Assembly (NCBI GenBank): GCA_015063805.1
Contig: SVTK01000002.1
Location: 108,644 to 172,643 of the forward strand
From: Oscillospiraceae bacterium
GTDB lineage: Bacteria > Bacillota > Clostridia > Oscillospirales > CAG-272
Reading direction: 5' to 3'
DNA length: 64,000 nucleotides
Both the position numbers and the translations under genes were made by a program. The notes beneath the pieces were generated by a model. It saw nothing but the letters and a program-made list of their open reading frames with translations, made no database searches and was not told the origin of the DNA. Shown one piece after another: positions 1 through 64,000 of this stretch (position 1 is its first letter; every line of letters starts with the position of its first letter).

Positions 1-163
1 TCTGCAGAAGGCTGTGTATGGGCGCGGCCACCACGGAGAGAATCATCAGCCCCGTGATCAGGCGCAACAGCTTTGCCCCGGACCCCGCATCGTCGCCCCC
101 AATCAGTTCAGCCAAGGTCCCGGCAACCGCCGCCCATACCACCGTCAACAGATATGCCTTCAT
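1..163 (-). CDS. spoIIIAF: Stage III sporulation protein AF, N-terminal fragment (truncated by window edge)
   Basis: Minus-strand translation MKAYLLTVVWAAVAGTLAELIGGD...; directly downstream of spoIIIAE in canonical operon order. Confidence 0.75.
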   Translation of the reverse strand, partial: MKAYLLTVVWAAVAGTLAELIGGDDAGSGAKLLRLITGLMILSVVAAPIHSLLQ

Positions 164-172
164 TTCCTCTCC

Positions 173-1324
173 TTATCCTGAAACAGCCAGGGATATCCGC
201 ACAAAAATAATCAGCACATAGATAAAGCACACCGCCGCTCCCGCCACCATGGCCAAAAGCAGGCCGCTGACCGAGGCGTATTCCTCCAGCATTTTCTGTT
301 CCTCGCCGCATCCCAGCAGTTCTGCCGCCGCGCCTCCGATCAGCAGAACCGCGCGGTGAAGGAAGAGGGTAAGTAAGGGAGCGGCAAGGGGAAGAAGCGT
401 AAGCAAAATTCCCAACAGCCCTACCGTGTCCCGCAGATATCCCAGCCCCGCCGCCACAGTACGCACCGAGTCGCCGATCACCCCGCCGATGACGGGAAAA
501 GCGGTTCCCACCGCAAATTTTACTGTCCTCGCCGAGATACTGTCCGCTCCCGCCGCAAGCAGCGTCTGCGCACCGAACACTGCGGCAAACACCGTCCCAA
601 ACAGGGCAAGAGAAAAGGTAAGCACGCGCCGCAGACAGCCAAACAAACTTCGGATCCGCCCCCGCTCGGGAAGCCATACCACCGCTGCAAGACCGCACAG
701 TGCCGCAGCAAGGGGAAGAAAAAACTCCGCCGTAAGATTTTCGGCAAGATTCAGGAACAGCAGAAGTCCACCGCCCGACGCTGCGGCAGAAGCGGTATTC
801 CCCCCTGCGGCCAGCAGGGCGGCCAGTACCGGGAGCATGGCGTTGGCTACGCCCTGCAGACAGGCCAGCGCACCCCGTACCAGGTTCAGCTGGGCAAGCT
901 GCCCCCCGCAAAGGACCAACGCCACCCCAACACGACCGCAAAGCAGAGCACTCTCCTCCAGTTTTCCCTCGCCAAAGGCAGCGCAAACCCCGCGAAAGAG
1001 CGCGGAAAAAAGCAGACAAAGGAGAATCTCCCCCAGAGTTTCCGCAGACGAAGGCAAAACATTCCGCAGCGTTTCCCCCGCCGCCTTCAGCAGTGCCGGA
1101 AGACTGCTCATCTCTGCCACAGCCTCCCCGTCGGGCATACTGTCTTCCTCTCCAAATACAGTCGGGGGAAGCCATGCCCGGACTTCTTCGGGAAGTGCTG
1201 CGCGGAACTCTTCCATCACGGTGGACAAGTCAGGCATATCGGTACCTGCCGCGGAGAGCATCAATGCCGCCCCCCATACTGCGATCCAAAATGCCAGCAG
1301 AATGGATCGCTTCGCTTTTACCAT
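173..1324 (-). CDS. spoIIIAE: Stage III sporulation protein AE
   Basis: Multi-TM protein from MVKAKRSILLAFWIAV...; position between AD and AF; upstream part of the 428-aa ORF is an N-terminal over-extension. Confidence 0.9.
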   Translation of the reverse strand: MVKAKRSILLAFWIAVWGAALMLSAAGTDMPDLSTVMEEFRAALPEEVRAWLPPTVFGEEDSMPDGEAVAEMSSLPALLKAAGETLRNVLPSSAETLGEILLCLLFSALFRGVCAAFGEGKLEESALLCGRVGVALVLCGGQLAQLNLVRGALACLQGVANAMLPVLAALLAAGGNTASAAASGGGLLLFLNLAENLTAEFFLPLAAALCGLAAVVWLPERGRIRSLFGCLRRVLTFSLALFGTVFAAVFGAQTLLAAGADSISARTVKFAVGTAFPVIGGVIGDSVRTVAAGLGYLRDTVGLLGILLTLLPLAAPLLTLFLHRAVLLIGGAAAELLGCGEEQKMLEEYASVSGLLLAMVAGAAVCFIYVLIIFVRISLAVSG

Positions 1325-1704
1325 GCGAGGATCGCCTCCACATCGGCCAACAGTTCTTGGAGCAGGGGAATGGCCAGCAAAATCAACTCGGCCTTCCCCG
1401 CAAACTCCAGGCAAAGGGCAACTGTACTCTCCCCGCAATCCCGGCAAAGGGCGGCGCAAAACCGCACCAGCAAAAGGATGCAGAGCGCGCGCATCAGCAT
1501 GGATGCCTGTCCTTCGGCAAAAACCCGTTGTCCAAGCCCCTCAAGAAAACGCATGGCGGGGGTAAGCAAAACCGCACCGCATCCCATGAGCATCACCCCC
1601 GATGCAGTCCGCAGCGGAAAGACAAATTCGCTTTTATACTGCCTCACCAGCACAGCGGCAACGGTAATGAGCATAGCGGCAGCACACAGCTTGAAGCTGT
1701 CCAT
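1318..1704 (-). CDS. spoIIIAD: Stage III sporulation protein AD
   Basis: 128 aa, MDSFKLCAAAMLITVAAVLVRQYKSEF...; operon context. Confidence 0.9.
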   Translation of the reverse strand: MDSFKLCAAAMLITVAAVLVRQYKSEFVFPLRTASGVMLMGCGAVLLTPAMRFLEGLGQRVFAEGQASMLMRALCILLLVRFCAALCRDCGESTVALCLEFAGKAELILLAIPLLQELLADVEAILAW

Positions 1705-1706
1705 CC

Positions 1707-1901
1707 CTACACCCCGAAAACCGCGCGCACGGTGTCAAGCAAAGCACCCATTTCCCGCACCAAAAAGAGCAGGACCACCACCAATCCGGCCACCGTTACC
1801 AGCATAGCCTGTTCATCCCGCCCCGATTTGGACAGCACCTGGGTCACCACCGCCACCAGCATCCCCACCCCTGCCACCTTGATGATCAAACTAATGTCCA
1901 T
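1707..1901 (-). CDS. spoIIIAC: Stage III sporulation protein AC
   Basis: 64 aa, MDISLIIKVAGVGMLVAVVTQVLSKSGRDEQA... Confidence 0.93.
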   Translation of the reverse strand: MDISLIIKVAGVGMLVAVVTQVLSKSGRDEQAMLVTVAGLVVVLLFLVREMGALLDTVRAVFGV

Positions 1902-1928
1902 AACCTCATCCCTTCCTTTTCACCGCCC

Positions 1929-2465
1929 TCAGAGAAAGATCAAAATCAGCGCAAGTGCACAGCATATCCCCGCGGTCCAAATCAGCCGAATGCGATCCGG
2001 CAGGCGGGACTCTTCCCTTTCACAGACGTCACTCATTTCTGCAATGGCACCGTCGCAGGCTGCAAGCTGTTCGCCCAGATAACTCTTTCCCAACTCAGCC
2101 GCGAAGCGATACATAATCCCCTTGGCATCGGGAGGAAGGTAAAGATTTGCCCCATCCAGCATGGCCGTAAATGAATCTCCCAACACACCGAAACCGCAAG
2201 CGGCGCAAAGTTCCGGCTCAAGGGTACGGCAGATCTCTCCCAGGGAACGCTGATAGCAGGCAATTTGCCCGCGGATCCGCTGCAGCAGGGTAAGATATGC
2301 TCGGCATTGCGCCACCCGCCGCCGCTCCCCTGCGGTCATCCCCCCGATCAGCAGGAAGGCCGCCCCAAGGAGAAGGACCCCGCCACACAGCGTCAGGGCT
2401 CCCACAGGCGGATAATCTCCATGGCAAATCCACTCTCCCCCGGTCTGCGCAGAAGTTCCACACAA
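1929..2465 (-). CDS. spoIIIAB: Stage III sporulation protein AB (start uncertain)
   Basis: N-terminal TM followed by helical region; operon position. Confidence 0.85.
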   Translation of the reverse strand: MCGTSAQTGGEWICHGDYPPVGALTLCGGVLLLGAAFLLIGGMTAGERRRVAQCRAYLTLLQRIRGQIACYQRSLGEICRTLEPELCAACGFGVLGDSFTAMLDGANLYLPPDAKGIMYRFAAELGKSYLGEQLAACDGAIAEMSDVCEREESRLPDRIRLIWTAGICCALALILIFL

Positions 2466-3313
2466 ACCCCGAAGGTGTCGGTTTTAAACAAAGGGGCGAG
2501 CATGGGCCGTCGGCTTAACGTATCCCACCTCTCGCCGTGGACGGTGGCGATGATCGGTACACCGCAGGCCTGTGCCCCCAAAATCGCCGCCGCATCCTCG
2601 GCGCTGCCGATCTCGTCGCAGAGGATCACCTCGGCTGCCATAGTACGCAGGGCAATCTCGATGCCGATACTGCGGGGATACGCGGTGAGGATGTCCAGGC
2701 ATCCCTCCGCCGGGACCAGCATAGGGGTGAGCTCGCACCGGCTGTCCACTACCACCGTCTGCCGTGGATTCGGGGAACGGGACAAGCCCTCGGCCATTGC
2801 CCGAAGCAGGGTGGTCTTTCCCGCCCCCGGCGGGCCGCACAGAAGCACCGAGCGGCAGTTCCCATCCTCTTCCAATAGAGGCATGATCCGCTCGGCCGCT
2901 TCTCGGACAGACTGGGGGATGGGGGCTGGCAGGCGGACGCACAGGGAGCGGACATCCCTCACCCCCACCACGCGCCCGTCCTCGGTGACAGCCCGACCGC
3001 ACACCCCCACGCGGCATCCGTCGGTCAGGGTCACATAGCCCTCCACCAGGGTGTCGCGGTGGGCATAAAGTGCCCCCTGACAGAACTGGGTCAGCATCTC
3101 GCCCAACAGTTCTGCGGTCAGGCGAGTCTTTCCCCGCCGCCAACGGCCCCTGCAGCGCATCAGCATGGGCTGCCCGCATCGGAACCGAAGCTCCTCCCCG
3201 CCGGAATCCCGGAGTAGTTCGCTCAACTCCTCCCTAAAGGGGGAGGGCAGGCGATCGGCCACCCTGCGCAGCTGTGCCCGACTCCCGTCTGCGGCACTTC
3301 CCTCTCTTGGCAT
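2393..3313 (-). CDS. spoIIIAA: Stage III sporulation protein AA (ATPase)
   Basis: Walker A GPPGAGKTTLLRAMA, Walker B VILCDEIG; start set at MPREGSAADG. Confidence 0.92.
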   Translation of the reverse strand: MPREGSAADGSRAQLRRVADRLPSPFREELSELLRDSGGEELRFRCGQPMLMRCRGRWRRGKTRLTAELLGEMLTQFCQGALYAHRDTLVEGYVTLTDGCRVGVCGRAVTEDGRVVGVRDVRSLCVRLPAPIPQSVREAAERIMPLLEEDGNCRSVLLCGPPGAGKTTLLRAMAEGLSRSPNPRQTVVVDSRCELTPMLVPAEGCLDILTAYPRSIGIEIALRTMAAEVILCDEIGSAEDAAAILGAQACGVPIIATVHGERWDTLSRRPMLAPLFKTDTFGVCVELLRRPGESGFAMEIIRLWEP

Positions 3314-3343
3314 ATCCCCGCCCCCTTGCTTGTCTGATGGTTG

Positions 3344-3370
3344 AGTATATGCACCTTGTCCGCCGGTTAT
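3344..3370 (-). promoter_or_regulatory. Candidate sigma-E promoter for spoIIIA operon (ATA -16 nt- CATATACT)
   Basis: Minus strand ATAaccggcggacaaggtgCATATACT just upstream of spoIIIAA; matches the sigma-E -10 consensus CATACAnT at 6 of 7 defined positions. Confidence 0.5.
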
Positions 3371-3397
3371 GTCACGGTCATCGCCTGAGAAAAACGT

Positions 3398-3431
3398 AAA
3401 AAAAGACCGATGGAAAATTTCCATCGGTCTT
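3398..3431 (-). terminator. Intrinsic terminator after rpsU
   Basis: Perfect 14-bp inverted repeat AAGACCGATGGAAA/TTTCCATCGGTCTT with T tract on minus strand. Confidence 0.85.
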
Positions 3432-3450
3432 ATTTCAAGTCACGATCGAC

Positions 3451-3627
3451 TTACTTGTACTTGCGCTTTCTGGCTGCCTCGGATTTCTTCTTACGCTTTA
3501 CGCTGGGCTTTTCGTAGTGCTCTCTCTTGCGAAGCTCAGTGAGGACGCCCGACTTTGCGCACTGTCTCTTAAAGCGACGCAGGGCGCTGTCCAGCGATTC
3601 GCCATCTTTAACTCTTACTTCTGCCAT
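3451..3627 (-). CDS. rpsU: 30S ribosomal protein S21
   Basis: [58 protein letters not shown]. Confidence 0.97.
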
Positions 3628-3677
3628 TCTTCTTCCCTCCCTCCGCAATGTGCAAGGAGACATAAATCTCTTTTTAT

Positions 3678-3706
3678 ATTATACACGATAATCCATCGGC
3701 TGTCAA
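3678..3706 (-). promoter_or_regulatory. Sigma-A promoter for rpsU
   Basis: TTGACA -17- TATAAT on minus strand. Confidence 0.85.
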
Positions 3707-3734
3707 GAGTTTTTTTCGTATTTTTCGTAGTTTT

Positions 3735-6137
3735 TTACCGTGCTACGAAGTTTACGATCTTGCCGGGAACGTAGATTTCCTTCACGAGAGTCTTGCCCTC
3801 CAGCTGTGCGGCGATCTTCTCATCTGCCTTAGCGGCGGCGATGGCGGCATCCTTATCGGCATCGGCGGCAATGCGGATGGTGCCCTTCAGCTTGCCGCAG
3901 ATCTGAACCGCGATCTCCACGGTGGAGTCCACAGTCTTTGCCTCGTCCCAGGTGGGCCATTCGGCGACAGCGCACAGGGCCTTGTTGCCCAGTGCCTCCC
4001 ACATCTCCTCGCAGAGGTGGGGTGCGAAGGGGCACAGCAGGCGTACAAAGACGCCCAGTTCATCCTTAGTCAGAGAGCCGTGCTCGTAGATCCCGTTGAT
4101 CAGCGTCATCATGGCGGCGATGGCGGTATTGAACTTCATCTCCTCAATGTCGCCGGTGACCTTCTTCACCGTCTTGTGGAAGAGAGAGGTGATTGCCTCG
4201 GTCTCGCCCGTGCCCTTCACCAGGTCGGTCAGGCCGGCCACACGCTCAAGGAAGCGCTTGCAGCCCTTCATGCTGCTCTCATTCCAGGGAGCGGCGGAGG
4301 CATAGTCGCCCATGAAGAGAATGTACACACGGAGAACATCAGCGCCGTACTCATCCACCACATCGTTGGGATCGACGACGTTGCCCTTGGACTTACTCAT
4401 CTTATCGCCGTCGGGACCGAGAATCAGGCCCTGGGCAGTACGCTTGGCATAAGGCTCATCCACCGGCACCTGGCCGATGTCATAGAGGAAGTGGTGCCAG
4501 AAGCGGGAGTAGATCAGATGGCGGGTAACGTGCTCCATACCACCGTTGTACCAGTCGATGGGGAGCCAGTAGTCCAGTGCTTCCTTGGAAGCAAAGGCTT
4601 CGGTATTATGCGGATCAATATAGCGCAGGAAGTACCAGGAAGAGCCTGCCCACTGGGGCATGGTATCGGTCTCGCGCTTGGCCGCACCGCCGCACTTGGG
4701 GCAGGTGCAGTTGACGAAGGAATCAATCTTGGCCAGGGGGCTCTCGCCGCCCTCACCGGGAGCAAAGTTCTCCATATCGGGCAGGCGCAGAGGAAGCTCC
4801 TCATAAGGAACGCCAACCATGCCGCACTTGGGGCAATGAATAATCGGGATGGGCTCGCCCCAGTAACGCTGACGGTTGAAGGCCCAGTCCTTCATCTTGA
4901 ACTGGACACCGCGCTCACCGATGCCCTTGGCGGAGAGGAACTCGATCATCTTCGAGATAGCCTCAGCCTTGGTGGTGATGCCATTCAGGAAGTCGGAGTT
5001 GACCATCTCACCGTCACCGGTGTAGGCCGCCTCGGCGATGTTGCCGCCGCGGATGACCTCGATGATGTCGATGCCGAACTTCTTTGCGAAATCATAGTCG
5101 CGCTCGTCATGGGCGGGAACCGCCATGATGGCACCGGTGCCGTAGCCCATCATGACATAGTCAGAGATGTATACGGGAATCTCCTTGCCGTTGGCAGGAT
5201 TGATCACGCTCAGACCATCGATGCACACACCGGTCTTATCCTTGACCAGTTGAGTACGCTCGAACTCGGTCTTCTTGGCGCACTCTTCCTTGTACGCATC
5301 CAGCGCCGCAATGTTGGCGATGCGGTCGCGGTACTTCTCGATGATGGGATGCTCGGGGGCAATGACCATGAAGGTCACACCGAACATGGTGTCGGGACGG
5401 GTGGTGTAAATACGCAGGAAGTCGTCCTGTCCGCTGATCTGGAAGTTGGCAAAAGCCCCCTCGGAGCGGCCGATCCAGTTCTCCTGCTGCAGCTTGATGT
5501 TGGGCAGGTAGTCAACCTTGTCCAGGCCCTGCAGAAGCTTGTCGGCATACTCGGTGATGCGGAGATACCAAACGTCCTTGGACTTCTGTACGATATCGTT
5601 GTGGCAAATGTCGCACTTACCGCCCTGGGAGTCCTCGTTGGAAAGGACAACCTTACAGTGGGGGCAATAGTTGACCAGGGTCTTGGCACGGAAGACCAGG
5701 CCCTCGTCAAACATACGGCGGAAGATCCACTGGGTCCACTTATAGTAGTCCTCCTCGGTGGTGTCCACCACACGGGACCAGTCAAAGGAGAAGCCCACCC
5801 GCTTCAGCTGCGCGGTGAATTTCTCGATATTCCGGTCGGTCAGGATGCGGGGATGGGTGTTGTATTTGATGGCAGAGTTCTCGGTGGGCAGACCGAATGC
5901 GTCAAATCCGATGGGGAACAGCACATTGTAGCCCTGCATTCTGCGTTTGCGGGAGATCACCTCAAGGCCGGAATATGCCTTGATATGGCCCACGTGCATC
6001 CCTGCGCCGCTGGGATAGGGGAACTCCACCAGGCCGTAGAACTTGGGCTTGCTGTGATCCTCGGATGCGCGGAAAACGCCCTCATTTTCCCATCGGTCCT
6101 GCCACTTCTTTTCGATTTCGGAGTAGTTGTACTTCAT
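3735..6137 (-). CDS. leuS: Leucyl-tRNA synthetase
   Basis: FPYPSGAGMHVGH (HIGH-like), KMSKSKGNV (KMSKS); 800 aa. Confidence 0.98.
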   Translation of the reverse strand: MKYNYSEIEKKWQDRWENEGVFRASEDHSKPKFYGLVEFPYPSGAGMHVGHIKAYSGLEVISRKRRMQGYNVLFPIGFDAFGLPTENSAIKYNTHPRILTDRNIEKFTAQLKRVGFSFDWSRVVDTTEEDYYKWTQWIFRRMFDEGLVFRAKTLVNYCPHCKVVLSNEDSQGGKCDICHNDIVQKSKDVWYLRITEYADKLLQGLDKVDYLPNIKLQQENWIGRSEGAFANFQISGQDDFLRIYTTRPDTMFGVTFMVIAPEHPIIEKYRDRIANIAALDAYKEECAKKTEFERTQLVKDKTGVCIDGLSVINPANGKEIPVYISDYVMMGYGTGAIMAVPAHDERDYDFAKKFGIDIIEVIRGGNIAEAAYTGDGEMVNSDFLNGITTKAEAISKMIEFLSAKGIGERGVQFKMKDWAFNRQRYWGEPIPIIHCPKCGMVGVPYEELPLRLPDMENFAPGEGGESPLAKIDSFVNCTCPKCGGAAKRETDTMPQWAGSSWYFLRYIDPHNTEAFASKEALDYWLPIDWYNGGMEHVTRHLIYSRFWHHFLYDIGQVPVDEPYAKRTAQGLILGPDGDKMSKSKGNVVDPNDVVDEYGADVLRVYILFMGDYASAAPWNESSMKGCKRFLERVAGLTDLVKGTGETEAITSLFHKTVKKVTGDIEEMKFNTAIAAMMTLINGIYEHGSLTKDELGVFVRLLCPFAPHLCEEMWEALGNKALCAVAEWPTWDEAKTVDSTVEIAVQICGKLKGTIRIAADADKDAAIAAAKADEKIAAQLEGKTLVKEIYVPGKIVNFVAR

Positions 6138-6177
6138 GTGTCACAAGTCCTTTATTTTTAGAATATTGATTGCAAAA

Positions 6178-6582
6178 TCAGTTGTCTGCACTGAGATCCA
6201 CCGGGACGGCATCGCTCCACAGCTTGTCGAGATTATAGAAATCTCTCGCTTCGCGGCCGAAGATGTGCACAATGACAGAGCCATAGTCGATGAGCACCCA
6301 GCTGCCGTTGTCCCGTCCCTCAAAGTGAATGGGAGACAGACCGCGCTGGCCGATCTTGAAGTCCACCTCATCGGCCAGGGCCTTGACCTGGGTATTGGAA
6401 TTACCGGTGCAGAGCACAAAGTAGTCTGCCAGGATAGTTTTATTTTCAACATAAAGGGTTTTAATCTCGCGCCCCTTCTTCTCGTCGAGAACAAAGGCAA
6501 TGGCCTCAGCCAGGGCCTTAGGTTCATTGCTGTCAAGAGCGGGGAGAGTTGCCCATTCGGGGCGGATGACGGTTTCGTCCAT
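6178..6582 (-). CDS. rsfS: Ribosome silencing factor
   Basis: RsfS/Iojap motifs: YFVLCTGNSNTQVKALADEV...GSWVLIDYGSVIVHIF. Confidence 0.93.
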   Translation of the reverse strand: MDETVIRPEWATLPALDSNEPKALAEAIAFVLDEKKGREIKTLYVENKTILADYFVLCTGNSNTQVKALADEVDFKIGQRGLSPIHFEGRDNGSWVLIDYGSVIVHIFGREARDFYNLDKLWSDAVPVDLSADN

Positions 6583-6611
6583 AATATAGTCCTTTCTGTG
6601 CAATTTACATC

Positions 6612-7820
6612 TTAAGTGCGGGGAATATAGATGCCGGACTGGTTGACTTCCTCGGCGATATATTCCTTGGCGATCTTGGTTTCGGTACGGTAGATCGCAT
6701 TGATCTGACTGTTGGCCGCATTGGTGAAAACCAGATTGCGGTCAAAGATGGAGTCGGTGATATCCTCGGTGTACACGTTGAGGAAGCGGTTCACCGCGTC
6801 CAGTGTTCCTGCTCGGCTGAGTACGAAGTACGAAGAATACTCTCCCTCGGTAACCAGGATATCCGATCCGGGCATATTCACCATCACCACGCGGCCGAGA
6901 TCCAACTCAAGAGCCTCCTTGGCAAAGAAGACACAGTCGCTCACCGACAGGTTGGTGGTCACATTTTTGATCATCTGCTCCACGGTTCCCGTCAGGGTGT
7001 TAAGGTTGAGATTTTCCTTGTACTGCTTGAGGAATGCAGACATAAAGATCTTCTGCGCGTCGTTGCGGCCGATGTCGGCCTGTACATAGCCGGCGCGGAA
7101 GCGGACGAATCCCTCGGCCTGCTCACCGTTGAGGTGATGACGGCCGGCCTTGAGATTGATCACCAGGTCCTGGTCAGGATCTTCGTATTCCATGTCAGCG
7201 GGAATATTGATGTCCACACCGCCGATCAGGTCAACAACCTCCTGAAGTATATCCAGATCCACCAGAACGTAGTAGTCCAGCATGATGGCCATATTCTGCA
7301 TCAGATAGTCCATGAAGCCCTTCATGGCACCCTTGTAGTCATAACCGTTCTGAGACAGCGCACAGGGAAACACACCGTTGATCTTGTGGTAGTTTTTCCA
7401 GGCGTAAGTGGAGTAGCTGTCACGGGGGAGCTGCACCAGGTTGAGAGAATTGTTTTGGGTATCGAAGGAGGCAAGAATGATCACATCAGTGTTCACCGCC
7501 ACCCGGTCATGGCCCGCAATGAGAAAGTTGTAGACCCCCTCTCGACGAACATACGTCACCGGCTCCTGCTTGCCAACCGGCAACGTGGTTTCAACGGGTT
7601 CCCCCTTCTCATTGGTGGCCTCAGAGGGGCCCGTGGTTTCCGCAGAAGGCGCGGTATCAAAGGGCACCTTGTGATCCACCTCCGGGGGACGGAGGAAAAG
7701 GCTGCAGGCCACCACAATGGCACACACCGCAAAGATCAGGATCACGGTCACCTCGATCGCAATGGCCCATTTGCTTTGGGCGGGCTTCCGACGATTGGCT
7801 TTGTTTGTTGTTTTGCTCAT
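6612..7820 (-). CDS. LytR-CpsA-Psr (LCP) family protein
   Basis: N-terminal TM, FLIAGHDR...NSLNLVQLPRDSYS, LIGGVDINIP, HHLNGEQAEGFVRFR. Confidence 0.9.
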   Translation of the reverse strand: MSKTTNKANRRKPAQSKWAIAIEVTVILIFAVCAIVVACSLFLRPPEVDHKVPFDTAPSAETTGPSEATNEKGEPVETTLPVGKQEPVTYVRREGVYNFLIAGHDRVAVNTDVIILASFDTQNNSLNLVQLPRDSYSTYAWKNYHKINGVFPCALSQNGYDYKGAMKGFMDYLMQNMAIMLDYYVLVDLDILQEVVDLIGGVDINIPADMEYEDPDQDLVINLKAGRHHLNGEQAEGFVRFRAGYVQADIGRNDAQKIFMSAFLKQYKENLNLNTLTGTVEQMIKNVTTNLSVSDCVFFAKEALELDLGRVVMVNMPGSDILVTEGEYSSYFVLSRAGTLDAVNRFLNVYTEDITDSIFDRNLVFTNAANSQINAIYRTETKIAKEYIAEEVNQSGIYIPRT

Positions 7821-7841
7821 ATTCAAATCCCTTTTCAGCGA

Positions 7842-9071
7842 TTATTCAAGCATACTGTTTCGGGTACGCAGGGTTTCTTCATCAATATAGACCCCCTTCT
7901 CCAACAGGTGGGCAATGGTCTGCTCCGCTTCGCGCCGCACAAATCGACGCAGATGAGCCAAACACTCCTCCATTGTCATCGAGGCGGGATCGGCGGCCCA
8001 AAAATCACGGGCCAGGGCCTGACAGGCGTTGTGCCTGCGGCCGGGCTCGATATAGTCGGCCAGGTAGATGATCTGCGCCTCCACCGACATTTCCGCCCCT
8101 CCCGTGGTATGGCGGCGGACCGCATCCACCACGATAGGATCGGCAAATTCGGCATAGGCGGGGTCGCTTTCGATCATAGCCGCGGCAGAAAGCGCATGAA
8201 GCGTGGGGGTTTCTGCACAGCTACCTACCATTATAGCAGATTTTCCAAGAATTTTCAACTGTTTTTCGCAGGAATATTCTTTTGTTGCATCGTGCAGGAG
8301 GGCGGCAGCCCGAAGGAGGCAGAGCGACTGCGGCGCACACAGAGCACCGATCCGCAGGGCAGTCTGCTCAACACCGAGGGTGTGGGCATACCGGGCGGGG
8401 GACATGGTTTCCTTCAGGTGATCCCGCAGACGGTTCAGGGATGCCGGGGTGATGTTCCCCGCCTGAGGCCATGCATACAGGTTATTTTCTTCGATATAGG
8501 CAGAAACTGTTTCGGGCAGGTAGGCCGATAAATCCCCCCCCGCCGAGGCAATGCCCCGCAGCTCAGTGGAGGAAAGCACCACTACCCGTTCATCCATTAG
8601 ACGGATCTTCGCCCCAAAATGTTCCCGATACAGCGAAATTTTCTCCTCAATCTCCCCTGCTCTCGCCGCATCCAGCTCTCGGCGGACGCAGACGATCTCG
8701 GCCATGGCAAAGATGTCCTCCGCACGGTACCAGTGGTCAAGGGTCAGAAACATATCAGTTCCCACCAACAGCACCAGCTGCCGATCGGGGGCAGAGAAAT
8801 GCTCAAGGGTCAGCACCGTATAACTTTTCCCCAGCTGTGTCATCTCCCAGTCCGACACCTGGGTGCGGGGGAGATCGGCAAAGGCAAGGCGGGTCATAGC
8901 CAGACGGTGTTCGGGGGACTCATGAGCGTCAAGGGTCTTGTGGGGGGGAACCCCCGCGGGGAGAACCAAAAGACGATCCACCTCTGCCTGCTCCAGGAGC
9001 AGGCGTGCGGCGGAAAGATGGCCGTTGTGGGGGGGCGAGAAGCTCCCCCCATAAATGCCGATGCGCTCCAT
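7842..9071 (-). CDS. nadD: Nicotinate-nucleotide adenylyltransferase fused to YqeK-type HD hydrolase
   Basis: N-term MERIGIYGGSFSPPHNGHLSAAR (NadD); C-term HD domain ...RAAALLHDATKEY...VVDAVRRHTTGG...IIYLADYIEPGR (YqeK). Confidence 0.92.
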   Translation of the reverse strand: MERIGIYGGSFSPPHNGHLSAARLLLEQAEVDRLLVLPAGVPPHKTLDAHESPEHRLAMTRLAFADLPRTQVSDWEMTQLGKSYTVLTLEHFSAPDRQLVLLVGTDMFLTLDHWYRAEDIFAMAEIVCVRRELDAARAGEIEEKISLYREHFGAKIRLMDERVVVLSSTELRGIASAGGDLSAYLPETVSAYIEENNLYAWPQAGNITPASLNRLRDHLKETMSPARYAHTLGVEQTALRIGALCAPQSLCLLRAAALLHDATKEYSCEKQLKILGKSAIMVGSCAETPTLHALSAAAMIESDPAYAEFADPIVVDAVRRHTTGGAEMSVEAQIIYLADYIEPGRRHNACQALARDFWAADPASMTMEECLAHLRRFVRREAEQTIAHLLEKGVYIDEETLRTRNSMLE

Positions 9072-9074
9072 CCG

Positions 9075-9368
9075 TTATCTGACCAGCTCGATGCGCTTGT
9101 GCTTCTCCGACTCGCGGTAGAGCACGAAGCGGGTACCGATGACGGCCACCACATCGGCACCGGTGGCTTCTGCCAGGGTGTCGGCGGCCTCTCTGGGGGT
9201 ATAGTCGCTGTTCTCCAGAACGCGGAGCTTGATCAGTTCCCGAGCCTCCAGGGCATCGGAAACGGTGGTAATCAGGTTTTCGGTAACGCCGCCCTTGCCC
9301 ACCTGCATGATGGTGTCAATGGGATTGGCCAGTGCACGGAGCTGTGCGCGTTGCTTGCTTGTCAACAT
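9075..9368 (-). CDS. yhbY: YhbY/CRM-domain RNA-binding protein
   Basis: MLTSKQRAQLRALANPIDTIMQVGKGGVTENL. Confidence 0.93.
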   Translation of the reverse strand: MLTSKQRAQLRALANPIDTIMQVGKGGVTENLITTVSDALEARELIKLRVLENSDYTPREAADTLAEATGADVVAVIGTRFVLYRESEKHKRIELVR

Positions 9369-9378
9369 AGTATGTCCT

Positions 9379-10005
9379 TTATTTCGTTGTTTTTTTCAGA
9401 TATTTTTCGGCCCGATCGGCAAATCGGGGGGCAAAGGCCTCCAGGGCGCGGGCACGGTGGGAAACGCGATTCTTCTCTTCCCCGCTCAACTGGGCAAAGG
9501 TCTTGTCCAGGGGCGCATAGAAGAAGAGCGGGTCATAGCCGAAGCCACCTTCGCCGCGCGCTTCGGTGAGGATTTCACCGGAACAGCGGCCCAGGCAGGT
9601 GAAAGACTCACCGTCGGGGAACACGCAGGCCATGGCACAGACGAAAGCGGCGGTGCGAGGGGCATCGGGGCGGGCGGCCAGCTCACGCAGGAGCTTGGCA
9701 TTGTTGGCGGCATCGTCCCCGTGCTCGCCGGCATACCGTGCCGAGTAAACACCGGGGGCACCGTCCAGAGCATCCACCGTCAGACCCGAATCGTCGGCGA
9801 TGCCGATATATCCCAGCCGTGCGGCGGCGCGTGCCTTGATGAGAGCATTTTCCTCAAAGGTATCCCCATCCTCGGGGATGTCGTCGGGGAGCCCCGCCTC
9901 CCCTGCGGAAAGCAGGATCAGATCGGGACATACGCGGGTGAGAATATCCCGCAGCTCGGCAATTTTCTTGCGGTTGTGAGAAACAAGTACGGCTTGCATA
10001 AACAT
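9379..10005 (-). CDS. rdgB: XTP/dITP diphosphatase (RdgB/HAM1)
   Basis: SHNRKKIAELRDIL, IADDSGLTVDALDGAPGVYSARYAG, GGFGYDPLFF. Confidence 0.95.
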   Translation of the reverse strand: MFMQAVLVSHNRKKIAELRDILTRVCPDLILLSAGEAGLPDDIPEDGDTFEENALIKARAAARLGYIGIADDSGLTVDALDGAPGVYSARYAGEHGDDAANNAKLLRELAARPDAPRTAAFVCAMACVFPDGESFTCLGRCSGEILTEARGEGGFGYDPLFFYAPLDKTFAQLSGEEKNRVSHRARALEAFAPRFADRAEKYLKKTTK

Positions 10006-10033
10006 CCTTTCGGTCAGGCGACCATGTCAGAAA

Positions 10034-10939
10034 TCAGTTGAAGAGGGCATCCACAAACTCGGCGGCATTGAAGGGCTGAAGATCGTCGATCTTCTCGCCG
10101 ACACCGATGAATTTCACGGGAATCCCCAGCTCCTTCTTAATGGCAAAGACGATGCCGCCCTTGGCGGTGCCGTCCATCTTATTGAGAGTAAGGCCGGTGA
10201 TGTTGGCGGCCTGCTTGAATTCCTTGGCCTGCATAATGGCGTTCTGTCCCGTGGTGGCGTCCAGAACCAGCAGGGTCTCACGGGAGACACCGGGCAGCTC
10301 ACGGTCAATAACGCGGTTGATCTTGGCCAGTTCGTCCATGAGGTTCTTCTTGTTGTGCAGGCGGCCCGCTGTATCTACGATCAGCACATCGCTGTTGTGG
10401 GAACGGGAATAGCCGATAGCGTCATAAACCACAGCCGCGGGGTCAGATCCCTCGCTCTGTTTGATCAGGGGTACGTCGGCCCGCTCGCACCAAACGGCCA
10501 GCTGGTCAATGGCGGCGGCGCGGAAGGTATCGGCGGCGGCAACCGCCACCGTCTTTCCCTGCTCCTTCAGCCGTGCGGCCATCTTGCCGATGGAGGTGGT
10601 CTTTCCCGCACCGTTGACGCCGATCACCAGCACCACCGCAGGGGCGTTATCCAGGCAAAGGGGCTCCCCTTCGCCGATCATGCCGCAGAGGATCTCGTGT
10701 AATGCCGCCATGGCAGCATCCCGCTCGGTAAGCCGCTCAGTTTTGATGCGCTCACGCAGTGCGTCAATAATCTCCTCGGTTGCGGTTGCACCCACATCGG
10801 CGCAGATGAGCACCTCCTCCAGCTCCTCCAGCATATCCTCGTCCACCCGGACGAAGGCGCTGAAAACCTGGTTGATCTGCCCCACAAAGGCGTTTTTGGT
10901 CTTGGCAAGACCCGCCTTGAGTTTATCCAAAAATGCCAT
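10034..10939 (-). CDS. ftsY: Signal recognition particle receptor FtsY
   Basis: GVNGAGKTTSIGKMA, DTFRAAAIDQL, DTAGRLHNK, TLNKMDGTAKGG. Confidence 0.97.
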   Translation of the reverse strand: MAFLDKLKAGLAKTKNAFVGQINQVFSAFVRVDEDMLEELEEVLICADVGATATEEIIDALRERIKTERLTERDAAMAALHEILCGMIGEGEPLCLDNAPAVVLVIGVNGAGKTTSIGKMAARLKEQGKTVAVAAADTFRAAAIDQLAVWCERADVPLIKQSEGSDPAAVVYDAIGYSRSHNSDVLIVDTAGRLHNKKNLMDELAKINRVIDRELPGVSRETLLVLDATTGQNAIMQAKEFKQAANITGLTLNKMDGTAKGGIVFAIKKELGIPVKFIGVGEKIDDLQPFNAAEFVDALFN

Positions 10940-13900
10940 CCCAGTCTTCTCCTTTTTTCTCGATATCGTCGATATTCAGCGTCAGCACCCGAGAAATTCC
11001 CCGCTCGGGCATGGTCACGCCGTACAGACAGTCAGCCACCTCCATGGTACCGCGGCGGTGAGTGATGAGAATGAACTGCGTCTCTCCATTGTAACGCTTG
11101 ATGTACTCGGCCAGACGGGCCACGTTAACCTCGTCCAGGGCGGCCTCGATCTCGTCCAGAATGCAGAAGGGGGTGGGATTCACCTGCAGAATGGCAAAGA
11201 AGAGGGCAACGCCGATGAAGGACTGTTCACCGCCCGACAGCTGCATCAGATTCTTGATGACCTTGCCGGGAGGTGCAGCCTTGATCTCAATGCCCGAGGT
11301 CAGAGGATCCTCGGGATCGGTAAGCTCAAGGGATGCGCTTCCGCCGCCGAAGAGCTCGGCAAAGACGCGGTTGAAGTTGCGGTTGATGGCCTCAAAGGCC
11401 GCCAGGAATGCGGTGCGCATCTCGATCTCCAGCCGTGCGATCACGGCTTCGAGATCGGCCTTGGCATCCCGCAGGTCGTTCAGCTGGCCCGAGAGGTAAT
11501 CGTAACGGGACTTCACCTCGGCGTACTCCTCGATGGCCCCCACATTCACGCTGCCCAGGGCACGGAGCTTGTTGCGGCACTCGGTCTGCACCTGCACCAC
11601 GGCGGTGCGGTTCTCCTCGGTGACGGGGGGATAGCCCAGCTCCACCGCTTCCACACGGGTGAGCTCGTAGTCATCCCACAGGCGGGATGCCAGCTTATCC
11701 TGGTCGGTGCGAAGCCCTGCCAGCTTATTTTCGTTCTTGGTGTGCTCCCGCACCACCAGTTCCTTGCGGTTGTTCTGATCCCGCAGGCGGATACGCAGGT
11801 CATTCAGCTGCTGCTCAAAGGCCATGCCGCCTGCTTCCACCTCGGTGCGACGAGCGTTCAGCTCACGCAGACGGGTCTCGCCCACCTCAGCTTCAGCGCG
11901 GTTGGCGGCAATGGCTGCCTCGGTCTCCTGCAAGGATGTCTTGAGGTTTTCCACACGCGTCAGCGCTTCGGTCTGTGCGGACTTCAGCGTGAGGATGCGG
12001 TCATCTACTGCATTCCGCAGGGTCTCAGCGGTTTCAATATCCTTCTCGATCTCACTGATACGGATGAAGCAGGCGGTAATCTGCTCGCCCAGGGCATTCA
12101 CCTCATCATCGGCGGCATTGCGCTCGATCTCCCGATCGGCGCGGAAGGCCGACAGTTCGGCAGCGCGGGTCTCCAACTCGGTCAAGGCGCGCTTCAGCTG
12201 GGCGATCTCCTCGTCATAGCGGCGGCGCAGCTCGCCCTGCTGCTCGAAATCGGCGTAGATCTTGTCAATGAGGGTCTGGTTTGCATCCAACTTGGCCTTA
12301 AGCTGATCCAGACGGGTCTGCTCGGCCGAAGCCATGGTGCCAATGAGGCGGCGGCGCTCGGCCAGGTCATCCCGCTCGCGGCCGACAGCGGCAATTTTTT
12401 CATCCAGGCGGCGGAGCGCAGCCTGGGCCGCCTTCACTTCCTCGGCGGTCTTATTCTGCTCACGGGTGAGGTTCTCGATCTCGCTGGCGCGGCTGAGAAT
12501 GCCGCTGTCACGCTTGGCCGAACCGCCGGTAAAGGAACCGCCCACATTGATCTGCTGGCCGTCCAGGGTAACGGCTCGAACGCGGTAACGGGAGGCCTTG
12601 GCCATCACCGTAGCGTGGTCGATGGTGTCAAAGATCACGGTCCGCCCAAGCAGGGAGGACAGCACCCCGCGGTAGCGATCGTCAGCCCCCACCAGGGCGT
12701 CGGCGGTGCCGAGATATCCCTCAAACTCGGCGGCTCGGCGAAGCTCGTCGGTCACGGCGGAGGGTCGCATGGAGGTGATGGGATAGAAGGTGGCACGGCC
12801 GGCGTTGCCCCGTTTAAGGGCATAGATAGCGGCCTTGGCAGTTTCCTCATCCTCCACCACAATATTCTGCAGATTCGCGCCAAGCGCGGTCTCAATGGCG
12901 GTGATATAACGGGGCTCCACCGAGATCAGCTGGGACAGCGGGCCGTAGATCTTCCCGCATCTTCCCCCGCCTGCTGTGGTGATCTTTCCCTGCTCGTACT
13001 GCCCCATAACATAGCGGACACTGCCCGAGTAGCCCTCAAAGTGCTCCTCCATCCGGCGCAGGGTGTCGGCCCGCTGTGCCAGGGTGTCGTGACGGAGCCT
13101 GAGCTGATTGCTCCGCTCCAGGGCTTCCCGACGTTCACCTGTCAGGGCAGCAGAAGCAGACTCGCGATCAGCCAGATCCCGATCCAGCCCGGCTACAGCT
13201 TCTCCGTATTCCTCCACCGCGGATTTAGCAGCATCACACTGCTCCCGCAGAGTGGCAGAGGTCTGTTCCAGAGAGCTGAGGTCGCCCTGCATGGTTTCGC
13301 TCTTGTCCCGGTCAGCGGCGCGGGTGTTTTCCAGCACCGACAGCTGGACCTTCAGGTTCATCTGCTCCGACTCCACGCCGTGGAGGTCCTCCAGGGCACG
13401 GTCAAGAATGGCGGCAAGCCCATCCCGACGTTCTGCGGCGACTGCCTGCTTTCCGTTGAGTTCATCCTGTTCCGCCCGGGCAGAAGTGAGCGTATCGGTC
13501 AACTCGGCAATGCGGGCGGTATGGGTCTCGCGATTCTTCTCCTCAGCGGCAATGGCCACCTCAGAGGACGCAGCAGAGCTTTCCGCCGCCAAAATCAACT
13601 CGCCGGCGTGGAGCCGATCGTTCTCGGCCACGCGGAGGGCGGCATCCAGCTCATGGTTGGCATTGGTCTGCTCACGAATCTCACGCAGCAGCTGCTCGGA
13701 GGTCAGCTTGTTGGACTGGGCGGCCTCGTAAAGCTTTTCATTCTGTGCCTCCAGGGATGCGATGGTATCCTCCACCGTCTGCAGTTCAAGGCCTGAACGG
13801 CTGACCAGCCCCTCGGCTTCAGCCACCTCGGCGCGCATCCGCTCGGTGTCATAGAGCCACAGGGAAACGTCGGCGCGCTTCTTCTCCTCGTAGAGATCCA

Positions 13901-14549
13901 GGTATTTTCGCGCGCGGGCTGCTTCCTTTTCCAGGGGGCCCACACGTCCCTCCAACTCCGAGAGAATGTCGTTGACACGGAGCATATTGTCCTCGGTGGA
14001 AGCCAGGCGGCGCTCAGCCTCCGACTTTTTGAAGCGGAAGCGGGCAATCCCCGAAGCATCCTCAAAAATCCCGCGGCGTTCATCGCTCTTGCGGGAGATC
14101 ATTTCGGCAATTTTGCCCTGCCCGATGATGGAATAGCCGTCACGGCCGATACCGGTGTTCATGAACAGCTCGTAGATGTCACGCAGGCGGCAGGGCTTGC
14201 GGTTGATGAAATACTCACTCTCCCCTGCGCGGTAGTAGCGGCGGGTAACCGTTACCTCATCGTAGGGGCTCTCCAGCCGGCCTTCGCCGGTGTTATCAAA
14301 GGTCACCGATACCTCGGCAAAACCCATGGGACGGCGGCCGTCGGCGCCGCTGAAGATCACGTCCTCCATTTTAGTGCTGCGGATGCTCTTGGACGAGATC
14401 TCGCCCAGCACCCAGCGCATGGCGTCAGAAAGATTGGACTTACCGCTGCCGTTAGGACCTACAATGACCGTGGAGCCCTGCTCAAAGGTCAGGACAGTTT
14501 TATCGGGAAAGGACTTGAAGCCATGTAATTCAAGGGATTTCAGATACAA
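10923..14549 (-). CDS. smc: Chromosome segregation protein SMC (TTG start)
   Basis: 1208 aa; MYLKSLELHGFKSFPDKT, GPNGSGKSNLSDAMRWVLGE, LSGGEQ signature, long coiled coils; GGAGGAG SD before TTG. Confidence 0.97.
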   Translation of the reverse strand: MYLKSLELHGFKSFPDKTVLTFEQGSTVIVGPNGSGKSNLSDAMRWVLGEISSKSIRSTKMEDVIFSGADGRRPMGFAEVSVTFDNTGEGRLESPYDEVTVTRRYYRAGESEYFINRKPCRLRDIYELFMNTGIGRDGYSIIGQGKIAEMISRKSDERRGIFEDASGIARFRFKKSEAERRLASTEDNMLRVNDILSELEGRVGPLEKEAARARKYLDLYEEKKRADVSLWLYDTERMRAEVAEAEGLVSRSGLELQTVEDTIASLEAQNEKLYEAAQSNKLTSEQLLREIREQTNANHELDAALRVAENDRLHAGELILAAESSAASSEVAIAAEEKNRETHTARIAELTDTLTSARAEQDELNGKQAVAAERRDGLAAILDRALEDLHGVESEQMNLKVQLSVLENTRAADRDKSETMQGDLSSLEQTSATLREQCDAAKSAVEEYGEAVAGLDRDLADRESASAALTGERREALERSNQLRLRHDTLAQRADTLRRMEEHFEGYSGSVRYVMGQYEQGKITTAGGGRCGKIYGPLSQLISVEPRYITAIETALGANLQNIVVEDEETAKAAIYALKRGNAGRATFYPITSMRPSAVTDELRRAAEFEGYLGTADALVGADDRYRGVLSSLLGRTVIFDTIDHATVMAKASRYRVRAVTLDGQQINVGGSFTGGSAKRDSGILSRASEIENLTREQNKTAEEVKAAQAALRRLDEKIAAVGRERDDLAERRRLIGTMASAEQTRLDQLKAKLDANQTLIDKIYADFEQQGELRRRYDEEIAQLKRALTELETRAAELSAFRADREIERNAADDEVNALGEQITACFIRISEIEKDIETAETLRNAVDDRILTLKSAQTEALTRVENLKTSLQETEAAIAANRAEAEVGETRLRELNARRTEVEAGGMAFEQQLNDLRIRLRDQNNRKELVVREHTKNENKLAGLRTDQDKLASRLWDDYELTRVEAVELGYPPVTEENRTAVVQVQTECRNKLRALGSVNVGAIEEYAEVKSRYDYLSGQLNDLRDAKADLEAVIARLEIEMRTAFLAAFEAINRNFNRVFAELFGGGSASLELTDPEDPLTSGIEIKAAPPGKVIKNLMQLSGGEQSFIGVALFFAILQVNPTPFCILDEIEAALDEVNVARLAEYIKRYNGETQFILITHRRGTMEVADCLYGVTMPERGISRVLTLNIDDIEKKGEDWDGIFG

Positions 14550-15589
14550 GGGTCGCGCTCCTCCTCTCTTGGATGTACTATCTTTATATTATACCCCAAA
14601 AGTTTGTCGATTTCAATAACTTTTATCTTTTTCAGGGAAAATTCTCGGCATAAACGGGTCAGATTCCGCTTTTTCTGCCCCACCATAGCCGAAGTGCGCC
14701 CCCGTGGAACGGCAAGCGTCACGATCCCGTCCGGGAAAGGATGATCGGTCAGCAGTTCCCTGCCCCGCCGGAAGAAGCATTCCCCCATGGCCAGCTCACC
14801 GAAAGCGGGATGATGGGGACCGGCAATCACGGTGTCGGCGCGCAATCCTTCGGTCTCCTGCAGGCCGACCCGTAGCACCTCCACTCCCGCCGCATCAAAG
14901 AGCGACAGCAGATCGGCGGTGCGTTCCACAGCGTCCTCCAAAGACAGCGGGCAGTATGTCCCCGCCTCCTGCATTTGCGCCAGCCGGGTCCCCCGCAGCA
15001 CAAGGGTGGGGTAGATCCGAGCCGATGTGACTCTGGCCTCGATCAACCCTCTCGCGGTGGCAAGCTCGTCCTCAGCAGTGGCACCGGGAAGGCCCAACAT
15101 CATCTGCCCCGTCACCCCGTATCCCGCGGCACGAAGCCGTGCAATGGCATCCATGGCATCAACGGCGCTATGCCCCCGACAACAGGCAGACAGGACACGG
15201 TCAGACAGGCTCTGCACCCCCAGCTCCACCGTTTTCACGGGGTAGCGGGCAAGGCGGCGGAGCACATCATCCCCCAAATAATCAGGACGTGTAGAAAAAC
15301 GGATGCCCGACACCCGCCCTGCCGTCGTGTACTCGGCGGCAAGTGCCAGCAGAGCCTCCATCAGTTCGGGATCGATCCCGGTGAAGGAGCCGCCGAAGTA
15401 GGCGATCTCACATTGGGTATCGGGGGAAAGGGTAGTCAGCGCCTGCTCCACTGTCTCCCGCGCTCCTGCGACAAGCGCGGCGGAATCTTCCTCGCCGGCA
15501 AACCCCGAGATCAGGTGCTGATCGCAGAAAACGCAGGCATTCGGGCAGCCCCGATGGGGAATAAACACCGGAATATTGGCATATCGCAC
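14540..15589 (-). CDS. Radical SAM protein (Elp3/YhcC-like)
   Basis: CPNACVFCDQHLISG CxxxCxxC motif; ACCRGHSAVDAMDAIARLRAAGYGVTGQMMLGLPG. Confidence 0.85.
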   Translation of the reverse strand: MRYANIPVFIPHRGCPNACVFCDQHLISGFAGEEDSAALVAGARETVEQALTTLSPDTQCEIAYFGGSFTGIDPELMEALLALAAEYTTAGRVSGIRFSTRPDYLGDDVLRRLARYPVKTVELGVQSLSDRVLSACCRGHSAVDAMDAIARLRAAGYGVTGQMMLGLPGATAEDELATARGLIEARVTSARIYPTLVLRGTRLAQMQEAGTYCPLSLEDAVERTADLLSLFDAAGVEVLRVGLQETEGLRADTVIAGPHHPAFGELAMGECFFRRGRELLTDHPFPDGIVTLAVPRGRTSAMVGQKKRNLTRLCREFSLKKIKVIEIDKLLGYNIKIVHPREEERDPCI

Positions 15590-15640
15590 CCAAGACTCCC
15601 CCTTCCCTTCACTGTTTTATTTCCGGGTAAAAAACGACCC

Positions 15641-15689
15641 AATCCCACCGAAACAAGGTCGGCTCAGCCGACATCATTTCGGTGGGATT
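15641..15689 (-). terminator. Two-tier inverted repeat after rnc, probable terminator
   Basis: AATCCCACCGAAA/TTTCGGTGGGATT enclosing GTCGGCT-c-AGCCGAC, 3 nt past the rnc stop; T6 a short distance downstream on minus strand. Confidence 0.5.
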
Positions 15690-15692
15690 CGA

Positions 15693-16466
15693 TTACGCTT
15701 CTGTCTTTTGTTCGCCAAAGAGCACCAGGGCTTCCTTGGCAGCTTTCTGCTCTGCCTCGCGCTTGGAGCCACCCTCACCGCGTCCGATGACGTTGCTGTT
15801 GAGCCGGGCTTCCACCACGAAGGACTTCAGATGGTCGGGGCCGTGCTCGGCCACCGTAACGTACTCCAGGATCTCCCCCTCCACCTGCTGAATGATCTGC
15901 TGCAGAAGGGTCTTGTAGTCCTGGATATGGCCGTCCATGGCGGCAAGCTCGTCCATGAGATGGGGCAGAAGGAAACGGCCGACCGTCTTCTTTCCGGTGC
16001 TTCCCGCATCCAGATACATGGCCGCCAGCAGGGCCTCAAAGGCATCGGCCAGGATGGATTTTCTCGTCCGGCCCTGGTTTTTCTCTTCCCCGCGGCCCAG
16101 CCGCAGATAATCCCCCAAGCCGATCCGCGCCGCATAGCCCGACAGGGCACGCTCACAGACGATCTCAGCCCGCATCCGGGTCAGATCTCCCTCGGGACGC
16201 TGGGTATAGTGGGAAAACAGATACTCGCTGGCAATGATGGAGAGCACCGAGTCACCCAAAAACTCCAGCCGCTCATTGCAGCGGAGGGTGACACCTCTCC
16301 CCTTCATCTCGTTGGAATAGGAGGAATGGGTCATGGCCTCCTCCAGAAGTCCCCGTTCGCGGAAGGTGTAGCCGATCCTCGCCTCCAGCTGTTCAAGGGG
16401 ATGGGACAGGCTGTCCTGGGAGACAGCGGGCTGTTTTTTCTTCTTCGCCGACTGCTTATCCGCCAT
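15693..16466 (-). CDS. rnc: Ribonuclease III
   Basis: NERLEFLGDSVLSIIASEYLF signature; C-terminal dsRBD. Confidence 0.96.
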   Translation of the reverse strand: MADKQSAKKKKQPAVSQDSLSHPLEQLEARIGYTFRERGLLEEAMTHSSYSNEMKGRGVTLRCNERLEFLGDSVLSIIASEYLFSHYTQRPEGDLTRMRAEIVCERALSGYAARIGLGDYLRLGRGEEKNQGRTRKSILADAFEALLAAMYLDAGSTGKKTVGRFLLPHLMDELAAMDGHIQDYKTLLQQIIQQVEGEILEYVTVAEHGPDHLKSFVVEARLNSNVIGRGEGGSKREAEQKAAKEALVLFGEQKTEA

Positions 16467-17502
16467 GGGCTTCCTCCTCCTGAACTTCAGCTTCCGCCGC
16501 TTTTTTCTGTTCCCGTGCATCTTCAATGGCCCGGGCGATGTCGTAGGTTACCCCTGTGTTGACGTAATCAATGGCCTGGCGAATGGCATTGCGGAAGGCT
16601 TTGGCGTTGGAATTGCCGTGGGCCTTGATCACGGGACGGGAGATCCCAAGGAAGGGTGCGCCGCCGTATTCGCTGGCATCGAAGGTATGCTTGATATTGC
16701 TGAGCTGGCCCTTGACCAGCAGAGCCGACATTTTGGTGAGGGTATTTGCCTTGAACATTCCCTTCAGAATGCCGATCATCATCTTACCCATGCCCTCGGT
16801 GTATTTGAGGACGATGTTGCCGGTATAGCCGTCGGTGACCAGCACGTCGCAGGCATTGTGGGGAATGCGGTTTCCCTCCACGTTGCCCACGAAATTGATG
16901 CTCTCGTCGGCCATCAGGAGGGGATAGGTGGCCAGCTGCAGCTGGGTACCCTTGCAGTCCTCGATGCCGTTGTTGAGCAGGCCCACACGGGGAGAGGACA
17001 GGTTGAAGAGATTCTGCATATAGATCGAGCCCATCATGGCAAACTGGACCAGCTGCTCGGGGGTGACGGTGAGGTTTGCCCCGGAGTCCAGCAGCAGAAC
17101 GGGGTTATTGAAGGGCAGAACGCTGGCAATGGCCGCGCGCTGTATGCCCTTGATCTTGCGCACAATGAGGGTCGCGCCGGTAAACAGCGCGCCGGTATTT
17201 CCGGTGCTGACGAAGGCATCTCCCTCGCCGTCGGCCAGCAGGCGCAGGCCGACGCTCATGGAAGAATCCTTCTTTCCCCGTACCACCACAATGGGATCAT
17301 CCTCCATGGTGATCACCGTCTCGGTATGCACGATCTCAAAGCGGGAAAGATCATAGCCTTCCTCGGCGGCCACCGCCTCGATGGCCGGGCGGTCGCCGAC
17401 CAGAATATAGTTGGCCGGATAGAGCTCCGATGCCTGGAGCACACCTTTGACCAGTTCACGGGGGGCGTTGTCACCGCCCATGACATCTACGATAATTCTC
17501 AT
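16456..17502 (-). CDS. plsX: Phosphate acyltransferase PlsX
   Basis: MRIIVDVMGGDNAPRELVKGVLQA... Confidence 0.96.
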   Translation of the reverse strand: MRIIVDVMGGDNAPRELVKGVLQASELYPANYILVGDRPAIEAVAAEEGYDLSRFEIVHTETVITMEDDPIVVVRGKKDSSMSVGLRLLADGEGDAFVSTGNTGALFTGATLIVRKIKGIQRAAIASVLPFNNPVLLLDSGANLTVTPEQLVQFAMMGSIYMQNLFNLSSPRVGLLNNGIEDCKGTQLQLATYPLLMADESINFVGNVEGNRIPHNACDVLVTDGYTGNIVLKYTEGMGKMMIGILKGMFKANTLTKMSALLVKGQLSNIKHTFDASEYGGAPFLGISRPVIKAHGNSNAKAFRNAIRQAIDYVNTGVTYDIARAIEDAREQKKAAEAEVQEEEAHGG

Positions 17503-17553
17503 GTTTACCATTTGCCCCGAGGGGCATCCTTATCTGTTTCGGTGAAAAAGCGA

Positions 17554-18909
17554 TCAAAACACCGCCGGGGAATTCTGCGGCTTGACGGTAGGCAGAAGTT
17601 CATCGACAGCCGCGAGAGAGCGGGCCGCCATCACCTCATATTTGGCGATCTTACCCCCCTTGACCCGTGCGGGCAGGGGCTGCAGAATGCCGAAGTTGGC
17701 ATTCATGGGCTGGAAGTTCCCGGTCATTCCCCCCTCGCTGACATAGGCAGCCATGGCACCGATCATGGTGGTGCGGGGAAAGATCACAGGGGCTTCGCCC
17801 AGGATCAGGCGGGCGGCGTTCAGTCCGGCCACAAAGCCCGATCCGGTGGACTCGATGTACCCCTCCACGCCTGTCATCTGTCCGGCAAAAAAGAGATTCG
17901 GCCGGCCGCGCAGAGCATAGGTGGGCTCAAGGATCTCGGGAGAATTGAGGTAAGTGTTCCGATGCATCACGCCGTAGCGCATAAATTCCGCCGACTCAAG
18001 GCCGGGGATCATGCGGAAGACTCTCTGCTGTTCGGGGAAGCGGAGATGGGTCTGGAATCCCACCAGGTTGTACATGGTACCCGCCTCATTTTCCCGGCGG
18101 AGCTGAACCACGGCATAGGCCTCACGTCCGGTGCGGGGATCCCGCAGGCCAACCGGCTTCAGGGGGCCGTAGCGCAGAGTATCCCGGCCTCTGGATGCCA
18201 TGATCTCCACCGGCATACAGCCCTCGAAGACCTTCAGCCCAGCCCGGTCGAAATCATGCAGCTCTGCCGCTTCAGCCGAGATCAAAGCATCATAAAATGC
18301 GTTGTACTGCTCTTCGTCCATGGGGCAGTTGAGGTAATCGGCGTCCCCCTTGTCATAGCGGGAGGCGAAATAGGCAATATCCATGTTCACGGTGGCGGCA
18401 TCCACAATGGGGGCGGCGGCATCGAAGAAATGCAGCTGTCCTCCCCCCACCTGCTCGGCGATATGCCCCGCCAGGGCATCGGCCGTCAAGGGACCGGTGG
18501 CCACTACCGTGGGAACAGAATCATCCAGCGCGGTGACCTCCTCCTCGATCACGGTGATCAGAGGATGGGAGCGGATGCGGTCGGTGACGTAGGCGGAAAA
18601 CAGGTCGCGGTCCACCGCCAAAGCAGATCCTGCGGGGACGCGGGTAGCATCAGCCGCCGCAAGAATAAGGGACCCCATCCGCCGCAGCTCCTCCTTGAGC
18701 AGGCCCACCCCGTTGGTGGTGCGGTCGGAGCGCAGGGAGTTGGAGCAGACCAGCTCGGCAAAACCGGAGGAACGGTGGGCGGGGGTCATTTTCTTCGGTT
18801 TCATCTCCCACAGCTCCACCCGGATTCCCCGCTCTGCCAGCTGCCAGGCTGCTTCGCAGCCCGCCAGTCCTGCCCCGATTACCCGGGCGCGGAGATCAGT
18901 CATTGCCAT
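17554..18909 (-). CDS. trmFO: Methylenetetrahydrofolate-tRNA-(uracil-5-)-methyltransferase TrmFO
   Basis: [39 protein letters not shown]. Confidence 0.97.
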
Positions 18910-21184
18910 CCTCGCTCTCGGTCTCGGTCACGGGCTCAGGCGGGAGCTCCCGCTTATAGCCGCAGGCCTTATCGTGGCAGATGAGCTGGTTCTTTCCCTT
19001 CTTGCGGAAGAGCATCTTACCGCAGTCGGGACAGATCTCGTGGGTAGGCAGATCCCAGGAGGAGAAATCGCAGTCGGGGTAACGGGAGCAGGCATAGAAA
19101 ACGGTACGGCCGCGGCCATACTTGGTCAGCACCTCCGAACCGCACTTGGGACAGGGCACATCCAGGGGCTTGGTCTTCTGCTTGGTATGCTTGCACTCGG
19201 GATAGCGGGAGCAGGCATAGAAGCTGCCGTAGCGGCCGGTGCGCAGAACCATATCGGCACCGCACAGCTCGCACTTGAAGTCGGCCACCACCGTCTTGCT
19301 CTCCTCAGCCTTCTCCGGAGCCTCCAGGGACTTGGTGTTCTTACACTGGGGATAGTTGGGGCAGGCGGCAAATTTGCCGTAGCGCCCGTTCTTCACAATC
19401 ATCTTGGCACCGCACTTGTCGCAGATGATATCGGTTTCCTCCACGGGAAGTTCGATGTTCTCCTTGGCAGCCGACTCCTGTGCGGCCTCCAGCTCGGGCA
19501 GGAACCCGTCCCAGAAGTCCCGCAGGACAGCCAGCATGGTATTATCCCCCTTCTCGATGCCGTCCAGGTGATCTTCCATTTCGGCGGTAAACTGATAATC
19601 CACGATGTCGGGGAATTTCTCCTCCATGAGGCGGGTGGTCACCTCACCCAGGGGAGTGGGCACCAAGGCCTTGTTCTCACGGTTGACATAACCGCGGGAG
19701 ATGATGGTGGTAATGATGGGGGTATAGGTAGAAGGACGGCCAATGCCCTTCTCCTCGAAGAACTTGATCAGCGAAGCCTCGTTGTAGCGGGGAGGCGGCT
19801 CGGTGAAGTGCTGCTGGGACTTGACTTCCACTGTTTCCAGCGCCTGGCCCTCACGAATATCGGGCAGGCGGAGTCCGCGCTCCTCCTCGGGATCGTCGGC
19901 CTGGCGGCTGTTCTCCTCCTCGGTGGCCTCATAGACGGCCATAAAGCCCTGGAACTTCACGGTGTAGCCCGAAGTGCGGAAGATATAGTCCCCCGCAGAG
20001 AAATCGGCGGTGATGGTGTTCAGCTCGGCGGACTCCATCTGGCTGGCCACAAAGCGCTCCCAGATCAGCTTATAAAGGCGGTACTGATCCTGGGTCAGGC
20101 TCTTCTTGACCATAAGGGGCTCGATCTCCACCCGTGCGGGACGGATGGCCTCGTGGGCATCCTGCGCACCGGAGCGGGATTTATAGGTACGGGGCGTCTC
20201 GGGAACGTAGTTCTCCCCGTATTTGTTCAAAATAAAGCTGCGGGCCGCTTCCTTTGCCTCGTCGGAGACACGGAGAGAGTCGGTACGCATATAGGTAATC
20301 AGACCCTGTACACCGCCCAGCTCGGAGCCCAGGTTAATACCTTCATACAGCTCCTGTGCTACCCGCATGATCCGCTGGGACTGGAAGCCCAGCTTACGCC
20401 ATGCTTCCTGCTGCAGGGTGGAGGTGGTAAAGGGAGGCGTGGGCGCCTTATGCCGCACGGCGCGGCGAATACTCTTGACGGTGAAGCCCCCCTCTGCGGC
20501 CTGACGAATGCGTTGTGCATCTGCCTCGCAGGCGAGCTTCATCTTTCCTTCCTCGGTGCCCCAGAAGCGGGCGGTAAAGGGCTTGCCGTCAGCGGCAAGG
20601 TCGGCTTCCACCGTCCAGTATTCCTCGGGAACAAAGGCGCGGATCTCATTCTCCCGCTCCACAATGACACGGGTAGCCACCGACTGCACACGGCCGGCGG
20701 AAAGACCGCTCTTCACCGTCTTCCAAAGGAAGGGGGAGAGCTTATAGCCCACGATTCGGTCAAGGATACGGCGGGTCTGCTGTGCGTTGACCAGGTTCAT
20801 ATCGATGGCGCGGGGCTTTTTGATGCCCGCCTTCACCTCACTCTTGGTCAGCGAGTTGAAGGTGGCGCGGTAGATCTTATTCTCCGGGATTCCCAGCGCG
20901 GTGACCAGGTGCCATGCAATGGCCTCGCCCTCGCGGTCAGGGTCGGTTGCGAGAAAGATTTTATTGGCACCCTTGACTTCCTTCTTGAGTGCCTTGATCA
21001 GATCGCCCTTGCCACGGATATTGATGTAGTGGGGGGCGAAATCGTTGTCGATATCAATGCCGAGGGTGCTTTTGGGCAGGTCGCGGACGTGGCCCTGGGA
21101 GGCGATCACGCGGTAATTTGCGCCAAGATAACCCTTGACGGTTCCCACCTTGGTGGGAGACTCCAGAATGACCAGATTAGCCAT
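18896..21184 (-). CDS. topA: DNA topoisomerase I with C-terminal Zn-ribbon repeats
   Basis: [27 protein letters not shown] active-site Tyr; four CxxC...C type C-terminal repeats. Confidence 0.97.
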
Positions 21185-21229
21185 GTAAATCGTACCTTTC
21201 GTCGGGAATGAATTATCGCTTTTTGCGAA

Positions 21230-22564
21230 TCAGTCGCCTGTGCGAATGTAGAGACTGCCCGGCAGACCTTCAATGAGACCGAGCAGCTCCAGCCGGGTCA
21301 AAGCCGCGATCAGCGGCGCGGGGGCAATTCCCGCGGCGGCCAGGGTGTCGGCAGACACCGCGCGGTCATCGGGAATCAGATCGTAGACCGCCCGGCAATC
21401 CTCGGGCAGATCAGGGGGGACAGAAGCGTCGGGACGGCTTTGCGCCTTCGGCTCGGCAGACCGTTTCGGCTCACCGGGCAGACGTTTTCCGCGGGATGCG
21501 GAGGAAGGCTTTGCCGTGGGCGAAGAAACAGGCGCGGGCTGTGCCGCAGGGGGCGGTGCGGCCTTTTTCCCCTTGGCATACTTGAAATCCGCCGGTCTCG
21601 CCGACACGCCGTAACGGTCAAGCACCGCATCGTCCACATCGGAGTGAAGAACCGATGCATGGTAAGCGGGCAGATTCAGCATCTTGCCATAGAGGAAGCT
21701 GTAATTGTCCAGAACGTCCTTAGCGGTAAGCACCAGGTTTGCTCCTGCGTGGATCAGCTCATTGGTGCCGGCGGAATGGAAGTTGCCCACATTGCCGGGA
21801 ACAGCAAACAGATCCCTTCCCTGCACCAGGGCCTCTCTTGCGGTAATCATCGCACCGCTGCGCAGGTCAGCCTCCACAATCAGCGTGCCGTGGGACAGGC
21901 CGCTGATAATGCGGTTGCGCACCGGAAAATGCCGTCCGTTGGCCGGGGTTCCGGGGGGATATTCGCTGACCACGGCACCGGAGGACAGGATGTGATCCCG
22001 CAGGGTACCGTGGGCCGGCGGATAGGTGATATCCACGCCGCAGCCCAGCACCGCCACCGTTTCCCCGCCGGCGGCCATCGCCGCACATTGGGCCACGCTG
22101 TCAATGCCGAGGGCCATACCGCTGACCACCAGCACCCCGGCCGATGCCAGTTCGTATGCTATTTTATACGCAGTCCGGCCACCGTATTCACTCATGGAGC
22201 GGGTTCCCACCACAGCAACCGCCACATGGGCATTCCAGTCGGGAAGCTTGCCGCGGTAATAGAGCACCGCAGGCGGATTGCGCAGAGTCTTGAGCCGCTC
22301 GGGGTATGCTGAGTCGTCGTAGCAGAGAATGCCGATCCCCGAAACGGTGCACTGATCCACAATGCGGCAGGCGGCATCCAGGTCATGCCGTCGGCTCAAG
22401 CGTTCAAGGGCTGCTTCGCTGACACCGGGAATCCGATAAAACATGGACTCATCGGCACTGTAGATATCAAAGGGAGAACCGAAATGCCGCAGAAGGGGTT
22501 CCAGATCGCGGCTTCCCGCCCCCAGGCATTCGGACAGCCAAACCCAATAGAGATTGTCCGCCAT
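21230..22564 (-). CDS. dprA: DNA processing protein DprA
   Basis: AVVGTRSMSEYGGRTAYKIAYELASAGVLVVSGMALGID. Confidence 0.95.
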   Translation of the reverse strand: MADNLYWVWLSECLGAGSRDLEPLLRHFGSPFDIYSADESMFYRIPGVSEAALERLSRRHDLDAACRIVDQCTVSGIGILCYDDSAYPERLKTLRNPPAVLYYRGKLPDWNAHVAVAVVGTRSMSEYGGRTAYKIAYELASAGVLVVSGMALGIDSVAQCAAMAAGGETVAVLGCGVDITYPPAHGTLRDHILSSGAVVSEYPPGTPANGRHFPVRNRIISGLSHGTLIVEADLRSGAMITAREALVQGRDLFAVPGNVGNFHSAGTNELIHAGANLVLTAKDVLDNYSFLYGKMLNLPAYHASVLHSDVDDAVLDRYGVSARPADFKYAKGKKAAPPPAAQPAPVSSPTAKPSSASRGKRLPGEPKRSAEPKAQSRPDASVPPDLPEDCRAVYDLIPDDRAVSADTLAAAGIAPAPLIAALTRLELLGLIEGLPGSLYIRTGD

Positions 22565-22587
22565 ACAAAGCATCCTTTCGTTTGAGA

Positions 22588-23430
22588 TCAATCCACGCCG
22601 AAGCGTCTTGCCTGTTCCCACAGGCAGACCGATGCGGCGGTGGCCGCATTGAGGGACTCGGTATGCGCACGCATGGGAATAAACACGGCACCGTCAGCGG
22701 CCGCAATCGCCGCCTCACTGAGGCCGTGTCCTTCATTACCGATGAGAAAACAGTCCTTCGCTTCCATAGCCAGGCTGTCCAGCCGCTGTGCCTCGCGGGC
22801 AAGTGCGGCGGCCCAGACCCGCCGGCCGTTCTTCTGCAGAACGCCGATGGCCGCAGGCAGGTCGTCCACCCGCAGCGTGGGCAGCTTGAAGATAGCCCCC
22901 ATGGCCGCGCGAAGGGTGCGGGGATGATAGAGATCCGCGCAGTCGGCACTCATCACCACGCAGTCCACCCCAAAAGCAGCGGCAGAGCGCAGGACGGTGC
23001 CCAGGTTTCCGGGGTCACGGAGCGACTCCAAAAGAAGAAGTCTCCCCTCCGTATTCGCCGCAAGATCGGGCTCTCTTTTTTCTATTGTAATCTTTTTGTG
23101 GAATTTGTCAAGGGTTTTTGCCACACAAATTACACCGTCCGGGGATTTTTCGGGAGAAATTTTCGCAAAAGCGCTCTCTCCTACCGCAAAAACGCGGCAA
23201 TTCCGGGGCAGATTGAGGTCGCCCAGCGCCTCTGCGATCCGATCCGCAGCGCTCTCGCAGACGAAGATCAGCTCCACACCGGCACCGTGCAGAACAGCCT
23301 CACGGGTCAGCTTGACACCGTGGATGAGGAATTCCCCCTCGGCATCGCGGTATTTTTTCATGTCCAGCCGTGCCGCCCGCTGGATCATGGGATTCTGGCG
23401 GCTGGTGACCGAAATCGGCTCAAATTGCAT
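22588..23430 (-). CDS. TrmH/SpoU family 23S rRNA methyltransferase
   Basis: SLRDPGNLGTVLRSAAAFGVD; FLIGNEGHGLSEA; VFIPMRAHTESLNAATAASV. Confidence 0.92.
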   Translation of the reverse strand: MQFEPISVTSRQNPMIQRAARLDMKKYRDAEGEFLIHGVKLTREAVLHGAGVELIFVCESAADRIAEALGDLNLPRNCRVFAVGESAFAKISPEKSPDGVICVAKTLDKFHKKITIEKREPDLAANTEGRLLLLESLRDPGNLGTVLRSAAAFGVDCVVMSADCADLYHPRTLRAAMGAIFKLPTLRVDDLPAAIGVLQKNGRRVWAAALAREAQRLDSLAMEAKDCFLIGNEGHGLSEAAIAAADGAVFIPMRAHTESLNAATAASVCLWEQARRFGVD

Positions 23431-23464
23431 AGCTTCCTCCCTGTGATGAAAGGTGTCTTGAAGA

Positions 23465-23497
23465 CGATAAAAACCCGGGAATCCCGGGTTTTTATCG
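23465..23497. terminator. Bidirectional-looking terminator (end of infC-rpmI-rplT)
   Basis: Perfect 16-bp inverted repeat CGATAAAAACCCGGGA-a-TCCCGGGTTTTTATCG. Confidence 0.8.
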
Positions 23498-23541
23498 TGA
23501 TGCCGCATCAGATGCGGACAATCATATCGGCAGTCTCAGAC

Positions 23542-23895
23542 TCAAAGAGCAGCCTTTGCCTTCTCAACGAGAGCGGCGAAAGCTTCCTTGTCGCTGACGG
23601 CCAGCTCAGCCAGCATCTTGCGGTTGAGGTCGATGCCTGCCAGCTTGAGACCGTGCATAAAGGTGGAGTAGTTCATCCCGTTGACCTTTGCCTGAGCAGA
23701 GATACGGGTGATCCAAAGAGAGCGGAAATCTCTCTTCTTCATCTTGCGGCCTGCAAATGCATAGTTGCCGCTCTTCATAACGGCTTGCTTAGCCATCTTG
23801 AAGTGCTTGGACTTTGCACCCCAGTAACCCTTCGCAGCCTTCAGAACTTTATTTCTTCTCTTGCGCGTCATCATAGCGCCTTTTACTCTTGCCAT
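23542..23895 (-). CDS. rplT: 50S ribosomal protein L20
   Basis: [30 protein letters not shown]. Confidence 0.98.
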
Positions 23896-23934
23896 TTCAG
23901 TATCCTCCTACTAAATTTTGTGAGCGCGGGGCGC

Positions 23935-24129
23935 TTATTTGTTGATCATCTTCTTGACGTTGGCAGCCATAGCTTCGCTCATGACTGCGCCGCCGCGGAG
24001 CTGTCTCTTGCGCTTTGCGGTCTTGATGCCGAGTTTGTGACGGCGGTTGGTGTGGTTGAGCTTAACCTTGCCGGTGCCGGTGAGCGAGAACCGCTTGGCA
24101 GAGGCCTTGTGCGTCTTGATCTTTCCCAT
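23935..24129 (-). CDS. rpmI: 50S ribosomal protein L35
   Basis: MGKIKTHKASAKRFSLTGTGKVKLNHTNRRHKLGIKTAKRKRQLRG. Confidence 0.97.
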   Translation of the reverse strand: MGKIKTHKASAKRFSLTGTGKVKLNHTNRRHKLGIKTAKRKRQLRGGAVMSEAMAANVKKMINK

Positions 24130-24218
24130 GTTCGTAATCTCCTTTTCCTATTGCGTTCGTGCTTGATTTCGGGGAATTGGGTCTGTACCGATGAAGCGGG
24201 GCAAATGCGCTCCGCAAA

Positions 24219-24749
24219 TCAATCCTTCTTCGCCGTGGGCTTGAGCGGGTTGACCATCATGCTCATGAACTTGCCCTCCAGCGTCGGCTTTTTGTCAACC
24301 GAACCCAGATCCTGGCAGGCCTCCTGGAAACGGGAGAGCATTTCACGGCCAAGCTCCTGATGGCTCATCTCACGGCCCTTGAACCGGAGAATCACCTTCA
24401 CCTTGTTGCCCGCGGTCAGGAATTTGCGTGCGTGGTTGACCTTGGTTTCGAAATCGTGGGTGTCGATGCGGCAGGAGAGCTGAATCTCCTTCACCTCGAC
24501 GGTCTGCTGCTTCTTGCGTGCTTCCTTTTCCTTCTTGTCACGCTCAAAGCGGTATTTGCCGTAGTCCATGATGCGGCAAACGGGAGGAGTTGCCTGCGGT
24601 GCCATCAGCACCAGGTCCAGTCCCTTGTCATACGCAGCCTTCTGCGCACTTTCAATGGAAAGGATGCCCAGCTGTTCACCGTCGGCGCCTACCAGTCTGA
24701 CCTCTTTGGCCCGGATCTCGTCATTGATCTGCATTTCTTTTGCGCTAAT
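24219..24749 (-). CDS. infC: Translation initiation factor IF-3, probable AUU start
   Basis: ISAKEMQINDEIRAKEVRLVGADGEQLGI; GGAGGT 8 nt upstream of an in-frame ATT at 24749-24747. Confidence 0.92.
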   Translation of the reverse strand: MSAKEMQINDEIRAKEVRLVGADGEQLGILSIESAQKAAYDKGLDLVLMAPQATPPVCRIMDYGKYRFERDKKEKEARKKQQTVEVKEIQLSCRIDTHDFETKVNHARKFLTAGNKVKVILRFKGREMSHQELGREMLSRFQEACQDLGSVDKKPTLEGKFMSMMVNPLKPTAKKD

Positions 24750-24770
24750 TGTCCTGCACCTCCAGTACAT

Positions 24771-24805
24771 AAAGAAAAATGTGCGAAAGACACAGTCTCC
24801 GCACA
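24771..24805 (-). terminator. Leader terminator/attenuator hairpin upstream of infC
   Basis: Minus strand TGTGCGGAGAC-TGT-GTCTTTCGCACA followed by TTTTTCTTT, between the promoter and the infC SD. Confidence 0.7.
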
Positions 24806-24900
24806 CACCCAAACCTCGCCCTGCGAGGAATCATGTATTGACCCGGCTCGCGGTGCGGCAGGGTGAGAACGGAGCGTGTTCTGCTTCTTTTACGCATAAT

Positions 24901-24929
24901 AGTATAGCACAGCCAAATGGGTTTGTCAA
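24901..24929 (-). promoter_or_regulatory. Sigma-A promoter for infC-rpmI-rplT
   Basis: TTGACA -17- TATACT on minus strand. Confidence 0.88.
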
Positions 24930-25153
24930 GGCCTTTTTTGTATTTGTTTCAAATTTTTTTGTCCTTCCGATGCGGTAAAATTCTCTGATCGGAGGCAAAT
25001 ATTTTCCTTCACCCCCACTGCTTTGGCACGCAAAAGCGTCATTCCATCATCATTTGTTCATCCGCAACAAAACACCCCTATTTTTCATCCCGTCTTTTCT
25101 ATGTCCTATTCATTTCCACGAATTTTACGTCAAAAAATCGTCAATTTTGATAC

Positions 25154-25182
25154 TTTACAAATCTGCAATTATTCGCTATAAT
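25154..25182 (+). promoter_or_regulatory. Sigma-A promoter of orphan transcript
   Basis: TTTACA -17- TATAAT. Confidence 0.75.
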
Positions 25183-25188
25183 ATTATC

Positions 25189-25307
25189 GTCGGCGAGAGA
25201 ATCCGCCCAAATGCGATCTCTGCCGTAGCACAGCGCGCCCCTGCAGCTGCCGCGGAATATCAAGCTTATGATATCAACCTGCGATGCACTGAGGAACGCG
25301 CTTTTTT
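25189..25307 (+). ncRNA. Candidate structured small RNA, unassigned family
   Basis: Starts at the predicted TSS of the preceding promoter; GGCgAGAGA/UCUCUGCC hairpin then a rod-like fold with AGCGCG/CGCGCU closing stem followed by U tract; no convincing ORF. Confidence 0.4.
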
Positions 25308-25389
25308 CCTTTTTTCCGATCCTTCGTAGAGCAAACCACACCGAAAGCGGATAAAATATATATTATTTGTAAAAAAATTAAAATACCCA

Positions 25390-25418
25390 TGGAAATTCGC
25401 GCTGATTTGTGGTATACT
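25390..25418 (+). promoter_or_regulatory. Extended -10 promoter for lon
   Basis: TGGAAA -17- TATACT with TG extension (tgTGgTATACT). Confidence 0.6.
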
Positions 25419-25481
25419 GTTGTGTAGTGCACTCTCCGAGTGCCGAGCAATACCCACAGAAAGGATAAAAAACCAAGGATT

Positions 25482-27902
25482 ATGCCCAATTACATAGAAA
25501 AAGCCGAGAAGCTCAATCTTCCCGTTCTCCCTCTGTTCGGGACGGTTGCCTTCCCTTCCATTACCATCAGCCTGGAGACCTCCACCGATACCGCCACCGC
25601 TGCGGTGCGGGCAGCCAACGAGGGCAACACCTATGTGCTGCTGCTCAGTGCCCGTGAGGTAAACGGTCTTAACCAGGAAGCCGATGATGCTGATACCTTC
25701 TACGAAGTCGGCACCGTCGCCAAGATCAAGCAAACCATCAAAACCGGAGAGGAAAGTCTGCGCATTATTGCCGAGGGCGCTTCCCGGGCACAGGTCATGA
25801 GCCTGAGCCGCACGGGCAAGCAGCTGCGTGCGGATGTGCTCTGCAAAACTGTCATGATAGAGGACAACGGCGGTCTCAAGGGTGAAGCATACCGCCACGA
25901 GGCCATCACCGTTCTCGAGGGAATGCTCCGCCATGTCCCCGCTGTCTCCCAGGAACTGCTGGGCCTGGCCCGCACCATCAAAAATCCCGGCCTGCTGGCC
26001 GATTTCATTGCCGCCCATGTGCTGGTCAAGTATGAAGCCAAACAGGCGGTGCTCTCCAGCTTTGAACCCCTTCGCCGTCTTGAGGTGCTGGTGACCGAGC
26101 TGGAGCGGGAGCGCAGAATGCACGAGATTGAAGCTGAACTGAATGTGAAGCTGAGAGAACAGATTGAACAGCATCAGCGGGAGAACTACATCCGTGAACA
26201 GATGCACCTTCTGCAGAATGAGCTGGGCGAAGGCGGCTCCGACAGCGACGATTACTACCGCCGGATCATGGAGGCCAAGCTCCCCGCCGAAGTGGAGGAA
26301 AAGCTGCTCAAGGAAAATGAGCGGCTGGCCAAATCCCCCTTCGGCTCAGCAGAGGCGGCAGTGGGCCGCAACTATTTGGACGTTTGTCTGGAACTGCCCT
26401 GGAACAAGACCACCCGCGACCGCCTGGATGTAAAGGCTGCGAAAAAGATTCTGGATGCCGATCACGACGGGATGGACAAGGTAAAGGACCGCATTTTGGA
26501 ATTTCTCGCCGTGAAGCAGCTCAACCCCGAACTGCGCAATCAGATCCTCTGCCTGGTGGGCCCTCCCGGTGTGGGCAAAACCTCCATCGGGGCCTCCATT
26601 GCCCGGGCCATGAAGCGCAAATATGTGCGTGTCTCCCTGGGCGGCGTGCGGGATGAGGCCGATATCCGCGGCCACCGCAAGACCTACATCGGCGCCATGC
26701 CCGGACGCATTATTAATGCCCTCTCCCAGGCTGGGGTAAGAAATCCCCTGATCCTGCTGGACGAGATCGACAAGCTGACCCACGATGCCCACGGCGATCC
26801 CGCCTCTGCCCTGCTGGAGGTACTGGATGCCGAGCAGAACAAGAGTTTCCGTGATCACTTCATTGAACTGCCCATCGACCTCTCCGACTGCCTCTTTATC
26901 GCTACGGCCAACACCCTGCAGACGGTCCCCCGCCCGCTGATCGACCGTATGGAGATCATTGAACTGCCCATTTACACCCGCCACGAAAAGCTGGCGATTG
27001 CCGAGAACCATCTGCTGCCCAAGCAGCTCAAGCGTCACGGTCTGACCCGCCGCGCACTGAAGCTGACCCGGGAGGCCATCTGCGAGGTCATCGACTACTA
27101 CACCCGTGAGGCCGGCGTGCGCAATCTGGAGCGTGCCATCGGTGATCTTTGCCGCAAGGCTGCCCGCCGCATGGTGGAGGAAGATATCAAGCGCGTGGTC
27201 ATCGATGCCGAGGATGTCAGCCGCTACCTTGGCCCCCGCAAGGCCCTGCCCGAACAGATTGAGGAGCAGGATCAGGTGGGCATCGTCAACGGCCTGGCCT
27301 ACACCGAACTGGGGGGCGATCTTCTCCGGGTGGAGGTAGCTGTGCTGGAGGGAACCGGCAAGATCGAGCTCACCGGCTCTCTGGGGGACGTGATGAAGGA
27401 ATCAGCACGCATTGCCGTCAGCTACATCCGCTCTGTCGCCAAAGAGATCGATATTGACCCCGATTTTTATAAGAATAAAGACCTGCATATCCACTTCCCC
27501 GAAGGCGCCGTGCCCAAGGACGGCCCCTCCGCCGGTGTCACCATGGTGACGGCTCTCATCAGCGCCCTCTCGGGACGTCCTGTTCGCCGGGAGCTGGCCA
27601 TGACGGGTGAAGTTACCCTGCGCGGCCGGGTGCTGGCCATCGGCGGTCTGCGGGAGAAGACCATGGCGGCCTATTCCGCCGGCGTGACCCATGTGGTCAT
27701 TCCCGCCGACAATATGCGGGACCTGGATAAGCTGGATCCTGTGGTACGGGAGGCACTGACCTTTATTCCCTGCAAAACCGTGACCGAGGTGCTGGATGCG
27801 GCTCTGGTGGGAGACACCTCCCCCAAGCGCACACATACCGACACCGTTCCCAACGAATACATCGCCGCACAGGCCCCCACACCCCGTGCATACGCACAGT
27901 AA
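25482..27902 (+). CDS. lon: Endopeptidase La (Lon protease)
   Basis: [53 protein letters not shown]. Confidence 0.97.
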
Positions 27903-28018
27903 GGAGACTAGTGTGAAAAATACATTTTCACACGGGTTTTGTGCCTTTCGCCACCGGAGCGGCGGCGATTTTGCTGCGCAAAACCAGCCCCAATTCCCCA
28001 AGATAAGGAAGCTTTTGC

Positions 28019-28645
28019 ATGCGAAAGCTACGGTTAATTAATATGGCACTGAATCTGCAGAAAACATCCCTGCGCATCAGCGCGGGCGAGATCCGGCAGT
28101 TTTGCTCGGATCCCATGCCTCAGGTGGCCTTCTCGGGCCGCTCGAATGTGGGAAAAAGCTCGCTGATCAACACCCTACTTGGCCGTAAATCCCTGGCGCG
28201 GGTCAGCGCATCCCCCGGCAAAACGATTACGATCAACTTCTACGACATTGACAAGCAGCTCTTCTTCGTGGACCTGCCCGGCTACGGCTTTGCCCGCCGC
28301 GCTCCCGCCGACAAGGCGAAATGGTCCGCCCTCACCGACGGCTACTTCACCCGCAACCCCAACCTGGACCGGCTCTCGCTGGTTTTGCAGCTGGTGGATG
28401 CCAAGGTAGGCGTAACGGCGGATGATGCCATGATGCTGAGCTACCTCCGCCAGGCCGAGCTGCCCTTTTTGGTGGTGGCCACCAAGGTAGACAAGCTCAA
28501 CAAAACCGAGCGGCAGAAGGCCATGGATACCCTCCGCGCCCATCCCGAAATTTCCGAAGAGACCATCATCCTTCCCTTCTCGTCCCACACCGGCGAGGGC
28601 AAGGACGAGCTTTGGCGGCTGATCCGCCAGGCCACAGGGGTTTGA
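28019..28645 (+). CDS. engB: Ribosome biogenesis GTPase YsxC/EngB
   Basis: AFSGRSNVGKSSLINTLLGRK; VDLPGYGFA; ATKVDKLNK; SD GGA upstream of ATG 28019 (alternative start 28043). Confidence 0.95.
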   Translation: MRKLRLINMALNLQKTSLRISAGEIRQFCSDPMPQVAFSGRSNVGKSSLINTLLGRKSLARVSASPGKTITINFYDIDKQLFFVDLPGYGFARRAPADKAKWSALTDGYFTRNPNLDRLSLVLQLVDAKVGVTADDAMMLSYLRQAELPFLVVATKVDKLNKTERQKAMDTLRAHPEISEETIILPFSSHTGEGKDELWRLIRQATGV

Positions 28646-28693
28646 CCCTCTGCCGCACATTTCACACTTACTCACAAGGACGGTTTATCGCTT

Positions 28694-29992
28694 ATGCTTC
28701 ACCCTAATCTCTCCCTCAACGAAAAGGGGCACCTGACCATCGGCGGCATGGACGCCGTTGAGCTTGCCGCACAGTACGGTACCCCTGCCTATATCATTGA
28801 CGAAGATATGGTGCGCCAGAATTGCCGCACCTACCGCTCCGCCATGGCCAAATACTTCGGCGGAAACTCCCGCCCGCTGTACGCCTCCAAGGCCCTCAGC
28901 TGCACCGGGATGTATCATCTCGTCCGCGAAGAAGGCCTGGGCATCGACTGTGTGTCCGGTGGTGAGCTCTTCACCGCCAAGACCGCAGGCTTCCCCGCCG
29001 GCAGAATCTATTTCCACGGCAACAACAAAACCGACCGCGATCTCTGCGATGCCCTGGATATGGGCGTCGGCACCATCGTAGTGGATCACGAGGACGAGCT
29101 CCGCGCCCTGGCTGCCCTTGCGGCTGAGCGGGGCATCCGCCAGCGCATTCTCCTGCGCATTTCCCCCGGCATCGACCCTCACACTCACCGCGCCATCAGC
29201 ACGGGAAGTGTTGACTCCAAGTTCGGCCGCGCCATTGAGACCGGCCAGGCCCGGGCCATTGTGGCCGAGGCACTTTCCCTGCCCTCCCTTGAGCTGGTTG
29301 GACTGCATTGCCACATCGGCTCCCAGATCTTTGACATCGACCCCTTCGTGGATGCGGCGCGGATTATGACCGCATTTTTGGGTGAACTGAAGCGCGACCT
29401 GGGCTTCGATTGCCGTAAGCTGAACCTCGGGGGCGGCTTCGGTGTCCGCTACACCGAGTTTGACCCCGTCATCGACTACGCTGATGCCATCCGCCGTATG
29501 GCCGAGGTGGTCCACACCCTCTGCGCCGAGAACAAGATCCACGTTCCCGACATTCTGCTGGAGCCCGGCCGCTCCCTGGTGGCCGCCGCCGGTACCACCC
29601 TCTACACCGTTGGCTCCGTGAAGGAGATCCCCGGCTTCAAGTGCTACGTTTCGGTGGACGGCGGTATGCCCGACAACCCCCGCTATGCCCTCTACGGCTC
29701 CCGCTACACGGCGCTGATTGCCAACCGCGCGGGAGAGGAGAAGACCGAAACTGTCACCATTGCCGGCCGCTGCTGTGAGAGCGGCGACCTCATCGGCGAG
29801 GAGATGCCCCTCCAGCCAGCCCGCCGCGGGGATATTCTGGCTGTACTCTCCACCGGTGCCTACAACTATTCCATGGCCTCCAACTACAACCGCATTCCCC
29901 GCCCCCCTGTGATCTTTGTGGCCGGGGGGAGAACCACGCTGGCCGTTCGCCGCGAAACCTACCGCGACATTGTCGCTCTGGATCAACTTTGA
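28694..29992 (+). CDS. lysA: Diaminopimelate decarboxylase
   Basis: YASKALSCTGMY PLP-Lys region; GLHCHIGSQI; EPGRSLVAAAGTTLYTVGSVKE. Confidence 0.96.
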   Translation: MLHPNLSLNEKGHLTIGGMDAVELAAQYGTPAYIIDEDMVRQNCRTYRSAMAKYFGGNSRPLYASKALSCTGMYHLVREEGLGIDCVSGGELFTAKTAGFPAGRIYFHGNNKTDRDLCDALDMGVGTIVVDHEDELRALAALAAERGIRQRILLRISPGIDPHTHRAISTGSVDSKFGRAIETGQARAIVAEALSLPSLELVGLHCHIGSQIFDIDPFVDAARIMTAFLGELKRDLGFDCRKLNLGGGFGVRYTEFDPVIDYADAIRRMAEVVHTLCAENKIHVPDILLEPGRSLVAAAGTTLYTVGSVKEIPGFKCYVSVDGGMPDNPRYALYGSRYTALIANRAGEEKTETVTIAGRCCESGDLIGEEMPLQPARRGDILAVLSTGAYNYSMASNYNRIPRPPVIFVAGGRTTLAVRRETYRDIVALDQL

Positions 29993-30019
29993 TTTCCCCT
30001 GAAAGGAAAATCGTCTGAT

Positions 30020-30700
30020 ATGATTGAAGCCTTTATCAATCGGCTCCCCTCCCTGCTTCTGTCCCTGCCCATTGTTCTGCTTGCCCTCTCGGTACACGAG
30101 GCGGCCCACGGCTATGCGGCATACCGGCTGGGAGATCCCACCGCCCGCAATCTGGGACGGCTGACCCTCAACCCCCTCAAGCACCTGGACCCTGTGGGAT
30201 TTCTCTGCATGGTCTTCTTCCGCTTCGGTTGGGCAAAGCCTGTCCCCGTCAACACCCGCAACTTCAAAAATCCCCGTCGGGATATGGCCCTCACCGGCAT
30301 TGCCGGCCCCATTTCCAATGTACTGCTGGCCTTCCTTTTTGTGGTACTCCTGCGGATCTATGTGATCTTCGTCGATCCGGTTTACCTGCTCTATGGGGAC
30401 GGTTTTATGGCAACGGTTGCCTATCTGTTCTATATTTTTCTGCTGTCGGGGGTTACGCTCAACCTCAGCCTGGCGGTGTTCAACATGATTCCGGTACCGC
30501 CCCTGGACGGCTCCCGGTTCTGTTATGTTTTCCTGCCCACCAAGGTCTACTTCGGCCTGATGAAATACGAGCGCTACATTTCTCTCGCCATTATGCTCCT
30601 GCTTTTCCTCGGCGTTCTCTCGGGGCCTCTCGGTTGGATCGTGGATAAGCTGATGTGGCTGATGTGCCGCATGGTGGCCATGCCCGCATGGGTATATTGA
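30020..30700 (+). CDS. Site-2 protease (M50) family membrane protein
   Basis: SVHEAAHGYAAYRLGD (HExxH); NMIPVPPLDGSRF. Confidence 0.92.
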   Translation: MIEAFINRLPSLLLSLPIVLLALSVHEAAHGYAAYRLGDPTARNLGRLTLNPLKHLDPVGFLCMVFFRFGWAKPVPVNTRNFKNPRRDMALTGIAGPISNVLLAFLFVVLLRIYVIFVDPVYLLYGDGFMATVAYLFYIFLLSGVTLNLSLAVFNMIPVPPLDGSRFCYVFLPTKVYFGLMKYERYISLAIMLLLFLGVLSGPLGWIVDKLMWLMCRMVAMPAWVY

Positions 30701-30710
30701 GGTGAAGACT

Positions 30711-31550
30711 ATGGAAGCCATCACTTACCATCTTGATCAGTTTGACGGCCCCCTTGACCTGCTCCTCTCCCTCATTGCCAAGAACAAGGTCAACATCGCC
30801 GATATCCCTATCTCCCTCATCTGCGACCAGTATATGGAATATATCTCTGCTGCCCAGGCCCTGGACATGGAGATCGCCGCCGAGTTTCTGGTCATGGCCA
30901 GCGAGCTGATGCTCATCAAGAGCCGGATGCTCCTGCCGCGACTGGAAGCCGAGGAGGAAGACCCCCGTGCCGCCCTGGCCGATGCCCTTCTGCAGTATCA
31001 GCGGGCCAAAGCTGCCGCGGTGCGGCTGGGAGAGCGCTTCGCCCAATATGGCGGACGCATGGTCAAGGATACCGACGAAATTTCGGTGGACCGCAGCTAT
31101 GTGGCCGACCATGACGCAGATCTGCTTCGCCGCGCCCTGCGCCATATGCTGGCACAAACCAAGCCAACAGCCAAAGAAATCTCCCACCACTTCACCCCTC
31201 TCATCCGACGTCCCATTGTTCCCGTGGAGGTGAAGATCATCGGCATTCTCAGCCATATGCAGACCCACGGCGCATCGACTTTGGGGGAACTGCTGGCCGA
31301 CTCCCCCTCCCGGGGGGATCTGATTGCCGCCTTCCTTGGGGTTCTTGAACTGGTGAAGGTTCGCCGTCTTCTCATTGACACCGGGGATGAGGAAAACCGT
31401 CCCATCTATGACCTGCGTACGCGATTCCTGCTCAACACCGACGAATCTACCATCTTGAAGGAAGAAGCGGGAGAATACGACCGCCCTGCCGAAAATTCCG
31501 CCAGCGACTCCGCTGATCCCGACCAAGAAAGGAATGCTGACCATGGATGA
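30711..31550 (+). CDS. scpA: Segregation and condensation protein A
   Basis: YHLDQFDGPLDLLLSLIAKNKVNIADIPI. Confidence 0.95.
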   Translation: MEAITYHLDQFDGPLDLLLSLIAKNKVNIADIPISLICDQYMEYISAAQALDMEIAAEFLVMASELMLIKSRMLLPRLEAEEEDPRAALADALLQYQRAKAAAVRLGERFAQYGGRMVKDTDEISVDRSYVADHDADLLRRALRHMLAQTKPTAKEISHHFTPLIRRPIVPVEVKIIGILSHMQTHGASTLGELLADSPSRGDLIAAFLGVLELVKVRRLLIDTGDEENRPIYDLRTRFLLNTDESTILKEEAGEYDRPAENSASDSADPDQERNADHG

Positions 31551-32316
31551 ATCCGTTGCCATTACCGATATCCGAAAAATCACCCAGGCCATTGAGGCCA
31601 TTCTCTTCGCCGCGGGCCATCCCGTGTCCTACGACCGGCTCAGTGATGTGCTGGGACTGCCCGCCGCCGAGGTGCGCCGCCTGGCTGAGCATATGGCCCT
31701 GAGCTACAACGGCGAAGACAGCGACCGGGGCATTCTCCTCCTCTGCATGGAGGACGGCTGCCAGCTCTGCACCAAGGAAGAATATGCCCCCTACATCCGC
31801 GAGGCGCTGGGCATTCGCCGGGGCGGCAACCTGTCGGCATCCTCCCTTGAGGTGCTGGCGGTGATCGCCTACAATCAGCCCGTCACCCGTTCCTACATTG
31901 ACGCGGTCCGCGGCGTGGACAGCTCCTATGCCGTCAACTCCCTCATCGACCGCAACCTCATCGAATCCTGCGGGCGGCTGGATGCCCCCGGCAGACCCAT
32001 GCTTTATGCTACCACCCCCGACTTTCTGCGGGTCTTCGGCCTGGAGAGCCTGGCCGATCTGCCCGACGGAGATGCCCTGGCCCTGGCCAGCGCCACCAAG
32101 TATGAGGAAGTCAGCGGTGAGCAGAGCAAGGCAGAGGAAGCAGCGGCCGCGTCTGCCGATTCCACCGAAGCCGAACTGCCCACTGAAGAAACGGCAGAGG
32201 GAATCGCCGCCGAGACCGAAGATGTCACATCCACCGAGGCCGCCGAAACCGAAGAACTCCCCGATCCCGAGGAAGATATGCCCGAGGGTGCGGTGGGCTT
32301 TACCGATCTCGACTAA
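31543..32316 (+). CDS. scpB: Segregation and condensation protein B with acidic C-terminal tail
   Basis: IEAILFAAGHPVSYDRLSDVLG; LEVLAVIAYNQPVTRSYIDAVRGVDSSYAVNSLIDRNLIE. Confidence 0.95.
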   Translation: MDESVAITDIRKITQAIEAILFAAGHPVSYDRLSDVLGLPAAEVRRLAEHMALSYNGEDSDRGILLLCMEDGCQLCTKEEYAPYIREALGIRRGGNLSASSLEVLAVIAYNQPVTRSYIDAVRGVDSSYAVNSLIDRNLIESCGRLDAPGRPMLYATTPDFLRVFGLESLADLPDGDALALASATKYEEVSGEQSKAEEAAAASADSTEAELPTEETAEGIAAETEDVTSTEAAETEELPDPEEDMPEGAVGFTDLD

Positions 32317-32370
32317 ACTTCCCCTTTTGGGGCAATACTTACCAAAAGCGAATCTCTGCGAAAGGAGGAT

Positions 32371-33069
32371 ATGATGCTCGTTCTCAAGATCCTGCTCATC
32401 ACCCTGGCTGTCATTGTGGGCCTGCTCATCTTCCTTCTTTCCCTGCGAGCCAAGGTCACCATTGACTACCGCGAGGAGCTTGCCCTCACCGTCACGGTGC
32501 TGGGAATCCCCTTCCGCATTCTCCCCGCCCGGGAGAAAAAAGTGAAGGTGAACCGCTACAGCCCAAAGAAAATGCGCCGGCTTGAACGCAAGGCGGCAGA
32601 AAAGAAGAAAAAGAACGCGCCCAAAGAAAAGCGCAAGGCCGAACTGAAGGCAAAGCAAAAGGCCGAGCGAAAGGCCGCCGCCAAAAACAGGCCCAAGGCT
32701 CCCCTGGACCAGACCCTGAAGATGATCCTTGAACTGCTGAAGATCTTTTTCGTCCGCTTTGGCCATCACCTGCATATCCACCTCACCCGTCTGCGCCTCA
32801 CCGTGGCCACAGGGGACGCGGCCAAGACCGCCATCCTTTGGGGGGCTGTCTGCCCCACCGTCCACGCCATTCTGGAACTGCTGGATCGGGGTACCAACCT
32901 GCACGTCCGCCCCGACAGCGACATTGACGTGCAAGTCGACTTCGTGGGTGAGCAGATCACCGCAGATATCTGCATCGCCTTCTCCCTGCGGGTATGGAAT
33001 CTGCTTGACATCGGGTTCCGCCTGCTGTTCGGCTACCTCAAGCATAAGCCCGCCATCCCCTCCGCCTGA
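32371..33069 (+). CDS. DUF2953 domain-containing membrane-associated protein
   Basis: N-terminal TM; GDAAKTAILWGAVCPTVHAILELLD...; immediately upstream of ytfJ as in Firmicutes. Confidence 0.8.
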   Translation: MMLVLKILLITLAVIVGLLIFLLSLRAKVTIDYREELALTVTVLGIPFRILPAREKKVKVNRYSPKKMRRLERKAAEKKKKNAPKEKRKAELKAKQKAERKAAAKNRPKAPLDQTLKMILELLKIFFVRFGHHLHIHLTRLRLTVATGDAAKTAILWGAVCPTVHAILELLDRGTNLHVRPDSDIDVQVDFVGEQITADICIAFSLRVWNLLDIGFRLLFGYLKHKPAIPSA

Positions 33070-33126
33070 GTTTCCCTCTTGGGACTGCAATCAACCACTA
33101 TTTTCTCAATGAAAGGACATATAATT

Positions 33127-33594
33127 ATGGCTGATACTTCCGCAAACAAGCTGAGTGAAATTATCCAGACTTCGCTGGAAAATATCCGCACCATGGTGGA
33201 TGCCAATACCGTCATCGGCAACCCCATCAACACCGAAAGCGGTACCACCATCATCCCCATCTCCAAGATCTCCATGGGCTTTGCCTCAGGAGGTCTTGAC
33301 TACAACGACAAAAACGCCGCACAGGTCAGCGGTCAGCCCAACTCCCGTCCTCTCCACCACAACTTCGGCGGCGGAGGCGGCACCGGGCTCTCCATCTCCC
33401 CTGTTGGCTTCCTCATTATTAATAAGGAAGGGAACGTGGATCTCATCAATGTGGGTACTCCCGTCCCCAACGATCCCATCGAGCAGATCAGCGGTCTGAT
33501 TGAGCGCTCCCCCGACATTTTCTCCAAGATCAAAGCGGTCTTCCGCAAGAAGGCCGACGATCCCGAGGACGGAGACGATCTGCCCACGGCATAA
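33127..33594 (+). CDS. ytfJ: Sporulation protein YtfJ/GerW family
   Basis: VIGNPINTESGTTIIPISKISMGFASGG; GGGGGTGLSISPVGFLII. Confidence 0.95.
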   Translation: MADTSANKLSEIIQTSLENIRTMVDANTVIGNPINTESGTTIIPISKISMGFASGGLDYNDKNAAQVSGQPNSRPLHHNFGGGGGTGLSISPVGFLIINKEGNVDLINVGTPVPNDPIEQISGLIERSPDIFSKIKAVFRKKADDPEDGDDLPTA

Positions 33595-33636
33595 ACCGGC
33601 ATGAATCCCCGCCACCCCGCATAGAATGGATTACCT

Positions 33637-34791
33637 TTGATGTGGGGAGTGACGGTGATGAAAAAATGTCTTCGGGGCGCTTTGGCCGCCCTGCTCTGTC
33701 TATGCCTGTTCGGTTCGGTGCTCTGTTTGCCCGCGGCTGCCGAGCCTTCCGTTTCCGCGGCCTGCGCCGTGGTGATGGATGCGGACTCCGGCAAGATCGT
33801 GTGGGCCAAAAACGCCGATACCCGCCACGCCATGGCCAGCACCACCAAGATCATGACCGCCCTGGTAGCTCTGCGCTTGGCCGAGCTTGACCGTCCTATA
33901 GAGGTATCCCCTCAGGCTGTCGGGATCGAGGGGTCTTCGGTCTATCTTTATCCGGGGGAAAAACTCTCCCTGGAAGAGCTGCTCTATGCCATGCTGCTGG
34001 AATCGGCCAACGATGCGGCTGCTGCCATTGCCATTGCCCTTTCGGGAAGCGTGGAGGCATTTGCCACCGAGATGAACACCTGCGCCGCCGAGATGGGATT
34101 GACCAATACTCACTTTACCAATCCCCACGGCCTGTGGGACGAGGATCACTACACCACCGCCGCAGAACTGGCCCACATCACCCGTGCGGCCATGGCCTTC
34201 CCCGCCTTCCGCACCATGGTGGCCACCTACAAAAAGACCATCCCCCTCAACCAGACCGAGGGGGTGCGGCTGCTCATCAACCACAACAAGCTGCTCAAAC
34301 TTTCTCCAGACGTCATTGGGGTAAAGACCGGTTATACCAAGAAAAGCGGCCGCTGTCTGGTGAGTGCCGCTGAGCGGGATGGCATTACCCTTATCGCTGT
34401 CACCCTGAATGCCCCCGACGACTGGCAGGATCATCTGCAGATGCTGGACTACGGCTTTTCCCGGCTGACCCATTATGCCTTTGGCGCCGCGGGAGAACTG
34501 CGCTATACCCTGCCGGTGGCAGGCGGAGAGCCGGACTATGTCACCCTCTTTAACACGGCTCCTCTGGCTGTTACCCTCCCCGCCGATGCACCGCCCCCCG
34601 AACTGCGGGTGGATCTGCCTCGCTTTCTCTACGCTCCCGTCACCGCCAATGCCCAACTGGGGCAGATCTGCTGTGTATCGGGCGGAGAAGTGGTGGCATC
34701 ATCCCCCCTGGTGGCCGCCTTTGCGGTGGACCGTGTCCCCGTCAAGATGGGATTTTGGGCGCGGCTGGGACGGCTTTTGGGCATCTGCTGA
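33637..34791 (+). CDS. Serine-type D-Ala-D-Ala carboxypeptidase (DacF-like)
   Basis: signal peptide; HAMASTTKIMTALVAL (SxxK), SANDAAAAIA (SxN), KTGYTKKSG (KTG). Confidence 0.93.
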   Translation: MMWGVTVMKKCLRGALAALLCLCLFGSVLCLPAAAEPSVSAACAVVMDADSGKIVWAKNADTRHAMASTTKIMTALVALRLAELDRPIEVSPQAVGIEGSSVYLYPGEKLSLEELLYAMLLESANDAAAAIAIALSGSVEAFATEMNTCAAEMGLTNTHFTNPHGLWDEDHYTTAAELAHITRAAMAFPAFRTMVATYKKTIPLNQTEGVRLLINHNKLLKLSPDVIGVKTGYTKKSGRCLVSAAERDGITLIAVTLNAPDDWQDHLQMLDYGFSRLTHYAFGAAGELRYTLPVAGGEPDYVTLFNTAPLAVTLPADAPPPELRVDLPRFLYAPVTANAQLGQICCVSGGEVVASSPLVAAFAVDRVPVKMGFWARLGRLLGIC

Positions 34792-34814
34792 AATTTGACA
34801 CACAAGGACTTACT

Positions 34815-35564
34815 ATGAAATCATCCAATCAAGCCCCCGAGCCTGTTCGGGTGCAGAAATACTTCACCGATTGCGGGGTCCTCTCCCGCCGGGCCGCAGA
34901 GGCAGAGATCCAAGCCGGCCTTGTGCGGGTCAACGGAGAGATTGTCTCCCTCGGTCAAAAGATCATCCCCGGGGTGGATCGGGTGGAATACCGGGGCAAG
35001 CCGGTTCTCCCCCCTGCCAAAACCGAACATACTTACCTGATGCTCAACAAGCCCCGCGGTGTGCTCTCCTCGGCCGCCGATGATCGTGGACGCCGCTGTG
35101 TCACCGATCTCACCGCTGATGCGGGAGTTCGCGTCTACCCGGTGGGACGGCTGGATTACCAGTCGGAGGGACTCCTTCTCCTCACCGACGACGGTGACCT
35201 CACCTACCGCCTCACCCATCCCCGCCATGAGATCCCCAAAATCTATCATGTGACGGTGAAGGGCTGTCTCTCCGATGGGCAGATCGATGCCCTGGGACAG
35301 CCCCTGGTGTTAGACGGCTATCTGACACAGCCCATTGGCGTCACCCGGCTGGAAGAGCGGGACGGCAACACCCTTTTGCGCATGGTCCTCTATGAAGGGC
35401 GAAACCGGCAGATCCGCCGCACCTGTGCGGAGCGGGGCCTGCAGGTTCTCCGCCTTTACCGCGTCGCCATCGGCGAGCTGACGCTGGGAGATCTTGCTCC
35501 CGGAAAATGGCGGCATCTCACCGCCGAGGAAGTCGCCTACCTTACCCAAAATACGAAAGGATAA
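34815..35564 (+). CDS. 16S/23S rRNA pseudouridine synthase RluB/RsuA family
   Basis: S4 domain; VYPVGRLDYQSEGLLLLTDDGDL; YEGRNRQIRR. Confidence 0.94.
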   Translation: MKSSNQAPEPVRVQKYFTDCGVLSRRAAEAEIQAGLVRVNGEIVSLGQKIIPGVDRVEYRGKPVLPPAKTEHTYLMLNKPRGVLSSAADDRGRRCVTDLTADAGVRVYPVGRLDYQSEGLLLLTDDGDLTYRLTHPRHEIPKIYHVTVKGCLSDGQIDALGQPLVLDGYLTQPIGVTRLEERDGNTLLRMVLYEGRNRQIRRTCAERGLQVLRLYRVAIGELTLGDLAPGKWRHLTAEEVAYLTQNTKG

Positions 35565-35571
35565 CCCCATC

Positions 35572-36000
35572 ATGCTGGAAGTTAAACCCATTCAATCCAA
35601 AGCCGAGCAGGAGGATATCTGCATCCGCTGCGGCGTGGAATTTGACGTTGATCTGCTGGCCTACGCCGCTGTGGTGGACGATGAGCTCCACGGTGTTTGC
35701 CAGTTTGTACTCACCCCCGAGGGCGGTTCCCTCCGCAGTCTCGGCACCGTAAGCAGCCGGGAGCCCGATTTCACCGCCATGTTTGTGCTGGGCCGCGCTG
35801 CCCTGAACTTCATCGACCTCTGCGGTGTGCACTACGCCACCTTCGATGCCCCCATTGCCGACGAGGCCGAGGAGCGATTGATTCGCGCCATCGGTTTCTC
35901 CCAGGAGGAAGACGGACGCTGGGGTGTGGATCTGACCCACTTTTTCGAGCATCCCTGCCAGCATCACGCCACCGGCCCCGCTGATCAGCCCAATTTTTAA
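35572..36000 (+). CDS. Conserved hypothetical, GNAT-fold-like
   Basis: Complete ORF with GAAAGG SD; ...ADEAEERLIRAIGFSQEEDGRW resembles a GNAT C-terminal half. Confidence 0.6.
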   Translation: MLEVKPIQSKAEQEDICIRCGVEFDVDLLAYAAVVDDELHGVCQFVLTPEGGSLRSLGTVSSREPDFTAMFVLGRAALNFIDLCGVHYATFDAPIADEAEERLIRAIGFSQEEDGRWGVDLTHFFEHPCQHHATGPADQPNF

Positions 36001-36016
36001 CCTTAAATTTTCCATC

Positions 36017-36061
36017 GCGCCGCGAATTTGGCAAAATATACCAAATTTGCGGCGCTTTTTT
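36017..36061 (+). terminator. Intrinsic terminator upstream of spo0A
   Basis: GCGCCGCGAATTTGG/CCAAATTTGCGGCGC followed by T6. Confidence 0.9.
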
Positions 36062-36097
36062 CATGCAACTTTTCATCAGGAAATTTTTGGTAATCTC

Positions 36098-36126
36098 TTG
36101 AAATGTCGAGCACGATATGGTAAAAT
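36098..36126 (+). promoter_or_regulatory. Sigma-A-like promoter of spo0A
   Basis: TTGAAA -17- TAAAAT; partial 0A box TGTCGAg in the spacer. Confidence 0.7.
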
Positions 36127-36151
36127 ATGGTTGTGTCAAATTTTACCATAT
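36115..36151. repeat. Perfect 12-bp inverted repeat over spo0A -10 and TSS
   Basis: ATATGGTAAAAT-13 nt-ATTTTACCATAT. Confidence 0.9.
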
Positions 36152-36193
36152 TCGGTTATACAGAGATTACGAATACAGAAAGGAAGCAGTTAA

Positions 36194-36970
36194 ATGGAAC
36201 TCAACACCAAAATTCTCATTGCAGATGAAAACGCCGCGGCACGGGAGGAGCTCCGCGCCGATCTTCTCCGCGCAGGCTACCGCAATATCGAGGAAGCGGC
36301 CAACGGGGAGGAAGCCCTGGTCAAGCTGAGCCGTTTTCATCCCGATGTTGCCATTGTGGACGTGTGGCTGTCCAAGCTGGACGGCATCGGCGTCCTGCGG
36401 AACAGCCATGCCATCGATTTCACCCCCGACCGTCCTCCAAAATTCATTATCCTGTCCATGGTGGCCAATCAGACGGTTTTTGTGGAAGCATCTGCCGCCG
36501 GTGCCGCCCTGTGTATGCTCAAGCCCTTCGACAGCGGCAGTCTCATGGAACACATTGCCGCCCTCACCCGTGAGGCACCTTCCCTGCCTCAACGCACTCC
36601 ACAGCCCCAAGACAGCACCCCCGACATCGAGACACAAGTGACCAAGATCATTCACCAGATCGGCGTGCCCGCACACATCAAGGGCTACCAGTACCTGCGC
36701 ACCGCCATTCTGCTGGCCTTTCGGGACAGTGACATCATCAACTCGGTGACCAAAATGCTCTACCCCTCGGTGGCGAAAAAATACGCCACCACCACCTCCC
36801 GGGTGGAGCGCGCCATCCGCCACGCCATTGAGGTGGCCTGGGATCGGGGTGACATCGACACCCTCAATTCTTACTTCGGCTATACCATCCAGAACAACCG
36901 CGGCAAGCCCACCAACAGCGAATTCATTGCCATGATCGCCGACAACCTGCGGCTGAAGTATAAAATGTAA
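36194..36970 (+). CDS. spo0A: Sporulation master regulator Spo0A
   Basis: Receiver with D56; C-term [18 protein letters not shown]...[20 protein letters not shown]...[17 protein letters not shown]. Confidence 0.97.
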
Positions 36971-36988
36971 GAAAATTTGCAATAGCAC

Positions 36989-37017
36989 TTGACAAGACAT
37001 CGTGTCTGTGCTACAAT
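36989..37017 (+). promoter_or_regulatory. Sigma-A promoter of rpsF-ssb-rpsR
   Basis: TTGACA -17- TACAAT. Confidence 0.87.
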
Positions 37018-37028
37018 ATTGTTTCGGT

Positions 37029-37083
37029 ACAGGCTGTTTATGCCTGTCTCCTTACCGCGCATAAATTCTTTCATGTGTGCGGT
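37029..37083 (+). promoter_or_regulatory. Candidate S6:S18 leader structure
   Basis: Two hairpins in rpsF 5'UTR: ACAGGC/GCCTGT and ACCGCGCATA/TGTGTGCGGT. Confidence 0.45.
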
Positions 37084-37109
37084 CTTATGTCCATAGGGAG
37101 GTGTAAAAC

Positions 37110-37505
37110 ATGGAAAAGGTTATCAACACTTACGAAACCCTGTTCGTCGTCGACCCGACCAACGGTGACGAGGCTGTCAAGGCTACAGTGGAAAAGTTCA
37201 CTGCCCTGATTGCTGAAAACGGCACCATTGATCAGATCAACGAGTGGGGCAAGCGCCGTCTGGCTTATCCCATCAACGACATCAACGAGGGCCATTATGT
37301 CGTCGTGACCTACAAGAGTGCTCCCGAGTTCCCCGCTGAGCTCGAGCGTCTCTTCAAGATCAACGATGCCATCATGCGCACGATGACGCTGAAGCTGGAT
37401 GAGAAGGTCATGGCTAAGGTTGCTGCCGCTGCTGCCGCAAAGGCTGCCGCTGCTGAGGCTGCTGCCGCTGAGGCTGCTGCCGAGACCGCTGACGCCGAGG
37501 CTTAA
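37110..37505 (+). CDS. rpsF: 30S ribosomal protein S6, Ala/Glu-rich tail
   Basis: YETLFVVDPTNGDEAVKATVEKF...INEWGKRRLAYPINDINEGHYVV. Confidence 0.97.
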   Translation: MEKVINTYETLFVVDPTNGDEAVKATVEKFTALIAENGTIDQINEWGKRRLAYPINDINEGHYVVVTYKSAPEFPAELERLFKINDAIMRTMTLKLDEKVMAKVAAAAAAKAAAAEAAAAEAAAETADAEA

Positions 37506-37538
37506 GTCCCCCGCGAGTTGAATCAGGAGGCGTAAATC

Positions 37539-38021
37539 ATGGCAAATTTTAATCTCAACAAGGTAATCCTCGGGGGCAGAATGGTTGCCGATCCCGAGCT
37601 GAAGCAAACCACCAGCGGCGTCCCGGTTGTCTCCTTCCGCATTGCGGTCAACCGTCGCTTCCAGTCCAAGACTAATGACGGTCAGGGCCAGCCCCAGGCT
37701 GACTTCCTTGACATCGTGGCTTGGCGCCAGCAGGCCGAGTTTGTATCGCGCTATTTCCGCAAGGGCAGTTCCATCTGCGTTGTGGGCTCGATCCAGACCC
37801 GCAGCTGGACTGACCAGCAGGGTCAGAAGCGCTATACGACCGAGATCGTGGCGGATGAGATCAACTTTGTCGATTCCAAGGGCGAGGGCGGCGGAAACTA
37901 CGGCAGTGCGCCGGCCGGCCAGTATACGCCTGATTCCTACAGCGCTCCGTCCTATTCCTCGGGCGCTGCCAACACCCCGAAGTTCGAAGAAATTTCGGGT
38001 GACGATGATCTGCCGTTTTAA
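37539..38021 (+). CDS. ssb: Single-stranded DNA-binding protein
   Basis: MANFNLNKVILGGRMVADPELKQTTSGVPVVSFRIAVNRRF...; ends GDDDLPF. Confidence 0.97.
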   Translation: MANFNLNKVILGGRMVADPELKQTTSGVPVVSFRIAVNRRFQSKTNDGQGQPQADFLDIVAWRQQAEFVSRYFRKGSSICVVGSIQTRSWTDQQGQKRYTTEIVADEINFVDSKGEGGGNYGSAPAGQYTPDSYSAPSYSSGAANTPKFEEISGDDDLPF

Positions 38022-38048
38022 CCAAAATTGAACAGGAGGTAACGTATC

Positions 38049-38300
38049 ATGGATAGAACCGAAAACACTCAGCGTCCCGTGCGCCCCAACAAGAGAAGAA
38101 AGAAGGTTTGCGCCTTCTGCGCCGAGAAGATCGAGTACATTGATTACAAGGATTCCGCAAGACTGCGCAAGTTCATCAGCGAGCGCGGCAAGATTCTGCC
38201 CCGCCGCATCTCCGGAACCTGCGCAAAGCACCAGCGCGAGCTGACCACCGCGATCAAGCGTGCACGTCACACCGCTCTGCTGCCCTATATCTGCGACTAA
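38049..38300 (+). CDS. rpsR: 30S ribosomal protein S18
   Basis: [63 protein letters not shown]. Confidence 0.98.
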
Positions 38301-38310
38301 TCAGACACAG

Positions 38311-38342
38311 AAAAAGCCCTTCGCTTCAGCGAAGGGCTTTTT
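38311..38342. terminator. Intrinsic terminator after rpsR (bidirectional)
   Basis: AAAAAGCCCTTCGCT-tc-AGCGAAGGGCTTTTT. Confidence 0.92.
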
Positions 38343-38400
38343 GTTGTTTTATTCTTATAAACGAAAGTCATGCAAGCTCTCAATGACAAATTGAAATTGT

Positions 38401-38781
38401 TCAATACCGTATGATGTAGTACAGCACATAGCCCCAGTTTAACATTCCATGGAGAATAGCCCAACCGATAGAACCCCATTTGACATAGGAAATAACTACG
38501 GCTAAAATTGCGCCAAGGCTAACACAATCCTGCACTCCCTTTTGAGGGTCAATCTTAATCGCAAAATGGAAATGAGGCTTTCCCTTGCCGTAGATAATGC
38601 GCTCAACGGAAACATCCAAAATACTTGCTAACTGTGTGAGCGTATCGACATCAGGCTGCGTTTTCCCATTTTCCCAGTTTGATACTGCTTGGCGTGTTAC
38701 ATGGAGTTTTTCTGCCAGTTGTTCTTGTGACAGTTGTTTTTCTTGACGGAGCTTTTTTATGCTGTTGGCTACTTCGCTCAT
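38401..38781 (-). CDS. XRE-family HTH protein with C-terminal hydrophobic region
   Basis: IKKLRQEKQLSQEQLAEKLHVTRQAVSNWENGKTQPDVDTL; hydrophobic C-terminus. Confidence 0.88.
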   Translation of the reverse strand: MSEVANSIKKLRQEKQLSQEQLAEKLHVTRQAVSNWENGKTQPDVDTLTQLASILDVSVERIIYGKGKPHFHFAIKIDPQKGVQDCVSLGAILAVVISYVKWGSIGWAILHGMLNWGYVLYYIIRY

Positions 38782-38801
38782 CTTCATCACCTCGCCATTA
38801 G

Positions 38802-38830
38802 TATAGCATTGCCACGGCGTAAAGGCAAGC
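38802..38830 (-). promoter_or_regulatory. Putative promoter for the HTH gene
   Basis: TTGCCT -17- TATACT on minus strand, SD GAGGTG downstream. Confidence 0.5.
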
Positions 38831-38877
38831 AATAATTCATTGCGTAGGGAGAAATAGCCTGACTCAGATGCTTTTTC

Positions 38878-39654
38878 TCACGATCCCGTAGAGCGGTAGT
38901 GCAGGAGTCCAACCCGCCATACGAGGTAACATGGGACAAGAAACAGCAAAGCAAACAGCGGGCAAATGCGCCACAGAAGGCTGTCACTCTTCCCAAGCAG
39001 GGTGAGGAAAGGATAATAGAGGAAAAGGGCGATGGGCACCACAAAGGTGAGGAAGCGCAGCACCGCATCCCCGTAGACCGACAGGGGATAACGTCCAAAT
39101 TCCCGGCTGCCGTCAGTGAAGATATTCATCACCTCAAGGCCGTCCAGGGTGAAGAAACAGATCCCCGCGTAAAGCAGGAACAGCCCCGCGAACACCAAAC
39201 TTCCCGCCAAAATCATGCCGCAGAGGGTGGCAATATTGGCCGCATTCCAGTTCACCCCGCTGCGGGGGATGGCCCAGGCAAAGATCACCGCCGCGTGAAG
39301 CAGCCGTCCCAGGCGGGTGAAATCGATCTTCGATCCCAGCACCTGAAAGACGGGGGAACGGGGGCGCACCAGGATGCGGTCAAATTCCCCGTTGCCGATC
39401 ATGCGGGGAAAGGTGTCAAAGCCGCGGAAGAAGGTTTCGGCCAGGGAAAAGGCCATCAGCACCACGGCGTAGCACAGCGAAACCTCGGTATAGGTAAAGC
39501 CCTTCACGGTATTGAACCGGGTAAACATGACCCATATCCCGAGGAAGGTGGAAAAAGCGGTGAGGAACTGGCCGATCAAGGTCAGGAAAAAGGAGGTCTT
39601 GTACTGCATCTGACTCTTGAAATGGATGGCAAGGTAGCGCAGATAAAGCTTCAT
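38878..39654 (-). CDS. ABC-2 family transporter permease
   Basis: 258-aa multi-TM protein in operon with ATPase. Confidence 0.82.
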   Translation of the reverse strand: MKLYLRYLAIHFKSQMQYKTSFFLTLIGQFLTAFSTFLGIWVMFTRFNTVKGFTYTEVSLCYAVVLMAFSLAETFFRGFDTFPRMIGNGEFDRILVRPRSPVFQVLGSKIDFTRLGRLLHAAVIFAWAIPRSGVNWNAANIATLCGMILAGSLVFAGLFLLYAGICFFTLDGLEVMNIFTDGSREFGRYPLSVYGDAVLRFLTFVVPIALFLYYPFLTLLGKSDSLLWRICPLFALLFLVPCYLVWRVGLLHYRSTGS

Positions 39655-39658
39655 GCCC

Positions 39659-40480
39659 TCACCCCCCCTGCACGGCCACGCGGCGCAGGGCGTGGGCCAT
39701 GAGCAAGCGGCCGATCAGGATCAGGGCCGCGATCCAAAAGACCTGCAAAAGGATTCCCCGCCACATCTCCCCCCCGGACAGATGCCCCGAATAGATGCGG
39801 AAGGGCAGATTCTGCATGGCACCGAAGGGGGTGAGCTCGATCACACGGCGAAGGCCGTCGGGCATAAAGGGGATGGGAACAATCGCACCGCAGAGAAATT
39901 CTCCCATGGAGGTGGCGATGATCCGCACCCCCAGGGGATTCATGGTGTAGAAGGTCACGATGTAGATGAGCATACAGCAGGCCACCACCAGCACCAGAGC
40001 AAGCACCATGGTCAGGAGAAAGAGCAGGAATGCGCCGAAGGAAACGGGAAGTGTCAGCCCGTAGGGTGCAGGGAGGAAGGCGGCCACCACCAGAATCGGC
40101 AGACATCGAAGCACCACCCTGGCCGTCCGGGTAGCGAGGTTTTTGACAAACCACATCCGGTAGAGGTCCAGGGGGCGAACCAGTTCGTAGGCCACATTTC
40201 CATCCCGGATAGAAGCAAAGATGTCGGCATCCAAAAACCACAGCATGAACATGGTCAGAAAGGCCTGATTGAACCAAACGTAGACACTAATTTGCTCAAA
40301 CGCCATGGGAAAGGCGGTAGGATCGGCCTCGTAAAAGGCGGTGTACAACAGAAGATTCATGGCGCCCCAGGCAAACTGGGTCATGATTCCCGCCAGGGCC
40401 GCCACCCGGTACTGCATTCCCCCAAGGAACCGAAGGCGGAAAAAGCTGATATAAGGGCGAAGTTGAGGGGCGTGTGTCAT
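39659..40480 (-). CDS. ABC-2 family transporter permease
   Basis: 273-aa multi-TM protein; paired with the preceding permease. Confidence 0.82.
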   Translation of the reverse strand: MTHAPQLRPYISFFRLRFLGGMQYRVAALAGIMTQFAWGAMNLLLYTAFYEADPTAFPMAFEQISVYVWFNQAFLTMFMLWFLDADIFASIRDGNVAYELVRPLDLYRMWFVKNLATRTARVVLRCLPILVVAAFLPAPYGLTLPVSFGAFLLFLLTMVLALVLVVACCMLIYIVTFYTMNPLGVRIIATSMGEFLCGAIVPIPFMPDGLRRVIELTPFGAMQNLPFRIYSGHLSGGEMWRGILLQVFWIAALILIGRLLMAHALRRVAVQGG

Positions 40481-41466
40481 ATGCGGAACTCCTCGTAGAG
40501 GGAGACCACCAATTCCTCAGTGCTCTGCCCCGTCACCGACAGATCCCGCACGTCAATGTCCCGGGTCAGGCACTCAATGGCCGAGGACACCGAACGCAGG
40601 GCCGTATCCACCCCAAACTCGGCCCGTCCCTCGTCGGCCGAAAGCAGGGCAATTCCCCGGGGCAGAGGCCGTGCGGCGGGGGAGGTCGTCCCCGGCGCAA
40701 AGCAAACCGCAATGCGGCGCAGGGCAGAATGCTTGGCCTTCAGGGCATCCAGCGCGCCGTCAAGCAGGATCTTTCCCCGGCCGATAAGGATGATCCGCTC
40801 GGTCAGGGCTTCGATGTCCTGCATATCGTGGGTAGTAAGGATCACCGTGGTCCCCCGCTCCCGGTTAATGCGTCGAATAAAATCCCGCACCGCAAGTTTG
40901 GACACCGCATCCAGGCCGATGGTAGGCTCGTCCAGGAATAGAGTGCGGGGGCGGTGGATGAGAGATGCAGCAATCTCACAGCGCATCCGCTGACCAAGGC
41001 TGAGTTGGCGGGTGGGGGTGCGCAGAATCTCCCCCAGTTCCAGCAGGTCGCAGAGTTCATCCAGGTCAGCGCGGTACTGATGCTCCTCCACCCGGTAGAT
41101 ATCCCGAATCAGATCAAAGGAATCGATCACGGGCACATCCCACCACAGCTGGGAACGCTGGCCAAAGACCACGCCGATATTGGCCACATGGGCGCGTCGA
41201 TCCCGCCAGGGGACGCAGCCGTCTATGACGCAGCTGCCGCTGTCGGGGGTGAGAATGCCGCTCATCACCTTGATGGTGCTACTCTTCCCCGCCCCGTTTG
41301 GGCCGATGTAGCCCACCATCTCCCCGTCACCGATCCGAAAGGAAATGTCATCCAGAGCGTGGATCTCGGTATATTCACGGTGAAACAGTGCCCGCACCGC
41401 CTCCCCCATGCCCGCGTTTCGCCGCGCCACACGGAAAGTCTTGTGCAGATGGGACAGCTCGATCAT
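40477..41466 (-). CDS. ABC transporter ATP-binding protein
   Basis: GYIGPNGAGKSSTIKVMSGIL; LSLGQRMRCEIAASLIHRPRTLFLDEPTIGLD. Confidence 0.95.
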   Translation of the reverse strand: MIELSHLHKTFRVARRNAGMGEAVRALFHREYTEIHALDDISFRIGDGEMVGYIGPNGAGKSSTIKVMSGILTPDSGSCVIDGCVPWRDRRAHVANIGVVFGQRSQLWWDVPVIDSFDLIRDIYRVEEHQYRADLDELCDLLELGEILRTPTRQLSLGQRMRCEIAASLIHRPRTLFLDEPTIGLDAVSKLAVRDFIRRINRERGTTVILTTHDMQDIEALTERIILIGRGKILLDGALDALKAKHSALRRIAVCFAPGTTSPAARPLPRGIALLSADEGRAEFGVDTALRSVSSAIECLTRDIDVRDLSVTGQSTEELVVSLYEEFRI

Positions 41467-41537
41467 AGACTTACCTCCTTCAAAGCCGGATCGGGGGTGT
41501 CGTGCAGGACGCACGGCACCCCCAAATTCTTTTCCCC

Positions 41538-42341
41538 TTACAGGGGCTGATTCCAAACGTTCTTGAGCAGATACTGTATTACCAGGTCAGCCGCGGCGCA
41601 CAGCAGGAAGGGCACAATGAACACGCGGATAAAGTTCCGCACGATGCCCTTGATGTACAGGTAATTGGTCTCCCGCAGACGGGGATACCCGGACAGGTCC
41701 CCCGACTTGCGGGTGATATCTTCAATGAAGCTGGTATTCAGCTCAAACAGCGCCACGATTCCCGTTACCACCAGCATCAGGCAGGGGAGAATGGATGGGA
41801 TCTCCATAAAGAGATCGATAATGTAAAGAGAAGCGTGCACGATGACATAGAACCAAACCGCGCCGTGAGTCACGGTGATATTACCGGGCTGCTGACGGAA
41901 GGCCGCACCCATAACGCAGGAAATGACGATCACCGCAAGCATCAGCCAGGGGGCGATGAAGTTGTCGGAATAGTAGTCCAGTTCCCCGGTCTCCACCAGG
42001 TGACGGATCTCACGATCAACCAGGGGCATGGAAATAATGCCCGGCACCAGGGATATCGCCGCAGGAATGAGCAAAAAGCGCTTCTTGATATAGCGGCGAA
42101 CGGAATCTTCCACGCCGTCGTCGATATCATGATCCACGCAGTTGACCTTAAAGAGCCGCTCCTGCAGAATCATCAGAAAATAACCCGCAGTAAAGAAAAC
42201 AACAGCGGCAAGGGGCGTCAGATAACGTCCCCACAGGCCCACAGCGCGGTACATCACGGTGTAGCTGACGCTGACCAGGAGAGCCAGCGGTGCCACAAAG
42301 GAAGCGGCCAGATGAATCAGATGATAGCGTTTATTTTCCAT
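41538..42341 (-). CDS. Hypothetical multi-TM membrane protein
   Basis: 267 aa, several hydrophobic segments; tightly linked to the downstream and upstream genes. Confidence 0.7.
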   Translation of the reverse strand: MENKRYHLIHLAASFVAPLALLVSVSYTVMYRAVGLWGRYLTPLAAVVFFTAGYFLMILQERLFKVNCVDHDIDDGVEDSVRRYIKKRFLLIPAAISLVPGIISMPLVDREIRHLVETGELDYYSDNFIAPWLMLAVIVISCVMGAAFRQQPGNITVTHGAVWFYVIVHASLYIIDLFMEIPSILPCLMLVVTGIVALFELNTSFIEDITRKSGDLSGYPRLRETNYLYIKGIVRNFIRVFIVPFLLCAAADLVIQYLLKNVWNQPL

Positions 42342-42348
42342 CGTTTTC

Positions 42349-42807
42349 TCACTCCCCTTCCTCTACGGTGCGGATACGCAGGCGGGCGGCGGTTCTTCCC
42401 CGCTCGCCGGAGTTGTTGTCCACCACGGATCCCGTCAGGCTGTACACGATCAGCTCGGGGGACTCGATGGTCACCTTTCCCTCCCGCATCGCCATCACTT
42501 TATGGGTAAAGGTAATGGTTTCCTTGCCGTCAAGGGTACACATATGAGTGCGGTGGCGAGGCAGCGTGTCATCGCCATCCACAAAGGCAAGTTCATCGGG
42601 CAGATTGATATCCACGCGAAGAATCGGCACCGCCGTCACCTTGTCATTGAGCACCGTCACCTCCAGATCAAAGGTCTCACCAGGCTTGACAATGGCGGCG
42701 GAAAGCTTCATCTCGGCAAACAGCAGCTTGATCAACCGCTGTTCGGGCCGCCTGATCCAAACGAAATAGGTAATTGCAACGGCCAAAAGCACAGCCAAAA
42801 TAACCAT
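42349..42807 (-). CDS. TM-anchored protein resembling the N-terminal beta-sandwich of DUF58 proteins
   Basis: VKPGETFDLEVTVLNDKVTAVPILRVDINLPDELAF...REGKVTIESPELIVYSLTG; no DUF58 catalytic/vWA-like part. Confidence 0.55.
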   Translation of the reverse strand: MVILAVLLAVAITYFVWIRRPEQRLIKLLFAEMKLSAAIVKPGETFDLEVTVLNDKVTAVPILRVDINLPDELAFVDGDDTLPRHRTHMCTLDGKETITFTHKVMAMREGKVTIESPELIVYSLTGSVVDNNSGERGRTAARLRIRTVEEGE

Positions 42808-42848
42808 TTTGCATTCTCCTTTGTGCAAAAGACAATAGATATATTATA

Positions 42849-44489
42849 TCATGCGGGAGAGTCGGTGTCAATCCCTTTCCGGTTCCGTCTCCAAAACTGC
42901 GGGACGAGATAACTTCCCAAACACACCGCTGTCCCGGCCATACAGAGCCAAATCAGCAGGTTCCCCACCTGTGTGTAAAGGGTAAGGCGGGAATTGCACT
43001 CCACTTCAGCCGTAATTTGCCCTTGAGTAAGGGGCTCCAGGTCGCCCAACACCGTTCCCCGGGGGGTGATCACCGCGGAAATCCCCGTATTGGCGGCACG
43101 AATCACACTGCGTCGGGTTTCTACCGCACGCAGGACTGCCTGGCCGTGGTGCTGACGGAGGGCAGCAGAATCGGAAAACCAGTAGTCATTGGTGGAGACA
43201 GCCAGTACCTCTGCCCCCTGCCGCACGCTGTCCAGCGACAGCATCTCATAGATGGAGTCAAAGCAGATCAGCGATCCCACCTTCACGCCGGCGGCAGAAT
43301 GCACCGCGGCCTCCTTTCCCGCCGCAAGGTCGCCCCCCTCCGCCATCTGCAGCTGCGCCAAAGGCGGACAGACCGCACGGACAAGGTCGGCCATGGGCAG
43401 GTACTCCCCAAAAGGCACCAGGTGCCGCTTGGAATAAACGGTACCGTCCACGCCCCCATCGGGGGTGACGGTGACAACCGAATTCATCATTCCCTCAGGG
43501 GAAGCGGTAAAGCAGCCTACCAGCAAAGTAACGCCGTTCTCGGCGGCCAGGGCTTCGATATATTCCACCATCCACGGATACTTATGCAAAGTGTAAGGAA
43601 TGGTGCTTTCGGGCCACACCACCAGCTCAGCCCCCTGTGCGGCGGCCTCTCGGGTGAGGACCACATAGGCCTGCAGGGTCTCAGCCATGGCTTCCCCGCT
43701 CCATTTCACCGAGGTAGAAATGTTCCCCTGCGCAGCCGAAACGGTGATTGTGTCCCGATCCTCCGCTGCCGCTTCGTCCAAAAGGAAAAGGCCGCTTCCC
43801 ACCGCGAAGTTGACGCCGAATACCAAAAGGGCGGCGGTCAACCGTCGACCGGCGGCAGCAGGTTCCAGCAAAGCCGCGGCAATAAGCAGATTCACCGTCA
43901 GCAGCAGAAAGGTGATCAGATAACTCCCCAAGAGGGAAACCGTCTGGATCACGGGAAGCCAACGCACCTGTCCCAGGGCCAGCCGTCCCCAGGGAACGCC
44001 AATCCAGGTTTGGGTCTGCATCCACTCGAAAATGCACCAAACGGCGGCAATCAAGGGAATGCGCAGAGCGGGCAGACGGCGGCAGATCGGCGAACGGCAT
44101 ACCAGCCCGATCAGAGGGAATGCCGCCGCAAAAATTCCCCCGTGGAGCAGCGCCAGCCCGAAGCAAGCCACCGCCACCACCGCCGCCGCGGCGGCGGTGG
44201 GCATCCCGGTAAATTCCAGGGGATATAGATAGAAAAACCAGTGGTAGACGATGGCCTGAAAAACAAAGCAATACAAAAATCCCCAGGCATACATCCGACG
44301 CAAGGAGACGGGCTTCCCGTTCTTCCCTTCAGCCGAGATCAGCCGCAGGAGCACCGCCCCCATGGGCACAAGGGACACCCACTCCAGGGGCGCAAGGATG
44401 GGCCATATCAGCACTGCCCCCGTCGTAACAGCACTCAAAAGCAACAGCAGCGCCGGGCACCGGCGAACGGCATTTTTCATCCACATCAT
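42849..44489 (-). CDS. lnt: Apolipoprotein N-acyltransferase
   Basis: Multi-TM N-terminus + nitrilase fold: ELVVWPESTIPY, GSLICFDSIYEMLS. Confidence 0.92.
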   Translation of the reverse strand: MMWMKNAVRRCPALLLLLSAVTTGAVLIWPILAPLEWVSLVPMGAVLLRLISAEGKNGKPVSLRRMYAWGFLYCFVFQAIVYHWFFYLYPLEFTGMPTAAAAAVVAVACFGLALLHGGIFAAAFPLIGLVCRSPICRRLPALRIPLIAAVWCIFEWMQTQTWIGVPWGRLALGQVRWLPVIQTVSLLGSYLITFLLLTVNLLIAAALLEPAAAGRRLTAALLVFGVNFAVGSGLFLLDEAAAEDRDTITVSAAQGNISTSVKWSGEAMAETLQAYVVLTREAAAQGAELVVWPESTIPYTLHKYPWMVEYIEALAAENGVTLLVGCFTASPEGMMNSVVTVTPDGGVDGTVYSKRHLVPFGEYLPMADLVRAVCPPLAQLQMAEGGDLAAGKEAAVHSAAGVKVGSLICFDSIYEMLSLDSVRQGAEVLAVSTNDYWFSDSAALRQHHGQAVLRAVETRRSVIRAANTGISAVITPRGTVLGDLEPLTQGQITAEVECNSRLTLYTQVGNLLIWLCMAGTAVCLGSYLVPQFWRRNRKGIDTDSPA

Positions 44490-45445
44490 GAGAAATCGCG
44501 CACAAACCAGATCTTGTCGGGGGAAAGTCCTACTTCACGGCCCCGGAGATAGGACAGTGGTCCATCCTCCGCCGAGAAAGCAAAGCGGAGACGGTACGCG
44601 TAAAGAGCCTGGTACTTATACCCTTTCCGCTTATCCTCACGGTTTACCCCGTATTTGCCATCCCCCAGCAGGGGATGGCCGATGTGGGCAAGGTGGGCGC
44701 GGATCTGATGGGTGCGTCCGGTGATCAGCTCCACCTCCAGCAACGAAGCATCGTCCCGGGCAGCCAGGGTGACATAGCGGGTGATGATCTCCTTTGCCCC
44801 CCGGCGGCGCTCATCGGTAACGCTGACCGTATTGGCGGCGCTGTCCTTGATGAGCCAGCCGTGCAAAGTTGCCTCGGGCTTCTTGGGACGGCCGTGCACC
44901 GCACAGAGATAGAACTTGTCAATCTCTCCGCAGCGGATTTTTTCGTTCATAATCCGCAGAGCCTCGGCATTTTTCGCGGCCAGCACCAACCCGCCCGTAT
45001 TGCGGTCGATGCGGTTGCAGAGAGCGGGGGCAAAGGACTGCTCGGCGGCGGGATCATATTCCCCTTTTTGATGGAGGTAGGCCTGGATGTGCAGAATGAG
45101 GGTGTTCTCTCCCCCCTCGTCATCCTGATGTACCAGCACGCCGGGACGCTTGTTGAGCACCAGGATGTTCTCATCCTCATAGCAAATTTCCAGCTTGGGC
45201 TTGATGCGGTCGAGCGCCTCCGTGTCCTCCTCGGGCATCCCGAAAAACTCATCCCGGATGAAGAGCTGCAGGGTGTCCCCCGCGCAAAGGATCTCGTTCG
45301 GCGCGGTGCGGGCGCGGTTGCGCTTGATTTTCTTGGTGCGGATATATTTATACATCAGCGACTGGGGAAGTCCCCGCAGGGCCTTGGCTAGAAACTTATC
45401 CAGCCGCTGTCCTGCGTCGTTCTTGCCGATGACCAGTTCTCGCAT
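44486..45445 (-). CDS. RluA family pseudouridine synthase
   Basis: NRIDRNTGGLVLAAKN; GRTHQIRAHLAHIGHPLLGD; N-terminal S4-like domain. Confidence 0.94.
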   Translation of the reverse strand: MRELVIGKNDAGQRLDKFLAKALRGLPQSLMYKYIRTKKIKRNRARTAPNEILCAGDTLQLFIRDEFFGMPEEDTEALDRIKPKLEICYEDENILVLNKRPGVLVHQDDEGGENTLILHIQAYLHQKGEYDPAAEQSFAPALCNRIDRNTGGLVLAAKNAEALRIMNEKIRCGEIDKFYLCAVHGRPKKPEATLHGWLIKDSAANTVSVTDERRRGAKEIITRYVTLAARDDASLLEVELITGRTHQIRAHLAHIGHPLLGDGKYGVNREDKRKGYKYQALYAYRLRFAFSAEDGPLSYLRGREVGLSPDKIWFVRDFS

Positions 45446-45475
45446 AAAATTTCTCCTTTTGCCGCAAGCGACACG

Positions 45476-45509
45476 GGAGCGGCATCTGCCTGCTGGCAAA
45501 TGCCGCTCC
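45476..45509 (-). repeat. Intergenic stem-loop between upp and rluA
   Basis: 15-bp stem GGAGCGGCATTTGCC/GGCAGATGCCGCTCC, 4-nt loop, no T tract. Confidence 0.75.
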
Positions 45510-45528
45510 ACAGCTGTCCTGCAGCGAT

Positions 45529-46158
45529 TTATTTGGTTCCGAAGATACGGTCGCCCGCATCGCCCAGGCCGGGAACGATATAGGCGTGGTCGTTGAGACA
45601 CTCGTCCAGACTGGCGGTGTAGATATCCACATCGGGGTGATCTGCCATGACCTTGGCAACGCCCTCGGGAGCGGCCACCAGACACATCAGGCGAATATTA
45701 CGGCAACCCTTTTCCTTCAGCATCCGCAGGGCGTCGCTGGAGGAACCGCCGGTGGCCAGCATGGGATCCACCAAAATACAGATGCGCTCCTCAATGTCAA
45801 AGGGAAGCTTGCAGTAATACTCCACAGGCTGATGGGTATCGGGATCACGGTAAAGGCCAATATGACCAACCTTAGCCACAGGAATCAGGCTAAGAAGTCC
45901 GTCCACCATGCCCAGGCCCGCACGGAGAATAGGGATGATGGCCAACTTCTTGCCCGCGATCATTTTTGCCTTCATTTTGGTCAGGGGCGTTTCAATGGTA
46001 ACCTCCTCCAGGGGAAGGTCACGGGTCAGCTCGTAGCCCATCAGCATGGCAATTTCATTGAGCAGTTCGCGGAAATCCTTCGATCCGGTGCGCTTGCTGC
46101 GCATGATCGACAGCTTATGGGTAATCAGCGGATGATCGATGACATGAAGTTCGCTCAT
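45529..46158 (-). CDS. upp: Uracil phosphoribosyltransferase
   Basis: [53 protein letters not shown]. Confidence 0.97.
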
Positions 46159-46201
46159 GGAAGTATCTCCTCTCGGTGATCAAATTTGACTTCTTACTGT
46201 T

Positions 46202-46230
46202 ATTATACTGCATCGTCCCCGTTTTTTCAA
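46202..46230 (-). promoter_or_regulatory. Sigma-A promoter of upp
   Basis: TTGAAA -17- TATAAT on minus strand. Confidence 0.75.
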
Positions 46231-46334
46231 GAGGATTTCACAAAAAACGGCGAGGAATTCACATTTTTCTCTTTATTTTTTCCCCATTTGCTGATAAAAT
46301 ATAAGAAAACGATGAAATGCGCAAAGGAGTCACC

Positions 46335-47660
46335 ATGTCCGTCACCGCAGGAATCTACACCTTGGGCTGCAAGGTCAATCAATACGAAAGCGAGGCCATC
46401 GCCGAGGGGCTGGCGGCAGAGGGGATCACCCTTCGTCCCCCTGATGAGGCCTGCACCCTCTACGTCATCAACACCTGCACCGTTACTGCCGAGAGCGACC
46501 GGAAGGCACGCCAGTTCATTCGCCGGGCTCTTGGCCACAACCCCGATGCCTTTGTCCTGGTCACCGGGTGTCTGGCCCAGGTGGATGCGGCACAGATTGC
46601 CGCCATCCCCGGGGTGGACTACATCTGCGGCAGCCGAAACAAGATGTCGGTCATTGCCGCGGCACGGGAACTGCTTGCCCGGGGACAGAAGAACCCTGCC
46701 CCCGTACTGGCCGTTCCCTCACTGGAGGATGCCCCCTTTGAGCCTATGCACATCACCCGCTTTGACCGTACCCGCGCCTATGTCAAGATTGAGGATGGGT
46801 GTGAGAGTCGATGTGCCTATTGCATCATTCCTCGGGCAAGGGGAAAAATCTGCTCCAAGGCCCCCGCTGATGTGCTGGCCCAGGTGCGCGCCCTGGCCGA
46901 AGGCGGGTGCCGCGAGGTGGTGCTCACCGGCATCGAGACCTCTGCCTACGGGCGGGATCTTGGGGACTACGGTCTGGCTGAACTCCTACGGGATCTGGAC
47001 AGAGAAAGCGGAATCGGCCGCATTCGCCTGGGCTCTCTTGACCCCGCCCTGATCCGCCCCGACTTTGTGGAGAAGATTGCGGCTCTGCCCACCCTCGCCC
47101 CCCACTTTCATCTTTCCCTGCAGAGCGGAGCCGATCACGTCCTGCGCCTGATGCGCCGCCGTTACTCCGCTGAGATGGCCTACGCCGCAGTGGAGCGTCT
47201 CCGCGCCGCTTTTCCCCGGCTGGGGCTCACCGCCGATGTGATCGTGGGCTTCCCAGGGGAGACCGAGGAGGATTTCCGGGAAAGCGCAGATTTCCTGCGC
47301 CGTGCCCGTTTCCTTGATGCTCATATTTTCGCCTATTCCCGCCGTCCCGGCACCGAAGCAGCCGAGATGGACGGACAGATTGACGAGGCGGTGAAGCGCC
47401 GTCGTTCGGCCGAACTGATCGCCGCGCAGGCAGAGCTTCATGCCGTTCTGCTGGATGATGTCGTTGCCGCCGCAGAGCCTGTACCCGTCCTCTTTGAGAC
47501 CCGCCACGGCAACCGCTTCCGCGGACACACCCCCACATTTTACGAGGTGGAGGTTATCTCCCCCGATATTGATCTGCGGGGAACTGAGCGAATCGTTCTC
47601 CCCACCGGTCATGACGGCGAGCGGCTGTCCGCTGACCTCCTTCCCTGTCCCAATCGCTGA
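46335..47660 (+). CDS. mtaB: tRNA (N6-threonylcarbamoyladenosine37-C2)-methylthiotransferase MtaB
   Basis: TLGCKVNQYESEAIAEGL; radical SAM CESRCAYCIIPRARG; TRAM-like C-term. Confidence 0.95.
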   Translation: MSVTAGIYTLGCKVNQYESEAIAEGLAAEGITLRPPDEACTLYVINTCTVTAESDRKARQFIRRALGHNPDAFVLVTGCLAQVDAAQIAAIPGVDYICGSRNKMSVIAAARELLARGQKNPAPVLAVPSLEDAPFEPMHITRFDRTRAYVKIEDGCESRCAYCIIPRARGKICSKAPADVLAQVRALAEGGCREVVLTGIETSAYGRDLGDYGLAELLRDLDRESGIGRIRLGSLDPALIRPDFVEKIAALPTLAPHFHLSLQSGADHVLRLMRRRYSAEMAYAAVERLRAAFPRLGLTADVIVGFPGETEEDFRESADFLRRARFLDAHIFAYSRRPGTEAAEMDGQIDEAVKRRRSAELIAAQAELHAVLLDDVVAAAEPVPVLFETRHGNRFRGHTPTFYEVEVISPDIDLRGTERIVLPTGHDGERLSADLLPCPNR

Positions 47661-47686
47661 AAATTCTCCACGAAAGGATGCCATCC

Positions 47687-50569
47687 ATGCGATCCTGTCT
47701 TTATTTTCTCCCCTTCCCTCATGATCCGGTGAGAGAATGTCTGCACAAGCTCCCCTCGCTTTCCTCCGCCTGTCAGGTACAGCTGATCCTGGAATTGCAG
47801 GTTGATGCGGTCTATCCCGCTTCTGCCATTGCTGAGGTCTTGGGGAATTGCTGCGGCAAACCCATACCCTCGCTCAACTTGACCGAGGACACCTGCTGTA
47901 TCCCCTTAGCCGCTTTTCCTCATGGGGATGCGCGACTGCTTTTGGCAGCGGCAGGCGTGGACGCAGCGGTGCAATGCCGCCCCCTGCTGATCCTGCGGGG
48001 GGCCGATGAGGTACAATACCGCCAAGTGCGAGACCGCCTTGCCGCCACTTTGCCGCGTGAACTCCCGGTCGATGCGGGAGAGGGGTTCACCCAACTCCCG
48101 CCGGATGAACTCATCGCCCGGGGGAAAGCGCTCGGGCTTGCCCTGCCGGAGAATTGTCTTCTGATCATCGCTGACTACTACCGTGCCGCCGAGCATCGGG
48201 ACCCCACGCCGGAGGAGCTGCTCATCCTGGATGCCGCCTATCGCGGAGCGAGTGCCGATGCCGCCGTCTGCGCCCCCATCACCTTCACCACCGACGATCC
48301 CCGCTGTCACGCTGCCTATGCCGACCTCATGGAGAAGCGGCGTGCCCTCTCCCCCGAGGCCAACGCTCCCGCCACCCTTGGGGAACTGGCCAACCTCGCC
48401 GCACACTATCTTGCCGCCCACAGCGGCCATACTCCCGTCCCAAGGCATACTCTTCTCGCAAATCCCCGGGATGCCGCCTGGCAGATGGCGGCGTTGGGGA
48501 CTTCTCCCGTCCTCGGTTTTACCGACCGCAGAAGCGAGAACACCGCCCTTTATAGCGGTACCCCCATTGCCTGTTCCCTCCCGACCCCCGAGGACCGTCT
48601 TCTTTGGGTAGAGGCCCCGCAAAATAATACCCAAGCTCTCGAAGCCCTCTTCCACTCCCCCGCCGCCTCCCTGATCCGCCGCAGTCTTCCCGTGCCGTCC
48701 ATGGGGCTGATCCCCGCCCTGGGCCGATTGCTGGGCAGTTCCGGCCTTGGCCTTTGTCTCTCCGTTTCCGAGGACGTCCCACCGACCAAGCTTCTGCAAA
48801 ATGAGGCCCCCGGTGTGCTTCTGCTCTGCGATCCCCGAGGCGGGCGAGCCATTCCCGATGCCCTGCGGAACGCCGGTCTGCGCTTCCGTCTGATCGCCGC
48901 GGTGGAGAAAGCACCGTTCTTCCGTACCGCCAACAATCGCCTGCGCTTCCCTGCGGCTATGCTCGCGCCCCGTCCCGCTATCACGGCATCGGTCAGCGCG
49001 CCCTATACTGCAGAGCCTGCCGCTCAGGTGCATCCCCTTGCCGCCCTCACCCATGACCTGCAAACACCCACCGCGCAGGGGATGGACGGTTTTGATCCCC
49101 GCACCGCTCCCGTGCTGGCCCAATCCCCCACATCCGCTGTATACTGCAAAGAGCGTGTCCTTGCGGCTTTGGCCTGTACCCCCGCCGGAGGCGTCTTCAG
49201 CAGCGTTCAAAACGCCGCTCTGGCCTTGATTTTCCGTCTGACCGCACAAGGGGCATCACCCGAGAAAATCACCCTGGCTGTCACCGTAGAAACACCGCCG
49301 ATTGGAGAAAATCCCACCGCGGCAGGCCGTGTCATTGCGGCGCTCCTTGCCCTGCACACGGTTCAGGTGGAGCTGGGTATTCACAGCGAGCCCGCCGAAT
49401 TTGCGGCGGGAGACGTCCTCTCTATCCGTCTGAGCGCATCTGCGCCTGCCCCGGCTCCCCGTTCTGCCCGAACTCCAGCCCGACACCTTTGGCTGGCCGT
49501 GCCATGCTCTGTCGCTCCTCATCTCAACGGCCAGCGAGCCGTTCTGGCTGCTGCACAGCGTCACGCCGCAGCAGGCGGATTCCTCATTCCCACCGAGCAG
49601 ATTTCTCCTCTTGCAGCAGCACTCCGTGCCGCCCTCTATGCGGACTGTTCCCTGCGCACCGATGCATCCCCGGATATCTTGCAAACACCGCTGTCCGGAG
49701 GGATGCTCTTCGCCTCGGACGCGCCGCCGACACCTACGGAAGGGATACAATGGATTCCCTTTGCCGAATTATGCCCCCTCGGTGAAAATGCGGTGATAGC
49801 CGGAGATGCCGTCCTGCCTTTGGCGCAGGCTCTCCCGGCCATGCGGGGGGACCTGCCCGTTCCGCCGCCCGACTACGAGATCGCTCCGTCGCTGCCCCGC
49901 ACCTCCTGCCGCCATGCGCCTCGGCCCCGGGTAATTATTCCCGCTTGTACCGACGCTGCAGTGCATCTGGCACAAGCCGTGGCAAAAATGGGAGGAGAAC
50001 CTCTGTACCTGCCCTTCCGTGCTGATACCGCAGATGCGGCGAAACAAAGCATCACCGCCATCGCAGACAGCATGGAAAAAGGACACATTCTGCTTCTCGG
50101 TTGCAGTGAAGCCGTGATGCGCGCGCTTCTGGCACATCCCCGCTTCGCCCAGGCGCTCTCTGCCTTCCGCGCCGCAGACGGGCTTGTCTGTGTCTGGGGC
50201 GGAGCCTTCTCCGCTTGTCTGGCCCATGGAATCTTTTCCCCCGAAGGCAAACCGGTGGCCACGGCACCTCTCCTGGGACAGAGGATGCTTTGCTCCCATC
50301 ATCTGCCTGCAAAATCTCCCTGGACCGCTCCTTTCCCTGCCATGCCGGATGAAACCGTAATCCTTGACCGTGATCCGCGCTGTCCCGTTTTCTCCGCAGC
50401 ACAGAGGCACCAGCTGGCCGAACTCGGCTGCATCGCCGCTCACGCCGCAGGCACCCCCGACGGCTGTCCCGCCGTTACCGCACTGACCACCGCCGACGGC
50501 GGTGTGCTGGGACTTGTTTCCCCGCCCACCCCGACCCGGTTGACCACCGCCCTGGAATATTTCCGCTGA
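47687..50569 (+). CDS. PurL (phosphoribosylformylglycinamidine synthase)-like protein, apparently catalytically degenerate
   Basis: Colinear by-eye similarity to long-form PurL: EHRDPTPEELLILDAAY linker, VFSSVQNAALALIFRLTAQGASPEKITL, GRVIAALLALHTVQVELGI, C-terminal class-I GATase-like domain; catalytic motifs missing. Confidence 0.6.
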   Translation: MRSCLYFLPFPHDPVRECLHKLPSLSSACQVQLILELQVDAVYPASAIAEVLGNCCGKPIPSLNLTEDTCCIPLAAFPHGDARLLLAAAGVDAAVQCRPLLILRGADEVQYRQVRDRLAATLPRELPVDAGEGFTQLPPDELIARGKALGLALPENCLLIIADYYRAAEHRDPTPEELLILDAAYRGASADAAVCAPITFTTDDPRCHAAYADLMEKRRALSPEANAPATLGELANLAAHYLAAHSGHTPVPRHTLLANPRDAAWQMAALGTSPVLGFTDRRSENTALYSGTPIACSLPTPEDRLLWVEAPQNNTQALEALFHSPAASLIRRSLPVPSMGLIPALGRLLGSSGLGLCLSVSEDVPPTKLLQNEAPGVLLLCDPRGGRAIPDALRNAGLRFRLIAAVEKAPFFRTANNRLRFPAAMLAPRPAITASVSAPYTAEPAAQVHPLAALTHDLQTPTAQGMDGFDPRTAPVLAQSPTSAVYCKERVLAALACTPAGGVFSSVQNAALALIFRLTAQGASPEKITLAVTVETPPIGENPTAAGRVIAALLALHTVQVELGIHSEPAEFAAGDVLSIRLSASAPAPAPRSARTPARHLWLAVPCSVAPHLNGQRAVLAAAQRHAAAGGFLIPTEQISPLAAALRAALYADCSLRTDASPDILQTPLSGGMLFASDAPPTPTEGIQWIPFAELCPLGENAVIAGDAVLPLAQALPAMRGDLPVPPPDYEIAPSLPRTSCRHAPRPRVIIPACTDAAVHLAQAVAKMGGEPLYLPFRADTADAAKQSITAIADSMEKGHILLLGCSEAVMRALLAHPRFAQALSAFRAADGLVCVWGGAFSACLAHGIFSPEGKPVATAPLLGQRMLCSHHLPAKSPWTAPFPAMPDETVILDRDPRCPVFSAAQRHQLAELGCIAAHAAGTPDGCPAVTALTTADGGVLGLVSPPTPTRLTTALEYFR

Positions 50570-50625
50570 GTGGATACAAATACAAATTTTCCGCAAAAAA
50601 CTTCAAGTTTTTTTTTGAAAATCTC

Positions 50626-50654
50626 TTGCAATTTGGGAGAGATTATGCTATAAT
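50626..50654 (+). promoter_or_regulatory. Sigma-A promoter of rpmB
   Basis: TTGCAA -17- TATAAT. Confidence 0.82.
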
Positions 50655-50706
50655 CTATACTGTTGCTTAATCGGTCTATGAACGATCAAATTGAGGAGGT
50701 GTCAAG

Positions 50707-50892
50707 ATGGCAAAATGCAGCATTTGCGGTAAGGGCGTTGTGTTCGGTCAGAACGTGTCTCACTCGCATAGAAAGACGAACAGAATGTGGAAGCCCAATA
50801 TCCGCAAGGTTAAGGCTCTGGTAGACGGCACTCCGAAAACCGTCGCTGTTTGTTCCCGTTGTCTGCGCTCGGGTAAGATCACCCGCGCTTGA
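50707..50892 (+). CDS. rpmB: 50S ribosomal protein L28
   Basis: [35 protein letters not shown]. Confidence 0.97.
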
Positions 50893-50912
50893 GAGACGAG
50901 CATATAAAGTAA

Positions 50913-50945
50913 ATGGCAGGTCGCTTGACCTGCCATCTTTATTTT
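50913..50945 (+). terminator. Intrinsic terminator after rpmB
   Basis: ATGGCAGGTC-gctt-GACCTGCCAT followed by T-rich run. Confidence 0.88.
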
Positions 50946-50955
50946 TCTCCGGGGC

Positions 50956-50984
50956 TTGACCATGGGACAAAATCATGGTACAAT
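50956..50984 (+). promoter_or_regulatory. Sigma-A promoter of alpha/beta hydrolase
   Basis: TTGACC -17- TACAAT. Confidence 0.75.
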
Positions 50985-51016
50985 GAAACCATCCATTCCA
51001 CGAAAGGAACACCGCC

Positions 51017-51841
51017 ATGATCTACGAAACCATTACCCTCTCCCCCACCCCTGCGACGCTTACCGCCTATGCCTTCACTGCCACAGGGGACTGCCATACG
51101 CCTCTGCGCCGCGCAGTGGTGATCTGTCCCGGCGGCGGCTACCGCTTTCTCTCGGCCAGAGAGGCTGAACCCATTGCCGAGTACTTTCTCGGCGCCGGCC
51201 TGAACGTCTTTATTCTCCGCTACACCGTGGGAGAAGGCGCCCGGGATTATGCTCCCCTGATTCAGGCATCCCTTGCCATCAAGCATATCCGCGAGCACGC
51301 AGAATACTACCACATTGATCCCCGCTATGTCTACACCTGCGGCTTCTCGGCCGGGGGACATCTGGCCGGCTGGGCGGGAACACAATGGAATCTGCCCCTG
51401 CTGAAGCCCTATCTGGGGGATGCCCCCGAAGGCATCAACCGCCCCACGGGCATGATCCTCTCCTATCCCGTCATCTCCGCCGGTGCCATGGCTCACCGCG
51501 GGTCCTTCAACCATCTTCTGGGCAGAGCCACCGACGGAACCGAGCCCGAGCTGGATGCTTTTTCGCTGGAAAAGCAGGTGGGCCCCCATACCTGCCCCGC
51601 CTTCATCTGGCATACCTTCACCGACGAAACTGTGCCTGTACAAAACTCTCTGCTCATGGCTGAGGCCATGACGGCGGCGGGGATTCCCTTTGAGCTCCAC
51701 ATTTACCCCGAAGGCCCCCACGGTCTTGCCCGTGCCAACGAAGAGACCGCCAACGGCAAACCCGATCATAACAACCCACATCTGCAGGATTGGATCGATC
51801 TTGCCGTCCGCTGGATCAAAGACTTCAACTACGGCGAATAA
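51017..51841 (+). CDS. Alpha/beta hydrolase (acetyl-esterase-like)
   Basis: VVICPGGGYRFLSAREAEPIAEYFLGAGLNVFILRYTVG; CGFSAGGHLAG nucleophile elbow; GPHGLA. Confidence 0.9.
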   Translation: MIYETITLSPTPATLTAYAFTATGDCHTPLRRAVVICPGGGYRFLSAREAEPIAEYFLGAGLNVFILRYTVGEGARDYAPLIQASLAIKHIREHAEYYHIDPRYVYTCGFSAGGHLAGWAGTQWNLPLLKPYLGDAPEGINRPTGMILSYPVISAGAMAHRGSFNHLLGRATDGTEPELDAFSLEKQVGPHTCPAFIWHTFTDETVPVQNSLLMAEAMTAAGIPFELHIYPEGPHGLARANEETANGKPDHNNPHLQDWIDLAVRWIKDFNYGE

Positions 51842-51850
51842 TATCAAGCA

Positions 51851-51893
51851 AAACAGGACCCGAGGGAAAAATTCCCCTCGGGTCCTGTTTTTT
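51851..51893. terminator. Terminator between alpha/beta hydrolase and convergent coat genes
   Basis: AACAGGACCCGAGGG/CCCTCGGGTCCTGTT + T tract. Confidence 0.88.
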
Positions 51894-52143
51894 ACGCCTG
51901 CTGTGCCGAATACTTCTGCTTGACCTGGTTGAGCTTGGTCTGCTCGGCGGTGTCCTGAGCGTACCAGCCTCGCGCCGCCATCTTGGTGTAAATCTGATCC
52001 TGCAGAGCCAGCGACTCGGTGAGGGCGCGGTCAAAGGCCGCATTCACCGTAGAAGTGGAGGACTCAATGGCACCGTGCATGAACAGATCACAGGCTCCCT
52101 TCTCCAGCAGGAGAAGATTTTCCATCAGCTGCTTGTCATCCAT
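51892..52143 (-). CDS. CotF-like spore coat protein
   Basis: MDDKQLMENLLLLEKGACDLFMHGAIESSTSTVNAAFDRALTESLALQDQIYTKMAARGWY. Confidence 0.8.
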   Translation of the reverse strand: MDDKQLMENLLLLEKGACDLFMHGAIESSTSTVNAAFDRALTESLALQDQIYTKMAARGWYAQDTAEQTKLNQVKQKYSAQQA

Positions 52144-52156
52144 GTGATTCACCCCC

Positions 52157-52330
52157 TCACAGCAAGCCATAGAAGCTCGTAAAGAGCATCTTCTGCTTGT
52201 CCGCCATCTGCTGGACAAGGTTTTTCAGTTCGCTGTCCTGCAGCTGGGATGCGGTTTGGTTGCATTGGGTCATCACATACTGCGCGTGGCCCAGGGCATC
52301 TTCGACGTACAACAATTCTTTTGTGGTCAT
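52157..52330 (-). CDS. Small (57 aa) CotF-like coat protein; not in the supplied ORF track
   Basis: MTTKELLYVEDALGHAQYVMTQCNQTASQLQDSELKNLVQQMADKQKMLFTSFYGLL*; SD GGAGGTG. Confidence 0.78.
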   Translation of the reverse strand: MTTKELLYVEDALGHAQYVMTQCNQTASQLQDSELKNLVQQMADKQKMLFTSFYGLL

Positions 52331-52337
52331 AGTTTAA

Positions 52338-52373
52338 CACCTCCGTGCAGGTAGTTTTACCCGCATGGAGGTG
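52338..52373 (-). promoter_or_regulatory. Hairpin sequestering the SD of the 57-aa coat ORF
   Basis: CACCTCCATGCGGGT-AAAACT-ACCTGCACGGAGGTG; 13 Watson-Crick pairs, 1 GU, 1 mismatch; 3' arm contains the SD. Confidence 0.65.
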
Positions 52374-52389
52374 CTTTATACAGCAAAAT

Positions 52390-53415
52390 TTACAGAATTT
52401 CCCGAAGGGCAGCCAAATCTTCCTCCGTGGTGGACCAGCTGGTGGCAAAACGCACCACCGTATGGTGTTCATCATAGGCCTCCCAATAGCTGAGGGCCAC
52501 CTTCTCCGACAGAGCGGCATACTGTCCGTTCTGAAGGATCACGAACTGCTGGTTGGTATCGGTTTCCATGAAGAAGCGGTATCCCTTCTCCCGCAGAATG
52601 ACCTTCAGCTCCTCGGCCAGGTCAATGGCGTGGCGGCTGATGGTCAGATAGAGTCCGTCGGTAAACAGGGCGTCAAACTGCACGCCAACCAGCCGTCCCT
52701 TGGCCAAAAGTGCGCCGTGCTGCTTGACCATGGTAAAGAAGTGACGGGGGGCATTCCCCCGGGGAAAGACCACCGCCTCGCCGCAGAGGGCCCCTACTTT
52801 GGTTCCACCGATGTAGAACACGTCGCAGAGGCGGGCAATATCGGCCATGGTCACATCGGTACGGCGGGAGGCAAGACCGTAGCCCAGCCGCGCACCGTCA
52901 AGAAAAAGCGGGATCTCCCGGGCGCGGCAGATGGCGGACAGAGCCTCCAGCTCAGCCAAAGAATACAGGGTGCCGTACTCGGTGGGATGGGAGATATACA
53001 CCATCCCGGGATAGGGCATATGGGTGCGGTTTTCATCGGCATCAAAGGCCGCAAGGCAGGCGGACAGGGCTTCGGCGGTGATCTTTCCCTCGTGTTGAGG
53101 AACGGTCATCACCTTATGCCCGGTGTACTCGATGGCCCCCGCTTCATGGAGGGCAATATGCCCTGTGTCAGCGGCAATCACCCCAGCGCACAGCCCCAGC
53201 ATCCCGGAGATCACCGTCAGATTGGTCTGCGTGCCCCCGGCCAGAAAATATATGTCGGCGTCAGGACAGCTGCAGGCCGCCCGGATCTTCGTCTTTGCCG
53301 CCTCGGTATAGCGATCACTGCCGTAGGTGGTCAGGATCTCACCGTTGGTCTCCACCAAACGCTGCAGTACATCCGGATGCGCACCGTTGGTATAATCACT
53401 GGAAAAATTCAGCAT
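52390..53415 (-). CDS. Low-specificity threonine aldolase / beta-eliminating lyase family
   Basis: NFSSDYTNGAHPDVL; LFLDGARLGYG; CDVFYIGGTKVGALCGEAVVF (PLP Lys). Confidence 0.92.
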   Translation of the reverse strand: MLNFSSDYTNGAHPDVLQRLVETNGEILTTYGSDRYTEAAKTKIRAACSCPDADIYFLAGGTQTNLTVISGMLGLCAGVIAADTGHIALHEAGAIEYTGHKVMTVPQHEGKITAEALSACLAAFDADENRTHMPYPGMVYISHPTEYGTLYSLAELEALSAICRAREIPLFLDGARLGYGLASRRTDVTMADIARLCDVFYIGGTKVGALCGEAVVFPRGNAPRHFFTMVKQHGALLAKGRLVGVQFDALFTDGLYLTISRHAIDLAEELKVILREKGYRFFMETDTNQQFVILQNGQYAALSEKVALSYWEAYDEHHTVVRFATSWSTTEEDLAALREIL

Positions 53416-53448
53416 ATTTTGTCCTCGGTCAAATCAAATTTGCTCGGG

Positions 53449-54351
53449 TCAGCCTTGCCCCTGCTCTTTCCCCTGAAGAAGCAGGCTGTACAGGGCGCTT
53501 TTGCTCATGCCGCGGTCGCGGGCGGCCTTCTTCATGGCATCCATGCGGCTGGCGCCTTGCGCTTCGTAGTAAGCCACGTGGGCTTCGGGGGTCATCTCCT
53601 GCCAAAATGCCTCATCTGCAGCGGCAGATCGCTTCTCTCCCCCTGCCAACACCAGCACATATTCTCCCCTTGGGTCATGGGTGCGGTAATATTCCACCGC
53701 CCCGGAGAGGGTAGTGCGCATGATCTCCTCATTTCGCTTGGTCAGCTCCCGGCAAAGGGCAATGGGGCGGTCCCCCAGTGCTTCCACCAGGTCGTCCAGG
53801 GTTGCGCGAAGCTTGTGAGGCGCTTCGTGCAGGATCACCGTCCGGGTTTCCCCCGCCAGTTCTGCCAGCCGCTCGCGCCGCTCAGCCTTTGCCACCGGCA
53901 GGAAGCCGTCGAAGACGAAGCGTCCCGTGGGCAGCCCCGACAGAGTGAGGGCTACAATGGCCGCGCAGGCACCGGGAATGTGGGTCACGGGGATTCCCCG
54001 CTGGGCGCATAGAGCAACCAAATCTTCCCCGGGGTCACTGATGGCAGGAGTGCCTGCATCGGTGATCAGGGCGCAGGACTCCCCCGCCGCCAAACGGTCG
54101 GCGATCACAGGGCCCCGCTCCCGCTTATTATGCTCGAAATAGGAGATCATGGGCTTGCTGATCCCTAGGTGGGTCAGAAGGCGCATGGAATTGCGGGTAT
54201 CCTCGGCGGCGATGAAATCAACCTCGCCCAAGACCTTAATCGCCCGCTCGCTCAGATCGGCCAAGTTGCCGATGGGTGTGGCCACCAGATAGAGGGTTCC
54301 CCCTTCTACCCGGTTCTTCTCTTCCGGCTCTCCGTTTCGTTTGATGCTCAT
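53449..54351 (-). CDS. rsmI: 16S rRNA (cytidine1402-2'-O)-methyltransferase
   Basis: GTLYLVATPIGNLADLSERAIKVLGEVDFIAAEDTRNS; DAGTPAISDPGEDLV. Confidence 0.96.
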   Translation of the reverse strand: MSIKRNGEPEEKNRVEGGTLYLVATPIGNLADLSERAIKVLGEVDFIAAEDTRNSMRLLTHLGISKPMISYFEHNKRERGPVIADRLAAGESCALITDAGTPAISDPGEDLVALCAQRGIPVTHIPGACAAIVALTLSGLPTGRFVFDGFLPVAKAERRERLAELAGETRTVILHEAPHKLRATLDDLVEALGDRPIALCRELTKRNEEIMRTTLSGAVEYYRTHDPRGEYVLVLAGGEKRSAAADEAFWQEMTPEAHVAYYEAQGASRMDAMKKAARDRGMSKSALYSLLLQGKEQGQG

Positions 54352-55010
54352 GCTTTCCCTCCCAGCAAAATTCTTCGCAGGTCGGCCACGGTGTCGGCAA
54401 TGATATCAGCCCCCACCGACTCCAGTTCTCCCGCCGGAGCGAAGCCGTAGTTGACGCCAATGGCGGTGACCCCCACCTCGTGGGCACCAATGATATCGAA
54501 GTGACGGTCGCCGATCATGGCCACCTGTCCGTATTCTTCCGGCGTCACCCCCATCGTCTCAAGAGCAATGGTGATCAGTTCTTTTTTATCGCTGTGCCGC
54601 CCATCCATCTCCGGGGTGGAAATTGTCTTGAAATAGCGGAGCAGGCCGTGGCTCTCTAAGATTTCGGGAGAATAGGGGGCGGGCTTGCCGGTGGCAACCG
54701 CCATGGTCACCCCCGCCGCCTCCAGTTCGGCCAACAGTTCGGGAATGCCGGTATAGGGCTCGGCCTCCTTCACCCCCTGAACCGAATATCGTTCACGGTA
54801 GATAGCAGTAGCGCGCTTGGCCTCCTCCAGGGAAAATCCGCAAAATTCCGCGAAGATCTCCACCAGGGGAGGGCCAATGAAGCAGCGCAGTGCTTCGGTC
54901 TCCGGCACGGGCAGCTCCATCTTCCCCAGGGCATACTGCACCGAGCGCAGCACCCCGCAGCTGGTATCAAACAGGGTCCCGTCCAGATCAAACAGCAAGT
55001 ATTTGTACAT
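54348..55010 (-). CDS. HAD hydrolase (phosphoglycolate phosphatase-like)
   Basis: LLFDLDGTLFDTSCG; AVATGKP; MIGDRHFDIIGA. Confidence 0.92.
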   Translation of the reverse strand: MYKYLLFDLDGTLFDTSCGVLRSVQYALGKMELPVPETEALRCFIGPPLVEIFAEFCGFSLEEAKRATAIYRERYSVQGVKEAEPYTGIPELLAELEAAGVTMAVATGKPAPYSPEILESHGLLRYFKTISTPEMDGRHSDKKELITIALETMGVTPEEYGQVAMIGDRHFDIIGAHEVGVTAIGVNYGFAPAGELESVGADIIADTVADLRRILLGGKA

Positions 55011-55038
55011 TGTATTCTCCTTCCCCGCCAAGGTGGGA

Positions 55039-55797
55039 TCAATTCTCCAAAAAGCTGCCCGTTGCGTAAATTCGCGCCGCCTGCTCGGTCATCATCCGAG
55101 GGGTGACGGCCGGGGGATCGCGGTACAGCAGAAGAGGTGGGGTGTAGATCAGCCCCGGCGCACCGCCCCGACGGGCCTCCACCAGCACCATGGAGGCAGG
55201 TGCCGATGCATCCCCGTGCACAGCGGTCATCCGCTTGGGCTCAAGTCCGTGCTTCCGCATGGCGGCAAGCAGATCAATGAGACGGTCAGGACGCCACACA
55301 CATCCGAACCGTCCTCCCCAGCGCAGAAGCCGCCCCGCTGCGGCGCAGAAGTCCCCGATACCGCCAAACAACTCGTGACGAGCGATGGCTTTGGCATCGT
55401 TTCGGTTCAGCTTGCCGGTGTCAGCCCGCATGTAGGGGGGATTGGCCAGCACAGCATCCACCTCGCCGCCAAAGTCGGCGGCCCGTAGATCCCGCAGATC
55501 GGCGCAGTGCACGGTCACCTTTTCCGACAGCCCGTTGAGCTCGGCATTGCGGGCGGCAAGTTCGGCAAAATCGGCCTGCACCTCCACAGCATTGATCTGT
55601 GCATACTGTCCTCTCGCGGCGCAAAGCAGGGAAACAATTCCCGTACCGCATCCCAGCTCCACCGCACGCCCACCGGGAGCAGACGGGAGATAGGCCGACA
55701 GCAGAAAGGCATCGGTGCCATAGGTCAGACCGTCCTTTTTCTGAATCAGCTTCAGCGCCTCATTGACGGTATCCAGGCGTTCATCCTCACGCAGCAT
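55039..55797 (-). CDS. tRNA1(Val) (adenine37-N6)-methyltransferase family
   Basis: DAFLLSAYLPSAPGGRAVELGCGTGIVSLL; VLANPPYMRAD. Confidence 0.92.
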   Translation of the reverse strand: MLREDERLDTVNEALKLIQKKDGLTYGTDAFLLSAYLPSAPGGRAVELGCGTGIVSLLCAARGQYAQINAVEVQADFAELAARNAELNGLSEKVTVHCADLRDLRAADFGGEVDAVLANPPYMRADTGKLNRNDAKAIARHELFGGIGDFCAAAGRLLRWGGRFGCVWRPDRLIDLLAAMRKHGLEPKRMTAVHGDASAPASMVLVEARRGGAPGLIYTPPLLLYRDPPAVTPRMMTEQAARIYATGSFLEN

Positions 55798-55878
55798 TTT
55801 TCCTCCAAAATAAAGCGGAGCAAGCCGAGGGGTTCCCTCATCTTGCTCCGCTCAGCGTCGTATGTACACGCAAAGGCC

Positions 55879-56049
55879 TTATTCAGCCTTGGGTGCATCA
55901 ACAGGACAAGCATCAGCGCAAGCGCCGCAGTCCAGGCACTCGTCAGCGTTGATCACATACTTGCCGTCCTTCTCAGAAATTGCATTTACGGGGCAAGCAT
56001 CAGCGCAAGCGCCGCAAGCGATGCAATCGTCAGAAATCTTATATGCCAT
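55879..56049 (-). CDS. 2[4Fe-4S] ferredoxin
   Basis: MAYKISDDCIACGACADACPVNAI...ADECLDCGACADACPVDAP. Confidence 0.97.
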   Translation of the reverse strand: MAYKISDDCIACGACADACPVNAISEKDGKYVINADECLDCGACADACPVDAPKAE

Positions 56050-56143
56050 GGTCAAACACCTCCATAAATTATTTCCCCTATATTGTATCATGCTTTCGGA
56101 GAAAATGCAAACCTTTTTTGCAAAAATTATCGAAAAATTTTTG

Positions 56144-56446
56144 TCAGCTCTCCCTTTTTCCGCAATGGGGACAAGCGGGATAGTCAAAATCATAGCTTTT
56201 CCCGCAGTTTGCGCAACGCCGCTGGGGCAGATCGGGATCATTTTCGGCAGGCGAGTATACCTGCAGCTGCTCCTCCAGATAAGCAACACGGCCAAGCAGA
56301 TCGCTGACCGTCAGCATCAGTGCCCCCGACAGCACAAGGGACAACCCCACGCAAAGAGCAGTCACCGGCTGCCAAAGCAAGGCAAGAAAACCGATAATCC
56401 CAAGCAGAATCACCACAATTCCTGCCACAAAGAAGACACGTCTCAT
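56144..56446 (-). CDS. Small membrane protein with C-terminal zinc ribbon
   Basis: Two hydrophobic segments; CANCGKSYDFDYPACPHCGKRES. Confidence 0.75.
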   Translation of the reverse strand: MRRVFFVAGIVVILLGIIGFLALLWQPVTALCVGLSLVLSGALMLTVSDLLGRVAYLEEQLQVYSPAENDPDLPQRRCANCGKSYDFDYPACPHCGKRES

Positions 56447-57759
56447 GCCTGCTCACCCTCGATATATTCGTCGGGTCTGCCGCCCTTGCCGGCACGGCCG
56501 ATGACCTTCACATCGTCACGGGAGAAGGTCTTGGGCGGCGGCGTATTCTCAGGGAAACGCACCTTCACAGTCCCCGCCAGGGGATTGACCTCGGTCACCA
56601 CGCCGGTACCGTCGGGAGTGCGTACCAGGGCATCCACCGCAGGGGAGCGGCGAAGCTCGGCGGCATAGGTATCGCTTTCATAGCGCAGGCAGCACATCAG
56701 ACGGCCGCAAACGCCCGAGATCTTGGAAGAATTGAGGGAGAGATTCTGCTCCTTGGCCATCTTGATGGAAACCTGCACGAAATCGGAGAGGAAGCTGGAA
56801 CAGCACAGAGGGCGTCCGCAGATACCCAAGCCGCCCATAAGCTTTGCCTCGTCGCGGATACCGATCTGCCGCAGTTCAATGCGGGTACGGAAGACCGATG
56901 CCAGGTTCTTCACCAGCTCGCGGAAGTCCACGCGGCCCTCGGAGGTGAAGTAAAACAAAAGCTTATTGCGGTCGAAGGTATACTCCACATCCACCAGCTT
57001 CATATCCAGCCCATGTTCGGCAATCTTCTCTAAGCAGATACGGAAAGCTTCTTTTTCCTTCTGCTTATTCTCAGCGTTGCGGGCAATGTCCGCCTCGGTA
57101 GCGGCACGGAGCACAGGGCGAAGGGGGGGCACAATCTGACTCATATCCACAATTTTGTTGCCCAATGCCACCTCACCGAACTCCGTCCCCCGGGCTGTTT
57201 CTACAATGACACAGCTGTTTTTCTGCAGCTTCAGCTCGCCGGGGGCAAAATAATACACCTTCCCTGCCGCCTTGAACCGTACACCAATCACCTCAACCGG
57301 GTTTTCAGGTGCTTGAACCAGAGCAGGCTCGGATTCCATCAGTTCCTCGGGAATGACAATCTCCTCCTCAGGCTCAGCAGGAAGTACCACCGGCTCTTCT
57401 GCGGGAATGGGTGTTTCGATCACCTCCGCCTCAGGCGCAGAACGGCGATGGTCGCGGCTGCGGGAACGTCCACCTCGACGGTGGTGATCCCCCCTGCCAC
57501 GCCCGGATCGGCTTCCGCCCCCGGAATTTCCACGGGGAGCTTCTTCCTCTTTGGCCTTCTCCGGTGCCTTCTCGGGCTCATTCTGTGCGGCTTCAGGCTT
57601 ATTTTCGCGATTGTCACGGCCTCCACGGTGCTGACCGCCGCGACCGCGGGAACGTCCGCCGCGGCTTCCGCGGCGTCGATCACCTTTATGCTCCCGTCCG
57701 GCACCCTCAGACGCACCGCCCTCTGCGGGAGCTTGATTTTTCTTCATTTCTTCACTCAT
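56443..57759 (-). CDS. ricT: PSP1/RicT (YaaT) family protein with RG-rich N-terminal extension
   Basis: GVRFKAAGKVYYFAPGEL...GGLGICGRPLCCSSFLSDF...KISGVCGRLMCCLRYESD; N-terminal RRRGSRGGRSRGRGGQHRGGRDN... Confidence 0.93.
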   Translation of the reverse strand: MSEEMKKNQAPAEGGASEGAGREHKGDRRRGSRGGRSRGRGGQHRGGRDNRENKPEAAQNEPEKAPEKAKEEEAPRGNSGGGSRSGRGRGDHHRRGGRSRSRDHRRSAPEAEVIETPIPAEEPVVLPAEPEEEIVIPEELMESEPALVQAPENPVEVIGVRFKAAGKVYYFAPGELKLQKNSCVIVETARGTEFGEVALGNKIVDMSQIVPPLRPVLRAATEADIARNAENKQKEKEAFRICLEKIAEHGLDMKLVDVEYTFDRNKLLFYFTSEGRVDFRELVKNLASVFRTRIELRQIGIRDEAKLMGGLGICGRPLCCSSFLSDFVQVSIKMAKEQNLSLNSSKISGVCGRLMCCLRYESDTYAAELRRSPAVDALVRTPDGTGVVTEVNPLAGTVKVRFPENTPPPKTFSRDDVKVIGRAGKGGRPDEYIEGEQA

Positions 57760-57815
57760 CTATTTTACCTCATTCACATTCTTTCGAATTCGGATGGATA
57801 TGCGCACACAAGGCT

Positions 57816-58844
57816 TCACACGCAAAAAAGTCCAATGGTCTGGGACAATGTCAGCAGGGTGAGCCGCTGGTTGGCGTTTCGCTCCAGGGCGGCGATCGCC
57901 TCGGCCAAGGCATCCGCCAAACGAAACAGTGCCGACATGGAGATCTGCCCCGTCATCTGCTCAAGCTTTTCTGCATCGGCAAAAAAGCAAAACCGCGCAT
58001 CGCCGGCTCGCTTGCGGGCCAAGAGATCCCGAACCCCAAGTGAGATCAGCTCCAACAGCTCCACGGTTTCTTCCCGTTTCTTGGGAAACCCTTCAAGGAC
58101 GGTCAGCACCTCATGCGCCGTATGCCGCGACACACACAGAGAGAGGAATTCCTCCGCCGCGGCCCGCTTCTGCATGATTGGCTTTCGCCGTCTTGCATCC
58201 AGCAGGATTTTCGCCACGCCGATGCATCCGTCTGCCGCCAGGGCAATGGAAGCAAACTCCTCCGGGTTTTCCTCGGCCAGAGCCGCTCCTCGGCGGTCAC
58301 AGCGCATCAGATATGCTTTCATTTCTTCGGGAGCAATATACCCCATACGCAGGACAGGCGCACGGCTTCGGATCGTCTCCAGCATAGCCCCCTCATCCGC
58401 CGTCAGCAAAAGAAAGCGCACATGACGCGGGGGCTCCTCCAGGGCTTTGAGCAGAGTGTTCTGTGCCTGGGAAGTCATGGTCTCGGCATCTTCAATCAGA
58501 TAGACTTTATCCTCGTGCCAGTTGGGCGCAACATAGAGATCGGACAGCATTTCGCGCAGCTGCTCGACCCCCAGCGTTACCCGCTCTCCACGGCTGACCG
58601 TGATCACATCGGGATCCTGATCGGCCAAAATGGCTCGGCAGGGAGCACACTTTCCGCAGGGCAAGGCACCGTCCTCGGACTCGCAGGCCAGTGCCGCGGC
58701 GATCTGCCGGGCAAGGGTATGCTTCCCGCTGCCCGGTGGACCCACCAAAAGATAGGCATGGGAGAGGCGGTGGTGGGCAATTTCCTGCCCGATGCGAGCG
58801 CACAGCCCGTCATTGCCGATCATCTCGGGGAAATACTCCCGCAT
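57816..58844 (-). CDS. holB: DNA polymerase III delta' subunit
   Basis: HAYLLVGPPGSGKHTLARQIAAALAC; CGKCAPCRAI; TLLKALEEPP. Confidence 0.93.
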   Translation of the reverse strand: MREYFPEMIGNDGLCARIGQEIAHHRLSHAYLLVGPPGSGKHTLARQIAAALACESEDGALPCGKCAPCRAILADQDPDVITVSRGERVTLGVEQLREMLSDLYVAPNWHEDKVYLIEDAETMTSQAQNTLLKALEEPPRHVRFLLLTADEGAMLETIRSRAPVLRMGYIAPEEMKAYLMRCDRRGAALAEENPEEFASIALAADGCIGVAKILLDARRRKPIMQKRAAAEEFLSLCVSRHTAHEVLTVLEGFPKKREETVELLELISLGVRDLLARKRAGDARFCFFADAEKLEQMTGQISMSALFRLADALAEAIAALERNANQRLTLLTLSQTIGLFCV

Positions 58845-58876
58845 CCGCCTCACCTCCGATAAAGACTATCTGTTTT

Positions 58877-58905
58877 ATTATATCAAAAAACCGTGCACTT
58901 GTCAA
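58877..58905 (-). promoter_or_regulatory. Sigma-A promoter of holB operon
   Basis: TTGACA -17- TATAAT on minus strand. Confidence 0.87.
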
Positions 58906-58935
58906 GTTTCCGCCCTGAATCCTTCCAGCGGAAAG

Positions 58936-58979
58936 AAAAAGGAAGGACCCGCCGCAGCGCGACGGTCCCTTCCCTTTAT
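58936..58979 (-). terminator. Intrinsic terminator after eno
   Basis: GC-rich imperfect stem GGAAGGGACC...GGTCCTTCC followed by TTTTT on minus strand. Confidence 0.75.
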
Positions 58980-58991
58980 TCTCACATAACG

Positions 58992-60287
58992 TTATTCCTT
59001 GCCATACACGCCCTTGCCGCAAAGTGCGGACTCGATGCGCAGCAGACGATTGTACTTCGCCACGCGCTCACTGCGGCAGGGCGCCCCTGTCTTAATGAAA
59101 GGCGCGTTCAGCGCAACGGCAAGGTCGGCCAGGGTAGTATCCTCGGTGTCTCCCGAACGGTGGGAGAGAATGAAGCGATACCCCGCCTCGGCGGCGGTAC
59201 GGACCACATCGAGGGTTTCGGTGAGGGTACCGATCTGATTGGGCTTGACTAAAATGGCGTTTGCCGCGCCCCGATTGATCCCCTCTCGCAGACGGGCCGT
59301 GTTGGTAACAAACAGATCGTCTCCCACCAGCATCATGTGCTCACCCAGCCGTCCGGTCAGTCTCGTCCAGCCCTCAAAATCACGCTGATCCAGGCCATCC
59401 TCCAGGGAAATGATGGGATACTTCGACCACAGGCTCTCCCAGTAATCGATGAGACCGTCGCCGCTCAGTTCCCGCCCCCGCTTGGGCATACGGTAGCTTC
59501 CCACACAGCCCCCATCGTCAGTGACAGCCCACTCGCTGGCGGCAGCATCCAACGCAAGCTTGACACCGTTCCGGTCATAGCCCGCCTCCCCGATGGCGCG
59601 ACAGATCAAGTCCAGTGCCGCCTCGTCGCTGTCCAGGTTGGGCGCATAACCGCCCTCGTCTCCTACCGTGGTGGCATATCCCTCCCGCTTGAGCAAACGG
59701 CCCAGGGTATGGTAGATCTCCGCCCCCATACGAAGCCCCTCCGCAAAGCAGCAGGCCCCCACGGGCATGATCATAAACTCCTGAATGTCAATGTTGTTGG
59801 AGGCATGGGCACCGCCGTTGAGGATATTCATCATGGGCACAGGAAGACGGGATGCGTCAAGTCCGCCCAGATACCGGAAAATGGGCAGCCCGTAGAAATT
59901 TGCCGATGCCCGCGCCGCGGCCAGAGATACCGCCAGCATGGCATTGGCACCGAGGGAAGATTTATTCTCTGTCCCGTCCAGTTCACGCAAAGTGCGGTCG
60001 ATCTGCGCCTGGTCGCAGGCATACATCCCGGACAGACCGGGGGAAACGGTGCAGGCAATTCCCCGTACTGCCTCCTTTACGCCGCGGCCGTTGTAACGGG
60101 AGGGATCCTCATCCCGCTTTTCATGGGCTTCATAAATGCCCGTCGATGCCCCCGACGGAACGCTGGCCACCCCCACCGTTCCATCGGTGAGGAAAACGGT
60201 TGCCTCCACGGTAGGATTTCCTCTGGAATCCAGAATTTCCCGGCCGGACACCCGGTATATCTGCGGTTTTGTCATCATCATTTCCAT
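58992..60287 (-). CDS. eno: Enolase (start uncertain, 60275-60302)
   Basis: [52 protein letters not shown]. Confidence 0.97.
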
Positions 60288-60425
60288 GGCTCTCGTGATC
60301 ACGAAAGCTTCCTTTCTTGGGGAATCGGCGTCGGTTCTGCTCAGCCGCAAAACTGCGTGAAACGAATTTTTTCGCCAACACCTTCCCCGGAATTTCGCAC
60401 CATCCGTATCCTGTGCGGATGATGG

Positions 60426-60454
60426 TAGTATGGCGGCCGTGCAGAGGAATATGC
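60426..60454 (-). promoter_or_regulatory. Candidate sigma-G-type promoter upstream of eno
   Basis: Minus strand GCATA -17- CATACTA. Confidence 0.35.
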
Positions 60455-60482
60455 ACCGGATTCGGTGAGAAGTTTTTCCGTT

Positions 60483-60511
60483 CACCAATTTGGGGCATCG
60501 CGCATAAACTG
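60483..60511 (+). promoter_or_regulatory. Candidate sigma-K-like promoter of LysM-GH18 gene
   Basis: CACC -16- CATAAACTG (consensus mACm-16/17-CATAnnnTA, one mismatch). Confidence 0.3.
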
Positions 60512-60536
60512 TAAAAAAACGAAATGAGGTATTTGC

Positions 60537-61832
60537 ATGATCATTTATACCGTCCGCCCTGGAGACAGCGTTGATGCCATTGCCCGCCGATACGGCCTTT
60601 CCTCTGAACGCATCATTAAAGAAAATGAACTCGCCGATCCCAATGCCCTTGTAGTGGGTCAGACTTTGGTGCTGTCCCAACCCACCGCCGTCTATACCGT
60701 TGCCGCGGGGGACACACTCTATGGAATCGCCTCCCGATTCGGCGTTTCGGTCAATCAGCTTTGGCGCGGCAATCCGTGGCTTGGCGGCAAAGCTGACCTC
60801 ACCCCGGGACAGGAGCTTGTGATCTCCCTTCCCGCCCCCACCTATGGCAGTATCGACGTCAACGCCTACGCCTATCCCAACATTGACCGCAGCGTCCTGC
60901 AAAAGACCCTGCCCTACTTAACCTATCTCACACTTTTCACCTACGGATTCCGTCCCGACGGCAGTCTGGTGGAGATTGAGGATAAAGAACTCATCGAATT
61001 GGCACGAACCTACGGGGTCGCCCCCATTATGATGTTGGCTACCTTGGGGGAAGACGGCACCTTCAGCAACGAACTGGCCGCCACCCTGCTGTCTGATCCT
61101 ACCCTGCAGGCACAGGTTATTGAAAATGTACGCAGAGTCCTTGCGCAGAAGCGCTACGCCGGCATCGACGTGGATTTTGAGTACATCCCCGGCGAATACG
61201 CAGAGGAATACGCTCAGTTTATTACCAATCTCCGCACCGCTTTGGCGCCGGACGGTTACCGGGTCTTTGTGTCTTTGGCCCCTAAGACCTCCCCCAACCA
61301 GCGGGGCCTACTCTACGAGGGCCACGACTACGGCGCATTGGGGGCGGCCGCTGACGGGGTACTCCTCATGACCTATGAATGGGGCTATACCTACGGCCCG
61401 CCTCTGCCCGTAGCCCCCATCAATCGAGTCCGGGAGGTGGTAGACTACGCGCTGACCGAAATTCCCGCCGCGAAGATCAGCATGGGAATCCCCAACTACG
61501 GCTATGATTGGACTCTGCCCTATGTACGAGGTGAATCCCGGGCAAGATCGCTTTCCAACGTTGCTGCTGTTGATCTCGCCCGTCAACGCTATGCCGCCAT
61601 TGAATTCGACGAAACAGCACAGTCACCCTATTTCCGTTATTTCGTGCGGGAGGACGGTGAACCCATCGAGCATATCGTCCATTTTGAGGACGCCCGGAGT
61701 ATCGATGCCAAACTCAGGCTGATCAACGAAAAAAATCTGCGGGGCGGCAGTGTATGGAACATCATGCGCTATTTCCCGCAGCTATGGTTGGTGCTCAACA
61801 ATCTCTTCCGCATCAATCGCGGATTGGAATAA
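60537..61832 (+). CDS. LysM (x2)-GH18 spore-cortex/peptidoglycan hydrolase (SleL/YaaH-like)
   Basis: Two LysM repeats ([34 protein letters not shown]) and GH18 motif [11 protein letters not shown]. Confidence 0.92.
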
Positions 61833-61863
61833 TTTTTCAAATCAAGATATGCGAGGTATTTCC

Positions 61864-62361
61864 ATGAATACGCCCTCCCGCCTCCCCAATTTTTCCGCAT
61901 TGCTCGCCTCTCCTCCTCAAGCCATCGCAGTACTTGAGGGAAGTCGAGCCTATCCCAACATCCGGGGCATCGTGCATTTTTATCAAACCCAATACGGTGT
62001 TTTGATTGGTGCTAAAGTCAGCGGACTTCCATCCCCTCAGGGGGAGTGCGAGAGCCCCATCTTTGCCTTACATCTGCATGAAGGAGACACCTGCACGGGC
62101 AATGACAGCGATCCCTTCGCCAATGCCGGAACGCACTTCAATCCACAAAATTGCCCCCATCCCTACCATGCAGGAGATTTTCCGCCCTTATTCGGTGCCC
62201 ATGGACTTGCGTTCGGCGCCGCCCTGAGTGACAGATTTACGTTAAATCAAGCAATCGGAAAAACAATCATTCTTCATGGCGCACCGGATGATTTCACCTC
62301 CCAACCCGCAGGAAACAGCGGCCCCAAAATTGCCTGCGGCGTTGTTCGGAAAACCCGGTGA
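61864..62361 (+). CDS. Cu/Zn superoxide dismutase family protein without signal peptide
   Basis: FALHLHEGDTCTG, AGTHFNP, HPYHAGD, TIILHGAPDDF, SGPKIACGVV; SD GAGGT. Confidence 0.88.
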   Translation: MNTPSRLPNFSALLASPPQAIAVLEGSRAYPNIRGIVHFYQTQYGVLIGAKVSGLPSPQGECESPIFALHLHEGDTCTGNDSDPFANAGTHFNPQNCPHPYHAGDFPPLFGAHGLAFGAALSDRFTLNQAIGKTIILHGAPDDFTSQPAGNSGPKIACGVVRKTR

Positions 62362-62436
62362 ATATATCCAAGAAGACCCCCTCGCCGTTTAACCACGGCA
62401 GAGGGGGCCTAAAATATATAATTCTTGACTTACCAG

Positions 62437-63219
62437 TCACCACTGAATGGGTGGATCAACAAAGCGTACCTGCTGTTCCCTGCCCGGCTCACACCAAAGC
62501 AGCCTGGGCTTGTCCCGAGTGGGAATGCAGAAAACACAGTCTGCTCCATCTTGATACAACCCCGTAGCGGTAACAAAAGGAGTTCCCCGCAAGTAAAACG
62601 CAAAAGGAACATTTCTCCCTTTCGCCCGAAAACGGTCCATGTGAAAAGCGCAAAAATCCAAAGGATTCTTTGCACGATATAAGAAACCAGCCCATTCGGT
62701 ATCCATCAGTTCCTCCAAAATCCCGGTTTCCCGGCGGAAATAGGCCTGCGAGTCTCTGCGGCACATCATCATATCTATAAAATAATACGCACCGTTCGAA
62801 AGAATATAAGTGGTAATATGTCCGTTGCCATCGAGATTTGCGTAGCAAAAACTGCCCACCTCATCGTAGGCATCGGCAATGAAGTGCGCCAGCCAGTTGG
62901 TGTCGGTAGCACAACAGCCGCAGTTGGTGTATACCGCATCCTCCGGTGCTTTGTGCTCCTGCCACCGCATCCCATCTGTCTGATGGTCTATATTATCAAA
63001 TTCCCCGCGAAAATCCGAGATCTGAAACAACTGGACAGCCTCATACAAGGTATGAATATACCGTTTTTTCTGCTCTGCCGGAAGCTCAGCAATACGGCCC
63101 ATTTCCTCGTTGGTATACCGAGTCCCACCAAGCACATTGAGCGGCACCCAATCCACACCGGGCCAGACCTCTGTGACAAATGCGGCTGAATGCACATAAT
63201 TTCCGATATTTCTATCCAT
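62437..63219 (-). CDS. Conserved hypothetical, possible transglutaminase-like (papain-fold) protein
   Basis: Cys-His-Asp arrangement TNCGCCATDTNWLAHF...GNGHITTYIL...YYFIDMM. Confidence 0.5.
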   Translation of the reverse strand: MDRNIGNYVHSAAFVTEVWPGVDWVPLNVLGGTRYTNEEMGRIAELPAEQKKRYIHTLYEAVQLFQISDFRGEFDNIDHQTDGMRWQEHKAPEDAVYTNCGCCATDTNWLAHFIADAYDEVGSFCYANLDGNGHITTYILSNGAYYFIDMMMCRRDSQAYFRRETGILEELMDTEWAGFLYRAKNPLDFCAFHMDRFRAKGRNVPFAFYLRGTPFVTATGLYQDGADCVFCIPTRDKPRLLWCEPGREQQVRFVDPPIQW

Positions 63220-63269
63220 TTTATCACGCTCTCATCATAAAAATTTCGTAAAATTGGGATTTGGAAAGT

Positions 63270-63764
63270 TTAATCACGTTCATAAATCATTCGCAGCTCA
63301 GCATTTGGCGTACCAAGCATGATTTCCATGCTCGTTCCATCCGATCGAAACCCATATCGTTCATAGAAACGAATCGCTTTGTGATTGTCTTTCAATACCC
63401 ACACAGCAACCTTCTTGTAATCAATAAGTTTCTGCAACGCAGCATTCATGAGCGCATATCCAACCTTTTGTCCATGATATTCTTCAAGCACATAAAGTGC
63501 ATATACTTCACCCAAGTCGATCAGCTCAGCATCACGATATGAACCATACCCCACAAATCCAATAACTTTTTCTCCATCTTTTGCAATGAGTATATTTTCC
63601 CGCCATTTGTGTGCCATCTTTACGCATTTTTCAAGTGTGACGCTGTTCATGTACGCCGGATCAACTAAATTCGTGTACGTTTCATGCCAAGATTTGTAGT
63701 GCACATATGCTTTGCCGTTGATTTCTTCTTCACTTTCCATTTCTTGAATCAAATATTTGCACAC
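63270..63764 (-). CDS. GNAT family N-acetyltransferase (GTG start proposed)
   Basis: YVHYKSWHETYTNLVD; LYVLEEYHGQKVGYALMNAAL; AIRFYERYGFRSDG; GAGG 8 nt before GTG. Confidence 0.9.
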   Translation of the reverse strand: MCKYLIQEMESEEEINGKAYVHYKSWHETYTNLVDPAYMNSVTLEKCVKMAHKWRENILIAKDGEKVIGFVGYGSYRDAELIDLGEVYALYVLEEYHGQKVGYALMNAALQKLIDYKKVAVWVLKDNHKAIRFYERYGFRSDGTSMEIMLGTPNAELRMIYERD

Positions 63765-63840
63765 AACAAGAACCTCGTTAAATTCATATTTGCTTACTCG
63801 TTTTAGAGTTCCCCAAAATAACAAAATCAGGGTTATAAGG

Positions 63841-63876
63841 AAAAAGCAGAACGAACCTCACGATTCGTCCTGCTTT
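63841..63876 (-). terminator. Terminator of rRNA operon
   Basis: Minus strand AAAGCAGGACGAA/TTCGTTCTGCTTT then T tract. Confidence 0.85.
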
Positions 63877-63878
63877 GT

Positions 63879-63994
<116 letters not shown>

Positions 63995-64000
63995 TACCTC

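Follow-up and report, generated by a model that had tools for sequence, protein, structure and literature searches.

A PurL-derived pseudoenzyme downstream of mtaB in one family of Oscillospirales and its putative non-catalytic role

The gene located downstream of mtaB in the window (the whole 64,000-nucleotide stretch of DNA from an Oscillospiraceae bacterium analysed here) encodes a PurL-derived pseudoenzyme: it descends from PurL, has lost active-site residues, retains an intact ORF under selection, and coexists with an active paralogue encoded elsewhere in the genome. The best overall explanation, to which we assign a probability of about 0.72, is that this protein arose from an ancestral mtaB-linked PurL and would now perform a non-catalytic, protein-binding role, with MtaB as the likeliest partner. 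The components of this explanation differ in strength: the pseudoenzyme origin and the selection on the gene are highly probable, a non-catalytic role independent of purine synthesis is probable, and the assignment of MtaB as the binding partner is tentative. We use the name psPurL for the shrunken, motif-less PurL-like proteins, of about 390-1,014 aa, to which the window protein belongs. The relevant part of the window has the following organization:

44486..45448, minus strand: RluD-like pseudouridine synthase, divergent neighbour, present in 41/47 psPurL loci
45529..46158, minus strand: upp, uracil phosphoribosyltransferase, divergent neighbour, beside mtaB in 29/47 psPurL loci
46317..47660, plus strand: mtaB, tRNA t6A37 methylthiotransferase, 447 aa; ORF, operon partner upstream of psPurL
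47687..50569, plus strand: psPurL, predicted catalytically dead PurL derivative, 960 aa; Shine-Dalgarno-like AAAGGA, profile homology
47687..48085, plus strand: N-terminal region of about 130-133 aa, in the position of the PurS-like domain of PurL; own homology not demonstrated
48086..48427, plus strand: FGAR-AT linker-like domain (aa 134-247), the best-conserved part of psPurL
48584..49711, plus strand: remnant of the FGAM synthetase (AIRS/AIRS_C) core (about aa 300-675), with FGAR/ATP loops deleted and without GGKDSMSG
49913..50566, plus strand: remnant of the glutaminase (GATase) domain (aa 743-960), detected only in the window's genus
50198..50200, plus strand: codon of Gly838, which aligns with the catalytic Cys of GICNGFQAL

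Homology to PurL and the loss of both active sites

The plus-strand reading frame is intact and extends without interruption from 47678 (963 aa) to its stop codon at 50569. The preferred start is the ATG at 47687, which yields 960 aa, has AAAGGA upstream and lies 26 bp after the mtaB stop; a preliminary description of this DNA had chosen the same start, which stands, but its length of 963 aa belongs to the start at 47678. A homologue of the mtaB product in one genome (G027), which is fused to psPurL, matches TIGR01579 (MtaB).

Judged by sequence comparison, the window ORF encodes a real, distant PurL homologue, for which the signal is weak in single-sequence searches and decisive with profiles. 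A Pfam scan of the window protein produced no family match, and the NCBIfam model TIGR01857 (FGAM synthase) was matched with 16.6 bits (E = 0.0011) over aa 748-852 only, which falls short of the curated cut-off of 1,057 bits. A tblastn search against the canonical PurLs of relatives gave E-values of 1e-6 to 1e-4 over aa about 120-250. Among the psPurL members scanned, scores against TIGR01857 stay below 25 bits or no family model is hit at all, which makes it easy to call these proteins hypothetical or to mislabel them purL. When three same-genus proteins were compared with four canonical PurLs using hhalign, 785 columns aligned in order (probability 99.4, E = 6.1e-22), with query columns 139-956 matching PurL 162-1198, that is, the linker, synthetase and GATase regions; a comparison of 39 relatives with the mtaB-linked PurLs reached a probability of 100 and E = 5.9e-53 over 642 columns. 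A PDB search initiated with a 37-sequence profile retrieved only PurLs below E = 1e-6, and the next hits were SelD and ThiL, members of the same superfamily. Two PDB matches to Mediator subunit 4 from a single-sequence search were dismissed as chance, the 37-sequence profile giving PurL instead. An AlphaFold model built from two sequences has a mean pLDDT of 36, a low confidence at which it is not usable as a model; Foldseek run with it placed PurL at ranks 1-7 (top E = 5.6e-4), which might be taken as weak support for a PurL fold. The PurL-like identity proposed in the preliminary description is thus borne out by profile-profile comparison. Its further proposal that the protein is full-length is borne out only from about aa 131 to the C-terminus; for the N-terminal 130 aa, hhalign against the PurS-like domain of PurL did not demonstrate homology (probability 0.7%).

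With long-form PurL (TIGR01857; Pfam FGAR-AT_linker, AIRS, AIRS_C and GATase_5; domain layout in PMC3815217), psPurL shares ancestry and the linker-synthetase-glutaminase order; it differs in size (960 aa as opposed to about 1,240 aa), in having no catalytic motif and in the deletion of the FGAR/ATP loops. The surviving parts of psPurL are the linker domain, in which F134, Y165, R171-D-P, E177-L, L181-D182, D213 and P228 are conserved, and portions of the synthetase core. The motifs HCRH, ETHNHP, GGKDS and GGFS are kept in 0/52 psPurLs compared with 52/52 canonical PurLs drawn from this family and its order. This count applies to the complete HCRHTTF motif at the end of the linker (0/52 against 52/52), the deleted FGAR/ATP loop segment that contains ETHNHP (motif kept in 0/52 psPurLs) and GGKDSMSG (0/52 psPurLs); more generally, nearly all psPurLs have either lost or rewritten the segments ETHNHP...GGAIRD, TTAAAGYSSYGNQIGLATG, GGRTGRDGCGG, FDSTIGAG and GGKDSMSG. 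The catalytic Cys of the glutaminase is replaced by Gly838 in the window protein, by Glu in G002 and by Gly in G001, and both the oxyanion loop GGFSGGDEPDGSGKF and GHSER (His/Glu) are deleted in the three psPurLs that possess a GATase remnant. The alignment therefore confirms the loss of both active sites, including the Gly in place of Cys, that had been read from the letters alone. Given that every catalytic motif tested is lost, psPurL is, on this evidence, a descendant of PurL and not a catalytic PurL, and is predicted to be dead with respect to FGAM synthase activity.

Outside the window's genus, a GATase remnant was not detected among psPurLs. Genus g3 includes long psPurLs (L085, L090, L091 and L200) with frames of 959-1,014 aa; the C-terminal part of L085, L090 and L091 gave no GATase match.

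Linkage to mtaB and the probable origin of psPurL

Profile searches of 297 genomes of the window's family (the genomes in the comparison are mostly MAGs) identified psPurL in about 55 genomes from about 17 genera, with frames spanning about 390-1,014 aa; about three quarters of the family genera sampled show no psPurL. Among the matches listed from 297 genomes spread over the order, none outside the window's family is a psPurL, these matches being canonical-length PurLs or apparent fragments thereof. Short PurL frames in L101, L102, L104 and L105 were considered as psPurL candidates and rejected as split or contig-end canonical PurLs. A genome scan with three close sequences returned one same-genus record only, a 'Clostridia bacterium' from sheep colon.

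The preliminary description had pointed to the vicinity of mtaB in related genomes as the place to look for orthologues, and they are numerous there: mtaB is located upstream, on the same strand, in 53/53 psPurL loci with a readable upstream gene. This number includes 12/12 loci fetched after the pattern had been seen; a thirteenth locus of the later set stops at a contig end and is left out of the 53. In a single MAG, 71% complete, the two genes form one in-frame fusion in which MtaB is followed by about 390 aa of psPurL (L032:2977-5670, G027:C47). A second MtaB fusion suspected in G026, a 1,145-aa frame, proved to be an upstream extension and not psPurL.

The window's genome also encodes a canonical catalytic PurL away from psPurL, in a purF-purM-purH-purD-purL cluster; the preliminary description had suggested a check for such a second copy. 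Nearly all psPurL genomes in our census possess one catalytic PurL elsewhere, whole or as contig-end fragments; this does not hold for G116, nor for G004 (74%) and G132 (66%), two incomplete MAGs. The sequenced pur-cluster PurLs adjoin purD and usually purH as well. Among 36 genera without an obvious psPurL, the slot next to mtaB is occupied by a catalytic full-length PurL in 8, by psPurL in 1 and by other genes in the rest, such that psPurL resides in the same slot as the catalytic mtaB-linked PurL of sister genera. The genomes of the eight genera contain no other full-length PurL, and mtaB is also adjacent to purL in a genome of the outgroup family f8.

A maximum-likelihood tree of 52 catalytic PurLs unites the eight mtaB-linked proteins (support 89) in the vicinity of f8 and f17, and places the PurLs of psPurL genomes, all 33 of them, in a clade of their own (SH-aLRT 100). 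Ten psPurLs added to the tree (512 shared columns) formed a single clade. A grouping of this clade with the pur-cluster PurLs is rejected (p-AU 0.04), and a grouping with the mtaB-linked PurLs is not (p-AU 0.48); the placement has to be considered soft because the psPurL branches are very long. Profiles of mtaB-linked PurLs outscore those of pur-cluster PurLs for 31/39 psPurLs. A PurL from another family (L185; G054, family f20) is nested within the pur-cluster PurL clade of the window's family, which suggests a possible horizontal transfer of that purL.

Because eight genera keep a catalytic PurL in the slot and the psPurL genomes carry theirs elsewhere, the most likely history is that an ancestral mtaB-purL pair lost catalysis after a second PurL took over. 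Under this scenario, the mtaB-purL pair would be ancestral, with a catalytic PurL; FGAM synthesis would have passed to a second PurL, of separate root, encoded in the pur cluster; the mtaB-linked copy would then have lost both active sites and the large ligand loops, keeping the linker and the synthetase scaffold; and the dead copy would have evolved fast and been inherited vertically, still under purifying selection downstream of mtaB. It is seldom possible to follow a retained pseudoenzyme family through its entire history in living relatives. In this case, a single family holds the ancestral slot, the replacement enzyme and the dead derivative, which makes displacement, loss of catalysis and retention directly testable.

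Selection on psPurL and its candidate functions

In five close psPurL pairs, dN/dS is well below 1 (0.15-0.36): 0.15 for the window protein and G004 (160 codons), 0.20 for L033-L067, 0.26 for L079-L086, 0.35 for L099-L100 and 0.36 for L091-L092. These values show continuing purifying selection on psPurL; taken with the mtaB-linked orthologues, which are motif-less throughout, they indicate that the gene is not a case of recent decay. About 55 psPurL frames are open over 390-1,000 codons despite near-saturating synonymous divergence, and the positions E67, L68, D72, D101, P115, G382, R418 and E422 (L079 numbering) are 92-97% conserved at about 20% overall identity. In pairs for which the MtaB frames are sound, psPurL has a dN about two to five times as high as MtaB, and the excess is usually larger still relative to catalytic PurL. 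The pattern fits a functional protein under looser constraint and not a pseudogene, and the excess over MtaB, which fits relaxed constraint, counts against our main reading, as does the lack of psPurL in about three quarters of the family genera sampled. Could psPurL then be a slowly dying relic that has no protein-level role and is kept only through its operon with mtaB? The high divergence (often 20-30% identity between genera), the repeated truncations (390-1,014 aa), the confinement of the detectable GATase to the window's genus and the absence of psPurL from many genera would all be expected of such a relic; the open frames, the dN/dS values and the highly conserved positions are not, and we consider this explanation unlikely.

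Two psPurL genomes bear on the relationship with purine synthesis. No PurL, PurM, PurD or true PurF was detected in G116 (95% complete) or G021 (91%), both of which possess an intact psPurL (L093, G116:C21, and L201, G021:C2, respectively). These organisms are apparent purine auxotrophs or else reflect assembly gaps: the pur genes are clustered, so that a single gap in each MAG could make the pathway look lost. If the absence is not an assembly gap, neither the FGAM step nor PurL is the target of psPurL. An intact psPurL in the apparent absence of de novo purine synthesis argues against both a purine sensor and a PurL regulator.

One such possibility is that psPurL associates with catalytic PurL, or with a purine enzyme complex, in a regulatory or structural capacity, by analogy with pseudoenzymes that regulate an active paralogue. 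Indeed, a catalytic PurL of the pur cluster, complete or fragmentary, is present in nearly all of the psPurL genomes tested, and psPurL keeps the linker and the synthetase scaffold that would be able to pair with it. However, apart from G116 and G021, psPurL is not seen in at least five genera whose catalytic PurL is of the same type, and psPurL adjoins mtaB and not the pur cluster, so that a PurL partner appears improbable.

Less likely still is the purine-metabolite sensor put forward in the preliminary description, in which psPurL would bind purine nucleotides or FGAR without catalysis. FGAR, ATP and an auxiliary ADP are ligands of the ancestor (PMC3815217), and remnants of AIRS_C-type domains persist; yet the ligand-loop segments are deleted or rewritten in nearly all psPurLs, and the protein persists where PurL, PurM, PurF and PurD appear to be absent. 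A new enzymatic activity on the AIRS scaffold is the least plausible option: the derived LGxYRAQxEL motif (R 92%, E 97%; compare, e.g., LLGALKAQCEL in catalytic PurLs) would be its signature, but the window's genus retains it only in part (ALHTVQVEL, where Thr replaces the Arg), and no His, Cys or Lys is found among the positions conserved above 90%.

We therefore return to a retained, exapted pseudoenzyme, a reading already offered in the preliminary description and strengthened by the catalytic PurL elsewhere in the genome, the mtaB-linked orthologues, the motifs gone in all of them and dN/dS below 1; the scaffold role also mentioned there is compatible with our data. A protein-binding role is the best reading because the substrate loops are deleted and the purine pathway is apparently absent in some genomes. 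Thus, psPurL might be a protein-binding scaffold or a regulatory subunit, with a job no longer dependent on purine synthesis. The invariable proximity of mtaB, together with the single fusion, suggests MtaB as the partner, in which case psPurL might bind MtaB (or its tRNA client) and tune ms2t6A37 formation. The linkage by itself is no proof of partnership: the ancestral catalytic PurL was already linked to mtaB, and because the linkage is inherited, MtaB can be proposed as the partner only with reserve. The most specific version, in which a PurL pseudoenzyme was exapted after displacement as a dedicated subunit or regulator of MtaB that outlives purine synthesis and became fused to MtaB in one lineage, is accordingly speculative, and we would put it at about one chance in three.

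PurS and PurQ of the split PurLQS complex are non-catalytic or partial FGAM synthase components that exist in nature; psPurL differs from them in lying outside the pur operon, in being devoid of the PurQ catalytic site and in coexisting with a complete long-form PurL. To our knowledge, the closest precedent for a PurL put to other work is provided by the vFGARATs of gammaherpesviruses. These pseudo-amidotransferases (the ORF75 family) are PurL homologues with non-metabolic roles (PMC2464709, PMC5811070, PMC3894210). Whereas vFGARATs are viral tegument proteins that act during infection, psPurL is a chromosomal bacterial gene product encoded beside mtaB; it is set apart by this chromosomal setting, and clostridial PurLs are its closest relatives among the proteins compared, the viral members being outside the comparison. 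The open-licence literature searched contained nothing relevant on a link between MtaB and a PurL-like protein or on a bacterial PurL pseudoenzyme. PurL reuse is already known in gammaherpesviruses; a bacterial PurL exaptation beside a tRNA-modifying enzyme would be new.

Other genes in the neighbourhood

The other side of mtaB is less constant than the psPurL side, with upp in 29/47 and the RluD-like gene in 41/47 loci. The only intervening gene seen between mtaB and psPurL is a methyltransferase-like gene (L086:3165-3974, G129:C4). A hydrolase-like gene located 3' of psPurL (window 51017-51841) is conserved in the genus and is present as a tandem duplicate in G001 (L030:3414-5213).
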